From: Spirochaetia bacterium
GTDB lineage: Bacteria; Spirochaetota; Spirochaetia; Sphaerochaetales; Sphaerochaetaceae
Reading direction: 5' to 3'
Length of the DNA: 64,000 nt
NCBI GenBank assembly: GCA_022482625.1
Contig: JAKVOU010000001.1
Span: 2,156,784-2,220,783, forward strand
Shown in pieces: positions 1-64,000 of this stretch; position 1 is the first letter of the stretch; each line of letters opens with the position of its first letter. Below the pieces are notes generated by a model. That model had not been told where the DNA came from and ran no database searches. It saw only the letters and a list, made by a program, of their open reading frames with translations. The translations under genes were made by a program, and so were the position numbers.

Positions 1-62
1 ATCAAGCCAGCACCTAAGCCTGCCAGCTTCATCAGTAAGGTAGGTGCATCATACACACTCAT
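1..62 (-). CDS. 5' end of an unidentified gene (runs off the window)
   Basis: An ATG at 62-60 on the minus strand is preceded by a strong AAGGAGG ribosome site about 6 bases upstream (63-76 region). Twenty codons are visible before the window ends, reading MSVYDAPTLLMKLAGLGAGL, a moderately hydrophobic start. It lies 15 bases after the dnaE stop on the same strand, so it is probably the next gene of that operon. Too little is present to name a family. Confidence 0.6.
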   Translation of the reverse strand, partial: MSVYDAPTLLMKLAGLGAGL

Positions 63-76
63 GGATTCCTCCTTCC

Positions 77-3000
77 TTAGTTGAACCAGACGTCTGTAAC
101 GACAGGAATCTGTTTGGCTTCCTGGGAGAAACCTTCATTGTACGAAATAGAAAATTCCGGACCGCAGATGATTTTCGTTTCTTCAGTCGGACTTTCCTGC
201 TGTTCGTCTTCTTCAGTATAGGTTTCATCTTCAATTCTGGCCGATGAGTTGTCTTTTTGGAACAACAAATCTACCTGTATAGTTCCGTTTCCATCTGCAT
301 GGGTAACCAAAAGATCCCTTAGTTGCGTAAGATAATCCATGTTTGATTGGGCAATTGTCTGATTTACTTTTATGAAGCAGTTTTTCAATGCAACAGGAGG
401 TAGCTGTGAAGGATCAACAACCTCATCAATGAGGAAACTGATTTTGTCCATGCCCCTTTTGTTGTCAAATTTTCCTGTAAAACCATGGATGCTGTCTGCT
501 GCTAGGAGATCTTTATAACGTTCCCAACCATCAGAGAATATCGTAGCATCTATGGTACCGTTTTTGTCAACCAAAGTAAGGAATCCCATCCGCTTGTTGT
601 TTTTCTTGCTTGTGTATTGCTTGACGGATTGAATCATTGCAATGATGGAAACTGTTCTTCCGAAAGGAAGCTTTGTCGGCTCACCGAGATTTACTACGAC
701 ACTTTTCTTTATGGCATCTGCGTACACATCCATCGGATGTCCTGAAATATAGAAACCGAGCAGTTCTTTTTCTTTTTCAAGTTTTTCCATGATTTTCCAA
801 TCAGGAACCGGAACCATGTTGAACTGATTGATTTCTTCCGTTTCTTCTTCGCCGAAGAGAGAAAGTTGCCCATATTGGTTGTCTTCATGGCTCTTTGCAA
901 CGAATTTCAACATTTCCGGCAGATTGGTCAGCAAGGTGGGTCTGTTGACACCGAGCTTGTCAAAGACTCCTGCACAGATCAGTGATTCTATGAGCTTGGA
1001 GTTCAATACCTTCGAGCTGCTGCGCATAAGGAAATCCATGAAATCCTTATACGGTCCGTTTTTCTCCCGTTCTTCTACTATTTGCTGCACAGCACCTTCT
1101 CCAACGTTCTTGATACCGCTCAATCCGTAGATGATCTGGTTGTCAACGACTGTGAATTGGTTTTCGGAGTAGTTGATCGTCGGGGGCAATACCTTGATAC
1201 CCATTTCCTTGCATACGGCCAGATATTCGCTGTATTTGTCTGGATTGTTGATTTCATTGGTAAGGTTCGCGGCCATGAACTCTGCAGGGTAGTTTGCCTT
1301 GAGATAGGCAGTCTGGTAAGCAATGATGGAATATGCCACTGCATGAGACTTGTTGAAACCATAGCCCGCGAAAGGTTCAAGCATTTCAAATATTTCTATG
1401 GCATGCTCTTTGCTATGGCCTTTCTTTGCCGCTCCTGCGATGAACTTGACCTTTTCCTCTGCCAAGGCATAGACTTTTTTCTTACCCATGATCCTACGAA
1501 GGATATCTGCTTGCCCCAGGGTGTAGCCTGCAATGATCTGTGCAACCTTCATTACCTGTTCCTGGTAGACTATGACGCCATAGGTAGTCTTCAGTTCATC
1601 TTCAAGAGAAGGGTCTGCATAGGTAATCTGTTGTCTGCCATGCTTGCATTCGATGAATTGTGGGATATAAGCCATCGGTCCCGGCCTGTACAAGGCATTC
1701 AATGCAACCAGGTCTTCCATGTTGCTGGGGGCCGCGTCCCTGAGGATTTTCTGCATGCCGACGGATTCAAACTGGAATACGCAGGTACTGTCACCTTTTC
1801 TCAGCATATCGAAAGTCTGTTGGTCTTCATCTGAAATTGCCTTGAGATCAAAATCAGGATTTCTCTTGTGTATCAGGTCAACGCAATGCTTGAGCAAGGT
1901 AAGAGTCTTCAATCCCAGAAAGTCCATCTTTACGAGGCCGCACTGTTCGATGAGGTCCATCGTGTACTGTGTGGATATGGCACCTGTCTTCGAATCAGAA
2001 CATAGCGGAACATAGTTGATCAGAGGAGTCTGTCCGATGACGACGCCTGCTGCATGGGTAGAGACATGCCTGTTCATACCCTCCAGACGGGAGGCTACGT
2101 CAAACAACGTTTCGTAAATGCCTCCCTGTTGGCGGAGAGCTGTCAGTTCCGGACTCATTTCCAAAGCTTTTGCTATGGTCATCTTCGGTTCATCCGGTAT
2201 GAACTTTGCTATCTTGTTGGCCTCATCGAACGGGATATCCAAAGCTCTTGCGCAGTCTTTTATGACAGCTTTTGCTTTCAAGGTTCCGAAAGTTGCAATC
2301 TGGGCGACGTGATCCTTGCCGTAGTGCTGTGTGACATAGTCAATGACTTCCGACCGTCTTTCGAAGCAGAAGTCAATGTCAAAGTCAGGCATGCTTACAC
2401 GGTCTGGATTGAGAAAACGTTCGAACAGCAATTTATACTTCATCGGGTCGACATCTGTAATGTCGATGCAATACGCCACGATAGAACCTGCCCCTGAGCC
2501 ACGGCCAGGCCCTACGGGAATCCCATGGGTCTTGGCCCAGTAGATGTAATCACGGACAATAAGGAAGTATCCTTGGAAGTCCATTGTAATGATTATATTG
2601 AGCTCATATTCCAACCGGTCATAGTATTCCTGAGGAATGTCCTTGTATCGTCTCTTGATGCCGTCATGTGCCAGAGACCTTAGGTAATCTGCTGTATCTT
2701 TGAAACCTTCAGGAACTTTGAAAATCGGTAACAAGGGACCGGGGAAGTGAATTTCAATATGGCATCGCTCAGCTATCTTTGCGGTGTTTGCAATGGCTTC
2801 AGGGCACCATGAGAACAATTCTTCCATCTGTTGGGGAGTCTTGAAATAGAATTCCTTGGACGGGAATTTCATTCTGTTGTCTTCGCTGACCTTTGAGTTG
2901 GTACCGATACACAGCAACACGTCCTGTGCTTCCCAATCCTCTTTATCAATGTAGTGGATGTCATTGGTAGCCACGACGGGGATGCCGGTTTCCTTTGAAA

Positions 3001-3583
3001 TCTGTACGAGGAGCGGGTTTGTCCTTTTCTGCTCTTCCAAACCATGGTCCTGTAATTCAAGGAAATAGCGACCGTCATCAAAGACAGAAGAAAACCATAA
3101 GGCCCTTTCCTTTGCACGGTCATAATCTCCGGCAAGCAGAAGTTGCAGAATTTCTCCGCCTAGGCACGCTGAGAGGCATATGAGACCTTCATTGTGCTCC
3201 TTGAGCAATTCATCGTCAATTCTCGGCTTATAGTAATAGCCTTCTGTCCAGCTGATGGAATTGAGCTCCATCAGATTATGGTATCCCTTTTCATTCATAG
3301 CCAGGAGGATGAGATGATAACGATGGGTATCATCCTTTCCTAGGCGAGGCCTTTCGGTATGTCCTGCCGGATTGCAATAGAATTCGCAGCCGACTATGGG
3401 GTTTATGTCTTCCTTCTTGCAGGCATCATAGAAACGGAGTGCTCCGTACATGTTCCCATGGTCAGTCAAGGCAAGGCTTGTCATGCCATTTTCCTTTGCC
3501 TTTTTTACGTATGATGATATCTTTGCTGCTCCATCCAAGAGGGAGTAGTCACTGTGGTTATGAAGATGTATGAAATCTGACAA
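77..3583 (-). CDS. dnaE: DNA polymerase III alpha subunit
   Basis: Replicative C-family DNA polymerase, 1168 residues, the usual DnaE length; it synthesises chromosomal DNA in the cytoplasmic replisome. The N-terminus (HLHNHSDYSLLDG, then TDHGNMYG) is the PHP domain. The polymerase core shows GPGRGSGAGS near residue 358, the catalytic PDFDIDF acidic motif near 399, ALYRPGP near 631 and a GFNKSHAVAYS motif near 744; an OB-fold region follows near 975. The start is TTG, chosen because AGGAG sits 6 bases upstream and the PHP motif begins at residue 6. Only 9 bases separate it from the stop of the upstream FAD-subunit gene, so dnaE appears to be co-transcribed with the xanthine-dehydrogenase-like genes, an unusual partnership for an essential replication gene. 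No intein is seen. Confidence 0.98.
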   Translation of the reverse strand: MSDFIHLHNHSDYSLLDGAAKISSYVKKAKENGMTSLALTDHGNMYGALRFYDACKKEDINPIVGCEFYCNPAGHTERPRLGKDDTHRYHLILLAMNEKGYHNLMELNSISWTEGYYYKPRIDDELLKEHNEGLICLSACLGGEILQLLLAGDYDRAKERALWFSSVFDDGRYFLELQDHGLEEQKRTNPLLVQISKETGIPVVATNDIHYIDKEDWEAQDVLLCIGTNSKVSEDNRMKFPSKEFYFKTPQQMEELFSWCPEAIANTAKIAERCHIEIHFPGPLLPIFKVPEGFKDTADYLRSLAHDGIKRRYKDIPQEYYDRLEYELNIIITMDFQGYFLIVRDYIYWAKTHGIPVGPGRGSGAGSIVAYCIDITDVDPMKYKLLFERFLNPDRVSMPDFDIDFCFERRSEVIDYVTQHYGKDHVAQIATFGTLKAKAVIKDCARALDIPFDEANKIAKFIPDEPKMTIAKALEMSPELTALRQQGGIYETLFDVASRLEGMNRHVSTHAAGVVIGQTPLINYVPLCSDSKTGAISTQYTMDLIEQCGLVKMDFLGLKTLTLLKHCVDLIHKRNPDFDLKAISDEDQQTFDMLRKGDSTCVFQFESVGMQKILRDAAPSNMEDLVALNALYRPGPMAYIPQFIECKHGRQQITYADPSLEDELKTTYGVIVYQEQVMKVAQIIAGYTLGQADILRRIMGKKKVYALAEEKVKFIAGAAKKGHSKEHAIEIFEMLEPFAGYGFNKSHAVAYSIIAYQTAYLKANYPAEFMAANLTNEINNPDKYSEYLAVCKEMGIKVLPPTINYSENQFTVVDNQIIYGLSGIKNVGEGAVQQIVEEREKNGPYKDFMDFLMRSSSKVLNSKLIESLICAGVFDKLGVNRPTLLTNLPEMLKFVAKSHEDNQYGQLSLFGEEETEEINQFNMVPVPDWKIMEKLEKEKELLGFYISGHPMDVYADAIKKSVVVNLGEPTKLPFGRTVSIIAMIQSVKQYTSKKNNKRMGFLTLVDKNGTIDATIFSDGWERYKDLLAADSIHGFTGKFDNKRGMDKISFLIDEVVDPSQLPPVALKNCFIKVNQTIAQSNMDYLTQLRDLLVTHADGNGTIQVDLLFQKDNSSARIEDETYTEEDEQQESPTEETKIICGPEFSISYNEGFSQEAKQIPVVTDVWFN

Positions 3584-3592
3584 TTGCGTCTC

Positions 3593-4474
3593 CTAATAGT
3601 ATGCTGTACCATGTTTTGGTTTCATTGAAAAGAGGACGTTCTGAAATACTCTTCTACAACGTTCTCTTTGCAATAGAGTCACCAAAGGCAAGTTTTTCCC
3701 GATATCGGCTATAAGCTTGTGCGAAAGGTCCACTACTTTCTGGGCTGAAAGTGGAATCTGGGCTCCTTCCAGCTCATTGCATAATTCCGATGCGAAATAC
3801 ATACCTGCAAGCGGAAATGTTATGCAAAGTTGCATTTCGCTGACCATTCCTCCGGTAATATCCGCCCGTAGGGCAAGAATTACCGTAGATTCTGGTTTCC
3901 TTATCGGATCTCCGATGCAGATGAATCTTTCATAGTCACTGCTTTCATATTCAATCCGTAGTTTTGATATGATACTGTTTTTTTCCAATTGCAGTTTCCC
4001 TGTTGCATCATAGATCCTTCGCAATGGAATTCTTTTCGTCGTATGCTTATTGTCCTGGACCTTGAGTATTTCTGCTTCGGTGTTCATCAGGATCAGGGTG
4101 CCTGGCAGGGCAAAGCGGATACCAGAAGTACACAAAGCACCTCCGATGGTCATCTGGTCACGAACGATACTGGAAGCTGTAGCATCCAATGTATGCAGCA
4201 GCAAGTCATTGAAAATGAGCTTGCCTATTTCCAGCATCCTGCTTGCACAGACCATACACCCTACATCGACGGTCCGTATGTTCTTTGTAATGTCGAAAAA
4301 GGCATCAATCTTTCCCAGATAGATGAGCGGACGGGTTGAAGTGTCAGGGTAGAAATCCGGCCTGCTCATGATGAAAGTTCCTCCTGCCCAAATCTGGCTG
4401 TCAGGATTCTCTGCAATGCATTGGAACAATTCACTGATTGTCTTAGGCATGAATATCTTTCTGTTAAAGTACAT
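3593..4474 (-). CDS. FAD-binding subunit of a xanthine-dehydrogenase-like complex
   Basis: 293 residues, the size of CoxM/XdhB-type subunits that carry electrons from [2Fe-2S] clusters to an acceptor via FAD. The N-terminal part has the family's flavin-site pattern (IWAGGTFIMSRPD near residues 29-42, in place of the commoner AGGTDL), and the second conserved stretch lies near SSIVRDQMTIGGALCTS around residues 102-118, the counterpart of the usual R-N-x-x-T-I-G-G-N. The usual Asn of that motif is Asp and the terminal Asn is Ala, so FAD binding is probable but not proved. It overlaps the [2Fe-2S] subunit gene by 11 bases and is followed 9 bases later by dnaE. Substrate unknown. Confidence 0.85.
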   Translation of the reverse strand: MYFNRKIFMPKTISELFQCIAENPDSQIWAGGTFIMSRPDFYPDTSTRPLIYLGKIDAFFDITKNIRTVDVGCMVCASRMLEIGKLIFNDLLLHTLDATASSIVRDQMTIGGALCTSGIRFALPGTLILMNTEAEILKVQDNKHTTKRIPLRRIYDATGKLQLEKNSIISKLRIEYESSDYERFICIGDPIRKPESTVILALRADITGGMVSEMQLCITFPLAGMYFASELCNELEGAQIPLSAQKVVDLSHKLIADIGKNLPLVTLLQRERCRRVFQNVLFSMKPKHGTAYY

Positions 4475-5027
4475 TGCGCTTGATCCTGTCCTCCCGTGCA
4501 GCCTTCACGATTTCCAGAAGTTCACTGGAATTCATGCATTTGCAGGTGCTTAGGGAAAACTCCCTTGCTACCATGTTCTCATCTATTTCTTCATGGGTAT
4601 TCTTATCCAATCGTTTTTCCATGAAATTCCTTGAGTTTGCATCAAGGGTATCGAGCCTGTTGGCTTTCTTGGTTGCGAACCTGAGGAGAATTGATTCAAT
4701 TATCAATGTTTTTGGTTGATAACAGTCAGGACAAGGTTCACTTCCCAAAGCATCATACGTACGCCTGATATTCCGATAGTGTGCGGTTTGCATGAAATAA
4801 TCAAACGTAGTGACCGTCTTGCCTTGGAGCAGAAACGCCGGTGTCATGCAACCTAAGACCGGTTTGCCGTCTACGAGCACCAGGCAACCGCCGCAGCAGT
4901 TCCCGTCGCAGCGTACCTTGTTCAGACTGATTCCCATGTCTTCATAGAGGATGTCGGAAAGTGGTTTCGTTTCACTGACGATGAGTTCAAGTGGGGTTTT
5001 GTTAAGCGTCATGGCAAGCTTGATCAT
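4464..5027 (-). CDS. [2Fe-2S] subunit of a xanthine-dehydrogenase-like complex
   Basis: 187 residues, a CoxS/XdhC-type electron-transfer subunit. All eight cluster cysteines can be placed: a plant-ferredoxin-like domain with CDGNCCGGC (C-x4-C-x2-C, residues about 39-47) plus a Cys 14 residues later (VLGC), and the second, helical cluster with CPDC (about 98-101) and CKC (about 164-166). The residues around the second cluster are not canonical: active molybdenum hydroxylases have Gln-Cys-Gly-x-Cys and Cys-Arg-Cys-Thr-Gly-Tyr, here Glu-Pro-Cys-Pro-Asp-Cys and Cys-Lys-Cys-Met-Asn. The start overlaps the end of the large-subunit gene by 4 bases (ATGA), a sign of translational coupling. Electron transfer looks possible; contact with a molybdopterin cofactor is doubtful. 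Confidence 0.85.
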   Translation of the reverse strand: MIKLAMTLNKTPLELIVSETKPLSDILYEDMGISLNKVRCDGNCCGGCLVLVDGKPVLGCMTPAFLLQGKTVTTFDYFMQTAHYRNIRRTYDALGSEPCPDCYQPKTLIIESILLRFATKKANRLDTLDANSRNFMEKRLDKNTHEEIDENMVAREFSLSTCKCMNSSELLEIVKAAREDRIKRNVL

Positions 5028-6970
5028 CCTTTTGCTTCCTCCATCAAAGCAACGATTTCTTCGGAAAAAATCGGTAATTCCGTAATTTGACAGCTCAATG
5101 CCTGTTCCAAAGCAACGGCATAAGCTGCAATGGCAATTCCTCTTAGGCCGCTTGAAAGCGAATCGGTGAGTTCCTTGTCATCACAATTGATATCGAGATC
5201 AATCTTGAATTCATTACCCAGTGCCAGTTTTGCTCCTTGCTCAAGCAAGGTCGTAATGATGGTCTGTTTCATCTTTGATGTAAAAGAAGGTTTGTCCGAT
5301 ACCTGACCTGTAAGGAAGGTCCCCCATATGTGAGAGATGATTGGTTCCAGATTGACAGGGTCAATCTGAAGCTCTATGACCAAGGCTCCCCAGGTGTTTG
5401 TCTGAAACAGATGTTTGCCTGCAAGTTCCTTGCTATCGGCACTTTCACTGATAGGAAGAGCTTGGAGGAACCTTTTTGATTTGATCTTTTCACATGCCAA
5501 GCTTATGTTTTTTGGCATCCTGCCGCTGCTGACAGAAAGGAGTGAAGGTCCGCTGTCAATCATGAAAGGTCCGTCTTCTGTAAAGCTGATGTCATTTTCA
5601 TTGACTTCCAATTTCTTTGCAATGATCTGTTTCCAGATATTGGCACTGTGTCCGACCGGCAGAAAGGAAGTATTGCATATGACTTTTCCTTTTGTATGCA
5701 GGGTGAGCATGACGGACTGTTGCTGAATGCCTTTGCAGTTTGATGAAAAACCACAGAGGCCAGGGCCAGATGCAATACCGATGCCTCTGGCATAGCTTGA
5801 CAGCAATGACAGTTTCTTTTGTATTGACTTGTGTATCTGGTAGCTTGCATTCTTTCTGTTGAAAAAACATTTCTGAGCCAGTTTGTCCAATTGTCCATCA
5901 GGTTGCTGTTCGCTCTTCCATGCAATGACCTGGGGCCTGAGCGAATCGGCACTGTGCAAGGACTGCCTCCACAGATATGGTGACTGCTCCAGTTTTTTCC
6001 CAAGGCGTGAGCTGTGTATTTCAGATGCTGCCAAGGCATCACAATACCCCAGGTCCCCGAAGAAGTTTGAAGCTTGTGTCGGACTGGAAACTATCGATAT
6101 GGTACAGCGGAATCCTTTGAGTGGATATTCCGGCAACAGGCCGGCTAGCATTTGTTTGCATAGTTCATTGCTGAACAAAGGGTAGGCGCCCTGGTCTATC
6201 TGGACTTCGGCTAGCTCTGCAACAGTCTGTTTGTTCTGATCATACCATGTTGTTTTCTTGACTGTAGTTTCAATTTTGACCGTCTGTGCAAAGCTGGTCA
6301 ATTCAACAGGAAGGCCGGATTTGATGGCCGCTATCGCTGCTATGCAGGCCATATGGGCTGGCTGTAGCCAATATTCATCATGGGGAGCAAAGTACAGTTG
6401 CCGATGGATGATGATTTTCCGTTTGTTATAGCCTGTTGCGGCGGCAACTGCTTCCTTGATCAGGTTAGGCCATTGTGTCGGAGCAGAAATTTCAATGGTG
6501 TCGCTTGCTGTCCTGGCGGTAACTTTCAGAGGCTTTCCGGGTTCTGTCTTCCGACGTTTGGAAGTAAAAGAACTTTCGAAACGTTGCAGACCTACTGCAG
6601 AGGTAGCCTGGTCATAATTGCCCAAGTCCTGCTTGAAGGTCAAGATTCGTGGCTTTTCCAGTTTTTCCGGCTGGTGATAGGAAATTTCAATCTGCCTTGA
6701 AAGGACTTCTACGGTGTCTAAGGTCGGGCCGAAAAGTGCGAATAGCGGCTCGCCTATATAGGATACCTTTGCCGCTGCCAGCAAGGGGATATACTCACCC
6801 AGGACATTCAGTCTGTTTGCTCCCATGATATCCATCGGGGTAATGGCAAGGTAGTCTTCATCCAACTGGGGCAACTGGATGTCGGGAACCAATCCCAAGC
6901 CGCTGGTTGCTCCGACCAACATGCCTTGGAGAGGCTCAAGTTGCAGATTGTTCTTTTTCTTTTTTGCCAT
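5024..6970 (-). CDS. degenerate molybdopterin-type large subunit (xanthine dehydrogenase family)
   Basis: 648 residues, about 100 shorter than typical XdhA/CoxL subunits. The fold is recognised from its N-terminal hammerhead-like region (VLGEYIPLLAAAKVSYIGEPLFALFG) and from its place in a three-subunit operon. The segment matching the cofactor-binding Gly-Gln-Gly motif reads PVGHSANIWKQIIAKKL, without the Gln, and the C-terminal segment that should carry the catalytic Glu (usually Gly-Val-Gly-Glu-Pro-Pro) reads SLSSGLRGIAIAAYAVALE, without the Glu. I therefore infer a paralogue that may have lost molybdopterin chemistry. No clear ribosome site precedes the ATG. It is divergent from ligA across about 110 bases. 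It could instead be a strongly diverged hydroxylase with relocated residues. Confidence 0.75.
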   Translation of the reverse strand: MAKKKKNNLQLEPLQGMLVGATSGLGLVPDIQLPQLDEDYLAITPMDIMGANRLNVLGEYIPLLAAAKVSYIGEPLFALFGPTLDTVEVLSRQIEISYHQPEKLEKPRILTFKQDLGNYDQATSAVGLQRFESSFTSKRRKTEPGKPLKVTARTASDTIEISAPTQWPNLIKEAVAAATGYNKRKIIIHRQLYFAPHDEYWLQPAHMACIAAIAAIKSGLPVELTSFAQTVKIETTVKKTTWYDQNKQTVAELAEVQIDQGAYPLFSNELCKQMLAGLLPEYPLKGFRCTISIVSSPTQASNFFGDLGYCDALAASEIHSSRLGKKLEQSPYLWRQSLHSADSLRPQVIAWKSEQQPDGQLDKLAQKCFFNRKNASYQIHKSIQKKLSLLSSYARGIGIASGPGLCGFSSNCKGIQQQSVMLTLHTKGKVICNTSFLPVGHSANIWKQIIAKKLEVNENDISFTEDGPFMIDSGPSLLSVSSGRMPKNISLACEKIKSKRFLQALPISESADSKELAGKHLFQTNTWGALVIELQIDPVNLEPIISHIWGTFLTGQVSDKPSFTSKMKQTIITTLLEQGAKLALGNEFKIDLDINCDDKELTDSLSSGLRGIAIAAYAVALEQALSCQITELPIFSEEIVALMEEAKG

Positions 6971-7082
6971 GGAAAAATAATAGCATTAAAATCTGCTCTC
7001 TGCAATGTTCGGTTGTTGACGAGGCCTGTTTATCGGTTTGTTTCATATGGAAAAAATCCAATGGCTGGAGTATGATATACCT

Positions 7083-9209
7083 ATGAATGACGAAGAGAAA
7101 CTGCTGGATGAGGTCAATGATCTCAGTGACCGGCTAAGGACTTATCAGAGGGCTTATTATGTGGATGCCAGACCTTTGGTTTCCGATATGGAATATGATC
7201 GTTTGTTTGACCGGCTCAGGATGATTGAGGGCAGCCATCCCAAATTCAGGTTCCCTGATTCCCCGACCCAACGGGTCGGCAGTGACCTTTCTTCAGATTT
7301 TCCTGAAGTGACGCATACTATCCCTGTGCTGAGCCTGGACAAGGCATACAGTGAACCTGCCGTACAGGATTGGATCAGCAAATGCGAGAAGAAAGAAGAC
7401 CGACAGCTTTCATTTGTATTGGAGCAGAAGATAGATGGCATCAGCATGGTACTCTATTATGAGCATGGTGTACTTGCAAGGGCTGTTACCAGAGGCAATG
7501 GTACGGTAGGCAACGATGTGACTGCCAATGTCAGGACGATCAAGTCAGTTCCGCTACGGTTGTCCAAGCCTGTTGATATTGCTGTAAGGGGTGAAGTCTA
7601 CCTGCCGAAAGCAGATTTTGAGGCTTTGAACAATAAGCTTGAGGAGCCTTTTGCAAACCCCAGGAACCTGACGGCAGGGACCATCAGACGAAAAAAGAGC
7701 AGTGAGACTGCCCAGGTTCCCCTTGCGATATTTGTCTATGAAGGCTTTTGGAAAGAAAATCCTCCGTTTGCCGATCATGTTGCCATCCTTGCAGAATTGA
7801 AAGCGTTGGGCTTCCGTACCAATCCGAACATAGGTCTTTTCTGCCAGACTGCAAAAGAAGCCAAGCAGAAACTTGATGCAGCACATCTGGAAGGAAGCTG
7901 GGGAAGTTTTTCTGACCTTCAGGAACATATACGCAGGCAGACTGAAGGACGGGCATCGTTGCCATATGAAATTGACGGGCTTGTACTGAAGGTAAATGAG
8001 ATCCATGTCCGGGAACGGTTGGGCTATACTGAGCATCATCCCCGCTGGGCAATTGCCTACAAGTTTGAAGCTCCACAAGCACTGAGTACTGTCCAGCAGA
8101 TCGACGTGCAGATCGGTAGGACAGGGAGAGTGACACCGGTTGCACGTATCACTCCAGTGGCAATAGGCGGTTCCACGGTATCGAATGTCACCTTGCACAA
8201 CCAGCAGTACATTGATGAACTTGAACTTGCTGTCGGAGATACTGTTGAGGTAAGCAAGAGAGGTGATGTGATTCCGGCTGTCGAACGGGTCGTTGATAAA
8301 AATGAACAGGGTAATACGACGTATCATATTCCTTCCGCCTGCCCTGTCTGTGATACGGTCCTGGTACAGAGGGGAAGCCATCATTTTTGTCCCAATCCTG
8401 ATTGCAGGGCCCAAATGCTGGGGCGGATTGAATTCTTCGTCGGCAAGGATCAGATGGATATTGCCTCTTTTGGTCCCAAGACAGTGGAATTCCTCGTGGA
8501 CAGGAAATTGGTAAAGGATGTACCCGACTTGTATTCGGTAAATTACAGTGTCTTGATGGATGCTCCTGGCTTCGGAGACAAGAAAGTCGCTGCGATACAG
8601 GCTGGTATTGAAGCGAGCAAGAAGCAGCCTTTTTCACGGGTGCTGGTAGCCTTGGGAATGCCTGAGATAGGCAAGAAAGTCGTCGATATGCTTATCGAGG
8701 CCGGTTTTGATTCCATGGACAAGCTGCTGGATATTGCAGCAAAGAAAGACAAGGCAACTCTTGCGACTGTCCGTCTTATTGCTGACAAGACTGCGGATAA
8801 TCTGATAGACAGCCTTAACGAACCAGCAATGCAGGAAAGGATAGCAGCCTTGAGGGCTGCTGGTTTGCCTATGAAGATGGTCAGGACAGCAGAGCCAAGC
8901 CTTCCCAAGATCTTTGAAGGGCAGGTCTGGTGTGTCACCGGTTCATTCCAACAATTCAATCCAAGGACCAAAGCCATGGAAGAAGTTGAAAAGCGTGGAG
9001 GGCGCGTAGTTTCTGCGATTACTGGCAAGACAACCCATCTGCTATGCGGTACCGGGGGAGGCAGTAAAAGAGCCAAGGCTGAAAAACTTGGCATAAAACT
9101 TGTTGATGAAGCGCAGTTCCTTGCTTTGCTTGGTGAAAGTAATGGAGGAGACCCGGCAGTGCCATCGGAACAGTCCTCTCAGATGGAGCGTCAGGGAGAA
9201 TTGTTCTGA
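7083..9209 (+). CDS. ligA: NAD-dependent DNA ligase
   Basis: Seals nicks in DNA using NAD+ during replication and repair. About 708 residues from the chosen ATG, slightly longer than the usual 670. Visible in order: the Ia domain with YVDARPLVSDMEYDRL, the adenylation motif EQKIDGIS with nucleotide-accepting Lys near residue 117, the OB domain (VQIGRTGRVTPVA), a four-Cys zinc finger (CPVC and CPNPDC, about residues 419-441), helix-hairpin-helix repeats (about 480-590) and a C-terminal BRCT domain (WCVTGSFQQF). In-frame starts exist upstream at 7038 (TTG) and 7047 (ATG), but neither has a ribosome site and the family's conserved N-terminus begins at 7083, where GGAG lies 12 bases upstream. The gene stands alone, divergent from the preceding operon. 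Confidence 0.97.
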   Translation: MNDEEKLLDEVNDLSDRLRTYQRAYYVDARPLVSDMEYDRLFDRLRMIEGSHPKFRFPDSPTQRVGSDLSSDFPEVTHTIPVLSLDKAYSEPAVQDWISKCEKKEDRQLSFVLEQKIDGISMVLYYEHGVLARAVTRGNGTVGNDVTANVRTIKSVPLRLSKPVDIAVRGEVYLPKADFEALNNKLEEPFANPRNLTAGTIRRKKSSETAQVPLAIFVYEGFWKENPPFADHVAILAELKALGFRTNPNIGLFCQTAKEAKQKLDAAHLEGSWGSFSDLQEHIRRQTEGRASLPYEIDGLVLKVNEIHVRERLGYTEHHPRWAIAYKFEAPQALSTVQQIDVQIGRTGRVTPVARITPVAIGGSTVSNVTLHNQQYIDELELAVGDTVEVSKRGDVIPAVERVVDKNEQGNTTYHIPSACPVCDTVLVQRGSHHFCPNPDCRAQMLGRIEFFVGKDQMDIASFGPKTVEFLVDRKLVKDVPDLYSVNYSVLMDAPGFGDKKVAAIQAGIEASKKQPFSRVLVALGMPEIGKKVVDMLIEAGFDSMDKLLDIAAKKDKATLATVRLIADKTADNLIDSLNEPAMQERIAALRAAGLPMKMVRTAEPSLPKIFEGQVWCVTGSFQQFNPRTKAMEEVEKRGGRVVSAITGKTTHLLCGTGGGSKRAKAEKLGIKLVDEAQFLALLGESNGGDPAVPSEQSSQMERQGELF

Positions 9210-9285
9210 AAGCAGTAGAAAAACTGGAGGATTTGGATTAGGATGCAAGTATCTTTTTGCCTACTAGGCTATAAGGAGCTGGAAG

Positions 9286-10587
9286 TTGCATACGTTAGCT
9301 GTTGAGTTGAATGACCGGTTGAAAGGTACGGTTCCCGGTGAGTTTCTTTCCGCATATGGGAAAAGAATGTATTTTCCGAAAGGTATCGTGGCACAGAGTG
9401 CCGAAGCCAAAAGCCAGGCAAAGCTCTATAATGCTACGGTCGGCCAGGCTTTCAAGGATGGACATCCCATGTACCTTTCCTCTATCTATGATGAATTTAC
9501 GAAGGAACATCTGACGACTAACCAGATCTTTACCTATGCTCCAGGTGGAGGAGAGCCGAAACTGAGGGAGCTTTGGAAAGCTGATATGCTGGAAAAGAAC
9601 CCTGGGTTGGAGGGTAAGACCTTTTCAAGGCCTTTGGTTACTGCCGGTCTGACCCATGCCATTTCAATGATTTGCCGCATGTTCCTTGATGAAGATGATA
9701 CATTGCTCGTTCCTGATTTATTTTGGGACAACTACGACCTTATCGTCACGGAAAATGTCGGGGCTTCTCTTACTACGTTCCCTCTGTTTGATGACAGCGG
9801 ACGCCATTTCAATCTGAATGGCCTGGAAGAAAGCATTGCTGCTGCAAAGGGAAAGAAGCTTGCAATCCTGCTCAACTTCCCCAATAACCCGACAGGCTAT
9901 ACACCGACCAAGACAGAGATGAAAAATATCGCTGATCTGTTGCTTTCTGCCGCTGAAAAGGGACAGAAGATGATAGTGATAGATGATGATGCCTATTTTG
10001 GCTTGTTCTATGAAGCGGATACAGCCAGGGAAAGCTTGTTTTCATATCTTGCCGATGCACATCCGAATATCCTGGCGATAAAGGGAGATGCTGCAACGAA
10101 AGAGGCCATGGTCTGGGGCTTCAGGATCGGATTCATTACGGTTTCCTGCAAGGGATTGACAGCAGACCAGTATGATGCCATCGAAAAGAAATTCATGGGA
10201 GCCATCCGTTGTTCCGTTTCAAATTGTGACAAGCCTGGACAGAATCTGCTTGTCATGGCAATGAGTGACCGCCCAAGTTTCCTGGCTGACAAGAAAAAGG
10301 CCTTGGAAGAAATGGAGAGGCGCTACAGGACTCTTCAGCAAGTTCTTGCAGACAAGCAGGATATGGATTGCTTGAAGCCTTTGGCTTTCAACAGCGGTTA
10401 TTTTATGTCATTTACCTGCAAGGGTGATCCTGAGGAACTGCGGAAGTATCTTCTTTCGAAATACCAGATAGGTGCAATCAATATCATGGGAAAAGTCCTG
10501 AGACTTGCTTACTGTTCAGTAGAGGAAACTGATATCAGGGATTTGATTGACAAAGTATATAAGGCGGCAGGAGAGCTATGGGACTGA
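9286..10587 (+). CDS. PLP-dependent aminotransferase, class I/II fold
   Basis: 433 residues. Transfers amino groups with pyridoxal phosphate; the exact substrate cannot be read from sequence. Motifs: YAPGGGEPKLRELW (substrate arm), LLNFPNNPTGY, DDDAYFGL (Asp binding the PLP pyridine N), and the Schiff-base Lys in AATKEAMVWGFRIGF. The start is TTG, supported by AAGGAG 7 bases upstream at 9273-9278 and by the absence of a nearby in-frame ATG that would keep the N-terminus. It overlaps the following ModE-like regulator gene by 10 bases, so the two are translated together. Confidence 0.9.
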   Translation: MHTLAVELNDRLKGTVPGEFLSAYGKRMYFPKGIVAQSAEAKSQAKLYNATVGQAFKDGHPMYLSSIYDEFTKEHLTTNQIFTYAPGGGEPKLRELWKADMLEKNPGLEGKTFSRPLVTAGLTHAISMICRMFLDEDDTLLVPDLFWDNYDLIVTENVGASLTTFPLFDDSGRHFNLNGLEESIAAAKGKKLAILLNFPNNPTGYTPTKTEMKNIADLLLSAAEKGQKMIVIDDDAYFGLFYEADTARESLFSYLADAHPNILAIKGDAATKEAMVWGFRIGFITVSCKGLTADQYDAIEKKFMGAIRCSVSNCDKPGQNLLVMAMSDRPSFLADKKKALEEMERRYRTLQQVLADKQDMDCLKPLAFNSGYFMSFTCKGDPEELRKYLLSKYQIGAINIMGKVLRLAYCSVEETDIRDLIDKVYKAAGELWD

Positions 10588-10943
10588 AGACCAAGGTATA
10601 CTTGGTAGATGACAAAGGTAACAAATACATGGGTATCGGAGTAGTCTGGCTTTTGGAAGAACTCCAGAAGTGCGGGTCACTGCGGGCCGCTGCAGCAGAT
10701 CTTCAATTGTCATATTCAAAGGCTTATATGATGGTCTGCAACCTTGAAGCATCATTGGGAAGAGAAGTCATTGTGCGTCGTAAAGGCGGTGTGTCGAGGG
10801 CAGGAGCCAGTCTGACCCCTTTTGGTCATGCTTTTCTCAAACGTTACAAACAGTTCCATGAAGATATAAAGAGGGCTGAACGGCCTGTATTTGAAGAATT
10901 TCAGACAGATATCGACCAGATGATAGGAAGGTTTGAAAAATAA
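10578..10943 (+). CDS. ModE-type winged helix-turn-helix regulator
   Basis: 121 residues matching the N-terminal DNA-binding half of ModE: WLLEELQKCGSLRAAAADL followed by QLSYSKAYMMVCNLEASLG, then the wing (VIVRRKGGVSRAGASLTPFG). It has no molybdate-binding MOP domains, so it is the short, one-domain form. In such proteins DNA binding is established but the ligand usually is not. It overlaps the aminotransferase gene and ends 12 bases before the phosphofructokinase gene, so it may act on this small operon. Whether it senses molybdate is unknown; no molybdate transporter is in the window. Confidence 0.85.
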   Translation: MGLKTKVYLVDDKGNKYMGIGVVWLLEELQKCGSLRAAAADLQLSYSKAYMMVCNLEASLGREVIVRRKGGVSRAGASLTPFGHAFLKRYKQFHEDIKRAERPVFEEFQTDIDQMIGRFEK

Positions 10944-10955
10944 ACGGAGGAATCC

Positions 10956-12320
10956 ATGAGCAAAATCAAAAAGACCGAAGAGAAATATGATTTTAATATT
11001 TCTGATCTAGGTGAGGCAAAGATTCCCACTCCGATTGTAATGAGTGAGATATCCGGTGAGGGACGGGCAAATTACGTGAGTGATAATGACCGCCTATATT
11101 TCAGTACCGAAACTATTCTTGACACCAATGGGAATAGGTTGCCGATGTTTGATGATACGGTTGAAAAAGCTGGGCCCCGTCAGAAGATTTATTTCAATCC
11201 TGCCCATGTCCATGCGGCTATCTGTACCTGCGGAGGACTTTGTCCTGGACTTAATAATGTTATCAGGGCTGTGGTACGTTGTTTCTGGTACCGATATGGG
11301 GTACGTAGGATCAGCGGGGTACAGTATGGCTATCGTGGCCTGCTTGAGAACAGTCCTTGGCCGTTGATTGCCCTTGACCCTGATATCGTGGATGATATTC
11401 AGGAAAAAGGTGGTACGATACTCGGTTCTGCCCGCGGTGGCGGAGAACTCGTTGATGAAATAGTAGACTCATTGGAGAGGCTCAATATCACTATCCTGAT
11501 TACCATCGGTGGAGACGGAACTCTTCGCGGAGCCTATGATATCGGCGAAGAAATCAAGAAAAGAGGTCTCAAGATTGCTGTCATCGGTGTACCGAAGACC
11601 ATTGACAACGACCTGTCTTTCATTCAAAGCTCCTTTGGCTTCGATACTGCCGTTACCAACGCAGTTCCCAGTGTCCGATGTGCCCATGTCGAGGCAAAGA
11701 ACTCAATCAATGGTATTGGTTTGGTAAAAGTAATGGGTAGGGAAAGCGGCTTTATTGCAGCCAATACATCCTTGGCACAGTCCGATGTGAATTTCTGCCT
11801 GATTCCTGAAAACCCGTTTGATTTGGAAGGGCCCAATGGACTTCTTGCACATTTGAAGGAAAGGATCCTTACCCGCAAGCATGCTGTCATTCTTGTTGCA
11901 GAAGGTGCCGGACAGGATCTGGTTCCCAAGACAGGGATAAAAGATGCATCAGGGAACATAAAGTATGGAGATATCGGTCTGTTCCTGAAAACGGAAATCA
12001 AACGTTTCTTCGTCGCTGAGGGAATTGAAGTAAACATCAAGTATATAGATCCTTCATACATCATCCGTAGCGCAGCTGCAGATTCCTTTGATTCCATCTA
12101 TTGTGCAAGGTTGGGAGCCCATGCCGTCCATGCTGCGATGGCAGGTAAGACACAATGCCTTATTTCCCAGATCAACAACAAATTTGTTCATATTCCGATC
12201 AAGCAGGCGGTGAGCAGACGTAATCATGTGGATATAGAAGGTAGCCTTTGGAGGGATGTCTTGGAAAATACCCGACAGCCTTTCAGCATGAAAAATGATG
12301 GTGAACTCAATCAGTTCTAA
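10956..12320 (+). CDS. 6-phosphofructokinase, long clade (probably ATP-dependent)
   Basis: 454 residues. Phosphorylates fructose 6-phosphate in glycolysis. The phosphoryl-donor motif reads ITIGGDGTLRG: the Gly after GGD is the residue associated with ATP use, whereas PPi enzymes usually have Asp. The catalytic motif is PKTIDND, with the Lys found both in PPi enzymes and in the ATP-using long clade known from trypanosomes and spirochaetes. I therefore favour ATP as donor. The N-terminal extension of about 70 residues before CTCGGLCPGLNNVIRAVV is typical of that clade. Ribosome site GGAGG lies just before the ATG. A terminator follows at once. Confidence 0.9.
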   Translation: MSKIKKTEEKYDFNISDLGEAKIPTPIVMSEISGEGRANYVSDNDRLYFSTETILDTNGNRLPMFDDTVEKAGPRQKIYFNPAHVHAAICTCGGLCPGLNNVIRAVVRCFWYRYGVRRISGVQYGYRGLLENSPWPLIALDPDIVDDIQEKGGTILGSARGGGELVDEIVDSLERLNITILITIGGDGTLRGAYDIGEEIKKRGLKIAVIGVPKTIDNDLSFIQSSFGFDTAVTNAVPSVRCAHVEAKNSINGIGLVKVMGRESGFIAANTSLAQSDVNFCLIPENPFDLEGPNGLLAHLKERILTRKHAVILVAEGAGQDLVPKTGIKDASGNIKYGDIGLFLKTEIKRFFVAEGIEVNIKYIDPSYIIRSAAADSFDSIYCARLGAHAVHAAMAGKTQCLISQINNKFVHIPIKQAVSRRNHVDIEGSLWRDVLENTRQPFSMKNDGELNQF

Positions 12321-12325
12321 CGTGT

Positions 12326-12355
12326 GGCTCCGGTGATTGACCGGGGCCTTTTTAT
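12326..12355 (+). terminator. rho-independent terminator after the phosphofructokinase gene
   Basis: GGCTCCGGT (12326-12334) pairs with ACCGGGGCC (12340-12348) around a 5-base loop, with one G-U pair, followed by a T tract. It ends the aminotransferase-regulator-phosphofructokinase unit. Confidence 0.9.
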
Positions 12356-12524
12356 TGGTTTGACTTTGTTTTTTGTACAAATAGGATTTCTGTTGTACTC
12401 TCGATACATTTTTACCCAATTAAAAACATAATAAATAATAAAGTAATTCTTTTTAATATAATGTTATATGTAAATTATATACAATTTTTCTAAAAAAATT
12501 TTTCTATTTTTTAAAAAAAAGTAC

Positions 12525-12550
12525 TTGATGTTTGAATTGGTTTGTATTAT
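12525..12550 (+). promoter_or_regulatory. candidate promoter of the small RNA
   Basis: A -10-like TATTAT is at 12545-12550. A weaker -35-like TTGATG lies at 12525-12530, giving a short 14-base spacer. The stretch upstream (about 12420-12520) is extremely A+T rich, as in many strong promoters. The spacing makes the -35 uncertain. Confidence 0.45.
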
Positions 12551-12556
12551 GTTTTG

Positions 12557-12658
12557 AGACGTTAGAGAGACAGACAATACTGAAACTCTACAAACCTCCT
12601 TTTGTTTTGCCTCGGTAGGCTTTTACCTCCTTTTGGCCTACCGGGGATTATTTTTTTC
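12557..12658 (+). ncRNA. candidate small regulatory RNA with two CCUCC motifs
   Basis: No open reading frame is present, yet a promoter-like element and a strong intrinsic terminator bound about 100 bases. The 11-mer ACCTCCTTTTG occurs twice: once unpaired-looking at 12594-12604, and once as the loop of the terminator hairpin at 12625-12635. The hairpin stem is CCTCGGTAGGC (12610-12620) with GCCTACCGGGG (12636-12646), then a T tract. CCUCCUUU is the same sequence as the 3' end of this organism's 16S rRNA, so the loops could pair with Shine-Dalgarno sites of mRNAs, as C-rich loops of known bacterial sRNAs do. Role inferred; no family recognised. Confidence 0.6.
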
Positions 12659-12696
12659 GGTTTCATTTTTTCTTTTTTAAGAAACTGGATTTTATG

Positions 12697-12722
12697 GGTC
12701 AGCAGTCTGCTGGCCATTTTTT
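12697..12722 (+). terminator. second intrinsic terminator downstream of the small RNA
   Basis: GGTCAGC (12697-12703) and GCTGGCC (12709-12715) form a 7-bp stem with a G-U pair around a 5-base loop, followed by ATTTTTTAT. It may be a backup for the small-RNA terminator or belong to a second short transcript. Confidence 0.6.
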
Positions 12723-12863
12723 ATCTTATTTTCTCTATATTGTTCATGAAGTAACTACCAAATAGAAAAGATTTTATTTGGCTGCTTGATACATTCTACC
12801 AATGGCATTGCACTTTTTATAAGCAGAAAATGCCAATGTTTTGCTCTAGATGGCCTGTCTGGT

Positions 12864-14219
12864 TTATGTTATCTGTGTCTGTTTCTTGAAGTAACTCAAT
12901 TCCGGAAGTACCAGGATATAAGCTAAGATTGTAGAAGCATAATCTGAAATAGGCTGAGCAATCTGTATTCCCCGTAGACCAAGGAAATGTGTCAGGATTA
13001 TCAGCAAGGGAATAAGAAATAGTCCCATTCTGGCAATTGAGGCAATGCTGGCCTTAAGGCTTTTTCCGATGACTTGGAGCAACATGGTACTGACGATATT
13101 GAAGGATAAAATAGGAAATGCAAGTGAAAATGCCCTCAGTGCATAGGCACCGATCCTTATGACGTCAGGATCATTTCTGAAAAATTGCACCAGAGTCCTG
13201 GGAAATATCCAACAGAAAGTCATCATGACCAAACCGACGACTACACCTGCTGCTGTACAGAATTGATAGCCATCATAGAGCCTTTTGAATTTTTTTGCTC
13301 CATAGTTAAAGCCACATACAGGTTGAAAACCTTGCCCTAGGCCTATGATGATGCAGACTCCGAAAAAAGATAACCTGGAATCGATGGAAAGTGCTGCGAT
13401 TGCCGTATCTCCATATTTTCCTGCACAGAAATTCAATACGATGGTTGAAATACTGGCGACCATATTCCTGAAAAAAGATGGTGAACCCAACGCAAGCATA
13501 GTGGATATATATCCATTTTTCAGTTTTATGGCAAAAAGTGGATGGCGTAGGTTTCCATGCATCGTACATCCATGCAACAGCAACAGGAAAGAAACGAACT
13601 GGCTGATGATGGTCGCAAGGGCGGCTCCTTTGATTTCCATATGTAGGGGAAAGATGAAGATAGGGTCAAGTATTACATTGATGATGACTCCTGATACGAT
13701 ACCTACCATGGAAAAGAAAGCACTGCCCTGATACCGAAGCTGGTTGTTGAGTACCAAGGCACTCATCATCCGGGGAAAGCCGAAAAGGATGATGGAAGCA
13801 TATGCATGTGCATAAGGACGGATAGTTTCCGTTGTTCCCAGGATACCAAGCAAGGGATTGAGGAAGGCCAGTCCTGTGACCATGAATAAGAGACCAAGCA
13901 GGATAGAAAAATAGAAACCGGTCGAAGCCATTTGTTCGGCTTCCTTTCGTTTGCCTGCACCTAGTTTCTGGGACAGATAGGTTCCGGTCCCTTGACCACA
14001 AGTGAATCCCAAGGCCTGCATGAATCCCATGAGTGGCAGGACGATACCGATTGCTGCAGTTGCACTGGTATTGATTCTCCCGATGAAGAAAGCATCAACC
14101 ATGTTGTACGAAGCTGATACCAGCATGCTTATGATGGTAGGTATGGCGAGTTTTATAATCAGGGGCCTGACTGGTTCAGTCAGCAGGCCTTTCTAGAGAT
14201 CAATATCTTTTCTTTGCAT
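12864..14219 (-). pseudogene. MATE-family multidrug/Na+ exporter with an early in-frame stop
   Basis: The reading frame encodes a 12-helix MATE exporter, which expels cationic drugs using a Na+ or H+ gradient. The uninterrupted part (ATG at 14126) gives 420 residues, but it starts inside the first membrane helix. Reading upstream in the same frame gives the family's normal N-terminus (KGLLTEPVRPLIIKLAIPTIIS) and, before it, MQRKDIDL from an ATG at 14219. Between the two is an in-frame TAG at 14193-14195. No ribosome site precedes the ATG at 14126. Either the gene is inactivated at codon 9, it starts at a non-ATG codon (a CTG follows an AGAAAGG stretch), or the base is an error. The rest of the frame is intact, so any loss is recent. 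Confidence 0.7.
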
Positions 14220-14315
14220 GAATGCTATCATGTCCATTTGTATAAGAAAAAGCAATATTGCTGAAGAAAACCATCTGTTTTTGCTATGTGGATTTTGAAA
14301 AAACAACAGTTATGC

Positions 14316-14344
14316 TTGACTAACCGGCAGAATGTTGTTACCAT
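14316..14344 (+). promoter_or_regulatory. promoter of the glutathione peroxidase gene
   Basis: TTGACT (14316-14321) and TACCAT (14339-14344) with a 17-base spacer form a good sigma-70-type promoter 40 bases before the start codon. The inverted repeat that follows would cover the transcription start. Confidence 0.7.
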
Positions 14345-14347
14345 GTA

Positions 14348-14372
14348 CTTAATGAAAATGAATTTCATTAAG
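14348..14372 (+). promoter_or_regulatory. operator-like inverted repeat before the peroxidase gene
   Basis: CTTAATGAAA (14348-14357) and TTTCATTAAG (14363-14372) are perfect 10-base arms with a 5-base spacer. The repeat covers the expected transcription start and touches the AAGGAG ribosome site (14370-14375). The A+T-rich dyad resembles Fur/PerR-type operators and the gene is a peroxide-defence gene, so peroxide-sensing repression is a reasonable guess. As RNA the same arms could also hide the ribosome site. Confidence 0.6.
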
Positions 14373-14382
14373 GAGTGTGCAA

Positions 14383-14928
14383 ATGAATCTCTACAAATAC
14401 ACAGTAAAAGATCGTAAAGGACAGGATGTAGCGTTGAGTGCTTACAAGGGCAAAGTAGTACTGGTAATCAATACAGCAACAGAATGTGGCTTTACTCCCC
14501 AATATGCACCGCTTGAAGCAATATATGAGGATTTGCATGACAAAGGCCTTGAGATACTTGATTTCCCATGTAACCAGTTCGGAGGACAGGCTCCTGGTAC
14601 GGCAGAGGAAATCCATGAATTCTGCACGGGCCGTTTCGGAGTGAAATTCCCCCAATTTGCAAAGATTGATGTCAATGGTGATAATGCTGATCCTCTTTAC
14701 AAGGATTTGGTACATAATACCAAGTTCGGTGGTTTTGACATGAACCATAAGATTGCTCCTATTCTGGTTGAAATGCTGTCAAAAGCTGACAAGGATTATG
14801 ATAAGAAGAGCACGATCAAATGGAATTTTACCAAGTTCCTTTTTAACAAGGAAGGAAATCTGGTAAGACGATATGAACCTACTGCAAGTCTTGATGGTCT
14901 GAAAAAGGATATCGAAGCACTTCTGTAG
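14383..14928 (+). CDS. glutathione/thioredoxin peroxidase, cysteine type
   Basis: 181 residues from the ATG at 14383, chosen because AAGGAG lies 7 bases upstream (a GTG at 14377 overlaps that site). Reduces peroxides in the cytoplasm. The catalytic residues are visible: peroxidatic Cys in NTATECGFTPQY, Gln in FPCNQFGGQ, and Trp-Asn in KWNFTKF. The peroxidatic residue is encoded by TGT, so this is not a selenoprotein. Bacterial enzymes of this short type usually take electrons from thioredoxin, with the FPCNQ Cys as resolving residue; that is family knowledge. A monocistronic unit with its own operator and terminator. Confidence 0.95.
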   Translation: MNLYKYTVKDRKGQDVALSAYKGKVVLVINTATECGFTPQYAPLEAIYEDLHDKGLEILDFPCNQFGGQAPGTAEEIHEFCTGRFGVKFPQFAKIDVNGDNADPLYKDLVHNTKFGGFDMNHKIAPILVEMLSKADKDYDKKSTIKWNFTKFLFNKEGNLVRRYEPTASLDGLKKDIEALL

Positions 14929-14957
14929 AAGAAAACAACCTCTCTTGTATTTATCTG

Positions 14958-14991
14958 ACGCTCCATGTCTCCAAGCATGGAGCGTTCTTTT
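14958..14991 (+). terminator. terminator of the peroxidase gene
   Basis: ACGCTCCATG (14958-14967) and CATGGAGCGT (14976-14985) form a perfect 10-bp stem followed by TCTTTTT. Confidence 0.9.
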
Positions 14992-14999
14992 TCAGAAAC

Positions 15000-15042
15000 A
15001 GAAAGGCCGTTGCATCTGATATACAACGGCCTTTCTGTTTAC
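15000..15042. terminator. hairpin between converging peroxidase and pgi genes
   Basis: AGAAAGGCCGTTG (15000-15012) and CAACGGCCTTTCT (15024-15036) form a perfect 13-bp stem with an 11-base loop in the gap between converging genes. It probably stops transcripts from either side, although the T tract on each side is short. Confidence 0.65.
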
Positions 15043-15058
15043 CTTAGGATGTGATTGC

Positions 15059-16633
15059 TTAGCCTAACAAATCTGCATAGGCCTTCAGTATGTCATTACC
15101 TTCACAGCCCGCAAGGACTTTTTTTGCAAGTTTTTTCCCAAGTTGGACTCCTTCCTGGTCAAAGGAATTCAAATTCCAGATAAGGCCCTGGAACATTACC
15201 TTGTTTTCAAAATGTGCAAGAAGAGCTCCTAAGACTTTCGGAGTCAGTTGCTTTGCATACAATAGTGATGAGCAACGTTCACCGGCAAACTGTTTGTTCG
15301 GATTGTCATCATTCTTACCTAAGGCAAAGGCAACTATCTGCGCTGCAAGGTTTGCATTGAGTTTCGTTTGGCTATATGAATCTGCTGTTTTGATGTCTTT
15401 GCCATATTGGCAATTCTTGAAGCCAATGAACTGCAATGGTACGATGTCTGTTCCTTGATGCAGCAACTGGTAAAAAGAATGCTGTCCATTGGTTCCCGGT
15501 TCTCCGAAAATAATCGGTCCTGTCGGATATGCTACAGGTTTCCCGAAACGGTTTACATGTTTTCCATTGCTTTCCATGTCCAGTTGCTGCAGATGTGCAG
15601 GGAAACGGGACAATGCTTGTGAATAGGGAAGGATGGCTGTTGTCGGATAACCTATCACATTCCTGAGATATATGCCTATAAAGGCATCCAGCATCGCAGG
15701 GTTGTCTTTCACCTGTGGGGCAAGTGCTTTGATATCTGCTTCATGGGCTCCTTCAAGCAGGGCTTGGAAAACATCGAATCCCAGTGCAATGGAAATTATG
15801 GTACCACCTACGGCACTTGTAGAGCTGTAGCGGCCTCCGATATAGTCATCGATGAAGACTGCATCGCGGACATCTTTGCTTTTTGCCAGAGGGCTGGTTT
15901 TGCTTGTAACGGCAATCATATGCTTCGAAGCATCAAATCCTTCGATTTTGGTTGATTTCAATGCATCAAAGACCAAATCCCTGTTTGTCAGGGTTTCCTG
16001 TGTCGTACCGCTTTTTGAGACAAGGATGAAAAGTGTCGTTTCGAAATCCATGTCCTTGATGACTGCAGCAACATCATCAGGATCGACATTGCTGATGAAT
16101 TTTGCTTCAAGCATCTGCCGTTTCTGACCTTCACACCAGCCTTTCAGTGCCAGGTAAAGGGCTCTTGGGCCCAGGTCGCTGCCCCCGATACCGATTTGAA
16201 CGACAGTCTTGAAAGATTTGCCCGTAGAACCTACCAGTTCGCCATTTCTTATGTCTTCTGATAGCTGTTTGATTTTTTCCAGCTGGCTTTTGTAGAATTG
16301 TCCCTTGTCTTCTCCGTCTGCATGGACCGGACCGAGTACCTGTCCTCTGGTAAGGTGATGGAGCACGAGGCGATTCTCGCCTGTATTCATCCGTTCCCCA
16401 GAAAGGATGGCTTTGTATTTGTCTAGGAGTTGCTGTTCCTGTGCAAGCTCCTGGAAGACTGCCAGGTGCCTTTCATCGATCGGCATGGCGGCATAGTCAT
16501 AGATGATGCCGGCTCCTTCGGTTGCTTTATATGAATTGATGCGTCGGCTGTCCAGGCAGGATTTGAGCCTGACTGGTGCAAGCGCCTTCAATGCCTCGAA
16601 AGAGGCAAGTGTATCAAGATTGTGGAATTCCAT
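15059..16633 (-). CDS. pgi: glucose-6-phosphate isomerase
   Basis: 524 residues, close to the usual length of bacterial Pgi. Interconverts glucose 6-phosphate and fructose 6-phosphate in glycolysis. Motifs: QIGIGGSDLGPRALY, the phosphate-binding SKSGTTQET, the signature GTNGQHSFYQLLHQGTD containing the catalytic His region, and a C-terminal QEGVQLGKKLAKKVL stretch with the catalytic Lys. It begins 12 bases after the argR stop on the same strand, so argR and pgi are likely co-transcribed. Confidence 0.98.
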   Translation of the reverse strand: MEFHNLDTLASFEALKALAPVRLKSCLDSRRINSYKATEGAGIIYDYAAMPIDERHLAVFQELAQEQQLLDKYKAILSGERMNTGENRLVLHHLTRGQVLGPVHADGEDKGQFYKSQLEKIKQLSEDIRNGELVGSTGKSFKTVVQIGIGGSDLGPRALYLALKGWCEGQKRQMLEAKFISNVDPDDVAAVIKDMDFETTLFILVSKSGTTQETLTNRDLVFDALKSTKIEGFDASKHMIAVTSKTSPLAKSKDVRDAVFIDDYIGGRYSSTSAVGGTIISIALGFDVFQALLEGAHEADIKALAPQVKDNPAMLDAFIGIYLRNVIGYPTTAILPYSQALSRFPAHLQQLDMESNGKHVNRFGKPVAYPTGPIIFGEPGTNGQHSFYQLLHQGTDIVPLQFIGFKNCQYGKDIKTADSYSQTKLNANLAAQIVAFALGKNDDNPNKQFAGERCSSLLYAKQLTPKVLGALLAHFENKVMFQGLIWNLNSFDQEGVQLGKKLAKKVLAGCEGNDILKAYADLLG

Positions 16634-16645
16634 TCTGTTCTCCTG

Positions 16646-17116
16646 TCAGTCCTGTATTTCAGGGATACGTGTCTTGAAACTTTCCTGAAGGTCTTCCTTT
16701 GTCATGCCTTCGCGAAGAATGACGAAGATCGTATCATCACCGGCTAGTGTACCCAATATTTCAGGCAAGGCCAAGACATCCAGCGCAATTGCAACGCTGT
16801 TTGCATGTCCAGGTCTTGTCTTGATGACTCCGAAATTGCCGCTGAATTCAATGGAAAGTATACCACGGCGGACATCCTGTATGTAACTTTTTTCTGATTC
16901 ACTTACCATGTCATTCTCTGGCAATGCATAGTAGTAACCTGACCAGCCATCGGATATCTTGCCTACCTTCAGCATCTTGAGATCTCTGGAAAGCGTTGCT
17001 TGGGTAACCGAATAGCCTTCCTTCTTCAGCATTTCCAATAGGGTATCCTGGTTGTCTATCCTATTGTTCTTTATCATTTCCTTGACTACGTTCAGTCGCG
17101 TATGACGTTCTCTCAT
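16646..17116 (-). CDS. argR: arginine repressor
   Basis: 156 residues, the full ArgR length. The N-terminal winged helix (VVKEMIKNNRIDNQDTLLE and VTQATLSRDLKML) binds ARG boxes; the C-terminal half has the arginine-binding, hexamer-forming pattern (TRPGHANSVAIALDV and LGTLAGDDTIFVI with the conserved Gly-Asp-Asp-Thr). A near-perfect dyad upstream at 17183-17200 is a likely autoregulatory site. No arginine genes are in the window, so it acts elsewhere as well. Confidence 0.96.
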   Translation of the reverse strand: MRERHTRLNVVKEMIKNNRIDNQDTLLEMLKKEGYSVTQATLSRDLKMLKVGKISDGWSGYYYALPENDMVSESEKSYIQDVRRGILSIEFSGNFGVIKTRPGHANSVAIALDVLALPEILGTLAGDDTIFVILREGMTKEDLQESFKTRIPEIQD

Positions 17117-17182
17117 TATGTCTGCTCCCCTCTGGACATCGGATCAGTTCCATGTCCGGTCCAAATATGGCTTTGTATGTAC

Positions 17183-17200
17183 ACTGTATAAATATACAGT
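17183..17200 (-). promoter_or_regulatory. ARG-box-like operator upstream of argR
   Basis: ACTGTATA-AA-TATACAGT: perfect 8-base arms around 2 bases, 67 bases before the argR start. Size and A+T-rich centre match ArgR half-site pairs (18 bases), though the outer bases differ from the E. coli consensus. Autoregulation is inferred from position. Confidence 0.6.
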
Positions 17201-17273
17201 AACATCGTACATTTAACAAGGTATAAGTATATTGAAAAAATGAGTTCATATTCTTGGCTTGCCAAACGGTAAT

Positions 17274-17314
17274 TAATACTTCTTTAATACTTTTCTTGTA
17301 AACGGCTAATACTT
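17274..17314 (+). promoter_or_regulatory. Pho-box-like array of 11-base direct repeats
   Basis: The octamer TAATACTT occurs at 17274-17281, 17285-17292 and 17307-17314. The steps are 11 and 22 bases, so the sites share one face of the helix, with a degenerate copy (TTGTAAAC) at the missing place 17296-17303. Known PhoB/PhoP sites are 11-base direct repeats, and this array sits 42 bases before pstS. PhoB binding is therefore the obvious reading. Confidence 0.65.
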
Positions 17315-17355
17315 CTTCCGTAAGGTAAGGCTATCTTATCAAGGAGAGAAACAAT

Positions 17356-18210
17356 ATGAATAAGAAACTGATCGTTGTAGCCATGACAGCAATGCTTGCT
17401 GCTTCAGCAGTGTTTGCTCAGGGCTCCAGTGAATCTTCGGCAAAACCGGCGGCTTCCACTTCTACCTATACTTTCGGGGGGTCATCGACCGTAGCTCCGA
17501 TTGCCAATTCGGCAATCCCTGTATTTGAATCCCTCAATCCAGGCAAGAAAATAAGCTATGAGACCTTGGGGTCTTCCGTAGGTATCAAGCAGCTGCTGGC
17601 CGGAACTCTTTCACTTGCAGGTTCTTCCAGAGAATTGAAACAGTCAGAACTTGATGCCGGTTGTGTCCCGACAACCATTGCCCTTGATGGCCTTTCGGTT
17701 GCGGTCAACTCTTCCGTGGCTGTTTCGAACCTTACCATGGCACAGCTTGCCGGAATCTTCTCTGGGGAGATTACCAACTGGAAGGAAGTCGGTGGCAAGG
17801 ATGCAAAGATCCAGTTGATCGTGCGTGATGAGACTTCCGGTACATATGGTTCCTTCAAGGAGATCGTCATCGAGGCTGCTGGAAAGGAACCTACTACTGA
17901 TGCCATCGTAGCTAAGGAAAATGGAGAAGTCGCTACAAAGATTGCATCTACTCCCAATTCAATCGGCTACATCGGCATGGCTTTCGGTAGTATCGTTACC
18001 GATGCCGGCGGAAAAATTCTGACTGTCAACGGCATTGCTCCGAATACCCAGAATGTCATTGACAAAAAGTATCCTATCAGCCGTGCACTGTACGTGGTTA
18101 CCATGGGTAAGCCTGTTGACGGTACTGTTGAGAAAGACTTCATTGATTTCCTGCTGAGTAGCAAAGGACAGAAGATTGTTGCAGAAAGTGACTTCATCCC
18201 ACTCAACTGA
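17356..18210 (+). CDS. pstS: phosphate-binding protein of the Pst ABC transporter
   Basis: 284 residues. Captures phosphate outside the inner membrane and delivers it to PstC/PstA. The N-terminus is a classical signal peptide (MNKKLIVVAMTAMLAASAVF, cleavage likely after AVFA), with no lipobox Cys. The mature protein shows the phosphate-site loops GGSSTVAPIA and DETSGTYGSFKE and the segment VNSSVAVSNLTMAQLAGIF. Ribosome site AAGGAG at 17341-17346. First gene of pstS-pstC-pstA-pstB-phoU, preceded by the 11-base repeat array. Confidence 0.97.
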   Translation: MNKKLIVVAMTAMLAASAVFAQGSSESSAKPAASTSTYTFGGSSTVAPIANSAIPVFESLNPGKKISYETLGSSVGIKQLLAGTLSLAGSSRELKQSELDAGCVPTTIALDGLSVAVNSSVAVSNLTMAQLAGIFSGEITNWKEVGGKDAKIQLIVRDETSGTYGSFKEIVIEAAGKEPTTDAIVAKENGEVATKIASTPNSIGYIGMAFGSIVTDAGGKILTVNGIAPNTQNVIDKKYPISRALYVVTMGKPVDGTVEKDFIDFLLSSKGQKIVAESDFIPLN

Positions 18211-18220
18211 GAGTGAAACA

Positions 18221-19126
18221 ATGGTCACAGGTTTGAAGACGGGATTGCAGAAATCAAAACGTCTGAGAACTGCCATGGAATCTGTCAGCAGGGTTGCCCT
18301 GCTGGCAGCTGCCTTGATTTCCATTGCTGCTGTTGTACTTATTACTTTGTTTATCGTCCAGCAGGGACTGCCGATGTTTTCAAAGGTTCCCGCTTCTGAA
18401 TTCTTCCTGTCGACTGTATGGACACCGTCGGCATCGAATCCCCATTACGGGATTGCTTCTTTCATCATTGCAAGCTTTGAGGTGACATTCCTGGCTATGA
18501 TTTTTTCCTTGCCTATTGCACTTTCATGTGCAATTTATCTTTCTGAGTTTGCAAAAGGGAAGTTCGCAGGAATCCTACGCAGTGCAATTGAGCTTTTGGC
18601 AGGCATTCCTTCCATCATCTATGGATTGTTCGGCATCGCGCTTGTTGTCCCCGCAATCAGGAATACGCTGGGAGGCAACGGATACAGCCTGCTTTCAGCC
18701 GGTATTATCTTGGCTATCATGATCTTGCCGACTATCATCAACTTCAGTGAAGTTTCCATCAGGGCCGTTTCCAAGGACCTGAGGATGGCCTCAGTGGCTA
18801 TGGGTGCTACCCCCTGGCAGACCATATACAAGGTTGTCCTTCCTTCTGCTATGAGTGGAATCGTCTCATCTGTTGTGTTGGGGCTGGGAAGGGCTATCGG
18901 TGAGACTACTGCTGTATTGCTGGTCGGAGGCAATGCCCCTGTATTTGCAATCAAACCTACGGACATGGGCAGGACAATGACGATGAATATCATTACGGAC
19001 ATGAGCTATGCGACTGGAGTGCATATGGAAGCTTTGTTTGCTACGGCGATGCTTCTTTTCCTGTTCATCCTGCTGCTGAATGCTTTGGTTGTGGAAATAT
19101 CCCGCAGATCCCGGTTGGAGAATTGA
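18221..19126 (+). CDS. pstC: phosphate ABC transporter permease
   Basis: 301 residues from the ATG at 18221. An in-frame TTG at 18176 lies inside pstS and is not supported. Six membrane helices; the inner-membrane ABC coupling loop is SVAMGATPWQTIYKVVLPSAMSGIVSSVVLGLGRAIGETTA. The Arg in LGRAIGETTA is typical of Pst permeases. It forms the phosphate channel with PstA. It starts 10 bases after pstS and ends 1 base before pstA. Confidence 0.96.
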   Translation: MVTGLKTGLQKSKRLRTAMESVSRVALLAAALISIAAVVLITLFIVQQGLPMFSKVPASEFFLSTVWTPSASNPHYGIASFIIASFEVTFLAMIFSLPIALSCAIYLSEFAKGKFAGILRSAIELLAGIPSIIYGLFGIALVVPAIRNTLGGNGYSLLSAGIILAIMILPTIINFSEVSIRAVSKDLRMASVAMGATPWQTIYKVVLPSAMSGIVSSVVLGLGRAIGETTAVLLVGGNAPVFAIKPTDMGRTMTMNIITDMSYATGVHMEALFATAMLLFLFILLLNALVVEISRRSRLEN

Positions 19127-19127
19127 T

Positions 19128-19442
19128 ATGGACAGAAGAAAAACCAATAGGATTGCCTTGGGGACAATAAATATCTTGGCATTTGCTGCCATAGTCATTC
19201 TTGTCGTCATCCTTTCTTATCTTGTCTTCAGGGGCTTCTACAGCAGTGCACAAAAGGAAAGAACCGTACTCAATACGGTTGACCAGGATCTTCCTTTTGG
19301 TGTCTATGCGGCAAAAAAATCTCACATCAGGGAACTGGATTGGTTTACCCTCAGGAATATGGGCGAAGGAAACATACTTACCTTACGCTCCCTTACTTCC
19401 GTAAACAAGATGTTTGAACTTATAGCCTTAGATGAATGATTT
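19128..19442 (+). pseudogene. pstA: pstA, 5' fragment (interrupted by an insertion sequence)
   Basis: Encodes the PstA N-terminus: a cytoplasmic start, the first membrane helix (IALGTINILAFAAIVILVVILSYLVF) and the beginning of the external domain. The insertion sequence enters after the target ATTT at 19439-19442. The frame meets a TGA at 19437-19439, just before the element. If the element and one ATTT copy are removed, this frame continues exactly into the 3' fragment at 21173, but the TGA stays in frame at the junction. So either a stop arose besides the insertion or the target bases changed. The permease cannot be made whole from this sequence. Confidence 0.85.
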
Positions 19443-21172
19443 TGTAGTACTACATTCCAAATAGTTTGAATATTTTCTTTTGAATTATTGATATAAGTTG
19501 TAATGCGCTGTATATTATGTAGTGATATAAAAGACTACTTAAGAGGCGAACATGGCTTTTATCAAAACTCAGAAGACTTGTTGCGATGCCGCAGGCAATT
19601 TCATATCCGGTTCGGCTTCGATCAAGGACGTCGCATACGTCCGCGGAGCGAAATATCATTCCAGGCAGATTTCAAGGGAGGTGCTGGGGAAGATAATATT
19701 CCTTGATGCTGCAAAGAAAAGGGGGGTCTTCGTTTCTCCGACCAGGGGCCTTGTCTCCTATGATGTGGAAAAGGATGAGTTCAGTCCCGTTGATGACGAT
19801 GACGGGAGGATCATGTCGCACGGGGAACTGAAGAAGGAGGTACACACCGTCTTCGGGGATGCCTATCTCCTTTTGGAGTTTCTGAGGAAACAGGGGCTGG
19901 CAGGGCTTCTGGAGGACGTCTTTACGAAAAAAAAGGACCTCCAGAGGGTGTATGCCCATCTCCTGCATGGGATACTGAGGAACGGAAGTGCGATATCGTG
20001 TGACAGCTTCCTGGACAAGTCCTTTGCAGCCTACCTCCTTGATGACATAGGGACAGCCTCGTTGCATTGTGATTCGGGCTTCTTCTCCCTGCTGGGGGAT
20101 GACCGTGTGAAGATGGCATTCTTCAAGGGGTTCGTGTCCTTCATGAAGATGAAGGATCCTGGTTTCGGCAATGCGTGCTATGTGGATTCGACCCCCCTGC
20201 CGAACAGCATGGCGGACAATCCCTTCGATGCACTGTGCAGCCACGGGGTACATGGGAGCGCCTGCATGATGAGGCTTGTCCTGGTACTGGACGCACGGCA
20301 TTCCCTTCCGGTATGGTTCGACATCATCCCGGGGAACCTGCTTGACGTGAGCACGGTGATGGGCATCGTGGAAGACGTGGAGTCAAGCCTGTGCATCAGC
20401 GTCGGTTCCCTCACCCTTGATGCCGGATATGCATCAAAGGAAATCATAAGGGCGTTTTCTGACTGCGGGGACAAGTCCCTGATACTGAGGATGCCGGCAA
20501 GGAAGGGATATCCATACAAGGAACTGTACTGGAGGCACAAGGAACAGATCCCAAAGGGCAAATATGCATTTGTCCGCAACAGGCATACTTATTTCGGGAC
20601 CTGCGAGGAGAGCAGGCTCTTTGATGCGCATATGTTCCTCTATCCGTTCGTCGACAAGGAAAATGCGCTCATGGGATTCCGTGACGGCATCCTGAGGGAT
20701 GAGGATGCATACGGGAAGCTAAGTGCCAGGGACAAGGACTTCCTGACAGTGAAATCCGGATATTTCGTACTCATTGCAAACTACCGGGCTGCTCCCAAGG
20801 ACATCCTTTCCCGCTACTTTGACCGTGCCGACATAGAAGGAGCCTTCAAGACATCCAAGGCATATCTCAAGCTGCTTCCCCTTGCAAAGTGGACCGACTG
20901 CACGGTACGGGGCAAGATCCTTGCAGATATGATCTGCCTCATCATCACGCTTCTGTTCAGGAAGGAAGCGAATGGGGACGGCCATCCGCTTCCGGAGATC
21001 ATCGGCAGGACACAGTCCCTGATGTGCTTCAGAAAGCAAGACGGAACAGTCATAGTCGAAACTCCGAACAGGCAAGTAAAGGAATGCTACAGGGCCTTTG
21101 GGATTGAGGTTCCCTCAAGTCTTGACTCAGGAAAGTTCAAGGAAGCATTGGGGTTAAAAATGTAGTGCTACA
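19443..21172 (+). mobile_element. complete insertion sequence of IS4/IS1634 type inside pstA
   Basis: About 1730 bases with inverted ends TGTAGTACTACATT (left) and TGTAGCACTACATT (right, read inward), one mismatch in 14. It is flanked by the direct repeat ATTT (19439-19442 and 21173-21176), which fits a 4-base target duplication. It holds one intact transposase gene whose stop codon lies inside the right terminal repeat. The intact ends and gene suggest a recent, possibly still mobile, insertion. Confidence 0.9.
19552..21165 (+). CDS. DDE transposase, IS4/IS1634-type
   Basis: 537 residues. Cuts and joins the ends of its element. Candidate catalytic residues: Asp in CYVDSTPLPNSM, Asp in LTLDAGYASKEII, and Glu in the YFDRADIEGAFKTSKAYL stretch, which matches the Y-(2)-R-(3)-E-(6)-K signature region of the IS4 superfamily. 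The frame is uninterrupted. Its stop codon TAG forms part of the right inverted repeat. Codon and base use are more GC-rich than in the flanking pst genes, in line with an outside origin. Confidence 0.9.
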   Translation: MAFIKTQKTCCDAAGNFISGSASIKDVAYVRGAKYHSRQISREVLGKIIFLDAAKKRGVFVSPTRGLVSYDVEKDEFSPVDDDDGRIMSHGELKKEVHTVFGDAYLLLEFLRKQGLAGLLEDVFTKKKDLQRVYAHLLHGILRNGSAISCDSFLDKSFAAYLLDDIGTASLHCDSGFFSLLGDDRVKMAFFKGFVSFMKMKDPGFGNACYVDSTPLPNSMADNPFDALCSHGVHGSACMMRLVLVLDARHSLPVWFDIIPGNLLDVSTVMGIVEDVESSLCISVGSLTLDAGYASKEIIRAFSDCGDKSLILRMPARKGYPYKELYWRHKEQIPKGKYAFVRNRHTYFGTCEESRLFDAHMFLYPFVDKENALMGFRDGILRDEDAYGKLSARDKDFLTVKSGYFVLIANYRAAPKDILSRYFDRADIEGAFKTSKAYLKLLPLAKWTDCTVRGKILADMICLIITLLFRKEANGDGHPLPEIIGRTQSLMCFRKQDGTVIVETPNRQVKECYRAFGIEVPSSLDSGKFKEALGLKM

Positions 21173-22388
21173 ATTTCGGGCATCTTGGGTTATAGTTGAA
21201 AAGGACGCTGCGGCTTCTTTTGCTTCATATCTTGGTATAACGGAGAAGGGACTCAAGTCAGGAGGAGCCATCATTGTTCCTTCCTTGGCAGACGTCAAGG
21301 ACTTGGCTTCCCATGAAGGAGCATTGGTAATAACAGCCCAAAAGGGCCGTGTACCTTCGCATTTCAGAAAGGTTGCAGTCAGTGATGAAGTCCTTGCCAT
21401 CAATCCGTCGGTAACGGCCTTGTTCGGCAACCGTAGCATCGGTAGCCTTTCCCAGCAACAGGCAGAGGATATTGCTGCATCCCGCTATACTTCCTGGCAA
21501 CAGCTCGGAGGTCCTGACCTGCCTCTGCATGTACTGGCTTCTGGTTCAGGCGCCTATGCCGTGGCAGCAGCAAAGGGCTCGGCTTGCCTTATGTCTGCAA
21601 AAGCCTATCAGCAGGCAATTGACCGAGGACTCAAGCTTTCATTGATGAAGATACAGCATAAAGTTACGGGCTTGAATCTGACCTGGGAATACATTACCAG
21701 CAAGACGGAAGAATCGGGCAAGTTCGGAGGTATCCTCTCGATTATCATCAACACGGTGTTCATGGTAATTCTGACTACGCTCTTTGCTGCTCCCCTTGGG
21801 GTAGCTGCTGCTGTCTATTTGGCAAAGTATGCGAAGCGGGGTAAGCTTACACAGATTATCAGGGCCGGTATAGATCTTCTTGCCGGTGTACCGTCCATCA
21901 TATTCGGACTGTTTGGCCTTCTGGTGTTCGTGCAGTTGCTTGGCTGGAGTTTCTCGCTGATCAGCGGAGTTCTGACCCTTGTCCTGATGATTCTTCCTAC
22001 GATAGTCAGGACAAGTGAAGAAGCCATCAAAAGCGTCAATCCTTCCCTTGAAAATGCAAGCAGGGGACTTGGGGCCACGAAGATTGAGACCATATGGAAG
22101 ATTACCTTGCCTTCTGCGGCAAATGGCATCACTACAGGTGTCATCCTGGCTATCGGAAGGGCTGTCGGTGAAACTGCGGCACTGATCTTTACCATCGGTT
22201 CTTCCACTGATGTGGCAACAGGGTTGGACAGCTCAGCTAGGGTACTTGCACAGCATATCTACCTTACCATTACGGAGGGCCAGTCCATTGACCATGCCTT
22301 TGCTTCGGCATTGGTTCTGATTGTCCTGGTGCTTTTTATAAATACATCGGCAAGGATGCTGATGCAGAGAGGAAACAAGAAGAAATGA
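21173..22388 (+). pseudogene. pstA: pstA, 3' fragment with embedded phosphate-binding-like domain
   Basis: The rest of PstA. The first 170 or so residues are an external domain resembling one lobe of PstS (EVLAINPSVTALFG, TSWQQLGGPDLPLHVLASGSG, matching PstS NWKEVGGKDAKIQLIVRDETSG). Then come five membrane helices with the coupling loop ASRGLGATKIETIWKITLPSA and the LAIGRAVGETAAL motif. Intact PstA would thus be about 510 residues, far above the usual 290, with a large domain between helices 1 and 2. A GTG at 21165, inside the element's end, could start translation of this part, but no ribosome site is visible. It overlaps pstB by 4 bases. Confidence 0.85.
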
Positions 22389-23164
22389 GTGATGTACAGC
22401 AATCCTTGTTCCATGTGTCCGGCCTGAATCTTTGGTATGGGCAGACACATGCACTTAAAGATGTATCCATGGATATCAAAGCCAATACGATCACTGCATT
22501 CATCGGGCCTTCAGGCTGTGGAAAATCAACTTTTCTCAGGACGCTTGACCGTATGAATGACCTGATCGATGGTGTCAGGATTACCGGGGAAATCCTCTAT
22601 GGAGGACAGGATATCTACAAGGAAATGGATACATTGGACTTGAGAAGAAAAGTCGGTATGGTGTTCCAGAGCCCGAATCCTTTTCCTATGAGCATCTATG
22701 ACAACGTAGCGTATGGACCTCGGCTCCATGCGAGGTATTCAAAAGGTGAAATGGATGAGATAGTAGAAAAGGCTTTGCGGCAGGCCGCACTCTGGGATGA
22801 AGTCAAGGATCGTCTTAATCAAAGTGGTATCGGGCTTTCCGGAGGCCAGCAACAACGACTCTGCATGGCAAGGACACTTGCTGTTGATCCTGATGTCATA
22901 CTGATGGATGAACCTACCAGTGCCTTGGATCCTATTTCGACGACGAGAATAGAAGAGCTGATGGTCGAACTGAAGCAGAAGTATACCATCATTGTAGTTA
23001 CCCATAACATGCAGCAGGCGTCCAGGGTCTCGGATACGACGGCATTTTTTCTCATTGATGAAAAGAAGTGTGGATTTTTGGTGGAATCAGGGAAAACCGA
23101 GGATATTTTCTTCAATCCGAAGGACAAACGGACAGAGGATTACATATCGGGTAAGTTCGGTTGA
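22385..23164 (+). CDS. pstB: phosphate ABC transporter ATP-binding protein
   Basis: 259 residues. ATPase that powers phosphate import. Walker [11 protein letters not shown]-loop [12 protein letters not shown], signature [14 protein letters not shown], Walker [14 protein letters not shown] and H-loop VVTHNM are all intact. The start overlaps the pstA stop (ATGA). Because transcription may now depend on read-through of, or a promoter in, the upstream insertion sequence, its expression could be changed. Confidence 0.98.
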
Positions 23165-23190
23165 TTCAGGGAAGAGGAGAGATATATATC

Positions 23191-23859
23191 ATGACAGACA
23201 AGAAACATCAATTGGATGAGAAATTGGAGTTCTTCAGGGAATTGCTGCTTCAGATGGTCAACAGAGTCGAGGAATCATTGGTAAAGGCTACTGCCGCTGT
23301 CAGGGATAATGACCAGCAGCTTGCAGAACGGGTATTGGCAGATGACTATTTCATAGACCAGATGCGGACGATGGTAGAAAATGATGCTGTCAGATTGTTG
23401 ATCAGCGAGGCTCCCTACGGACATTACATGCGCCAGGTAATAGCAGGGCTGAAGATTGTTACCAGTCTTGAGCGCATGGGAGACCATGCAGGTCACTTTG
23501 CCAAGATAGCCTCTACCCAGGACAGAACGAACAAATATGAATGCGAGATTGTCAAAGATATCGTTGACATGGCAATGGCAGATGTAGCGATGTTTCGAGG
23601 AGCCGTAGAGGCTTTGATGGTCATCAATGCTGATATGGCTATGGACGTAGCGAGACAGGATGACAAGGTCGATGCGTACAGGACCAGTATCAAGAAGAAG
23701 ATACTTGATGCAGACCCAGGCGATGACAAGCGTTTTTCCCGTAATCTTTTTGAATACTACTATATCGTGACGGAATTGGAACGGCTTGGAGACCATGTGA
23801 CTACCATCTGTGCCTGGATCGTCTATATGGATCAGGGCGTCAAGCCGAAACTGAACTGA
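23191..23859 (+). CDS. phoU: phosphate-signalling regulator
   Basis: 222 residues from ATG 23191, preceded by AGAGGAGAG; the in-frame TTG at 23161 overlaps pstB and lacks support. Two three-helix PhoU repeats are visible (LLLQMVNRVEESLVKA near residue 15 and MADVAMFRGAVEALMV near 125), each with an acidic helix of the E/D-x-x-x-D pattern (VTSLERMGDHAGHFAKI and VTELERLGDHVTTICAWI) that binds metal clusters in known structures. It links the Pst transporter to the PhoR kinase and dampens the phosphate response; that is family knowledge. Confidence 0.96.
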   Translation: MTDKKHQLDEKLEFFRELLLQMVNRVEESLVKATAAVRDNDQQLAERVLADDYFIDQMRTMVENDAVRLLISEAPYGHYMRQVIAGLKIVTSLERMGDHAGHFAKIASTQDRTNKYECEIVKDIVDMAMADVAMFRGAVEALMVINADMAMDVARQDDKVDAYRTSIKKKILDADPGDDKRFSRNLFEYYYIVTELERLGDHVTTICAWIVYMDQGVKPKLN

Positions 23860-23932
23860 AAATATAGAATTCCTTGTTTGATTTTGCCTCATGAGAGCAA
23901 TAGTAATCGGTAAAATCAGTTTAACTTCTTTT

Positions 23933-23963
23933 TTAACAAAAATTGCCTATAAGGCTATATAAT
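23933..23963 (+). promoter_or_regulatory. promoter of the aldolase gene
   Basis: A perfect TATAAT lies at 23958-23963; a weak -35-like TTAACA at 23933-23938 gives a 19-base spacer. Transcription would start near 23970, so the ATG at 23962 is outside the transcript, which settles the start codon of the next gene. Confidence 0.6.
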
Positions 23964-23988
23964 GAATGAAAGGAGTGAAAGTATATCT

Positions 23989-24663
23989 ATGGAACTATTG
24001 CTTGATACGGCAAATCTGGAAGATATTGCCGACGGTTTGGAAACTTTTGCAGTCAGCGGTGTGACGACAAATCCTACTATACTCAAAGCTGAAGGCAAGG
24101 TGCCTTTCTTTGATCATCTGTGCAGAATCAGGAAGTTGATCGGAGATACCCGCAGCCTGCATGTCCAGGTTGTGGGGAACAGCTGTGAAGAGATGGTGAA
24201 GGAAGCTGGGAAGATACGCAGTGAAGTAGGAAAGCAGACATATATCAAAGTACCTGTGACGAGTGAGGGACTGAAGGCCATCCAAATTCTTGCCCCGGAA
24301 GGTGTGAATGTCACGGCTACGGCCATATACTCTACGTTCCAGGGAATGATGGCTTCAATTTCAGGGGCGAAATACTTGGCTGTATACTATAACCGGATGA
24401 AGAACATTGATGTCGATCCCGACCGTGCAATCAATGATATCAGTAAAGTGCTTCCCAGCGATGGAAGCTGCAGTATCCTGGCAGCAAGCTTCCATAACAT
24501 TGCCCAGGTGACTTCTGCTTATGCTGCCGGTGCCAGGGCCTGTACGGTGGGCTATAAGTTGCTGGCCGGAGGATTATGCATGCCTTCGGTACAGAAAGCA
24601 GCAGAAGATTTCCACAAGGACTGGGTAGCTGTCTATGGAAACAGGTCAATGACTGATATGTAG
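23989..24663 (+). CDS. transaldolase / fructose-6-phosphate aldolase family enzyme
   Basis: 224 residues, the size of the FSA/short transaldolase family. Cleaves or transfers a dihydroxyacetone unit of sugar phosphates through a Schiff base. The N-terminus MELLLDTANLEDI is typical; the Schiff-base Lys is in TYIKVPVTSEG; NVTATAIYS and the C-terminal GARACTVGYKLL stretch follow. The start at 23989 is preferred to the in-frame ATG at 23962, because that overlaps the -10 box and AAAGGAG (23969-23975) lies between the two. Whether it is a true transaldolase or an aldolase cannot be told by eye. Confidence 0.93.
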   Translation: MELLLDTANLEDIADGLETFAVSGVTTNPTILKAEGKVPFFDHLCRIRKLIGDTRSLHVQVVGNSCEEMVKEAGKIRSEVGKQTYIKVPVTSEGLKAIQILAPEGVNVTATAIYSTFQGMMASISGAKYLAVYYNRMKNIDVDPDRAINDISKVLPSDGSCSILAASFHNIAQVTSAYAAGARACTVGYKLLAGGLCMPSVQKAAEDFHKDWVAVYGNRSMTDM

Positions 24664-24685
24664 CAGCTGCAATAGTGCAATCGGT

Positions 24686-26503
24686 TCAAACCTTTTGTTG
24701 TTTTCCGTACAGTTTCTTGCTTTTTTCTTCCAATTGCTTCAGCGAAGGACTTTCTTTTGGAATCGTAAGGGTAAAGGTAGAGCCCAATCCCTCGGTACTG
24801 TCTACTTCAATGGTTCCTTTGTGGATCAATGCAATATGCTTGACGATGGAAAGTCCCAGTCCTGTGCCGCCGGCACTGCGACTGCGGGCTTTGTCTACTC
24901 TGTAGAACCGTTCGAATATTCTCTGTTGTTCTGGTTTTGGGATGCCTATACCATGATCCTTGACCCAGATGCGTACGTAGGAGTGCTTTTCTTCGGCAGC
25001 AAGGATGACTTCAGTGTGTTTGTCACTATAGGCAATGGCATTGACGAGCAAATTGATTACTGCCTGTTTGAGCAGTCCCGGGTTGCAGGTAAGTTCAAGT
25101 TTGTCAGGACAATCCAACGTCAATGTGATTTTCTTTGTTTCGGCCTTGAAGCGGACGCCTTCGATACAGGCATCCAGAAGCTTTTTTAGTTTCTCCTTTT
25201 GCATCGGTGGAGCAATTTCTGCTTTTTCCAGGGAGGCCAGAGTCAACAGATCATCGATTATGGTCTGCATCTGGATAGTGTTTCTGTGGATAATTGCGGC
25301 AAAATGTTTTATTTCAGGTTTTTTAAGATCACCATTGTCAAGTATTTCTGAAAACCCACTGATTGAAGTCAACGGGGTCTTGAGCTCATGTGAGACATTG
25401 CTGACAAAGTCCTGACGTACCTGTTCCAGGTGCTTGAGTTCAGTTACATCCCTGAATGTCAGTACTGCTCCGTTTGTTTCCTGCTGGTTTTCATCCTTGA
25501 TTGCCGTAATATGCAGATTGAAGGTCTTTTGCTTGCCGGCACTCATCAGCAATGCAGTTTCTCCCCTATAGGGACCCCAGCATATCAGTTCGTATTGTGA
25601 TGAGGTACCTTCTGCCAATGTCTTGTCTACCAATCCGTCCAATTCAAGGTCAGAGAAGATGTCCATGAGCCTGCTGCCGATTTCAATTGTCTGGTCAAGG
25701 AGTGTCTTGCTTGCCCTGTTGCTTATCATTACTTTCTTTCCTTTGTCAAGCAAAAGGACTCCTTCGTCCATGGAAGAAAGCAAGGAAGAATACTTGTTAC
25801 GTTCGTTTGAGATGCCTGAGATGGTTTGCTGCAATTGGTTTGCCATGTGGTTTATGGTATCAGACAACTTATGGAATTCTTCCGGCTTGTCAATGTAGGT
25901 ACGATATTCAAGATCTCCTGTTGCATACCTGCTTCCGGCAATTACCAGAGCTTCTACAGGATTGAGCAGATGACGTATGACAATATAGAGGATTATGAAT
26001 ACGAGTATACCGATCATGAGCAGCAAAGGTACAAGCAGGGAGAGGAACTGCTTGTTCAGCAAAGAAAAATATGTATAAGGTGCAGCCACGCGTATATAAT
26101 ATAAGCCATCGGATGTCCGCATGGCACAATAGAGTGTTTCTTTTCCTGTAGTAATACTCTGTCGGACAGCTGTCCCACTTCCGTTTTCCCTTGTCTGCTT
26201 CAGTTCTTGCCTGAAGTAATGGTTATCCATGGTTTCGGTATTGTGTTCGCTGTCGTATACGACGGTACCGTCTTCCTTGATCAATGTTATCCTGATGTCC
26301 TGTGTAATTGCCAAACGGTCCAGCAGCTGTCGGTTCCCATAGAACTCCGGTTCTCCCAGCAGCTTGCATCGGTCCATCAGCAGTTCAGTTTCGCTTTGTC
26401 GGAGCGTACGCGAAAAAATAACTCGGGAAGTAAATATACCGGCAAGCAGGACCAGAAGCATGGAGAAAGATACCAACAGGACAAGTTGGTTCTTTACTTT
26501 CAT
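24686..26503 (-). CDS. phoR: phosphate-regulon-type sensor histidine kinase
   Basis: 605 residues from ATG 26503, which overlaps the phoB stop (ATGA). N-terminal membrane helix (VLLVSFSMLLVLLAGIF), an extracytoplasmic sensor domain of about 130 residues, a second helix (LLVPLLLMIGILVFIILYIVI), HAMP, and a PAS-like domain (SLLSSMDEGVLLLDKG). The phospho-acceptor His is in FVSNVSHELKTPLTSI near residue 371, followed by the ATPase domain with VINLLVNAIAYS (N box), KDHGIGIP (G1) and GGTGLGLSIV (G2). The layout is PhoR-like and the pst operon lies close by. The large sensor domain leaves room for another input. Confidence 0.88.
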   Translation of the reverse strand: MKVKNQLVLLVSFSMLLVLLAGIFTSRVIFSRTLRQSETELLMDRCKLLGEPEFYGNRQLLDRLAITQDIRITLIKEDGTVVYDSEHNTETMDNHYFRQELKQTRENGSGTAVRQSITTGKETLYCAMRTSDGLYYIRVAAPYTYFSLLNKQFLSLLVPLLLMIGILVFIILYIVIRHLLNPVEALVIAGSRYATGDLEYRTYIDKPEEFHKLSDTINHMANQLQQTISGISNERNKYSSLLSSMDEGVLLLDKGKKVMISNRASKTLLDQTIEIGSRLMDIFSDLELDGLVDKTLAEGTSSQYELICWGPYRGETALLMSAGKQKTFNLHITAIKDENQQETNGAVLTFRDVTELKHLEQVRQDFVSNVSHELKTPLTSISGFSEILDNGDLKKPEIKHFAAIIHRNTIQMQTIIDDLLTLASLEKAEIAPPMQKEKLKKLLDACIEGVRFKAETKKITLTLDCPDKLELTCNPGLLKQAVINLLVNAIAYSDKHTEVILAAEEKHSYVRIWVKDHGIGIPKPEQQRIFERFYRVDKARSRSAGGTGLGLSIVKHIALIHKGTIEVDSTEGLGSTFTLTIPKESPSLKQLEEKSKKLYGKQQKV

Positions 26504-27186
26504 GTTTCTTCCTCCGTGCTGTACTTGTAGCCGATTCCCCAGACTGTACGTATCCGTTTGCCACATGTACCGAGCTTTTTCCTGAGAGAAGCGATCTGTA
26601 CATCGATTGAACGTTCTGTCGCGGGATAATCTTCACCCTTTGTCGAACTGATCAGCTGGTCCCTTGTAAAGACACGTCCCTCATTTCTGAAAAGCAATAG
26701 CAACAAGTTGAATTCTGAGGCAGTAAGTATAAGGGAAGTTCCCTCGAACGTACATTCCCGTTTGCTGGGATCCATCGTCAGACCTTGCCTTGACAATGGA
26801 CCGTCTTCATTCTTCTTCTCATGTCTCAGCCGTGCCTTCACCTTTGCTGTGAGGACTTTTGCACTGAAAGGCTTTGTCAGGTAATCATCTGCGCCAAGTT
26901 CCAACCCAGTGATGATGTCACTTTCTTCTGAACGTGCAGATGCTATGAGAATAGGCAGTTCCTTATAGCCGAGTTCATACCTTGCAATCTTCAGTACTTC
27001 CAATCCATTGAGACGGGGAAGCATCAGATCCAAGATCATGCAATCCGGTTCCTTTTCCTTCAGTTTCTCGATTGCTTCTTCTCCATCATTGGCCCGTATG
27101 ACCTTGAAGCCTTCCTGTTGCAGTTGATAGGCAATGAGTTCCTGTATGTCCAGTTCATCTTCTACGACAAGTATCCTGGTCTTCAT
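26500..27186 (-). CDS. phoB: phosphate-regulon-type response regulator
   Basis: 228 residues. Receiver domain with phospho-acceptor Asp in MILDLMLPRLNG (near residue 54), switch Ser in ILIASARSEESD and Lys in YLTKPFSAK, followed by an OmpR/PhoB-type winged helix (LTASEFNLLLLLFRNEGRVFTRDQL, SIDVQIASLRKKLG). It activates phosphate-starvation promoters when phosphorylated by its kinase partner. The repeat array before pstS is the likely target. A single TAATACTT also occurs upstream of phoB at 27261-27268, but in the opposite orientation relative to the gene. Confidence 0.9.
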   Translation of the reverse strand: MKTRILVVEDELDIQELIAYQLQQEGFKVIRANDGEEAIEKLKEKEPDCMILDLMLPRLNGLEVLKIARYELGYKELPILIASARSEESDIITGLELGADDYLTKPFSAKVLTAKVKARLRHEKKNEDGPLSRQGLTMDPSKRECTFEGTSLILTASEFNLLLLLFRNEGRVFTRDQLISSTKGEDYPATERSIDVQIASLRKKLGTCGKRIRTVWGIGYKYSTEEET

Positions 27187-27277
27187 GGTTCAATTCTGAA
27201 GCAAGTCGGAATCAGTGACAAGGGGCTTTGGTCCATAGTATCTGGTTATTAACATTTTTCTAATACTTTCTCAGCAT

Positions 27278-27303
27278 AAAAAATGGGAAGCAGAAGCTTC
27301 CCA
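27278..27303 (-). terminator. terminator of the RRM protein gene
   Basis: On the minus strand TGGGAAGC (27303-27296), loop of 4, GCTTCCCA (27291-27284), then TTTTTT. It separates the RRM gene from phoB, so phoB has its own promoter in 27187-27277. Confidence 0.9.
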
Positions 27304-27332
27304 TCTAATGTTGGACAGAACCTATTTACAGT

Positions 27333-27614
27333 TTAATAGTTGTTGTGATGAAAACTATTGGTTCTTGGCTTTGAAATGGCTTCGCTTACTTTGAGTTTCC
27401 TTTCGTCGAATTCTGTGCCGTCAAGCTGGGAGATTGCTGCATCGGCAGCTTCGTCTTCTTCCATTTCAACGAAAGCAAACCCCTTAGGTCTGCGGGTTTC
27501 GCGGTCAAGGATGATATTTGCATTGTTGACAGTACCAAACTGTGCAAAAAGATTGCGAAGTTCTTCTTCGCTGGTGCGGTAATTCATATTACCAACATAA
27601 ATTTTCTTAGACAT
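27333..27614 (-). CDS. small RNA-binding protein with one RRM domain
   Basis: 93 residues, a single RNA recognition motif: RNP2 is IYVGNMNY at residues 5-12 and RNP1 is KGFAFVEM near 44-51, with the aromatic residues that stack on RNA bases. A short Asn/His-rich tail follows. Such stand-alone RRM proteins are common in spirochaetes, cyanobacteria and Bacteroidetes and are thought to act as RNA chaperones, often induced by cold; the role here is inferred. Monocistronic. Confidence 0.93.
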   Translation of the reverse strand: MSKKIYVGNMNYRTSEEELRNLFAQFGTVNNANIILDRETRRPKGFAFVEMEEDEAADAAISQLDGTEFDERKLKVSEAISKPRTNSFHHNNY

Positions 27615-28109
27615 CGTGTATCCTTTACAAGCAGATGCTTGTGTTTAAAATTGCTTCTTTTCTTTTCATTGTGAGCTGAACAGACCCTACCAGGCTTCTT
27701 TTTATCTTTTTCCTGATAAAAAAAGGCTATTCGGAGTGCTTGCACAAAAGAAGCTTGTTATACACTTACTTCATTCGGTTCCGGCGTCTATCAAAAGAAC
27801 TGTCCAACATCTTTTTGTCATAGAGAGCAAGAATGCAGCTACACCAATTTATTTCTTAAAAAGCAATAAAATAATAACATCAAAATTGTCCAGATGTCAA
27901 TCTGAAATAATGTATTTTTACACGTTTTTAGGTGTAGTTTGGTTTCTACACTGCATATAGTGCAGGTATTTGGGAGAAACGGCATATGGAGGGAACTATA
28001 ATGATATGTTTTCAATTACTGCCAGAATTAGAAAAAACTTACAGTCGGATTGATGATGAAAAAGATAGTGCCTGTTGAAACAATTTGTCTTTGCTGGCAA
28101 GATTACCGC
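27615..28109. other. intergenic region between divergent genes, no gene seen
   Basis: About 495 A+T-rich bases. It must hold the minus-strand promoter and leader of the RRM gene and the plus-strand promoter of the kinase pair. Two adjacent dyads on the plus strand, GTGTAG/CTACAC (27933-27952) and CTGCA/TGCAG (27951-27965), end the spacer at about 27965 without a T tract; they may be a leader structure or a protein site. Short frames here have no ribosome sites and no recognisable sequence. Confidence 0.5.
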
Positions 28110-28778
28110 ATGAAGAGTGATCTGGCACATGTAGCTTTTTCCTTTATTGCGATTTTTATCCTGCTTGCTGCCGTGATGGTCTTTCACAAGAAAACGAAGA
28201 CCAGTGCGGAGCTTCTGCGCAAGCTGATTCATATTACGGTTGCCAATTGGTGGCCGATCTGCCTGTTTACTGTACATGATATCCGCTATGCAATCATCGG
28301 ACCTGTTTTTTTCATCCTGTTCAATTCCTTGTTCGTGTTCAGCCCACGAGTCCAGCAGGCTTTTGGTTGGAATGACCGACGGCGGAACTTGGGACTTATT
28401 TATTATCCTGTGACTTTGCTGATTTTTGTGCTTCTTTGCTACAATGGCCTCTTGAGTGCCAGGGCGAGCTTGGCTGGTGTCTATTGCATGGCCCTTGGTG
28501 ACGGCCTTGCGGCCATCACCGGTACTATCTGGGGGAAAAAGAAGTTGCCGTTTCCTACAGGGGGAAAAACCTATATCGGTTCATTTGTCATGTTCCTGGC
28601 CTGTTGCATTGTCTGTCTGACCGTGCAGGCGGGGCTGGAAATTTCTCCTCTGGTGCTTCTCGGACGTGCAGTTCTCATAGCCGGTATTGCTACTGTTATG
28701 GAAATGCTGACTCCATTGGGTCTTGACAATCTCAGCGTACCTTTGGTTTCTGCGTTACTGATGGAGGTCCTGCTATGA
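28110..28778 (+). CDS. membrane lipid/prenol kinase of the DGK1-VTE5-SEC59 type
   Basis: 222 residues from ATG 28110; an in-frame ATG at 28050 would add 20 residues that do not look conserved, and neither start has a strong ribosome site. Seven or so membrane helices and the family motifs: AELLRKLIHITV near residue 32, a CMALGDGLAAITGTIWGKKKLP stretch (ALGD) near 128-150, and KTYIGSFVMF just after. Known relatives use CTP (or a similar nucleotide) to phosphorylate dolichol, phytol or diacylglycerol in membranes. It overlaps the next gene, a VTE6/DUF92 homologue, by 4 bases. Confidence 0.8.
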   Translation: MKSDLAHVAFSFIAIFILLAAVMVFHKKTKTSAELLRKLIHITVANWWPICLFTVHDIRYAIIGPVFFILFNSLFVFSPRVQQAFGWNDRRRNLGLIYYPVTLLIFVLLCYNGLLSARASLAGVYCMALGDGLAAITGTIWGKKKLPFPTGGKTYIGSFVMFLACCIVCLTVQAGLEISPLVLLGRAVLIAGIATVMEMLTPLGLDNLSVPLVSALLMEVLL

Positions 28779-29653
28779 TCGACCGTTTTATGCTTTCAGG
28801 GGCAAACGGATCCCTGACAGCTTATGTTGATTATCTTGTCAGGCAGCTCCCTTTCTTTCCTGTGATCATTGCCTGCCTGATGTTCCTGCTTGCCATTGTT
28901 GCATGGAAGGAACGACAGCTTACTGCAGGAGGTGCATTCGGTGCTTTTGTTCTCGGTAATCTGACAACTTTTGCCTTTGGTTTCGGTGGGCTTTTCCTTT
29001 ATGTCTTTTTTCTTCTTTCTGCCTCGGTACTTGCCAGGATCGGTAGTCAAAACAAAACCGTGGCTTCTGCACAACAAACACAGAAAAAAGGAAGTTGCAG
29101 GGACTTCATGCAGGTCTTTGCCAATGGGGGTGCAGGATTTTTCCTTGCACTACTATATCTATATCAACCTTCCATGAGGCTTTTGCTTCTTTTCGGAGCT
29201 TCTGTGGCAGAGGCAGTCAGTGATACATTTGCCGGTGAAGTCGGCGTGTTGCTTGGGGGTCCGAGTTTTTCTGTGTTGACAGGACGACCTATGAAAAAAG
29301 GACTTTCCGGTGCAGTTTCCCGGGGGGGGACGCTTGCCGGGCTGATTGCTGCCTTTTTTGTTGCCATGTTATGGTATCCTTGTTTTTTCCCTGTTGCGGC
29401 AAAAAGTCTTGTGTTTCTGGTTATCGTTGCTTTTGCGGGTTTCTTGGGATGTGTGGCAGACAGCTTGCTTGGGGCAACCATACAGGTACAATACTATGCC
29501 CTTGACGGAAGTCTGACAGAGAAATCACAAATGGATGGCAAGTCTTTGGAAAAAGCCCGAGGAATAGCTTTTTTTGATAATGATATCGTAAACCTATGCA
29601 GCAACTGCATCGCCGTAGCGATTGCCTACTTGCTCTCGATAATATTTTTCTGA
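28775..29653 (+). CDS. DUF92 / VTE6-like membrane protein
   Basis: 292 residues with about seven membrane helices. Recognised by the conserved blocks LTAGGAFGAFVLGNLTTFAFG, VFANGGAGFFLAL, ASVAEAVSDTFAGEVGVL, SRGGTLAGLIAAF and FLGCVADSLLGATIQVQY, ending with the DIVNLCSNCIAVAIAYLLS block. In plants the homologue VTE6 phosphorylates phytyl phosphate to the diphosphate after VTE5; in bacteria the family mostly carries a DUF92 label. The start overlaps the upstream kinase gene (ATGA), so the two proteins are very likely made together. Confidence 0.88.
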   Translation: MIDRFMLSGANGSLTAYVDYLVRQLPFFPVIIACLMFLLAIVAWKERQLTAGGAFGAFVLGNLTTFAFGFGGLFLYVFFLLSASVLARIGSQNKTVASAQQTQKKGSCRDFMQVFANGGAGFFLALLYLYQPSMRLLLLFGASVAEAVSDTFAGEVGVLLGGPSFSVLTGRPMKKGLSGAVSRGGTLAGLIAAFFVAMLWYPCFFPVAAKSLVFLVIVAFAGFLGCVADSLLGATIQVQYYALDGSLTEKSQMDGKSLEKARGIAFFDNDIVNLCSNCIAVAIAYLLSIIFF

Positions 29654-29658
29654 TTTAC

Positions 29659-29711
29659 TTGCCGACGGACTGAATTCTTTGTATTTTATCTTCCGATGGC
29701 TTAAAGTCATC
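29659..29711 (+). promoter_or_regulatory. groEL promoter with a downstream dyad
   Basis: TTGCCG (29659-29664) and TATTTT (29682-29687), 17-base spacer. Just after it GATGGCTT (29695-29702) and AAGTCATC (29704-29711) form a dyad with one mismatch, over the expected transcript start. It is not the CIRCE element (TTAGCACTC-N9-GAGTGCTAA), so heat-shock control, if any, uses another site. Confidence 0.55.
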
Positions 29712-29756
29712 GTCATTTGAAAAAATATATTCAACGAATAAGAGAGGATATGAATA

Positions 29757-31391
29757 ATGGCAAAACAGCTACAATTCAGTGAGGAATCCCGTAAATCTTT
29801 AGTCAATGGCGTAGAGAAGATTTCTCATGCTGTGATGACAACCTTGGGCCCTAAGGGTCGCTTGGTCTTGCTTGACAAAAAATTCGGTGCACCGACCGTT
29901 ACAAAAGACGGCGTGTCTGTAGCCCGTGAAATTGAGCTTGAAGATCCGTTTGAGAACATGGGTGCCCAATTGCTGAAAGAAGTTGCAACGAAGACGAATG
30001 ATGTTGCTGGTGATGGAACAACTACTGCGACTGTATTGGCTTGGTCAATTACAAAAGAAGGCATGAAGAGTGTCGCTTCCGGTGTGAATCCGATGGGAAT
30101 CCGTAGGGGCATTGACAAGGCTGTGGCAGATGCTGTGGCTGAAATCAAGAAAGAATCAAAGGAAGTCAAGGATAAGGAAGAAATCGCACAGGTTGCAACC
30201 ATCAGCGCCAATAACGATACTACAATCGGCGAGGAAATTTCCAACGCAATGGAAAAGGTCGGAAAAGACGGTGTCATTACCGTTGAAGAGTCCAAGACAT
30301 TTGAGACGACGACTGACTTTGTTGAGGGCATGCAGTTTGACCGTGGTTATCTGAGTGCTTATTTCTGCAATAACAGGGAGACCATGACATCTGTGATGGA
30401 AGACCCCTATATCCTTATTTATGACAAGAAGATTTCCAACATGAAGGAATTGCTTCCGATTTTGGAGAAGGTTGCTCAGACAAACAAACCGTTGCTGATC
30501 ATTGCAGAGGATGTCGACGGTGAGGCTCTTGCAACATTGGTCGTCAATAGCGTCAGAGGTGTACTGAACGTTGTTGCAGTAAAAGCTCCTGGTTTTGGTG
30601 ACCGCAGGAAAGCAATGCTGGAAGATATTGCAGTGCTGACAGGCGGACAGGTTATCAGCGAAGAGCTTGGTCTGACTCTTGAGAATGCAGAGTTGGATAT
30701 GCTTGGCCGTGCAAAAAGCATCAAAGTTGATAAGGAAAATACAACAATCATCAATGGCGCTGGTGAAAAGACTGCTATTGCTGAAAGGACTGCACAGATC
30801 AAGGCTCAGATTGCTGATACAACCAGTGACTATGACCGTGAGAAGCTGCAGGAAAGACTTGCAAAACTGGCAGGTGGCGTAGCTGTCATCAATGTCGGAG
30901 CTGCAACTGAAGTTGAACTCAAGGAAAAGAAGCACAGAGTCGAAGATGCTCTCAGTGCAACACGTGCAGCGATTGAAGAGGGTGTTATTCCTGGTGGTGG
31001 TGTTGCTCTTGTACAGGCTGCAAAGCAGCTTGCTGAGAAAAATCTGACTGGTCTGAGCGAGGATGAAAAGATTGGTTACAAGATTGTGCGCAGGGCACTT
31101 GAGGAACCTATCCGTCAGATTGCACAGAATGCCGGCGTGGATGGATCCATCATTGCTGACAAATGCATGAACAGTGAAAAGGGCTATGGTTTTGATGCAA
31201 ATGAGATGAAATGGTGCAACATGGTTGAAAACGGAATTATCGATCCTATGAAGGTAACCCGCTGTGCATTGCAGAATGCAGCTTCCATTGCTCAGCTTAT
31301 CCTGACCACTGAATGTGCTGTTACAGATATTCCAGCTCCGGAACCGGCAGCACCGGCTGCAGCTAACCCAAATATGGGCGGAATGATGTAA
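29757..31391 (+). CDS. groEL: chaperonin GroEL
   Basis: 544 residues. Forms the double-ring ATP-driven protein-folding chamber. Motifs: [17 protein letters not shown]-site [16 protein letters not shown], hinge and apical segments ([29 protein letters not shown]), [16 protein letters not shown], and the usual C-terminal Gly-Gly-Met tail (NPNMGGMM). One oddity: the catalytic block reads LAWSITKEG where most GroELs have LAQAI(V/I)xEG. groES is not next to it on either side. A strong terminator follows. Confidence 0.98.
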
Positions 31392-31417
31392 TATCAGTTC
31401 ACTGATGTAGTTACAAG

Positions 31418-31449
31418 AGGCTACGGGACAAATCCCGTGGCCTTTTTTT
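31418..31449 (+). terminator. groEL terminator
   Basis: AGGCTACGGGA (31418-31428) pairs with TCCCGTGGCCT (31433-31443), then a run of T. One G-U pair in an 11-bp stem. Confidence 0.9.
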
Positions 31450-31478
31450 CTTTCCTATAGGATTTACTGAATCAAAAC

Positions 31479-31507
31479 TTGACTAGCGTTGCAATAACGT
31501 GTTACTT
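31479..31507 (+). promoter_or_regulatory. promoter of yajC-secD-secF
   Basis: TTGACT (31479-31484), 17-base spacer, TTACTT (31502-31507). It would give a leader of about 115 bases before yajC. Confidence 0.55.
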
Positions 31508-31521
31508 TTATCGATAATTAC

Positions 31522-31607
31522 GGGGCTGTCGTTATTGAACAATGACAGTATTTCGCCCCTACGTATTTTAGGGGAGTATTATCATGCCGGAGACTTCCGG
31601 TATGTAA
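31522..31607 (+). promoter_or_regulatory. structured leader with a 7-codon upstream reading frame before yajC
   Basis: GGGGC (31522-31526) can pair with GCCCC (31555-31559), enclosing an inner CTGTC...GACAG stem. The same C run (CCCCT, 31556-31560) can instead pair with AGGGG (31570-31574). That second stem hides AGGGGAG, a good ribosome site 7 bases before an ATG at 31584 opening the tiny frame MPETSGM, stop at 31605-31607. A third small stem (CCGGA/TCCGG) lies within that frame. Mutually exclusive pairings around a leader-peptide ribosome site suggest regulation; the signal is unknown. Confidence 0.5.
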
Positions 31608-31627
31608 GTTAGAAGAGAGGATTCGCT

Positions 31628-32104
31628 ATGGAATTATTGTTGGCTCTGGCTGGGGCTTCGGGAACTGCGACAGGAAGCGGTACTGCGGCTGCAGGTTCGA
31701 TGACGACGTCGATCGTTACCTTTGGCCTTATCATCGTCATCTTTTATTTTTTGTTGATCAGACCGCAGCGTAAGAAAGACAAGGAAACTCAATCGATGAT
31801 TTCTTCGATTGCAAAGGGCGATAAAGTCGTTACCATCGGCGGAATCCATGGTACTGTCGTTGCAGTAAGGGAAAAGTCTTTCGTGCTCAAAGTGGATGAT
31901 AATACGAGGATTGAGTTCAATAGGTCGGCAATCAGCAGCGTCATAGAGAAAAAGGGGTCAGGGGCTAAGAACAATTCCGGAAAACAAGCCAAGAAAGTTG
32001 CCTTGGAAAAGAAACAGCCCTTGAAGGAAGCAGAAGCTCCGGCTGAGGAAGAGAGCACTGCTGCAGCTGAAGCTGGCAGCGAGGACAATAATATTAATAA
32101 GTAG
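31628..32104 (+). CDS. yajC: preprotein translocase subunit YajC
   Basis: 158 residues. Single-span partner of SecDF in the protein-export channel. One membrane helix (TSIVTFGLIIVIFYFLLI), then the family signature RPQRKKDKETQSMISSIAKGDKVVTIGGIHGTV near residues 47-79. The C-terminal 45 residues are Lys-rich then Ala/Glu-rich and longer than in E. coli (110 residues in total). The ribosome site GAGAGG is at 31615-31620. First gene of yajC-secD-secF. Confidence 0.95.
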   Translation: MELLLALAGASGTATGSGTAAAGSMTTSIVTFGLIIVIFYFLLIRPQRKKDKETQSMISSIAKGDKVVTIGGIHGTVVAVREKSFVLKVDDNTRIEFNRSAISSVIEKKGSGAKNNSGKQAKKVALEKKQPLKEAEAPAEEESTAAAEAGSEDNNINK

Positions 32105-32153
32105 ATAACCTGATTCAGATAAAGTTATCATAGTGTCACAATTGGAGAATGTT

Positions 32154-33884
32154 ATGAAAAAACGTGATCGATTGATCATTGTTCTTTTGGTACTGTTTCT
32201 GTGTGGTCTGTTCCTTTACCCGACGTTCAAGTGGTATGTGCTGACCCCATCGGAAACAAAGGATTTGGCCAGTGGATCAAATGAACAGATCAGGGAATAT
32301 GCCTTGGGACAGGCTACGAAAGATCTGCATGAAATCAAGAACTTGGTTCAATCCGACGAAAATGCCGAGGTTCCTGCCAAATTTATCTATTTGGAAGCTA
32401 TAGCAAAGGATAATTACCATGCAATGAAGAAGGATGTTCCCTCCAAGTGGAACATCTTGAATCTTTGTGCCGGTTTCTATACGGAGAAAGATATCTTCAA
32501 TACGCTGGAAAATCACTATAGGTCATCCATCTATGATGCAAAGACCCTGAGCAACAACGTGTTGCAGCTTGGACTTGATTTGAGAGGTGGTATGAGCATC
32601 CTTCTTGATGCAGACAAGGATGCCTATGAAAAGAAGGTCGGTAAGGCCGTTTCTGATACTGAAGTTACGAAACTTGTCAACCAGGATATCGAAATTCTCA
32701 AGAATCGTATTGACCAGTTCGGTGTAAGCGAACCTGAAATCAGACTCCAGGGAAGCAATCAGATTTTGGTTGAGATTCCTGGTGCAGCAGATCCTGAAAG
32801 GGTGAATTCCTTCCTCCAGGGCAAGGGTTCTCTTGTCTTCCAGATCGTGGATACGACTCTTACGGATAAGATCAATACAGAATATGCAGCCAATCCTGGT
32901 GAAGCCTATACGGAAGATGGGCAGATCAAACAACCGGCTGATTTGCCAGCCGGCAAGACTGTCGCAGGATATTATGTCAAGGATGACTATGGTATCGATG
33001 AGCTGAAAAAGTTCGTGGTTTTGGATGATGAGATCGGATTGGATGGCATACATCTTGAAAGTTCGACAACCAGCACGAATGGTATTACAGGACAGCCAGT
33101 AGTTGATTTCCATCTCGATTCCGTAGGTGGTGACCAATTCTACAAGTTGACAAGCACGCACGTAGGTGATTCGATGGCTGTGGTAATGGATGGCAAAGTC
33201 AAGTCTGTGGCAACCATCAACGAAGCTATCCGTCAGGATGTCCAGATTTCGGGCTTTTCCAAGAATGAAGCTTCCGATTTGGCTGTCGTACTGCGTACTG
33301 CAGCCCTTCCTATCGAGTTGACGGTATCAAGTCAACAGTCTGTAGGTGCTACACTGGGTGAAGATGCTGTGTCTGCAGGGTTGCGGGCCATTGCGATTGG
33401 CTTGCTCCTTGTCGTGGTGTTCATGGTGCTGTATTATAGCCTGTGCGGCTTGGTGGCTGACTTGGCGCTGGTATTCAACCTTGTCATCATGTTGGCTTGT
33501 CTTTCTGCGTTCCATTTTACGTTGACTCTGACGTCTATCGCAGGCCTCATCCTTACTCTAGGTATGGCTGTTGATGCGAATGTCATTATCTATGAACGTA
33601 TAAAGGAAGAGCTGGCTGTAGGCAAGTCTTCACAAGCTGCTGTCCGTCAGGGCTTCTCGAAAGCTTTCTGGACTATTATGGATGCAAACATTACGACCAT
33701 CATTGCTGCGTTGGTACTTTCCCAACTTGGTTCCAGTGCAGTCAAAGGTTTTGCAAATACGCTTGCCATTGGTATCATCAGTTCCTTGTTCACGGCATTG
33801 TTTGTCTCGCATCTGATTTTTGATACGACGATTACTGACAAGGAAGGTGCGAAGATCCATATCGGCAGGAGGGCAAAGAAATGA
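32154..33884 (+). CDS. secD: protein translocase subunit SecD
   Basis: About 576 residues from ATG 32154 with GGAG upstream; the in-frame GTG at 32133 precedes that site. N-terminal helix (LIIVLLVLFLCGLFLYPTF), a large external P1 domain with LGLDLRGGMSILL, LKNRIDQFGVSEPEIRLQGSNQILVEIPG and SGITGQPVV-like blocks, then five C-terminal helices of the RND type with TLTLTSIAGLILTLGMAVDANVIIYERIKEEL. The Asp in GMAVDANV is the proton-pathway residue. Uses the proton-motive force to complete export. Overlaps secF by 4 bases. Confidence 0.97.
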   Translation: MKKRDRLIIVLLVLFLCGLFLYPTFKWYVLTPSETKDLASGSNEQIREYALGQATKDLHEIKNLVQSDENAEVPAKFIYLEAIAKDNYHAMKKDVPSKWNILNLCAGFYTEKDIFNTLENHYRSSIYDAKTLSNNVLQLGLDLRGGMSILLDADKDAYEKKVGKAVSDTEVTKLVNQDIEILKNRIDQFGVSEPEIRLQGSNQILVEIPGAADPERVNSFLQGKGSLVFQIVDTTLTDKINTEYAANPGEAYTEDGQIKQPADLPAGKTVAGYYVKDDYGIDELKKFVVLDDEIGLDGIHLESSTTSTNGITGQPVVDFHLDSVGGDQFYKLTSTHVGDSMAVVMDGKVKSVATINEAIRQDVQISGFSKNEASDLAVVLRTAALPIELTVSSQQSVGATLGEDAVSAGLRAIAIGLLLVVVFMVLYYSLCGLVADLALVFNLVIMLACLSAFHFTLTLTSIAGLILTLGMAVDANVIIYERIKEELAVGKSSQAAVRQGFSKAFWTIMDANITTIIAALVLSQLGSSAVKGFANTLAIGIISSLFTALFVSHLIFDTTITDKEGAKIHIGRRAKK

Positions 33885-35074
33885 TCAAAAAAGATTTACC
33901 TGTCATCAAGGTTCGTAAGATTGCAGTTACTGTATCTGCTATCCTCCTGGTTATCGGTATTGCTTCCTACATCATCAACGGAGGATTCAATAAGGGTATT
34001 GATTTTGAAAGTGGCTTGAGTGAACGTATTCAGGTTGCCCCTGTGGGGCTTCAGGTTACCTACGAAGGAAAAGATGATGCAACATTGTCTGTAACCAATG
34101 GTAATGTAGTACTCGAGACGAGAGGAACCGAAGGCGTACATTCCCAGACCTTCCTTGTGGCGGACAATCCGACTGCAGGGGATTTGGCAAAATCGATGGA
34201 TGCTGTTTCTGGTATCACGGCAACTGCCGTGGATGCAAGCCTCTCGACAAGTGATTTGCTTTCCGGATATGGTTTCCCGGCAACACTCAGCAAGGATCCC
34301 ACCAGCCTTAACTTTGCAGTGGGTGGAAATGTAACAATTGACCAGGTCCGCGCTGCTCTGTCCAGTCTTGGCAATGTACAGGTACAGACAATGGGTACTG
34401 ATTCCCAGCAGCTGTTCCAGGTAAGAATCGGAACCGGTGCAGGAGATACACAGGCCAGCCTTGAAAATGCTGTTTCCAAATGCTTTGCCGGTGCTTTCGG
34501 TGAAAATGGCTTTGTTGTCTTGGAAAGCAACTTCGTCGGGCCACGTTTTAGCCGGACTTTGATTACTTCATCTTTGATTGCAGTTTTGGTGGCTATGGTA
34601 TTGATCCTGCTGTATGTTTGGTTCAGGTTCCATATCGCTTATGCAGTTTCTTCAATCATTGCACTTTGTCATGATGTACTGATGCTTCTTGGCTTCATTG
34701 CCTTGTTCCAATTTGAGGTGTCCAGTACGACTATTGCTGCTGTACTGACAATCATAGGTTATTCTCTCAATGCGACTATTGTTATTTTTGACCGTGTCCG
34801 TGAGAATTCCGGCTTAATGAAGGACAAGTCGTTTGCCGATGTCATCCAGCATAGCGTTACACAGTCTTTGACTCGTACGATCATGAGTAGTTTGACGACT
34901 GTGCTCGCAGTGTTGCCGTTGGCTATTCTGGCTACTGGCAGTATCCAGCTGTTTGCCATCAATTTGATTTTTGGCATTGTCGTAGGTACATATTCCTCAA
35001 ACTTCATTGCCCCTGCTTTCCTCTATTGGATCAGCGGCGGACAACATATTGTTGAGAAGAAGGAATCAAAATAA
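33881..35074 (+). CDS. secF: protein translocase subunit SecF
   Basis: 397 residues, about 75 more than E. coli SecF, the extra lying in the external domain between helix 1 and helix 2. N-terminal helix (KIAVTVSAILLVIGIASYII), GIDFESGL (the family's GxDFxGG block with changes), then RND helices with VVESNF-like NFVGPRFSRTLI, VLTIIGYSLNATIVIFDRVREN and TRTIMSSLTTVLAVLPL. Works with SecD in the inner membrane. Translation is coupled to secD. Confidence 0.96.
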   Translation: MIKKDLPVIKVRKIAVTVSAILLVIGIASYIINGGFNKGIDFESGLSERIQVAPVGLQVTYEGKDDATLSVTNGNVVLETRGTEGVHSQTFLVADNPTAGDLAKSMDAVSGITATAVDASLSTSDLLSGYGFPATLSKDPTSLNFAVGGNVTIDQVRAALSSLGNVQVQTMGTDSQQLFQVRIGTGAGDTQASLENAVSKCFAGAFGENGFVVLESNFVGPRFSRTLITSSLIAVLVAMVLILLYVWFRFHIAYAVSSIIALCHDVLMLLGFIALFQFEVSSTTIAAVLTIIGYSLNATIVIFDRVRENSGLMKDKSFADVIQHSVTQSLTRTIMSSLTTVLAVLPLAILATGSIQLFAINLIFGIVVGTYSSNFIAPAFLYWISGGQHIVEKKESK

Positions 35075-35147
35075 GCTGGTTGCCTGATTGACATTCATGC
35101 CGCCGAAGAACTGTTCTCCGGTGGCAGTTTTTGTCTTGGGGGAAAAC

Positions 35148-36035
35148 ATGGAAATTGTCAGGATGCAGATCCTTGGATTCTGCAAGGGTGTAGAAAGAGC
35201 TGCCCGTTTGACTGAACGTATACTGGAAAAAGCCAAGGGACTTGATTTGCCTGTCTATGCTCTTGGCTCTCTTGTGCATAATACGGTTTTCAATTCGTAT
35301 ATGGAAAAGAAAGGTTTGAGGATCATCGATGGCAGCGGAGACTTGGCTCCCGGGTTCCTTATCCTGCGTACCCATGGTGTCAGTGATCGACTGAAGCGGG
35401 AATATCTTGGCAGGGGGATGATTCTCTGTGATTCGACCTGCCCGGTGGTACTGCATGAACAGTCACTTGTCCGCCATGCGGCACCGGGGGAGTTTGTCTT
35501 GATCGTCGGGACAAAGAATCATCCTGAGGTCATGGCCCTGTACGGGGTTGCTGACAGGGACAATGACAAGATGATCATTTCCTCCCTTTCTGATTTGGAT
35601 CGGGTTCCGAAGGATGTCGCGTTGCTTGTGGTGATGCAGTCTACGGCTTCTCCTTCCTTGGCGAATCCGATTTTGGCAGAGTTGGAACGATGGAAACAGA
35701 AAGGCCGGCCTGTAAGAATAGGCAACAAGCAATGCCATTCGACTGAGTCGAGATTGCATGCCATTCAGGAACTTGCCGGGAAGGTTGATTGTGTCTTGGT
35801 AGTAGGGGATCGGCAAAGTGCCAATACCAATGGTTTGGTTGAAAAGGTGACGAATGCGGGGAAGTGTGCTAGACTTGTTTCGGATGCATCTGACTTGGAT
35901 GAACATTTGTTCGACATGGAAAGACTGGGGATAGCTTCCGGAGCATCCACACCTATGTTTGTCATTGATGAAATTATCGCAGCATTGAAAGGAGGAGTAG
36001 AAAAATGGAGAGGAAAATACCTATCCCAACAATAA
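35148..36035 (+). CDS. ispH: 4-hydroxy-3-methylbut-2-enyl diphosphate reductase
   Basis: 295 residues from ATG 35148, with GGGGG about 5 bases upstream; an earlier in-frame start at 35088 is not needed. Last step of the non-mevalonate pathway, giving IPP and DMAPP. The three [4Fe-4S] ligands can be placed: Cys in LGFCKGVERA, Cys in CDSTCPVV, and Cys in IGNKQCHSTESR. Substrate-site blocks GSLVHNTVFN, LRTHGV, VGTKNHPEVMA and the C-terminal SGASTP are present. The block around the third Cys is unlike the usual N-T-I-C. Its end overlaps the rex start by 31 bases. Confidence 0.92.
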   Translation: MEIVRMQILGFCKGVERAARLTERILEKAKGLDLPVYALGSLVHNTVFNSYMEKKGLRIIDGSGDLAPGFLILRTHGVSDRLKREYLGRGMILCDSTCPVVLHEQSLVRHAAPGEFVLIVGTKNHPEVMALYGVADRDNDKMIISSLSDLDRVPKDVALLVVMQSTASPSLANPILAELERWKQKGRPVRIGNKQCHSTESRLHAIQELAGKVDCVLVVGDRQSANTNGLVEKVTNAGKCARLVSDASDLDEHLFDMERLGIASGASTPMFVIDEIIAALKGGVEKWRGKYLSQQ

Positions 36036-36664
36036 AAAGGTACCCTTCATATCTTCGTAGACTTCAATCATACAAGGCGCAGGGCATGGTAAATATATCT
36101 GCGACCTTTTTAGCTACGGACTTGCAGCTGAATCCTATACAAGTCAGGAAAGATATTGCTCTGACTGGCATTGAAGGTAAACCCAAGATAGGTTTTTCCG
36201 TCAATGCCCTGATTATTTCCTTGACCAATGCATTGGGCTGGAACAATACATCAGATGCCATTTTGATCGGAGCTGGTAATCTGGGCAAGGCCTTGCTTGG
36301 GTATGAAGGTTTTTCATCATATGGACTCAGAATCGTGGGGGCTTTTGACAAGGATCCACAGAAGATAGGTACGGAAGCTTCCGGGCTTGTAATCAGGCCT
36401 CTTGAAGAACTTGAGGCCTATGTGATTGACAACAGAATCAATATTGCAATCATTGCCGTACCTGCGCGGCAGGCCCAGACCGTAGCAACACTCTTGGTCA
36501 AATGTGGGGTCATTGCATTATGGAACTTCGCTCCCGTACACTTGCAGCTTCCTGATGGCATTGTCGTCCAACGGACGGACTTGGCTTCTCATTTTGCGGC
36601 TTTGTCAGAAAAGATGCGGAGGGCGTTGGATGAAAAAGAAGTTGGAGTTCGCAAAAGGTGGTAA
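36005..36664 (+). CDS. rex: redox-sensing transcriptional repressor Rex
   Basis: 219 residues. Represses fermentation and hydrogenase genes when NADH/NAD+ is low and leaves DNA when NADH binds. N-terminal winged helix (IKRYPSYLRRLQSYKAQGMVNISA, LNPIQVRKDIALTG) and a Rossmann domain with AILIGAGNLGKALLGY; the C-terminal domain-swapping helix (LASHFAALSEKMRRAL) is present. The ribosome site GGAGGAG is at 35994-36000, inside ispH. The hydrogenase cluster begins 185 bases downstream, a natural target, although no perfect Rex palindrome was found there. Confidence 0.95.
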   Translation: MERKIPIPTIKRYPSYLRRLQSYKAQGMVNISATFLATDLQLNPIQVRKDIALTGIEGKPKIGFSVNALIISLTNALGWNNTSDAILIGAGNLGKALLGYEGFSSYGLRIVGAFDKDPQKIGTEASGLVIRPLEELEAYVIDNRINIAIIAVPARQAQTVATLLVKCGVIALWNFAPVHLQLPDGIVVQRTDLASHFAALSEKMRRALDEKEVGVRKRW

Positions 36665-36801
36665 TATGTTTCATTTGTTGTTTATAATGTGATTAGTACC
36701 ATATTATTATATAAATTATTCATATTAATTTATCATTTCTACTGTTTTAATATATTTTAATGACATTTTGTTTGTGTATAAGTGATATGCTGTTGTATTA
36801 G

Positions 36802-36830
36802 TTGACTTTGGTAAGCCAGCGTGTTATCCT
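36802..36830 (+). promoter_or_regulatory. promoter of the sensory hydrogenase operon
   Basis: TTGACT (36802-36807), 17-base spacer, TATCCT (36825-36830), 20 bases before the first start codon. The 185-base gap after rex is otherwise very A+T rich with no further gene. Confidence 0.65.
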
Positions 36831-36849
36831 TGTTGCAGGAGAAGAAAAC

Positions 36850-37113
36850 ATGGATAAGGTACACGTGGATCTGTGTATGGGAAGTTCCTGTTTCGCAAGG
36901 GGCAATTCCCAAGCCTTGGCAAATCTTGAATCCTATATCAAGGAAAATCATCTGGAGGACAAGGTAGAACTTGTAGGACACCTTTGCATGAACGCCTGTA
37001 GCAGCGGACCGAACGTCAGGATTGACGGTATGAATTACTGTGGACTTAATCCCGATTGTGTTGTTGATCTTGTTGCCCAGGCCCTTGAAAAACACAAGGA
37101 AGACCAATCATGA
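36850..37113 (+). CDS. thioredoxin-like [2Fe-2S] ferredoxin (NuoE-type)
   Basis: 87 residues from ATG 36850, preceded by AGGAGAAG. Four cluster cysteines in the NuoE pattern: CMGSSC near residues 9-14 and LCMNACSSGP near 46-55, with a further Cys near the C-terminus. Such small proteins pass electrons between NAD(P)H-linked or hydrogenase partners. It overlaps the following hydrogenase gene by 4 bases, so it very likely serves that enzyme. Confidence 0.88.
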   Translation: MDKVHVDLCMGSSCFARGNSQALANLESYIKENHLEDKVELVGHLCMNACSSGPNVRIDGMNYCGLNPDCVVDLVAQALEKHKEDQS

Positions 37114-38930
37114 TATATCCTATCTATACTGAACTTACTGAATGTAGGGATTGCTACAAATGTGTCAGGGCTTGCCCTGTGAAAGCTATCCAGGTAAAGG
37201 ATGGCAGTGCCGTAGTCGTCCATGAACGATGCATCTATTGCGGTACCTGCGTGGGGGTTTGTCCTGCCCATGCGAAGAAAATACGAGATGATCTTCCTCG
37301 AGTACAATTGTTTCTGGAAAAGAATGAAAATATATTCTGTTCTCTTGCTCCTTCCTATGTTTCTGAGTTTGAAGGTCTGGATGAAGCCTTGCTCATAGGT
37401 CTCAAGAGGCTTGGCTTTGCCCATATCAGCGAGACTGCCATCGGAGCAACATTGGTAAGTGCCTGCGTGGACAAGGTTGCCCGGAATACAGCCGGCGGAA
37501 CGTGCAATTGGATTTCGACAGCATGCCCATCCGTGGTCAAGATGGTCAAGAAATACTATCCGGGACTTGCAGGTCAGCTTGCACCGATACCCTCTCCACT
37601 GCAGATGCACAGTGCATTCCTGCGGAAGATATACGGGAAGGACATCGGTATTGTCTTCGTGGGACCTTGCATTGCCAAGAAAGGTGAAGCAGATGAACAT
37701 CCGGGATATCCGGATTTTGCCTTGACTTTCGAAGAGCTTCGCAGATGGCTGAACCAAAAGGGAATCGACCTTCCTGCCTTGCAGCGGCTGGTTGACACAG
37801 GACAGGCTTTTGTTCCGCCTTTTGAACCTGCTGCGGCAGCAGAAACCACTTCATATCCGGTGGAAGGCGGTATGCTTGCAAGTCTTGATTGGAGCAGTGA
37901 TCCATTTCAGTCCAAGGCTGTTGCCCTGAGTGGGGCGAAACAGATAGTATCGGCATTGGCCGGATTGCAGGACAAGGCTTCTTCTGAATTCCTGGAACTG
38001 CTTGCTTGTGATGGTGGATGCATCAATGGGCCGGGTACCAGGGAATTTCATGGGGTTGCTGAAAAGAAAAAGATAACCTCGCACCATACCCAGCAGAGAC
38101 TAGTCAGAAAGAACGATCTTTTTAAAATTCCTGAAGATTTTATTGACTATGCGCTGGAAAAGGGATATGGCATACTTGAAAAGGCGGAATTGCCTCTGGC
38201 TTCAGAGAAACCTTTTGTCAGGAATGCCCATAGTGAGGAAGAAATACTGCAGGCTCTGCATGCGTTGGGTAAATTCAATGAAAGTGACCAACTCAACTGC
38301 GGGGGATGTGGATACAATACATGCCGTGATATGGCGTGTGCCTATCTGGATGGCATGGCCGAACCGGAGATGTGCGTGACGAAGATGCGTAAAGAGGCTC
38401 AGAATAAGATTGATGTCTTGCTGAGAACGATTCCCATGGGCGTCGTAATGGTGGATGACCAGCTTCGCATCGTCGACTGCAACAGTGGCTTCCTGCATCT
38501 TTTTGGGGATATCGACTATGATATCGACGGTGAGATCATTGATTTGATCGGAGGATTGCCTGTTGAACGTTTTGTCAGCTTTACCGACAAGTTCCGGCAG
38601 CAGTTTGATACCAAGCGTGGACATCAGTTCATGCTCCGACATAAGGACAAATTCCTGCGTGTAACGTTCTTCAGCGTTGAGAATCATCATCTTGTCGGAG
38701 CGCTTTTCGAGGATATAACCAGTCCGACTGTCAGGAGGGAAACAGTGGTAAAGAAGGCTGAAGTCGTCATACAGAAAAGTCTTGAGACTGTGCAGCAGAT
38801 TGCTTCCTTGTTGGGTGAGAACGCAGCAGATACTGAGATTACACTTAATTCCTTGATTGAGGCATTTCAGGTCCCTGATGCAGAACATGAGGATGGCTTT
38901 ACTTCAGACACCTTGGAGGATGTGCCATGA
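37110..38930 (+). CDS. sensory-type [FeFe] hydrogenase with PAS domain (group C, HydS-like)
   Basis: 606 residues. Order: two [4Fe-4S] ferredoxin motifs (CRDCYKCVRACP, CIYCGTCVGVCP, residues 11-55), the H-cluster domain, a further four-Cys Fe-S domain (CGGCGYNTC...C near 397-425), and a PAS domain (LLRTIPMGVVMVDDQLRIVDCNSGF). H-cluster motifs are STACPS (about 137), VGPCIAKKGE (about 184) and CDGGCINGPG (about 300). The first normally reads Thr-Ser-Cys-Cys-Pro; the proton-relay Cys is Ala here, as reported for the sensory HydS of Thermotoga, which is slow. With the PAS domain and the phosphatase encoded next to it, an H2-sensing role is inferred. Overlaps both neighbours by 4 bases. Confidence 0.88.
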   Translation: MIYPIYTELTECRDCYKCVRACPVKAIQVKDGSAVVVHERCIYCGTCVGVCPAHAKKIRDDLPRVQLFLEKNENIFCSLAPSYVSEFEGLDEALLIGLKRLGFAHISETAIGATLVSACVDKVARNTAGGTCNWISTACPSVVKMVKKYYPGLAGQLAPIPSPLQMHSAFLRKIYGKDIGIVFVGPCIAKKGEADEHPGYPDFALTFEELRRWLNQKGIDLPALQRLVDTGQAFVPPFEPAAAAETTSYPVEGGMLASLDWSSDPFQSKAVALSGAKQIVSALAGLQDKASSEFLELLACDGGCINGPGTREFHGVAEKKKITSHHTQQRLVRKNDLFKIPEDFIDYALEKGYGILEKAELPLASEKPFVRNAHSEEEILQALHALGKFNESDQLNCGGCGYNTCRDMACAYLDGMAEPEMCVTKMRKEAQNKIDVLLRTIPMGVVMVDDQLRIVDCNSGFLHLFGDIDYDIDGEIIDLIGGLPVERFVSFTDKFRQQFDTKRGHQFMLRHKDKFLRVTFFSVENHHLVGALFEDITSPTVRRETVVKKAEVVIQKSLETVQQIASLLGENAADTEITLNSLIEAFQVPDAEHEDGFTSDTLEDVP

Positions 38931-40123
38931 ATGATGTCTTTATCGATGTCGATTACTCACAGGTCTACAAGCATGGGCAGCAGATAGGAGGTGATGTATT
39001 CCTGCTTAGTCGGAATCCTGAAAGGAATCAGATTGTCGCTATTCTCAGTGATGGACTAGGAAGTGGAGTAAAAGCCAATGTGCTTGCTTCGTTGACTGCC
39101 CATATGGCACATAAACTGAGTTTTTCTCCGATGGACCTTACTCATTCGGCAAGAATAATCATGGATACGCTTCCTGTCTGCAAGGAAAGGAAAATAAGCT
39201 ATTCGACTTTTTCCATAGCGGATATCCGCTATACGATGGGGAACCATGACATTGATGTGAATTTCATAGAGTATGATAATCCTGAAGCACTGATTTTTCG
39301 AGGAATAGAAAACATCGATTGGAAAGGCAGGACCATTGATCTGCAGCGGGAAGGAGCTTTCAAGAAGGAACTGCTCCATACGATCAGTCTTAAATTGTCC
39401 ATCGGTGATCGTCTGGTCATGTTCAGCGATGGGGTAACACAGGCAGGCCTTGGCCTTTCGTTACCACTTGGTTGGAGGCACTCCGGAGTGACAAAATTCG
39501 TCCAGGATGCCATTCTTGCAAATCCGATGATAAGTAGCCGGAAACTTACTTCTGCAGTTGTCAATAAAGCTTTGGGATTGGATGGCCTTGCTTCGCGGGA
39601 TGATATTACCTGTGCCTGTATCTATGTCAGGAGACCGAGAAGAACCCTTATTGTCACAGGGCCGCCGTTTGAAAAGAAAAGCGATGTGATTCTAGGTGAA
39701 AAGATCAGGGCTTTCGAAGGTCGGAAAATTGTTTCAGGTGGTACGACAGCTTTGATTGTAAGCCGTTTGTTTGACAAGCAGCTTAAAGTCGATCTTTCCT
39801 GTTGGTCACCTGATGTTCCTCCGATTTCGTATATGGATGGGATTGATTTGGTTACTGAGGGAATGTTGACGCTTTCCAAGGTTGCAAAGGTCCTCGAAGA
39901 AAAGATTCCTGTCTATACGTTGCCGGATAATGCAGTCAAAAAGTTTATGGAGATACTGATGGATAGTGACCAGGTCCATTTTATTGTCGGTACAAAGATC
40001 AATGAAGCACACCAAGATCCGAATATTCCTGTGGAAATTGGTATCAGACGTACTATAATAGGAAGACTCCGCAAGGCTCTTGAGGTAAACTATCTCAAGG
40101 AAACCAGTCAGGAGTATCTATAA
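38927..40123 (+). CDS. SpoIIE-type PP2C serine phosphatase
   Basis: 398 residues. The N-terminal half is a PP2C-like phosphatase of the SpoIIE branch: GGDVFLLS with a metal-binding Asp, VAILSDGLGSGVKANVLA, RLVMFSDGVTQAG, and SRDDITCACIYVR at its end. The C-terminal 170 residues (from about 225) form a second conserved region of unknown role common to phosphatases encoded with sensory hydrogenases. The start overlaps the hydrogenase gene (ATGA). It probably carries the hydrogen or redox signal to an anti-sigma-type partner, but no partner is encoded nearby. Confidence 0.85.
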   Translation: MNDVFIDVDYSQVYKHGQQIGGDVFLLSRNPERNQIVAILSDGLGSGVKANVLASLTAHMAHKLSFSPMDLTHSARIIMDTLPVCKERKISYSTFSIADIRYTMGNHDIDVNFIEYDNPEALIFRGIENIDWKGRTIDLQREGAFKKELLHTISLKLSIGDRLVMFSDGVTQAGLGLSLPLGWRHSGVTKFVQDAILANPMISSRKLTSAVVNKALGLDGLASRDDITCACIYVRRPRRTLIVTGPPFEKKSDVILGEKIRAFEGRKIVSGGTTALIVSRLFDKQLKVDLSCWSPDVPPISYMDGIDLVTEGMLTLSKVAKVLEEKIPVYTLPDNAVKKFMEILMDSDQVHFIVGTKINEAHQDPNIPVEIGIRRTIIGRLRKALEVNYLKETSQEYL

Positions 40124-40236
40124 GACGAGTGGGTGATTGATGTGTGCACAAGGGGTTCGGAGAATCCCAGAACGAATATATAGGGAGGAAAGCAATTTCT
40201 CTTCGGTTACTACCGGGAGTCCTTTGCTGACGGTCT

Positions 40237-40515
40237 ATGAAGAAAAAAGAGAAAGTCAAAGTCAATATTTGCGTCGGGACATCTTGTTTTGTCCAGGGCG
40301 GGGCGGATTTGCTTCTGTACAATGATTTTTTGGATCCCGCTTTGCTTGACAGGTGTGAAATTGCGGGCTGTTCCTGCTTTGAGGCGTGCAAGAAGCTGGA
40401 AGCTGCTTCAGGCAAGGAAAGTAAACCTCCGTTTGTTTCTATCAACGGCGTACTTCATGGCAGTGTTGATCCGAATACGCTGGCAGCCCTGATAGCGGAG
40501 GCTGTCAATGCTTGA
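40237..40515 (+). CDS. second thioredoxin-like [2Fe-2S] ferredoxin
   Basis: 92 residues, related to the protein at 36850-37113. Cluster cysteines are in CVGTSC (residues 11-16) and GCSCFEAC (about 47-54); the insert KLEAASGKESK separates them from the C-terminal strand. No strong ribosome site precedes the ATG. It overlaps the group-B hydrogenase gene by 8 bases and probably hands electrons to or from that enzyme. Confidence 0.82.
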   Translation: MKKKEKVKVNICVGTSCFVQGGADLLLYNDFLDPALLDRCEIAGCSCFEACKKLEAASGKESKPPFVSINGVLHGSVDPNTLAALIAEAVNA

Positions 40516-41968
40516 ACTCAACAACCAATATAATTTGGTAAAGCGACGAGTTCATACTGAAGTCGTAAAAGAATTCTTGGAAGGTAGGCTTGAAGCTGAT
40601 GTTGATAAGATTCCTTTCAGGATCATTCCGAAGGATGCAGTACCCAGCAGATGCTGTATCTATAAAGAAAGGGCAATGGTCCGTTATAGGATCATGGCAC
40701 TTCTCGGTGTCAATATCGAACAGGATGATGATGAACTGAAACCACTCTCAGCCTATGTCCATGAAGCATTGGAGAAAGATGCCGCGCCAGTTCCTGTGCT
40801 CACGACTATCGCAACTGCCTGCAGTGCCTGTCCCCGAGACCAGTTCAAGGTAAGTGATGCCTGTAGAGGTTGCTTTGCCCGACCTTGTCTTGCAAATTGT
40901 CCTAGGGATGCCATCGTGTTCAAGAACGGACAAGCCTGCATAGACCAGGACCGTTGTGTCCGTTGCGGCAAGTGCATGGAGGTCTGTCCTTTTCATAGTA
41001 TCATTCATATCCCGGTACCTTGCGAAGGCGCTTGTCCCGTCAATGCCATACGTAAGAATGAAAAGGGATTTGTTGAGATTGACTATACGAAATGCATCAG
41101 TTGCGGCAATTGTGCCAGGTCCTGTCCTTTTGGAGCAATTGTCGAGAGAAGCGGGCTTTTCCCTGTGCTGAAAATGCTGAATGATCCTGAGATGAAGACC
41201 GTGGCAATGATTGCACCTGCCATAGACGGACAGTTTCCCGGTACGCTCGGCCAGATCAAGGCTGCGCTTCTGGAAGCGGGCTTTGATGAAGTGGCTGAGG
41301 TCAGTGAGGGAGCAGAGACAACTTCTGTCCATGAGGCAAAGGAAGTTGTCAAACGTCTTGAAGAAGGTGAACCCTTCATGACTACAAGTTGTTGCCCGGC
41401 CTACATGGAGTTGGTGGCACGTCATCAGCCATACTTGAAGACGAAATGCAGTGATGCACAGTCCCCTATGGCTTATACTGCTGATATCTGCAGACAGCGT
41501 TATCCTGGCTACAAGACAATATTCATCGGTCCTTGCCTTGCCAAGCGCATTGAAGCAGTCCGGCTCGGTACTGTGGATGGGGTCATCACATTCAGTGAAC
41601 TTGCTGCCTTGTTCATTGCCAAGGATATCGATGTCAGGGAAATGGAAGAAGCTGATATGGGCAAAGTGGAAGAATTCCAGGATTGTCGGAATTTTGCACT
41701 TACCAGCGGAGTTGCCGGCTGTGTCGTTTCCCGAGTCAAGGATCAGAGGGAAGTCAGGACCATGTGTATCAATGGATTGGACAAGAAAACTGTCAAGATG
41801 ATGGGAGTCTGGGAACAGAGGCCTCCGGTGGCAGACCTCGTTGAGGTCATGACCTGTGAAGGCGGATGTATCAATGGACCTGGCTGCATCGTGAAGCCTG
41901 CACTTGCGATGAGACTTCGGAACGGACGTGCGGTTACCCCTGTCAAATCTGCCAGGACCCGACCGTGA
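40508..41968 (+). CDS. [FeFe] hydrogenase, group-B type
   Basis: 486 residues. Makes or oxidises H2. The N-terminal 110 residues lack clusters. Then come Cys-rich segments (CSACPRDQF, CRGCFARPCLANCP) and two ferredoxin motifs (CVRCGKCMEVCP, CISCGNCARSCP). The H-cluster motifs are complete: TTSCCPAYMELV with the proton-relay Cys, IGPCLAKRIEA, and TCEGGCINGPG. Unlike the upstream PAS protein it should be catalytically competent. Maturation genes hydE/F/G are not in the window. It is co-transcribed with the [2Fe-2S] protein and fRMsr. Confidence 0.9.
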   Translation: MLELNNQYNLVKRRVHTEVVKEFLEGRLEADVDKIPFRIIPKDAVPSRCCIYKERAMVRYRIMALLGVNIEQDDDELKPLSAYVHEALEKDAAPVPVLTTIATACSACPRDQFKVSDACRGCFARPCLANCPRDAIVFKNGQACIDQDRCVRCGKCMEVCPFHSIIHIPVPCEGACPVNAIRKNEKGFVEIDYTKCISCGNCARSCPFGAIVERSGLFPVLKMLNDPEMKTVAMIAPAIDGQFPGTLGQIKAALLEAGFDEVAEVSEGAETTSVHEAKEVVKRLEEGEPFMTTSCCPAYMELVARHQPYLKTKCSDAQSPMAYTADICRQRYPGYKTIFIGPCLAKRIEAVRLGTVDGVITFSELAALFIAKDIDVREMEEADMGKVEEFQDCRNFALTSGVAGCVVSRVKDQREVRTMCINGLDKKTVKMMGVWEQRPPVADLVEVMTCEGGCINGPGCIVKPALAMRLRNGRAVTPVKSARTRP

Positions 41969-42441
41969 ATTCCATTGTTTCCCAACTTGAGGCCCTGCTG
42001 GATCCTTGGAATGCCCAGTTGCCTGTGCGGTATGCCGGTCTTTCCAATGCCATTCCGGTTCTCAGACAGTTGCTTGGAGCCGTACGGGGGCTGAATTGGG
42101 TGGGGTTCTATGTCGTCGATAGCTCTTCGCTTTTGCTTGGCCCTTTTTTCGGAAACGTTGCCTGTGTTCGTATTTCTTACGGCGCAGGTGTCTGTGGTAA
42201 GGCTTGGAAGGAAAAGAAAAGCATCCTGGTCCCTGATGTGCGATTGTTTTCCGGTCATATTGCCTGTGATGCCAATTCCCGAAGTGAATTGGTCGTGCCG
42301 ATAGTGAGCAGAGGGCAAGTAGTCGCTTTGATTGATGCGGATTCAGTGGTAACAGAAGCTTTTTCCCTTGAGGATGCCCAGGTCGTGGAGCAGGCGGCTG
42401 CCGTTATTGCAGAACGTCTGTTTTATGTGTCGGCTACTTGA
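41965..42441 (+). CDS. free methionine-(R)-sulfoxide reductase (GAF domain)
   Basis: 158 residues from GTG 41965, which overlaps the hydrogenase stop (GTGA); an upstream in-frame ATG at 41866 would overlap the hydrogenase by 100 bases and is rejected. A single GAF domain (LRQLLGAVRGLNWVGFYVV) with the three cysteines of the fRMsr family: VACVRISYGAGVCGKAW and SGHIACDANSRSELVVP. It repairs oxidised free methionine using thioredoxin. In an anaerobe, pairing with an oxygen-sensitive hydrogenase makes sense as oxidative protection. Confidence 0.92.
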   Translation: MNSIVSQLEALLDPWNAQLPVRYAGLSNAIPVLRQLLGAVRGLNWVGFYVVDSSSLLLGPFFGNVACVRISYGAGVCGKAWKEKKSILVPDVRLFSGHIACDANSRSELVVPIVSRGQVVALIDADSVVTEAFSLEDAQVVEQAAAVIAERLFYVSAT

Positions 42442-42495
42442 CGAGTAACTTATTTTGTAGCATCCTGTTGTTACTCCCTGATAAGGAGCTGGGCG

Positions 42496-42768
42496 TTGAC
42501 GAAGACGAGTAACAGATACAGATGGCCTGAGAGAGGGAACCCTTGGCTGGAAGGTTTCTGCCGATCTTTCTGTGAAAACCACTTCTGAGCTGTACCGTGA
42601 AAGGTCCGTACCTAGTAATTGTACCGTATTTCCTGCGTGAAGGGGAAAAATTGAGCGTCTTTCCTTAGGGGAAGGAAGCAAGGTGGAACCGCGGAGTCCT
42701 TATGCCTTCGTCCTTGCACTGATGAATGTCATCATGTGCGAGAATGATGACATAAGGATTTTTTTTGC
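42496..42768 (+). promoter_or_regulatory. T-box riboswitch controlling thrS
   Basis: The T-box core AAGGTGGAACCGCGG is at 42680-42694. Upstream, stem I shows the GAGAGAGGGAAC and GGCTGGAAGG segments (42530-42555). A specifier-like ACC (Thr codon) at 42578-42580 follows GTGAAA and precedes A, the usual arrangement. Downstream is the terminator: TCCTTATG (42697-42704) with CATAAGGA (42751-42758), an inner 9-bp stem TGTCATCAT/ATGATGACA, and eight T. Uncharged tRNA-Thr would pair with ACC and with the T-box bulge and allow read-through into thrS. Confidence 0.92.
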
Positions 42769-42799
42769 AATCCGCCGTTGGTGGAGAGGAGTTTTTGAT

Positions 42800-44542
42800 A
42801 TGGCAGAGAAAAAAGACGAACACCTGCAGATGATACGTCATTCAATGGCTCATGTCATGGCAGAGGCTGTGCTTGAGATGTTCCCCGGTGCCCAGATAGC
42901 AATCGGGCCTGCAATCGATACGGGATTCTACTATGACTTTGAATTGCCCCGTCAGTTGTTGGAGTCCGATCTTGATGAGATTACCGAACGGATGAAGGCA
43001 ATTATCAAGCAGGACAAGCAATTTGTCCGTATTGAGGTTTCCCGAGAAGAAGCAAGGAAACGTTTTGCAGATCAGAAGTATAAGCTTGAACTGCTTGATG
43101 CTATCCCTGAGGGGGATACGATTTCCTTGTATAACCAGGGTGGTTTTACAGATCTGTGCAGAGGCCCTCATGTTGCATCTACCAAGGAGCTTCATCCCGA
43201 TGCTTTCAAGCTGATGAGCATTGCCGGTGCTTATTGGAGGGGGGATGAGAAAAACCAGATGTTGACCCGCATCTATGGTACGGCTTGGAACAATGCCAAG
43301 GAGCTTCGTCTGTATCTCAAGGAAGTGGAAGAAGCTGCAAAGCGAGATCATAGGAAATTGGGCAAGGAACTTGATTTGTTTTCTCTTCATGAGGAAGCCG
43401 GTCCTGGCTTGGTATATTGGCACCCCAAAGGGGCACGCATACGTCAGGTAATTGAGGATTTCTGGCGGAAAGAGCACTATAAGAATGGTTATGAGATGGT
43501 GTATACACCTCATGTAGGTAAATCATGGCTATGGGAAACCAGCGGACACCTGGATTTTTACCATGATGGTATGTATCCTCCGATGAAAATGGATAATGCG
43601 GATTACTATGTCAAGCCGATGAATTGTCCTTTTCATATCATGATTTACAACAACTCCAAGCATTCCTACAGAGATCTTCCTTGCAGATGGGCTGAACTGG
43701 GTACTGTCTACAGGTATGAAAAGGCAGGCGCTCTCCATGGTTTGCTCAGGGTAAGGGGCTTTACTCAGGATGATGCACATCTTATCGTTACTCCTGAACA
43801 GATGAATGACGAAATCAGCGAAGTGCTACGGTTCAGTCTATATATGCTCCATAGCTTCGGGTTTGAAGACATAAAGGCATATCTTTCTACTCGCCCAGCA
43901 AAGGCTGTAGGAGAACCTGCCCGTTGGGATGCCGCTACGGAAGCTTTGCGTGGTGCAATTGAAAGGGCAGGACTTGAATATGACGTAGATGAAGGCGGCG
44001 GAGCTTTCTATGGTCCGAAGATTGATTTGAAGATCAAGGATGCCATCGGACGCAGATGGCAGCTTTCTACCATTCAGTTTGATTTCAACTTGCCTGAAAG
44101 ATTCAAGATGACATTCGTTGATAAGGATGGTATAGAAAAGCGTCCATACATGATTCACAGGGCATTGTTGGGTTCCATTGAAAGGTTCTTTGGTGTACTT
44201 CTTGAGCATTATGCAGGAGCATTTCCTCCTTGGTTGGCTGCTGAACAGGTGCGGATCATACCAATTGCAGAGGCTTGTAATGCATATTGTACTGAACTGG
44301 AGAAGAAGCTGAGGGAGAAGGAATTCAGAGTATCTGTCGATCTTGGCAACGACCGTATGAATGCAAAGATAAGGAATGCCCAGAACCAGAAGATTCCATA
44401 TATGCTGATAGTCGGCGAAAGGGAAATGGAAAACGGGCTTATGTCTGTGAGACTTCGGACTGGAAAGCAGGAAAACTGGGGTACTTTCGATCAGTTCGTT
44501 GAGAAACTGCAGAAGGTCATTGATTCCAAGCAACAGGTCTGA
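42800..44542 (+). CDS. thrS: threonyl-tRNA synthetase without TGS domain
   Basis: 580 residues, about 60 fewer than E. coli ThrS, because the N-terminal TGS domain is missing; the protein starts directly with the editing domain (MIRHSMAHVMAEAVL, with the HxxxH, and later a RGPHV block). The catalytic core has class II motifs (RWAELGTVYRYEKAG, RVRGFTQDDAH), the zinc Cys in MNCPFH near residue 276, and a C-terminal anticodon domain (VRIIPIAEACNAYC). The ATG at 42800 follows GAGAGGAG; the frame stays open upstream only because it crosses the T-box leader. Confidence 0.97.
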   Translation: MAEKKDEHLQMIRHSMAHVMAEAVLEMFPGAQIAIGPAIDTGFYYDFELPRQLLESDLDEITERMKAIIKQDKQFVRIEVSREEARKRFADQKYKLELLDAIPEGDTISLYNQGGFTDLCRGPHVASTKELHPDAFKLMSIAGAYWRGDEKNQMLTRIYGTAWNNAKELRLYLKEVEEAAKRDHRKLGKELDLFSLHEEAGPGLVYWHPKGARIRQVIEDFWRKEHYKNGYEMVYTPHVGKSWLWETSGHLDFYHDGMYPPMKMDNADYYVKPMNCPFHIMIYNNSKHSYRDLPCRWAELGTVYRYEKAGALHGLLRVRGFTQDDAHLIVTPEQMNDEISEVLRFSLYMLHSFGFEDIKAYLSTRPAKAVGEPARWDAATEALRGAIERAGLEYDVDEGGGAFYGPKIDLKIKDAIGRRWQLSTIQFDFNLPERFKMTFVDKDGIEKRPYMIHRALLGSIERFFGVLLEHYAGAFPPWLAAEQVRIIPIAEACNAYCTELEKKLREKEFRVSVDLGNDRMNAKIRNAQNQKIPYMLIVGEREMENGLMSVRLRTGKQENWGTFDQFVEKLQKVIDSKQQV

Positions 44543-44627
44543 GGAAGTGGACGATATCTACGAATGAAAATGGGTGGGCGGTTCCTAGGGGATTGCCTGC
44601 CCTTTTTCTGATTGGAGGAGAAAAACC

Positions 44628-46149
44628 GTGGATAATGAAAAGTTTGCCAGATTGGAAGAATTGGACCGTAAGGTCACCATGATAGATCATATTGCTGCAA
44701 TCCTTGAGTATGACCAAGAAACAGCAGCCAAGGACAAGGCTTTTGCTGAGCGTTCAAAACAGATGGGATGGGTCAAGGAACAGGAGTTCCTGCTTGTTTC
44801 CGGTAAAGAAATGGGAGCTTTGCTTACAGCTCTTGGCGCTGATGATGGAAATGAGGAAGGAGATGGGGAGAATGATTTTGAAAAGGCTCTGATTCGTAAT
44901 CGTTATCGCCAGTATGCAAGGGCCGTAAAAATTCCTGCAGAGTTTGTTTTAAGAAAAGAAATGGTGACCTCTGATGCATATCGGAACTGGATCAAGGCAA
45001 GGGAAAGTGGTAACGATGCCGATTTCCTTGAAAGCCTGAAGGCTGTAGTAGACTGTATCCGACAAGAAGCCTCATATGTCAAAAGACCAGACCAGCTTCT
45101 GTATGATGCCTTGTTGGATACTTACGAACCTGACATGACCACACAGGACATAGACGGGTTGTTTTCAGCTATGGAAAAGGATTTGCTGCGATTGGTGGCT
45201 ACCTATAAGGATGTTGAAGTTCCGATTTCTTTTCTGTATGGTCCATATGAAGAAAAACTGCAGGAAAAATTTGCATTGTCTGTGATTTCTGCGATGGGCT
45301 TTGATTTTTCCAGGGGACAGCTTGCTTATGCCCCTCATCCGTTTACTACGACATTGGGTGAAGATGACATACGGATAACGACCAGATATTCAGATCCGAG
45401 TGTCATGGATCCTCTTTGTTCTACGGATTCACGAAGCCGGACATGCCCTTTATGAAATGGGAGCTTCGTCAGGGAGGCTGAAGGGAACAAGCCTCGGTTG
45501 CGGAGGAAGCATGGGGTTGCATGAAAGCCAAAGTCGCTTTTGGGAAAACATAGTGCTGAAGTCTCCTGATTTCTGGAAATATTGGTATTCTTCGTTCAAG
45601 GCGATTTTTCCTTCTCAGGTGGCGGGTATCAATGGAAATGATTTCGTAAAGGCAATAAACCTAGTAAAACCGTCATTCATCAGGGTCAATGCGGACGAGG
45701 TATCCTATGGCCTGCATATAATTATGCGCTACCGATTGGAAAAAGCATTGGTGGAAGGTAGTCTGGAGGTCAGGGACCTTCCTGATGCTTGGAACTGTGA
45801 GTGTTCCCGCTTGTTGGGACTTACCGTGCAAAAGCCTCAGGATGGCTATCTGCAGGATGTCCATTGGGCAAGTGGCCTATTTGGATATTTTCCTTCATAT
45901 GCACTTGGAAATCTTTACGGAATACAGATTTATGATGTTATGAAACAACAGCTTGGCATATCTGCTGGGAATCCTCTTGATCCTGAGATGCTTGGCAGAA
46001 TCAGTGATTGGCTTTGTGCGAAAGTATATGGATATGGCAGTATGTATACCCCTATGCAACTTCTGAAAAAGGTCACAGGGAAAGCTCTTGACGCATCTAT
46101 GTACACACAGTACCTTGAAGAAAAGTTGTCATCTGTGTATGGCCGCTGA
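44628..46149 (+). pseudogene. M32 metallo-carboxypeptidase gene with a frameshift at the zinc motif
   Basis: Two overlapping frames (44628-45455 and 45400-46149) together encode a full M32 (Taq-type) carboxypeptidase of about 507 residues. The break lies at CTACGGATTCAC (45421-45432): removing one G at 45425/45426 joins ...MDPLCST to IHEAGHALYEMG, the HExxH zinc site. The second Glu motif (HESQSRFWEN) and the rest of the C-terminal half are intact. GTG start with GGAGGAG 7 bases upstream. As written, the first frame ends after 275 residues without the active site. A one-base sequencing error is as likely as a real mutation, because no other damage is seen. Confidence 0.85.
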
Positions 46150-46160
46150 GGAGGCTTTCT

Positions 46161-46757
46161 GTGAACTTGCCGAATAGACTTACTATTGCCAGACTCGTTA
46201 TGGCTCCGTTGTTCTTTGTTGCGTTCAGTTTGGCTGAATGGATTGGCCCCTCGGCATATCTTGTCTCGACAATACTGATGCTCATTCTTTTTATTGCCAT
46301 AGAATGTACTGATCTGCTTGATGGAAAGATAGCCCGAAGCAGGCATATGGTGACGGACTTGGGAAAAGTGATGGATCCGTTTGCTGATACGTTCAGTCGG
46401 TTGACTTATTTTGTCTGTCTCATGCATGCGGGAATCATGCCGATGTATGCCTTTATGGTTATCATGTGGCGGGAATTCGGGCAGGCTTTCGTCCGATCTC
46501 TCATGTTGAAGGAAGGAGTTGCAATGCCTGCCAACATATGGGGTAAGAGCAAAGCCGTACTTTATGCCGTATCTGCAGTCTTGGGTGTCTTGTTGCTGAG
46601 CCTTGAGCGGGTAGTACCGAGTTTGTCATGGCTTTCCTTTGCCCATACTGGCATGCAGGTCCTTTTTGCTGTCACGGCTGTTGCATCAGTTGCTTCGTTC
46701 CTTACCTACCTTGTCGGGATTCGTCGTTCAGGTGTATTGTCTGGTTTGTCAAAATAG
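46161..46757 (+). CDS. pgsA: CDP-alcohol phosphatidyltransferase (phosphatidylglycerophosphate synthase)
   Basis: 198 residues, six membrane helices. Joins CDP-diacylglycerol to glycerol 3-phosphate, the first step to phosphatidylglycerol. The catalytic motif is D-x2-DG-x2-AR-x8-G-x3-D-x3-D, seen as TDLLDGKIARSRHMVTDLG followed by KVMDPFADTF near residues 51-80. The N-terminal NLPNRLTIARL is typical of PgsA. GTG start with GAGGAGG upstream. The exact alcohol acceptor is inferred from resemblance to PgsA. Confidence 0.9.
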   Translation: MNLPNRLTIARLVMAPLFFVAFSLAEWIGPSAYLVSTILMLILFIAIECTDLLDGKIARSRHMVTDLGKVMDPFADTFSRLTYFVCLMHAGIMPMYAFMVIMWREFGQAFVRSLMLKEGVAMPANIWGKSKAVLYAVSAVLGVLLLSLERVVPSLSWLSFAHTGMQVLFAVTAVASVASFLTYLVGIRRSGVLSGLSK

Positions 46758-46833
46758 GAAGGCACCTGTCGGGTTGCCTGTTTTGCAGAGGAACGGTACC
46801 TGAGTTTCAATGAGAGTAAAAAGCATTGAAAAA

Positions 46834-48017
46834 GGCTCTGTTTTCTGAGTGTATTGCAGGGCTAGCCAACAGTGGGAAAAGGCAAGGGAGGCTTGTGAAA
46901 TATCCCCCAAGAGGTTGAACATGTTCCGATTGTCCGCATCTTGTCCAGCAATACGGTTTTCAGATCCAGGCGATTCGATCCGGGGTTCTCGACCTCGAAG
47001 CCATTCCAGGCAAGATAGTTGTCAAGATATTTCGTGGAGACACCCCTGAATCCAGCCAGCAGCCCCCGAAGACGGCTATGCAGGCTGTTGACCTTCTGCA
47101 AGTTGTATCGCCCTCGTACCGGGCATCCCTGTATGCCCGCCTTCAGCTGTACCACCGGCAGGCCATCCGAGGCGCAGAATTCCCGGCTTGCCCGGCTCTT
47201 GTCGGTCACCATCACCACGTCATCGCCCAGGTGCGAGGCCAGGACAAAGGAAAGGTAGCGGGGTTGCACCATCCCCCTGCCGGCAGCCTTCGCCAGGGTC
47301 TTCCCCTGCTCGTCGATGGCGCACGGCACGCAGACCTTCTGGTTGCCCAAGCCCCTCGTATGGGTCGCTTTCCCTCTCTCATGACGATGGCCCGTCACCC
47401 TGTGGGTCTTGTATGCCGGGCTCCGATGCCGCTTCCCCCTGGTTTTCCGCATCGCAGTTGCCTTTGTAGTTGTCCTGGATGTACGTCTCGTCCTCCTGTA
47501 CCCGGCCGCTGAGCAAGTTCCCCGTGGATCCCGCCGCCAGTGCATCGAGGATCTTGTGCCGCCAGAAGAACGAGGTGCTCAGCGCTATGCCGCACTTGCG
47601 TGCGGCCTCCCGCAGGGGAAGCCTCAGGGCGAATGCCTCCAGGTAGGCCTCCCAGGTTTCCTTGCCGTGCTTGCTCTTGTATCGCACAGAACCGGTGGTC
47701 GCCCCGAACGTACGCCCGCAATCCCCGCAGAGATACCGCTGCCTGCCCCTGACGAAGCCGTTGCGACGGACATGGACACCGGAGCAGTGGGGACAACGCG
47801 GCATGTCCTCGTGACTGTCCCGATGCTTGTCGGGAGCATCCGTTGCCAGTTCGGCCAATGCAATGACCCTCTGGCGATCCTGTTCCGACAGATTCCCGAG
47901 CATTTCCGCCAATGTTTCAAGGCTGATGGTTTCTTTGTCTTTACATAACATATGTTGAGTATATTACAAAAAGACGGTCGCTTCAAGCGCTTAGCAATAC
48001 ACTTGGAAAACAAGCGC
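46834..48017 (-). mobile_element. IS1595-type insertion sequence (inactive), ends approximate
   Basis: The element holds a frameshifted ISXO2/IS1595-type transposase. Inverted sequences near the ends are GTTTTCTGAGTGTATTGC (46840-46857) and, inward from the right, GTTTTCCAAGTGTATTGC (48011-47994), 16 of 18 identical. The likely tips are GGCTCT (46834) and GCGCTT (48017). Flanks (TTGAAAAA and TTAGAAAA) are similar but not identical, so the target duplication is not clear. The right end lies only 25 bases from the -35 box of rRNA operon 1. Confidence 0.65.
46862..47951 (-). pseudogene. IS1595-family transposase, frameshifted
   Basis: Frame 1 (47951-47379) gives the N-terminal part with a four-Cys zinc ribbon (CPHCSGVHVRRNGFVRGRQRY, CGDCG), a helix-turn-helix, and the first catalytic Asp in QEDETYIQDNYKGN. 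Frame 2 (to 46862) continues with TRGLGNQKVCVPCAIDEQGK, VMVTDKS, KVNSLHSRLRGLLAGFRGVSTKYLDNYLAW. The change of frame (+1) falls near 47440-47465, by the GCGGAAAACCAGGGGG stretch. Single-frame relatives are the rule, so this is read as decay, though a slippery-run programmed shift cannot be excluded. Confidence 0.8.
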
Positions 48018-48021
48018 TTAG
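47984..48021 (+). repeat. two 11-base direct repeats containing AAGCGCTT
   Basis: CAAGCGCTTAG at 47984-47994 and again at 48011-48021, 27 bases apart. Each holds the palindrome AAGCGCTT. They bracket the right inverted repeat of the IS1595-type element and lie just upstream of the rRNA promoter, so they could be transposase or regulator sites. Confidence 0.7.
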
Positions 48022-48041
48022 AAAAAAAATATTGGAAGTGC

Positions 48042-48070
48042 TTGACGAAAGATTTTCTAAATGATATCTT
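48042..48070 (+). promoter_or_regulatory. promoter of rRNA operon 1
   Basis: TTGACG (48042-48047), 17-base spacer, TATCTT (48065-48070), preceded by an A-rich tract at 48022-48032 that could serve as an UP element. The insertion element ends next to that tract. Confidence 0.75.
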
Positions 48071-48105
48071 CATCAAGCACGTTGAAGCATAGGACTTCAA
48101 GAAAG

Positions 48106-48118
48106 TTGCTTTTTGACA
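48106..48118 (+). promoter_or_regulatory. boxA-like antitermination site of rRNA operon 1
   Basis: TTGCTTTTTGACA resembles the rRNA boxA (TGCTCTTTAACA) bound by NusB-S10, in the expected place about 40 bases after the promoter. The remaining leader to 48321 has no gene; it ends with the hairpin GCGCGGGC-TTCG-GCCCGCGC at 48296-48315 just before 16S. Confidence 0.55.
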
Positions 48119-48321
48119 TATCTATAAGCGAAGGGAAGAGAAGACAGTTTTGTTCCACAACTGCAATTATGCAGGTGTGAATCGAATAAATCAGAGGTTT
48201 TTTGTCAATTCAAGGATGAGAGAACAGACAGATTGAAGAAGTCGGTCGTGAGTTCTTGGAGCGGCAGGAGAGGACGCCGGAAATGATATCGAGCAGCGCG
48301 GGCTTCGGCCCGCGCGATATG

Positions 48322-49868
<1,547 letters not shown>

Positions 49869-49989
49869 GCAAAGAAAGGCAGGGGCATGCCCCGCTCACA
49901 GGCGGCGTGCCCCGAAATATATGGCGATCTTTTAGAAATACTCTGATTTAGAATTGGCTCTCTTCTCTTCTCTTATATATATGTCAACC

Positions 49990-50063
49990 GGGACTGTAGC
50001 TCAGGTGGTTAGAGCGCTTGCCTGATAAGCAAGAGGTCACAAGTTCAAGTCTTGTCAGTCCCA
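49990..50063 (+). tRNA. tRNA-Ile (GAT) in the 16S-23S spacer of operon 1
   Basis: 74 bases. The acceptor stem GGGACTG/CAGTCCC is fully paired, with D-arm TAGCTCAGGTGGTTAGAG, anticodon loop CTGATAA (anticodon GAT) and T-loop GTTCAAGTC. The discriminator is A and CCA is not encoded. Confidence 0.96.
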
Positions 50064-50121
50064 TGTGTGATATTTGTTAATGTTTTTTTTGAATAGAGAG
50101 CGAAGGGACAGCAAGGGCAAT

Positions 50122-53071
<2,950 letters not shown>

Positions 53072-53146
53072 ATTGTCGTTGCGGTCCCCCGCAGGGCCAA
53101 GGCCGGGTGTACCAGGGACTCTCCTGGTGCCCCTGGGCGTTGGCCG

Positions 53147-53260
<114 letters not shown>

Positions 53261-53280
53261 CCTTTCTTTTTCCCTTCCAT

Positions 53281-53302
53281 GGCCCTTCGGGTCTTTTTTT
53301 TT
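53281..53302 (+). terminator. terminator of rRNA operon 1
   Basis: GGCCC-TTC-GGGTC followed by nine T, soon after 5S; a weaker GCCC/GGGT hairpin follows at 53303-53315. Confidence 0.8.
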
Positions 53303-53885
53303 GCCCTTTCGGGTATACCTGTTGGTTGTAAATAAAAAATTACTGAGCTGTATCCTACTCTGAAATGCAACGATTTTACAGGCAGTTCATCAATTTTGTT
53401 TGGTGTGCAGGATAATGTTATTGTAATATGGGTTGACCTTAGCTTTATACAGCTACATCTTTCAATATGGACAAAAAGACCTATGCTTTTATTGGTTCAA
53501 TTTTCGGGTCTGTATGATTTCTTTGTTCTGGCAAATAGCTTCCTTCCATTTCTTTCTGATAGGCTATTTTTGCATGACTATTCTCGAAAGATTTTCTCCT
53601 TTTTTCTCCACTGCTGTGCTTATTGTGGCAGAGGTTGCAGATCCATCACAGTACAGGCATGTTCTTGTTCCTTTCTTCCTCAATCCAGTGTATAGTGAAA
53701 TTGATGACAGAATATTCTTCAGAAAAACTGACTGTTTGCTTGTTGTAATTGTTTAAGGGACGTTGTGTTTGGGATGGTCTGGAAAGATTTCCTTTTCCAT
53801 CATCAATCAGGGCTATTGGACATTCTGAAAATGCTGTTGCACCAGTATAGCTGGGCATAAGCCTATTCCATATCAGAGGAATGAA
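53303..53885 (+). other. region with no confident gene; first part duplicated behind operon 2
   Basis: T-rich DNA. Bases 53303-53500 recur at 63803-64000 (window end). A short frame from ATG at 53466 (MDKKTYAFIGSIFGSV) stops at once, and another frame (53433-53756) reads on with hydrophobic residues and the stretch AEVADPSQYRHVLVPFFLNP. The two together look like a decayed membrane-protein gene, but no family is recognised. Confidence 0.4.
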
Positions 53886-55412
53886 GTGAACCTGCTGACA
53901 AAACTTAAAGATACGATGATTTCCGTTGTTCCCCTCATGGTGATTGTATTGATTCTTCATTTTTTTGTATTTCCTTTGCCGAAAACCATACTTATGGACT
54001 TTCTCATCGGAGGTATCTTGCTGATTCTTGGTTTGTCTGTTTTTCTTCTTGGTGCCGAAATTGGAATGGTACCCATTGGACAGAAAGTAGGTTCTTCCTT
54101 GACAAGGAAAAGGAATCTTCCTCTTATACTTGTCATTGGATTTGTTGTTGGTTTTGCCCTTTCCGTTGCGGAGCCAGATATCCAAGTCCTTGCATCCCAG
54201 GTCACAGACGCCGATGCTTCCATTACTTGTACTTCTCTGATCATGATGATTTCTATCGGTGTGGGATTGTTTGTCTCGATGGCTTTTGCAAGAACTATTT
54301 TTCAGGTTCCGCTTAAATGGTTGTTTTCTGTTTTTTATGGTATTGTCTTTATCTTGACGGCAGTAGTGCGTCCTGAATTCGTGGGGATTGCTTTTGATGC
54401 CGGAGGTGCTACGACAGGTCCGATGACAGTTCCTTTTATCATGGCACTCGGACTTGGTGTAGCCTCTGTCAGGAGAAATGTATCTACTTCAAGCGTAGAG
54501 AATGATAGCTTCGGATTTGTAGGTGTTGCTTCTATCGGTCCAATTCTTGCCGTTTTGTTAATGGGACTGATTTCCGACGGTGCAGCGGGGACTACTTCAC
54601 AAGCCGTCTCTGTCGAGGCATTTTCCACAGGAACTATCATTCAACATTTTCTGAGGTTGTTGCCTGGTATATCCAAAGAAGCACTGAAAGCATTGCTTCC
54701 GCTTTCCTTTATTCTCCTTGCGTTTCAAGTGACATTGCTCCATATGCCGAGGCACCAAGTGAAGAAGACCATCCTTGGCTTATTCTATACGTTTGTTGGA
54801 TTGGTAGTATTCCTTGTCGGAACCAATGGTGGGTTTATGCCTGCAGGGAAGGCCTTGGGAGCAGGAATCGGTAACTTGGGTGACGGATGGGCTCTTTTTC
54901 CCATTGGATTGTTGTTCGGTGCAGTAGTAGTATGCGCCGAACCGGCTGTCTGGGTCCTGACCGATCAGGTTGAAGAGGTATCTGGAGGACACATCCGACG
55001 TCCCGTGATGCTGATTACACTTGCGATAGGAGTCGGTACAGCCGTTGCACTTTCGATGTTGCGGGTCGTCGCCGGCATAAACCTTGTGTGGTTTTTGCTT
55101 GCGGGATATGGCATCGCCTTGATTATGACCTTTTTTTGTCCTCCTTTATTTACAGCTATTGCATTTGATTCTGGTGGTGTAGCTACAGGACCGCTGTCTT
55201 CGACCTTTATCCTGTCGTTCGCTCTAGGAGCGTCAGCAGCTTTTGATGGCAATCCGACAACCGATGCGTTCGGCATACTTGCAATGATTGCGATGACGCC
55301 GTTGATTGCAATTCAGACGCTTGGTTTGATTTATAAGAAAAAGCAACATACAATGAAAAAGCTTAAGGACCGGCATAAGGCGCAAACAGCATCTGTGAGG
55401 GACAAAAGATGA
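53886..55412 (+). CDS. DUF1538 family membrane protein (putative transporter)
   Basis: 508 residues, 12-14 predicted helices arranged as two related halves. Each half has a block rich in small residues: LGAEIGMVPIGQKVGSSL and IAFDAGGATTGPMTVPFIMALGLG in the first, VGTNGGFMPAGKALGAGIG and IAFDSGGVATGPLSSTFILSFALG in the second. VAEPDIQVLASQV and CAEPAVWVLTDQV are also a pair, so the protein is an internal duplication. GTG start with AGAGGA upstream. The family has no assigned substrate. It overlaps the next gene, a double PII-like protein, by 4 bases, which suggests a transporter controlled by a nucleotide-sensing partner. Confidence 0.88.
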   Translation: MNLLTKLKDTMISVVPLMVIVLILHFFVFPLPKTILMDFLIGGILLILGLSVFLLGAEIGMVPIGQKVGSSLTRKRNLPLILVIGFVVGFALSVAEPDIQVLASQVTDADASITCTSLIMMISIGVGLFVSMAFARTIFQVPLKWLFSVFYGIVFILTAVVRPEFVGIAFDAGGATTGPMTVPFIMALGLGVASVRRNVSTSSVENDSFGFVGVASIGPILAVLLMGLISDGAAGTTSQAVSVEAFSTGTIIQHFLRLLPGISKEALKALLPLSFILLAFQVTLLHMPRHQVKKTILGLFYTFVGLVVFLVGTNGGFMPAGKALGAGIGNLGDGWALFPIGLLFGAVVVCAEPAVWVLTDQVEEVSGGHIRRPVMLITLAIGVGTAVALSMLRVVAGINLVWFLLAGYGIALIMTFFCPPLFTAIAFDSGGVATGPLSSTFILSFALGASAAFDGNPTTDAFGILAMIAMTPLIAIQTLGLIYKKKQHTMKKLKDRHKAQTASVRDKR

Positions 55413-56104
55413 TAGACAGAAACGGAAATACAACTACGGTTTTTCGTCCTGGAAAACTATTGCTGACCATTATCGGAAGGCATCAGGGGGAACGTTTAGT
55501 CAACGCAGGAAGGGCCGCAGGGGCAATGGGAGGAACAATTCTGCTTGGGCGTGGTACCGCTACCAATCGAGTGCTTGCGGCGTTGGGTATAGGTGATACG
55601 GCCAAAGATGTTTTGCTTACGCTTCTTGATGATGGTCAGACTGAAGCTGTCAAATCTGCGCATATTTCGGCTGCAAAAGAAGATACTAGACACTTGACAG
55701 GCATAGGAATGTTGCTTGATGTCGCCGGAATTTTACGACAAAAGGAGCATGACGAAATGGAAAACCATGCCAATGAAAGGATGGGGGGAACAATGGAAAC
55801 AAAATGGAAATTGATATCCGTCATTGTCAACCAGGGATATGCAGATGAAGCAATGGTTGCGGCGCGTAAAGCAGGAGCTGAGGGCGGGACAATCCTTACC
55901 GGAAGGGGCACAGGAACAGAAAAGGATGTGAAATTCTTCGGTATCAGTCTGGTACCGGAGAAAGAGCTGCTGCTGATCCTTTCTCAAAGCGAGAAGGTGG
56001 AACGGATATTGAATGCGATGCGCTGTGAGACATGTTTGCAGGAACCTGGAAGCGGAATTGTATTCTGTATGGCTGTAGAAGATTTTTTCCCTTTGGGAAA
56101 ATAA
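55409..56104 (+). CDS. fused tandem PII-like signalling protein
   Basis: 231 residues made of two PII-like (GlnB-fold) domains joined by about 30 residues. Domain 1 (about 14-105): LLLTIIGRHQGERLVNAGRAAGAMGGTILLGRG; domain 2 (about 131-228): KLISVIVNQGYADEAMVAARKAGAEGGTILTGRG and VPEKELLLILSQSEKVERIL. PII proteins normally form trimers of single domains that sense ATP/ADP and small metabolites and control transporters or enzymes. The classical T-loop Tyr-uridylylation region is absent. The start overlaps the DUF1538 gene (ATGA), so the partner is most likely that membrane protein. Known cases of such pairs include SbtA-SbtB and AmtB-GlnK. Confidence 0.85.
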   Translation: MIDRNGNTTTVFRPGKLLLTIIGRHQGERLVNAGRAAGAMGGTILLGRGTATNRVLAALGIGDTAKDVLLTLLDDGQTEAVKSAHISAAKEDTRHLTGIGMLLDVAGILRQKEHDEMENHANERMGGTMETKWKLISVIVNQGYADEAMVAARKAGAEGGTILTGRGTGTEKDVKFFGISLVPEKELLLILSQSEKVERILNAMRCETCLQEPGSGIVFCMAVEDFFPLGK

Positions 56105-56427
56105 TGTCCGGAACTTTTCTGATTGTAATTGTCTTGTTTCTTGACATTCATTTTGAATGGGGCACATTGAAATTCATCTAAAAATATTGTAGAAATTGAA
56201 CTTTTTGTTCTGGATGCAGTCAGAAGATCTGATACTGGGCTGATGTATGCAGGATAATGACGCTTTCTGTTTCGTTGACAAAAGATGTTCTGCTATCAGA
56301 GACAGAACAAAACGGGTGTTTTCTTGCCATGGTTCCATGGCTTGAGGTTATATCTGATTTTCTCTGGGGATTGCTGTTGTAAAATTTATATATAATATTG
56401 TCCGGCTTGTTTATCATTGTAATTTTG
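56105..56427 (+). other. intergenic region, no gene seen
   Basis: About 320 A+T-rich bases between the PII-like gene and the ATPase gene. No frame with a ribosome site and no clear terminator was found. The 3' part (56380-56427) should contain the ATPase promoter; TATATATAAT at 56388-56397 is a possible -10. Confidence 0.45.
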
Positions 56428-56462
56428 TGGGATAATATATATAATCAGTTTAGATTATCCCA
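56428..56462 (+). promoter_or_regulatory. inverted repeat before the AAA ATPase gene
   Basis: TGGGATAAT (56428-56436) and ATTATCCCA (56454-56462) are perfect 9-base arms 17 bases apart, ending 5 bases before the AAGGAG ribosome site. It could bind a repressor dimer or fold in the mRNA near the start. Confidence 0.6.
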
Positions 56463-56479
56463 TAATAAGGAGCACCAAT

Positions 56480-57706
56480 ATGCATTTTATCCCACGTCAG
56501 GCAGAACAGACTTTAAAAAGGCTTGCAAATTCATTTCCGGCTGTATTGGTTGTAGGTGCACGTCAGACAGGAAAAACGACGTTGATCAGGAACTCAGCAG
56601 TTGCTTTATCTGCGAACTATGTAACATTTGATGATATTAATGAAATACAATCCGTTGCGGCCGATGCCAAGACATATCTCGAGTTCCATCGTTCCCCTGT
56701 TATCTTTGATGAGATACAGCATGTGCCGAATCTTTTTCCATACCTGAAAATGGAAATTGATGAAAACCGTCATCCCGGGATGTTTTTCTTGACAGGCAGC
56801 CAGCGTTTTTCAATGATGAAACATGTTACAGAAAGCCTTGCCGGACGTATTGGCATTTTGCAATTGCCTGGTATTTCTTTGAGAGAACGTTTGGCTGATA
56901 CATGTACTGAACCCTTTGTACCGTCGAAACAATTCCTTGTTCGACGTACCGTTCCTGCCAGAATCGATTCGATCGGAACTTTATGGACGATGATCCAGAA
57001 AGGTTCTTATCCTGAAATCGTTACAGGAAATGTTCTGCCGGAAGATTTCTATGGTTCCTATCTGCAGACGTATATAGAACGGGATGTCCGACAGCTGACG
57101 CAGGTTGCTGATGAACTTCAGTTCAGTAACTTTGTCGTTGCTGTAGCTGCGCGGACTGGCCATTTGGTCAATTATGCAGATTTGGCACGCGATATTGGCA
57201 TCAGTGAAGTAACTGCCAAGAAATGGCTTTCAATTCTTGTTACTTCGGGATTGGTATATTTGCTTCAGCCATATTCGGCAAATGTAGAGAAGCGGGTCGT
57301 AAAGACTCCGAAACTTTATTTCATGGACACTGGTCTTGCTGCGTTTCTAACGAAATGGCGTACGTCTGAAGTCTTGATGACGGGTGCAATGGCAGGGACT
57401 TATTTTGAGACTTTCGTCGTGACCGAGATTATAAAAAGTTATTTGAATGCAGGACAGATACCGCCGGTTTATTTCTATCGGGATAAGGATAAGATTGAAA
57501 TAGATCTGCTTATAGAATCAGAAGGTACATTATACCCTGTGGAAATAAAAAAAACAGTAAGCCCTGCAAAAAAAGATATTGCTGCTTTTTCCATATTGTC
57601 ACGTATCAGGAATGTAAACATAGGAACAGGAGCTGTTATCTGTCCCTGTACCAAGTTGGGTATCCTGAGCTCTGATGTGTATACGGTACCAGTTGATTAT
57701 ATCTGA
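56480..57706 (+). CDS. AAA_14/DUF4143 family ATPase
   Basis: 408 residues. Walker A VGARQTGKTTLIR near residue 25, Walker B-like VIFDEIQHVPNLF near 75, sensor FFLTGSQRF near 100, then the DUF4143 part with a winged-helix segment (NYADLARDIGISEVTAKKWLSIL) and a nuclease-like C-terminus (FYRDKDKIEIDLLIESEGTLYPVEIKKT, pattern D...E-x-K). Such genes are very common, often moved between genomes, and of unknown cellular role. The promoter repeat suggests self-control. Stands alone. Confidence 0.9.
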   Translation: MHFIPRQAEQTLKRLANSFPAVLVVGARQTGKTTLIRNSAVALSANYVTFDDINEIQSVAADAKTYLEFHRSPVIFDEIQHVPNLFPYLKMEIDENRHPGMFFLTGSQRFSMMKHVTESLAGRIGILQLPGISLRERLADTCTEPFVPSKQFLVRRTVPARIDSIGTLWTMIQKGSYPEIVTGNVLPEDFYGSYLQTYIERDVRQLTQVADELQFSNFVVAVAARTGHLVNYADLARDIGISEVTAKKWLSILVTSGLVYLLQPYSANVEKRVVKTPKLYFMDTGLAAFLTKWRTSEVLMTGAMAGTYFETFVVTEIIKSYLNAGQIPPVYFYRDKDKIEIDLLIESEGTLYPVEIKKTVSPAKKDIAAFSILSRIRNVNIGTGAVICPCTKLGILSSDVYTVPVDYI

Positions 57707-57903
57707 ATGCTGAGTATGTTTTTTTTGCAAGGATGCAATGTGAAAAGATCTTTATTCTGTGGGCAGGTGTTCTGGTGCTTGGTGTAACGGGTGATAGATC
57801 TTACGCAATTGCAATGAAGTTCAATAAAAACAGATATTGCTTCTGAAATTTTTTCTTATTATGTTTATATCATGGATTACATTTCTTTTTGAGGAGGGAA
57901 AAA

Positions 57904-58425
57904 ATGGATACGGTTCTTGAAAACATACTGACGAGAACGAGCGTCAGGAGCTATACAGAAAAGAAAATTGATTCACAGACGCTTGAACTGTTGCTAAAAG
58001 CAGGAATGGCTGCTCCTTCTGCCATGAACAGGCAGCCCTGGCGCTTCATTCTAATTACGGAAAGGGCTGTCCTTGATTCTTTGGCAACCAGACTTCCATA
58101 TGCAAAGATGGCAGCAGAGGCACAGGCGGGAATAGTAGTCTGTGGTGACATGGATGCAACAGGAGAGGGGGAAAAGGACCTTATGTGGGTTTCTGATTGT
58201 TCGGCAGCAACAGAGAACATCCTTCTGGCGGCACATGCTCTTGGACTGGGAGCTGTGTGGACAGCTGTATATCCTGTGAGAGACCGGATGGAGACTGTTG
58301 TTGATGTATTGCATCTGCCCTCCAAGATAGTTCCTCTTTGTTTTGTTCCTGTCGGATATCCGGTGGGTACGGAACGCGTAAAAGAAAAATTCAAGAAAGA
58401 CAACATTCATTTGAATCGATGGTAA
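57904..58425 (+). CDS. nitroreductase family flavoprotein
   Basis: 173 residues from ATG 57904, preceded by GAGGAGG; the in-frame TTG at 57889 lies in that site. FMN-dependent NAD(P)H oxidoreductase fold: RTSVRSYTEKKID, MAAPSAMNRQPWRFIL (FMN-phosphate site), WVSDCSAATENILLAAHALGLGAVW, and VPLCFVPVGYPV. Reduces nitro compounds, quinones or flavins; the physiological substrate is unknown. Confidence 0.92.
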   Translation: MDTVLENILTRTSVRSYTEKKIDSQTLELLLKAGMAAPSAMNRQPWRFILITERAVLDSLATRLPYAKMAAEAQAGIVVCGDMDATGEGEKDLMWVSDCSAATENILLAAHALGLGAVWTAVYPVRDRMETVVDVLHLPSKIVPLCFVPVGYPVGTERVKEKFKKDNIHLNRW

Positions 58426-58530
58426 ACATCGTCTGAATGCCTTTTCTTTGCTGTTTAAGCACTAAAGTAGCAGTTGAAAAGTGATGATGGAATCTGCAAA
58501 AAAAAGTTGTAATAAAATTTGTCTGAACTA

Positions 58531-58560
58531 TTGACTAGAGTAGGGCAAATCTGCTATGTT
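58531..58560 (+). promoter_or_regulatory. promoter of rRNA operon 2
   Basis: TTGACT (58531-58536), 18-base spacer, TATGTT (58555-58560). The leader differs from operon 1 until about 58709, after which the two are nearly identical. No boxA-like site was seen in the operon 2 leader; it has the hairpins GCGCT/AGCGC (58567-58584) and CCGGG/CCCGG (58599-58612). Confidence 0.7.
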
Positions 58561-58826
58561 GACCGAGCGCTTCGAGAGGAGCGCCTGAGAGCAGGAGGCC
58601 GGGGAAACCCGGGGACTGCAGGTCTTTTTTAGAAGAAGAGCGAAGGGGAGACGAGAAATGGAAGGAAGCCGACCGGCCGGGCGCGAGCCTGGCCGGGGGG
58701 GGCTCCCAGTCAATTCAAGGATGAGAGAACAGACAGATTGAAGAAGTCGGTCGTGAGTTCTTGGAGCGGCAGGAGAGGACGCCGGAAGAGATATCGAGCA
58801 GCGCGGGCTTCGGCCCGCGCGATATG

Positions 58827-60372
<1,546 letters not shown>

Positions 60373-60490
60373 GGAAAGAAAGGCAGGGGCATGCCCCGCT
60401 CACAGGCGGCGTGCCCCGCAGCAAGGGTGGTCCTTTCCAGGGGGGCCCCCGGGGCTTCCTTCCGTTTCCCGTCTTCCCTGAGGCAGAGCC

Positions 60491-60564
60491 GGGGGCGTAG
60501 CTCAGGTGGTTAGAGCGCTTGCCTGATAAGCAAGAGGTCACAAGTTCAAGTCTTGTCAGTCCCA
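60491..60564 (+). tRNA. chimeric tRNA: Ile (GAT) body with an Ala-like 5' acceptor strand
   Basis: From the D-stem onward this is identical to tRNA-Ile(GAT) of operon 1. The first seven bases are GGGGGCG instead of GGGACTG, while the 3' strand is still CAGTCCC. Pairs 5 and 6 of the acceptor stem are thus mismatched (G-G and C-A) and pair 4 is G-U. GGGGGCGTAGCTCAG is how bacterial spacer tRNA-Ala genes commonly begin. Function is doubtful. Confidence 0.85.
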
Positions 60565-60622
60565 TGTGTGATATTTGTTAATGTTTTTTTTGAATAGAGA
60601 GCGAAGGGACAGCAAGGGCAAT

Positions 60623-63571
<2,949 letters not shown>

Positions 63572-63646
63572 ATTGTCGTTGCGGTCCCCCGCAGGGCCAA
63601 GGCCGGGTGTACCAGGGACTCTCCTGGTGCCCCTGGGCGTTGGCCG

Positions 63647-63760
<114 letters not shown>

Positions 63761-63780
63761 CCTTTCTTTTTCCTTTCCAT

Positions 63781-63802
63781 GGCCCTTCGGGTCTTTTTTT
63801 TT
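63781..63802 (+). terminator. terminator of rRNA operon 2
   Basis: Same GGCCC-TTC-GGGTC stem and T run as after operon 1. Confidence 0.8.
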
Positions 63803-64000
63803 GCCCTTTCGGGTATACCTGTTGGTTGTAAATAAAAAATTACTGAGCTGTATCCTACTCTGAAATGCAACGATTTTACAGGCAGTTCATCAATTTTGTT
63901 TGGTGTGCAGGATAATGTTATTGTAATATGGGTTGACCTTAGCTTTATACAGCTACATCTTTCAATATGGACAAAAAGACCTATGCTTTTATTGGTTCAA
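63803..64000 (+). repeat. copy of the DNA downstream of rRNA operon 1
   Basis: Bases 63803-64000 match 53303-53500 at an offset of exactly 10500; no difference was seen. The repeat runs off the window, so the duplicated unit extends past the rRNA operon itself. Confidence 0.9.

Follow-up and report, generated by a model that had tools for sequence, protein, structure and literature searches.

A conserved small RNA element displaying anti-Shine-Dalgarno motifs in the class Spirochaetia

In this study, we describe a class-wide sRNA family of Spirochaetia, new as far as searched and of a known working type, whose representative lies in a 64-kb stretch of DNA (the window). A conserved RNA element exists here almost beyond doubt. 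The explanation that we favor as a whole, and consider likely, is a trans-acting, Hfq-independent regulatory RNA of about 100 nt that blocks Shine-Dalgarno (SD) sites; transcription, SD pairing, repression, the target set and the promoter type are what we infer from sequence. This RNA would display the 16S rRNA 3′-end sequence ACCUCCUUU once or twice, one copy being single-stranded or in a small hairpin and the other in the loop of the RNA's own terminator. The GC-rich motif would pair with extended SD sequences (AAGGAGGU and longer), and the pairing would block ribosome binding and thereby repress a set of mRNAs at the level of translation; transport and other metabolic genes are the most likely targets.

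The element occupies the 543-bp gap between a phosphofructokinase gene (pfk) and a MatE-family gene (Table 1), and two genes separate it from the glucose-6-phosphate isomerase gene (pgi). An initial annotation had described this stretch as free of reading frames and as carrying the 11-mer ACCTCCTTTTG twice, and both points hold: no ORF of at least 60 aa overlaps positions 12525–12658, and the two plus-strand copies in Table 1 are the only exact ones in the window. When one mismatch was allowed, ACCTCCTTTTG had six sites in the window against 1.6 expected, a number that no shuffle reached. In the whole 3.47-Mb genome there is a single instance of the double motif. An exposed ACCUCCUUUUG is located between the 5′ hairpin and the terminator, and the element region folds better than its shuffles (z −3.2, 0/200). 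The other details of the annotation need some correction. The −10-like box is present and is accompanied only by a weak −35 element, and this pair was not among the matches of a consensus promoter scan of the window. The intrinsic terminator was found as described, with a stem of 12 pairs (the 11 noted earlier plus a closing U-G), and the second 11-mer lies within a loop of 13–15 nt, UUUACCUCCUUUU(G), rather than forming it exactly. The equation of the motif with the 16S 3′ end is valid over 9 nt, ACCTCCTTT, and not over all 11, the 3′ terminus of the window's 16S genes being GGATCACCTCCTTTCT. These genes belong to two complete rRNA operons about 10 kb apart (48322–53259 and 58827–63759), with a tRNA in each 16S-23S spacer. 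The window also contains a T-box leader (RF00230, 102.7 bits) at 42487–42718.

Table 1. Predicted features of the sRNA locus and its neighbors (positions within the window).
Feature	Position	Strand	Remarks
pfk, phosphofructokinase (Pfam PFK), upstream neighbor	10956–12320	+	own terminator at 12326–12348
Putative promoter	12522–12550	+	−10-like TATTAT, 12545–12550; weak −35 TACTTGATG, 12522–12530
Predicted sRNA gene	12557–12657	+	about 101 nt; limits deduced from −10 box (start) and U-tract (end)
5′ hairpin UAGAG...CUCUA	12563–12590	+	from folding; sequence variable
Anti-SD motif 1, ACCTCCTTTTG	12594–12604	+	single-stranded in the window's element
Terminator hairpin	12610–12646	+	CCTCGGTAGGCT (12610–12621) paired with GGCCTACCGGGG (12635–12646)
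Anti-SD motif 2, ACCTCCTTTTG	12625–12635	+	in terminator loop, displaying ACCUCCUUUU
U-tract of intrinsic terminator	12651–12657	+	seven T
MatE-family gene, downstream neighbor	12864–14126	−	
pgi, glucose-6-phosphate isomerase	15059–16633	−	

A failure of close relatives to conserve the two motifs had been named beforehand as grounds for abandoning the reading, and both motifs are kept in 4/4 genomes of the genus. The recommended search of relatives for the motif with its hairpin found the element across family and class. With the element as query, blastn matched 82 of 101 family genomes at E ≤ 1; some of these matches are not genuine, and the better ones spanned just the two motifs and the terminator. 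At loci around pfk homologues the element recurs; its stems differ from locus to locus, and both motifs stay the same. The initial homologue set was selected by a pattern demanding CCTCCTTT twice, and motif invariance in that set is partly built in. This bias is lessened by a covariance model (R1) built from 30 relatives with the window's own sequence left out, which itself rewards the motif and so leaves some bias in the motif counts. In the window, R1 recovered the element at 49.5 bits (E 4.7e-9), the runner-up scoring 11.7 bits. It matched 89 of 101 family genomes at E ≤ 1, most below 1e-5, and at E ≤ 0.001 it matched 183 of 395 genomes and 68 of 133 genera of the class. The element is likewise present in a group of complete genomes of 2.8 Mb from a different family (L172, L174, L175). 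At the same threshold none of 60 genomes from other spirochaete classes matched, with two weak matches at 0.002 and 0.008. Double-motif pattern matches in five other genomes of the phylum (L113, L115–L117, L129/L130) had no hairpin when inspected by eye.

Among loci fetched from the family and the class by the covariance model, without the pattern, 41 of 41 carry two copies of ACCTCCTTT. Motif 1 is exact in 28 of 40 deeper members, and in some deeper relatives a small CAUC...GAUG hairpin contains it. The best-kept part is motif 2, in the terminator loop, with CTCCTTT in 38/40 and exact ACCTCCTTT in 32/40 of these members, and the T-run is retained in nearly all aligned homologues. Two members of family f2 (L178, L180) have an additional hairpin with a TTTCACCTCCTTTC loop 5′ of the terminator hairpin, so that the loop is in tandem. 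Two relatives in the same genus have a further element of related build (L182:3024–3074, L183:3002–3052), in which AACCTCCTTTT is combined with a terminator showing CTCC in its loop; it is perhaps a paralogue, and it was not found in the window's genome.

The terminator stem is supported by covariation. As stem lengths differ across the 48-sequence MAFFT alignment, covariation was tested on a 30-sequence subset with a specified structure. Two-sided compensatory changes occur in 8 of 10 stem pairs, and 92.9% of cells pair; shuffling lowers this share to 79.1%, and sliding the partner strand lowers it to 61% or less. The covariation score of 0.375 (0.144 in shuffles) was reached by 0/500 shuffles. 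Over 54 sequences the mid-stem pairs alternate among C-G, G-C, A-U and U-A; these stems were picked as stems, which makes the 30-sequence shuffle test the stronger one, and kinship among sequences inflates both the covariation and the promoter statistics. The unpaired anti-SD motif is fixed while the surrounding stems change sequence. Upstream of it, the 45 nt 5′ of motif 1 have z < −2 in 39% of 54 homologues (mean z −1.3). The interpretation as a small RNA with two anti-SD motifs is thus supported by conservation and by covarying stems.

The best-kept part of the element being its terminator, and the element following pfk in most relatives of the family, it could be asked whether an independent RNA exists at all, or only a strong terminator or a processed 3′ end of pfk read-through, with a loop that has no trans function. 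We regard this as very improbable. In the window pfk has its own terminator, which makes the sRNA a separate unit. Furthermore, pfk is more than 1 kb from the element in several relatives (L050, L063) and absent from the fetched stretch in some deeper members that keep the element (L172–L180), and hence the sRNA is not tied to pfk. A fixed 9-nt loop is not needed by a terminator, and a conserved promoter-like box lies just 5′ of the element in deeper members. The order pfk, sRNA and convergent pgi is nevertheless recurrent in Sphaerochaetaceae and in deeper lineages (L042, L071, L072, L076–L081, L092). That the opposite strand is the functional one, with AAAAGGAGGT serving as the SD sites of a small antisense gene, is hardly credible: an ATG follows the antisense SD by 3–9 nt in some homologues, whereas many others, including that of the window, have none, the locus holds no ORF of at least 60 aa, and the T-run and promoter-like boxes fit the plus strand only.

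Returning to a plus-strand sRNA with its own promoter, we find TGTAAC in the 80 nt preceding the element in 39 of 53 deeper members (2% for shuffled sequence), and in 28 deeper members it is spaced 17 from GTT, the latter reading GTT(T/G/C). Judged from the TGTAAC-N17-GTT box, transcription would begin at the base of the 5′ hairpin. Taken as a −35 element, the TGTAAC box has an AAC core, which presumably indicates an ECF-type sigma factor, and the sRNA of the basal lineages is probably transcribed from such a promoter. In family relatives the corresponding position holds clearer sigma-70-like boxes, for example TTTACA-17-TATATT in L054/L055, and the sRNA of Sphaerochaetaceae is probably transcribed from a promoter of that kind. 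The argument for an own promoter is one of sequence conservation, the promoter in the window's genome being weak. The promoter type thus appears to change on a conserved sRNA, from TGTAAC-N17-GTT (L071–L092, L239–L258) to sigma-70-like boxes in Sphaerochaetaceae. A search for a TGTAAC-GTTTA promoter regulon in six genomes gave matches not above the reversed control.

Hfq (PF17209) was absent from the window's genome and matched in 1 of 198 class genomes, while it was detected in five control genomes. The sole class match is partial and comes from the end of a contig in a 7%-contaminated assembly. Hfq is thus essentially absent from the sampled Spirochaetia, despite the conservation in this class of a short RNA carrying a long U-tract. 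An Hfq-dependent sRNA was rejected, as the host encodes no detected Hfq; GC-rich seed pairing without a chaperone fits this absence, as in NfeR1.

The segment ACCUCCUUU(UU), fixed and unpaired, has AAAAGGAGGU as its complement, and we have good confidence that the sRNA acts by blocking SD sites. The pattern AAGGAGGT-N4-9-ATG has 38 matches in the window's genome against 15 in a reversed control, and about 1% of genes have AAGGAGGT. Starts with AAGGAGGT from four genomes gave 79 ORFs of at least 60 aa, many of which were assigned, on sequence similarity and visual inspection, to ABC permeases, ATPases or binding proteins, and some of these genes are conserved between genera or species (L286/L357, L290/L333, L324/L336/L352). 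A recent duplication is seen in L307 and L310, two loci about 100 kb apart whose 150-aa lipoprotein-like products are identical. In a neutral target sample of 40 stretches of 20 kb (666 genes, 23% of the genome), the best predicted duplex, at −27.5 kcal/mol, was that of a GntP-type permease, and the next was at −18.8. The leader of this permease gene (C1:1976725; L400:1738, L300), ACAATACAAAAGGAGGTTTTGTATG, is predicted to pair with motif 1. Several of the top 38 predicted targets are binding proteins and permeases by Pfam, about three times their share in 95 random genes in a rough count. Regulation of the neighbors pfk, pgi and others was rejected, with no special predicted pairing.

Binding-protein-like genes show stronger predicted pairing to the sRNA (p 4e-5), and also to 16S rRNA (p 2e-6); after correction for 16S pairing, the binding-protein lean was not significant (p 0.06). 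The transporter lean is therefore inseparable from generally strong SDs and is a lead rather than a result, and a transporter regulon is a tentative proposal, for which we would give slightly less than even chances. The same data bear on whether the RNA could tune translation globally by mimicking the 16S 3′ end, competing with the 30S subunit for all strong SDs or titrating a protein such as Era. Its motif equals the 16S 3′ end over 9 nt that are fixed over the class, predicted pairing follows general SD strength (r 0.74), and a conserved specific target was not found: a search for an orthologous target with extended pairing (12-nt extension) across the family returned none, many pattern matches being the element's own antisense strand. 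However, the sRNA motif diverges from 16S after ACCUCCUUU (UG versus CU), and the rarity of AAGGAGGT among genes makes full pairing selective. Era reads GAUC upstream in the 16S 3′ end, and this upstream GAUC is missing from the sRNA motif. Global tuning of this kind is distinctly unlikely in our judgment. The wider proposal of a class-wide 16S 3′-end mimic that sets competition for strong ribosome sites, with ECF-type control in basal lineages and housekeeping control in Sphaerochaetaceae, we consider unlikely as well, if a little less so.

SD blocking on a restricted set of mRNAs, the preferred reading, has counterparts among known sRNAs. The element had been proposed as a new sRNA, and this stands: no Rfam family reaches its gathering score for the element, and a literature search, largely without subscription journals, found no anti-SD sRNA described for these spirochaetes. 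NfeR1/alpha-r14 of Rhizobiales is an RNA of about 120 nt that, independently of Hfq, reportedly silences ABC-transporter mRNAs via redundant anti-SD loops (PMC10746234). It resembles the spirochaete RNA in having identical, ultraconserved anti-SD loops on divergent stems and redundant motifs (PMC10746234), and it differs in its phylum and in its motif, CCUCCUCCC in three hairpins versus ACCUCCUUU once or twice. Seven loci gave no alpha-r14 match at E ≤ 1, and membership was rejected on the other motif, the other hairpin number and the lack of an Rfam match. Like NfeR1, the spirochaete RNA most likely silences mRNAs in trans by covering SD sites. CcsR/cuckoo RNAs also carry anti-SD loops. An RpoH promoter drives four tandem copies of these stress-linked RNAs of Alphaproteobacteria together with a DUF1127 protein, and RNase E cuts the RNAs out of the shared transcript (PMC10253847). 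Membership in this group was rejected as well, since the spirochaete RNA is single copy, has its own promoter-like box and has PFK and MatE as neighbors. Yfr1 of cyanobacteria is a short sRNA found phylum-wide, in which one ultraconserved anti-SD-like motif lies between two stem-loops. Its motif is of another sequence than that of the spirochaetes, and it is likened here by its general description. RsaE/RoxS of Firmicutes is an RNA of about 100 nt with several C-rich motifs binding ribosome sites and regulates central carbon metabolism (PMC6435200), and its UCCC-type motifs, structure and phylum differ from those of the spirochaete RNA, so that homology is not indicated. AbcR/alpha-r15 (RF02345) and LhrC (RF00616) share C-rich anti-SD segments and a terminator hairpin, and membership was rejected on sub-threshold scores (26 and 32 bits, with cutoffs of 40 and 110, respectively). 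We regard RsaE and LhrC/AbcR as analogues.

Spirochaete sRNAs outside Borrelia and Leptospira have hardly been described, and a conserved sRNA with an obvious seed provides a first handle on post-transcriptional control in a class nearly without Hfq. Furthermore, it is probable that unrelated phyla have converged on the same anti-SD loop design, and nutrient uptake may possibly be the aim of this design in both phyla.
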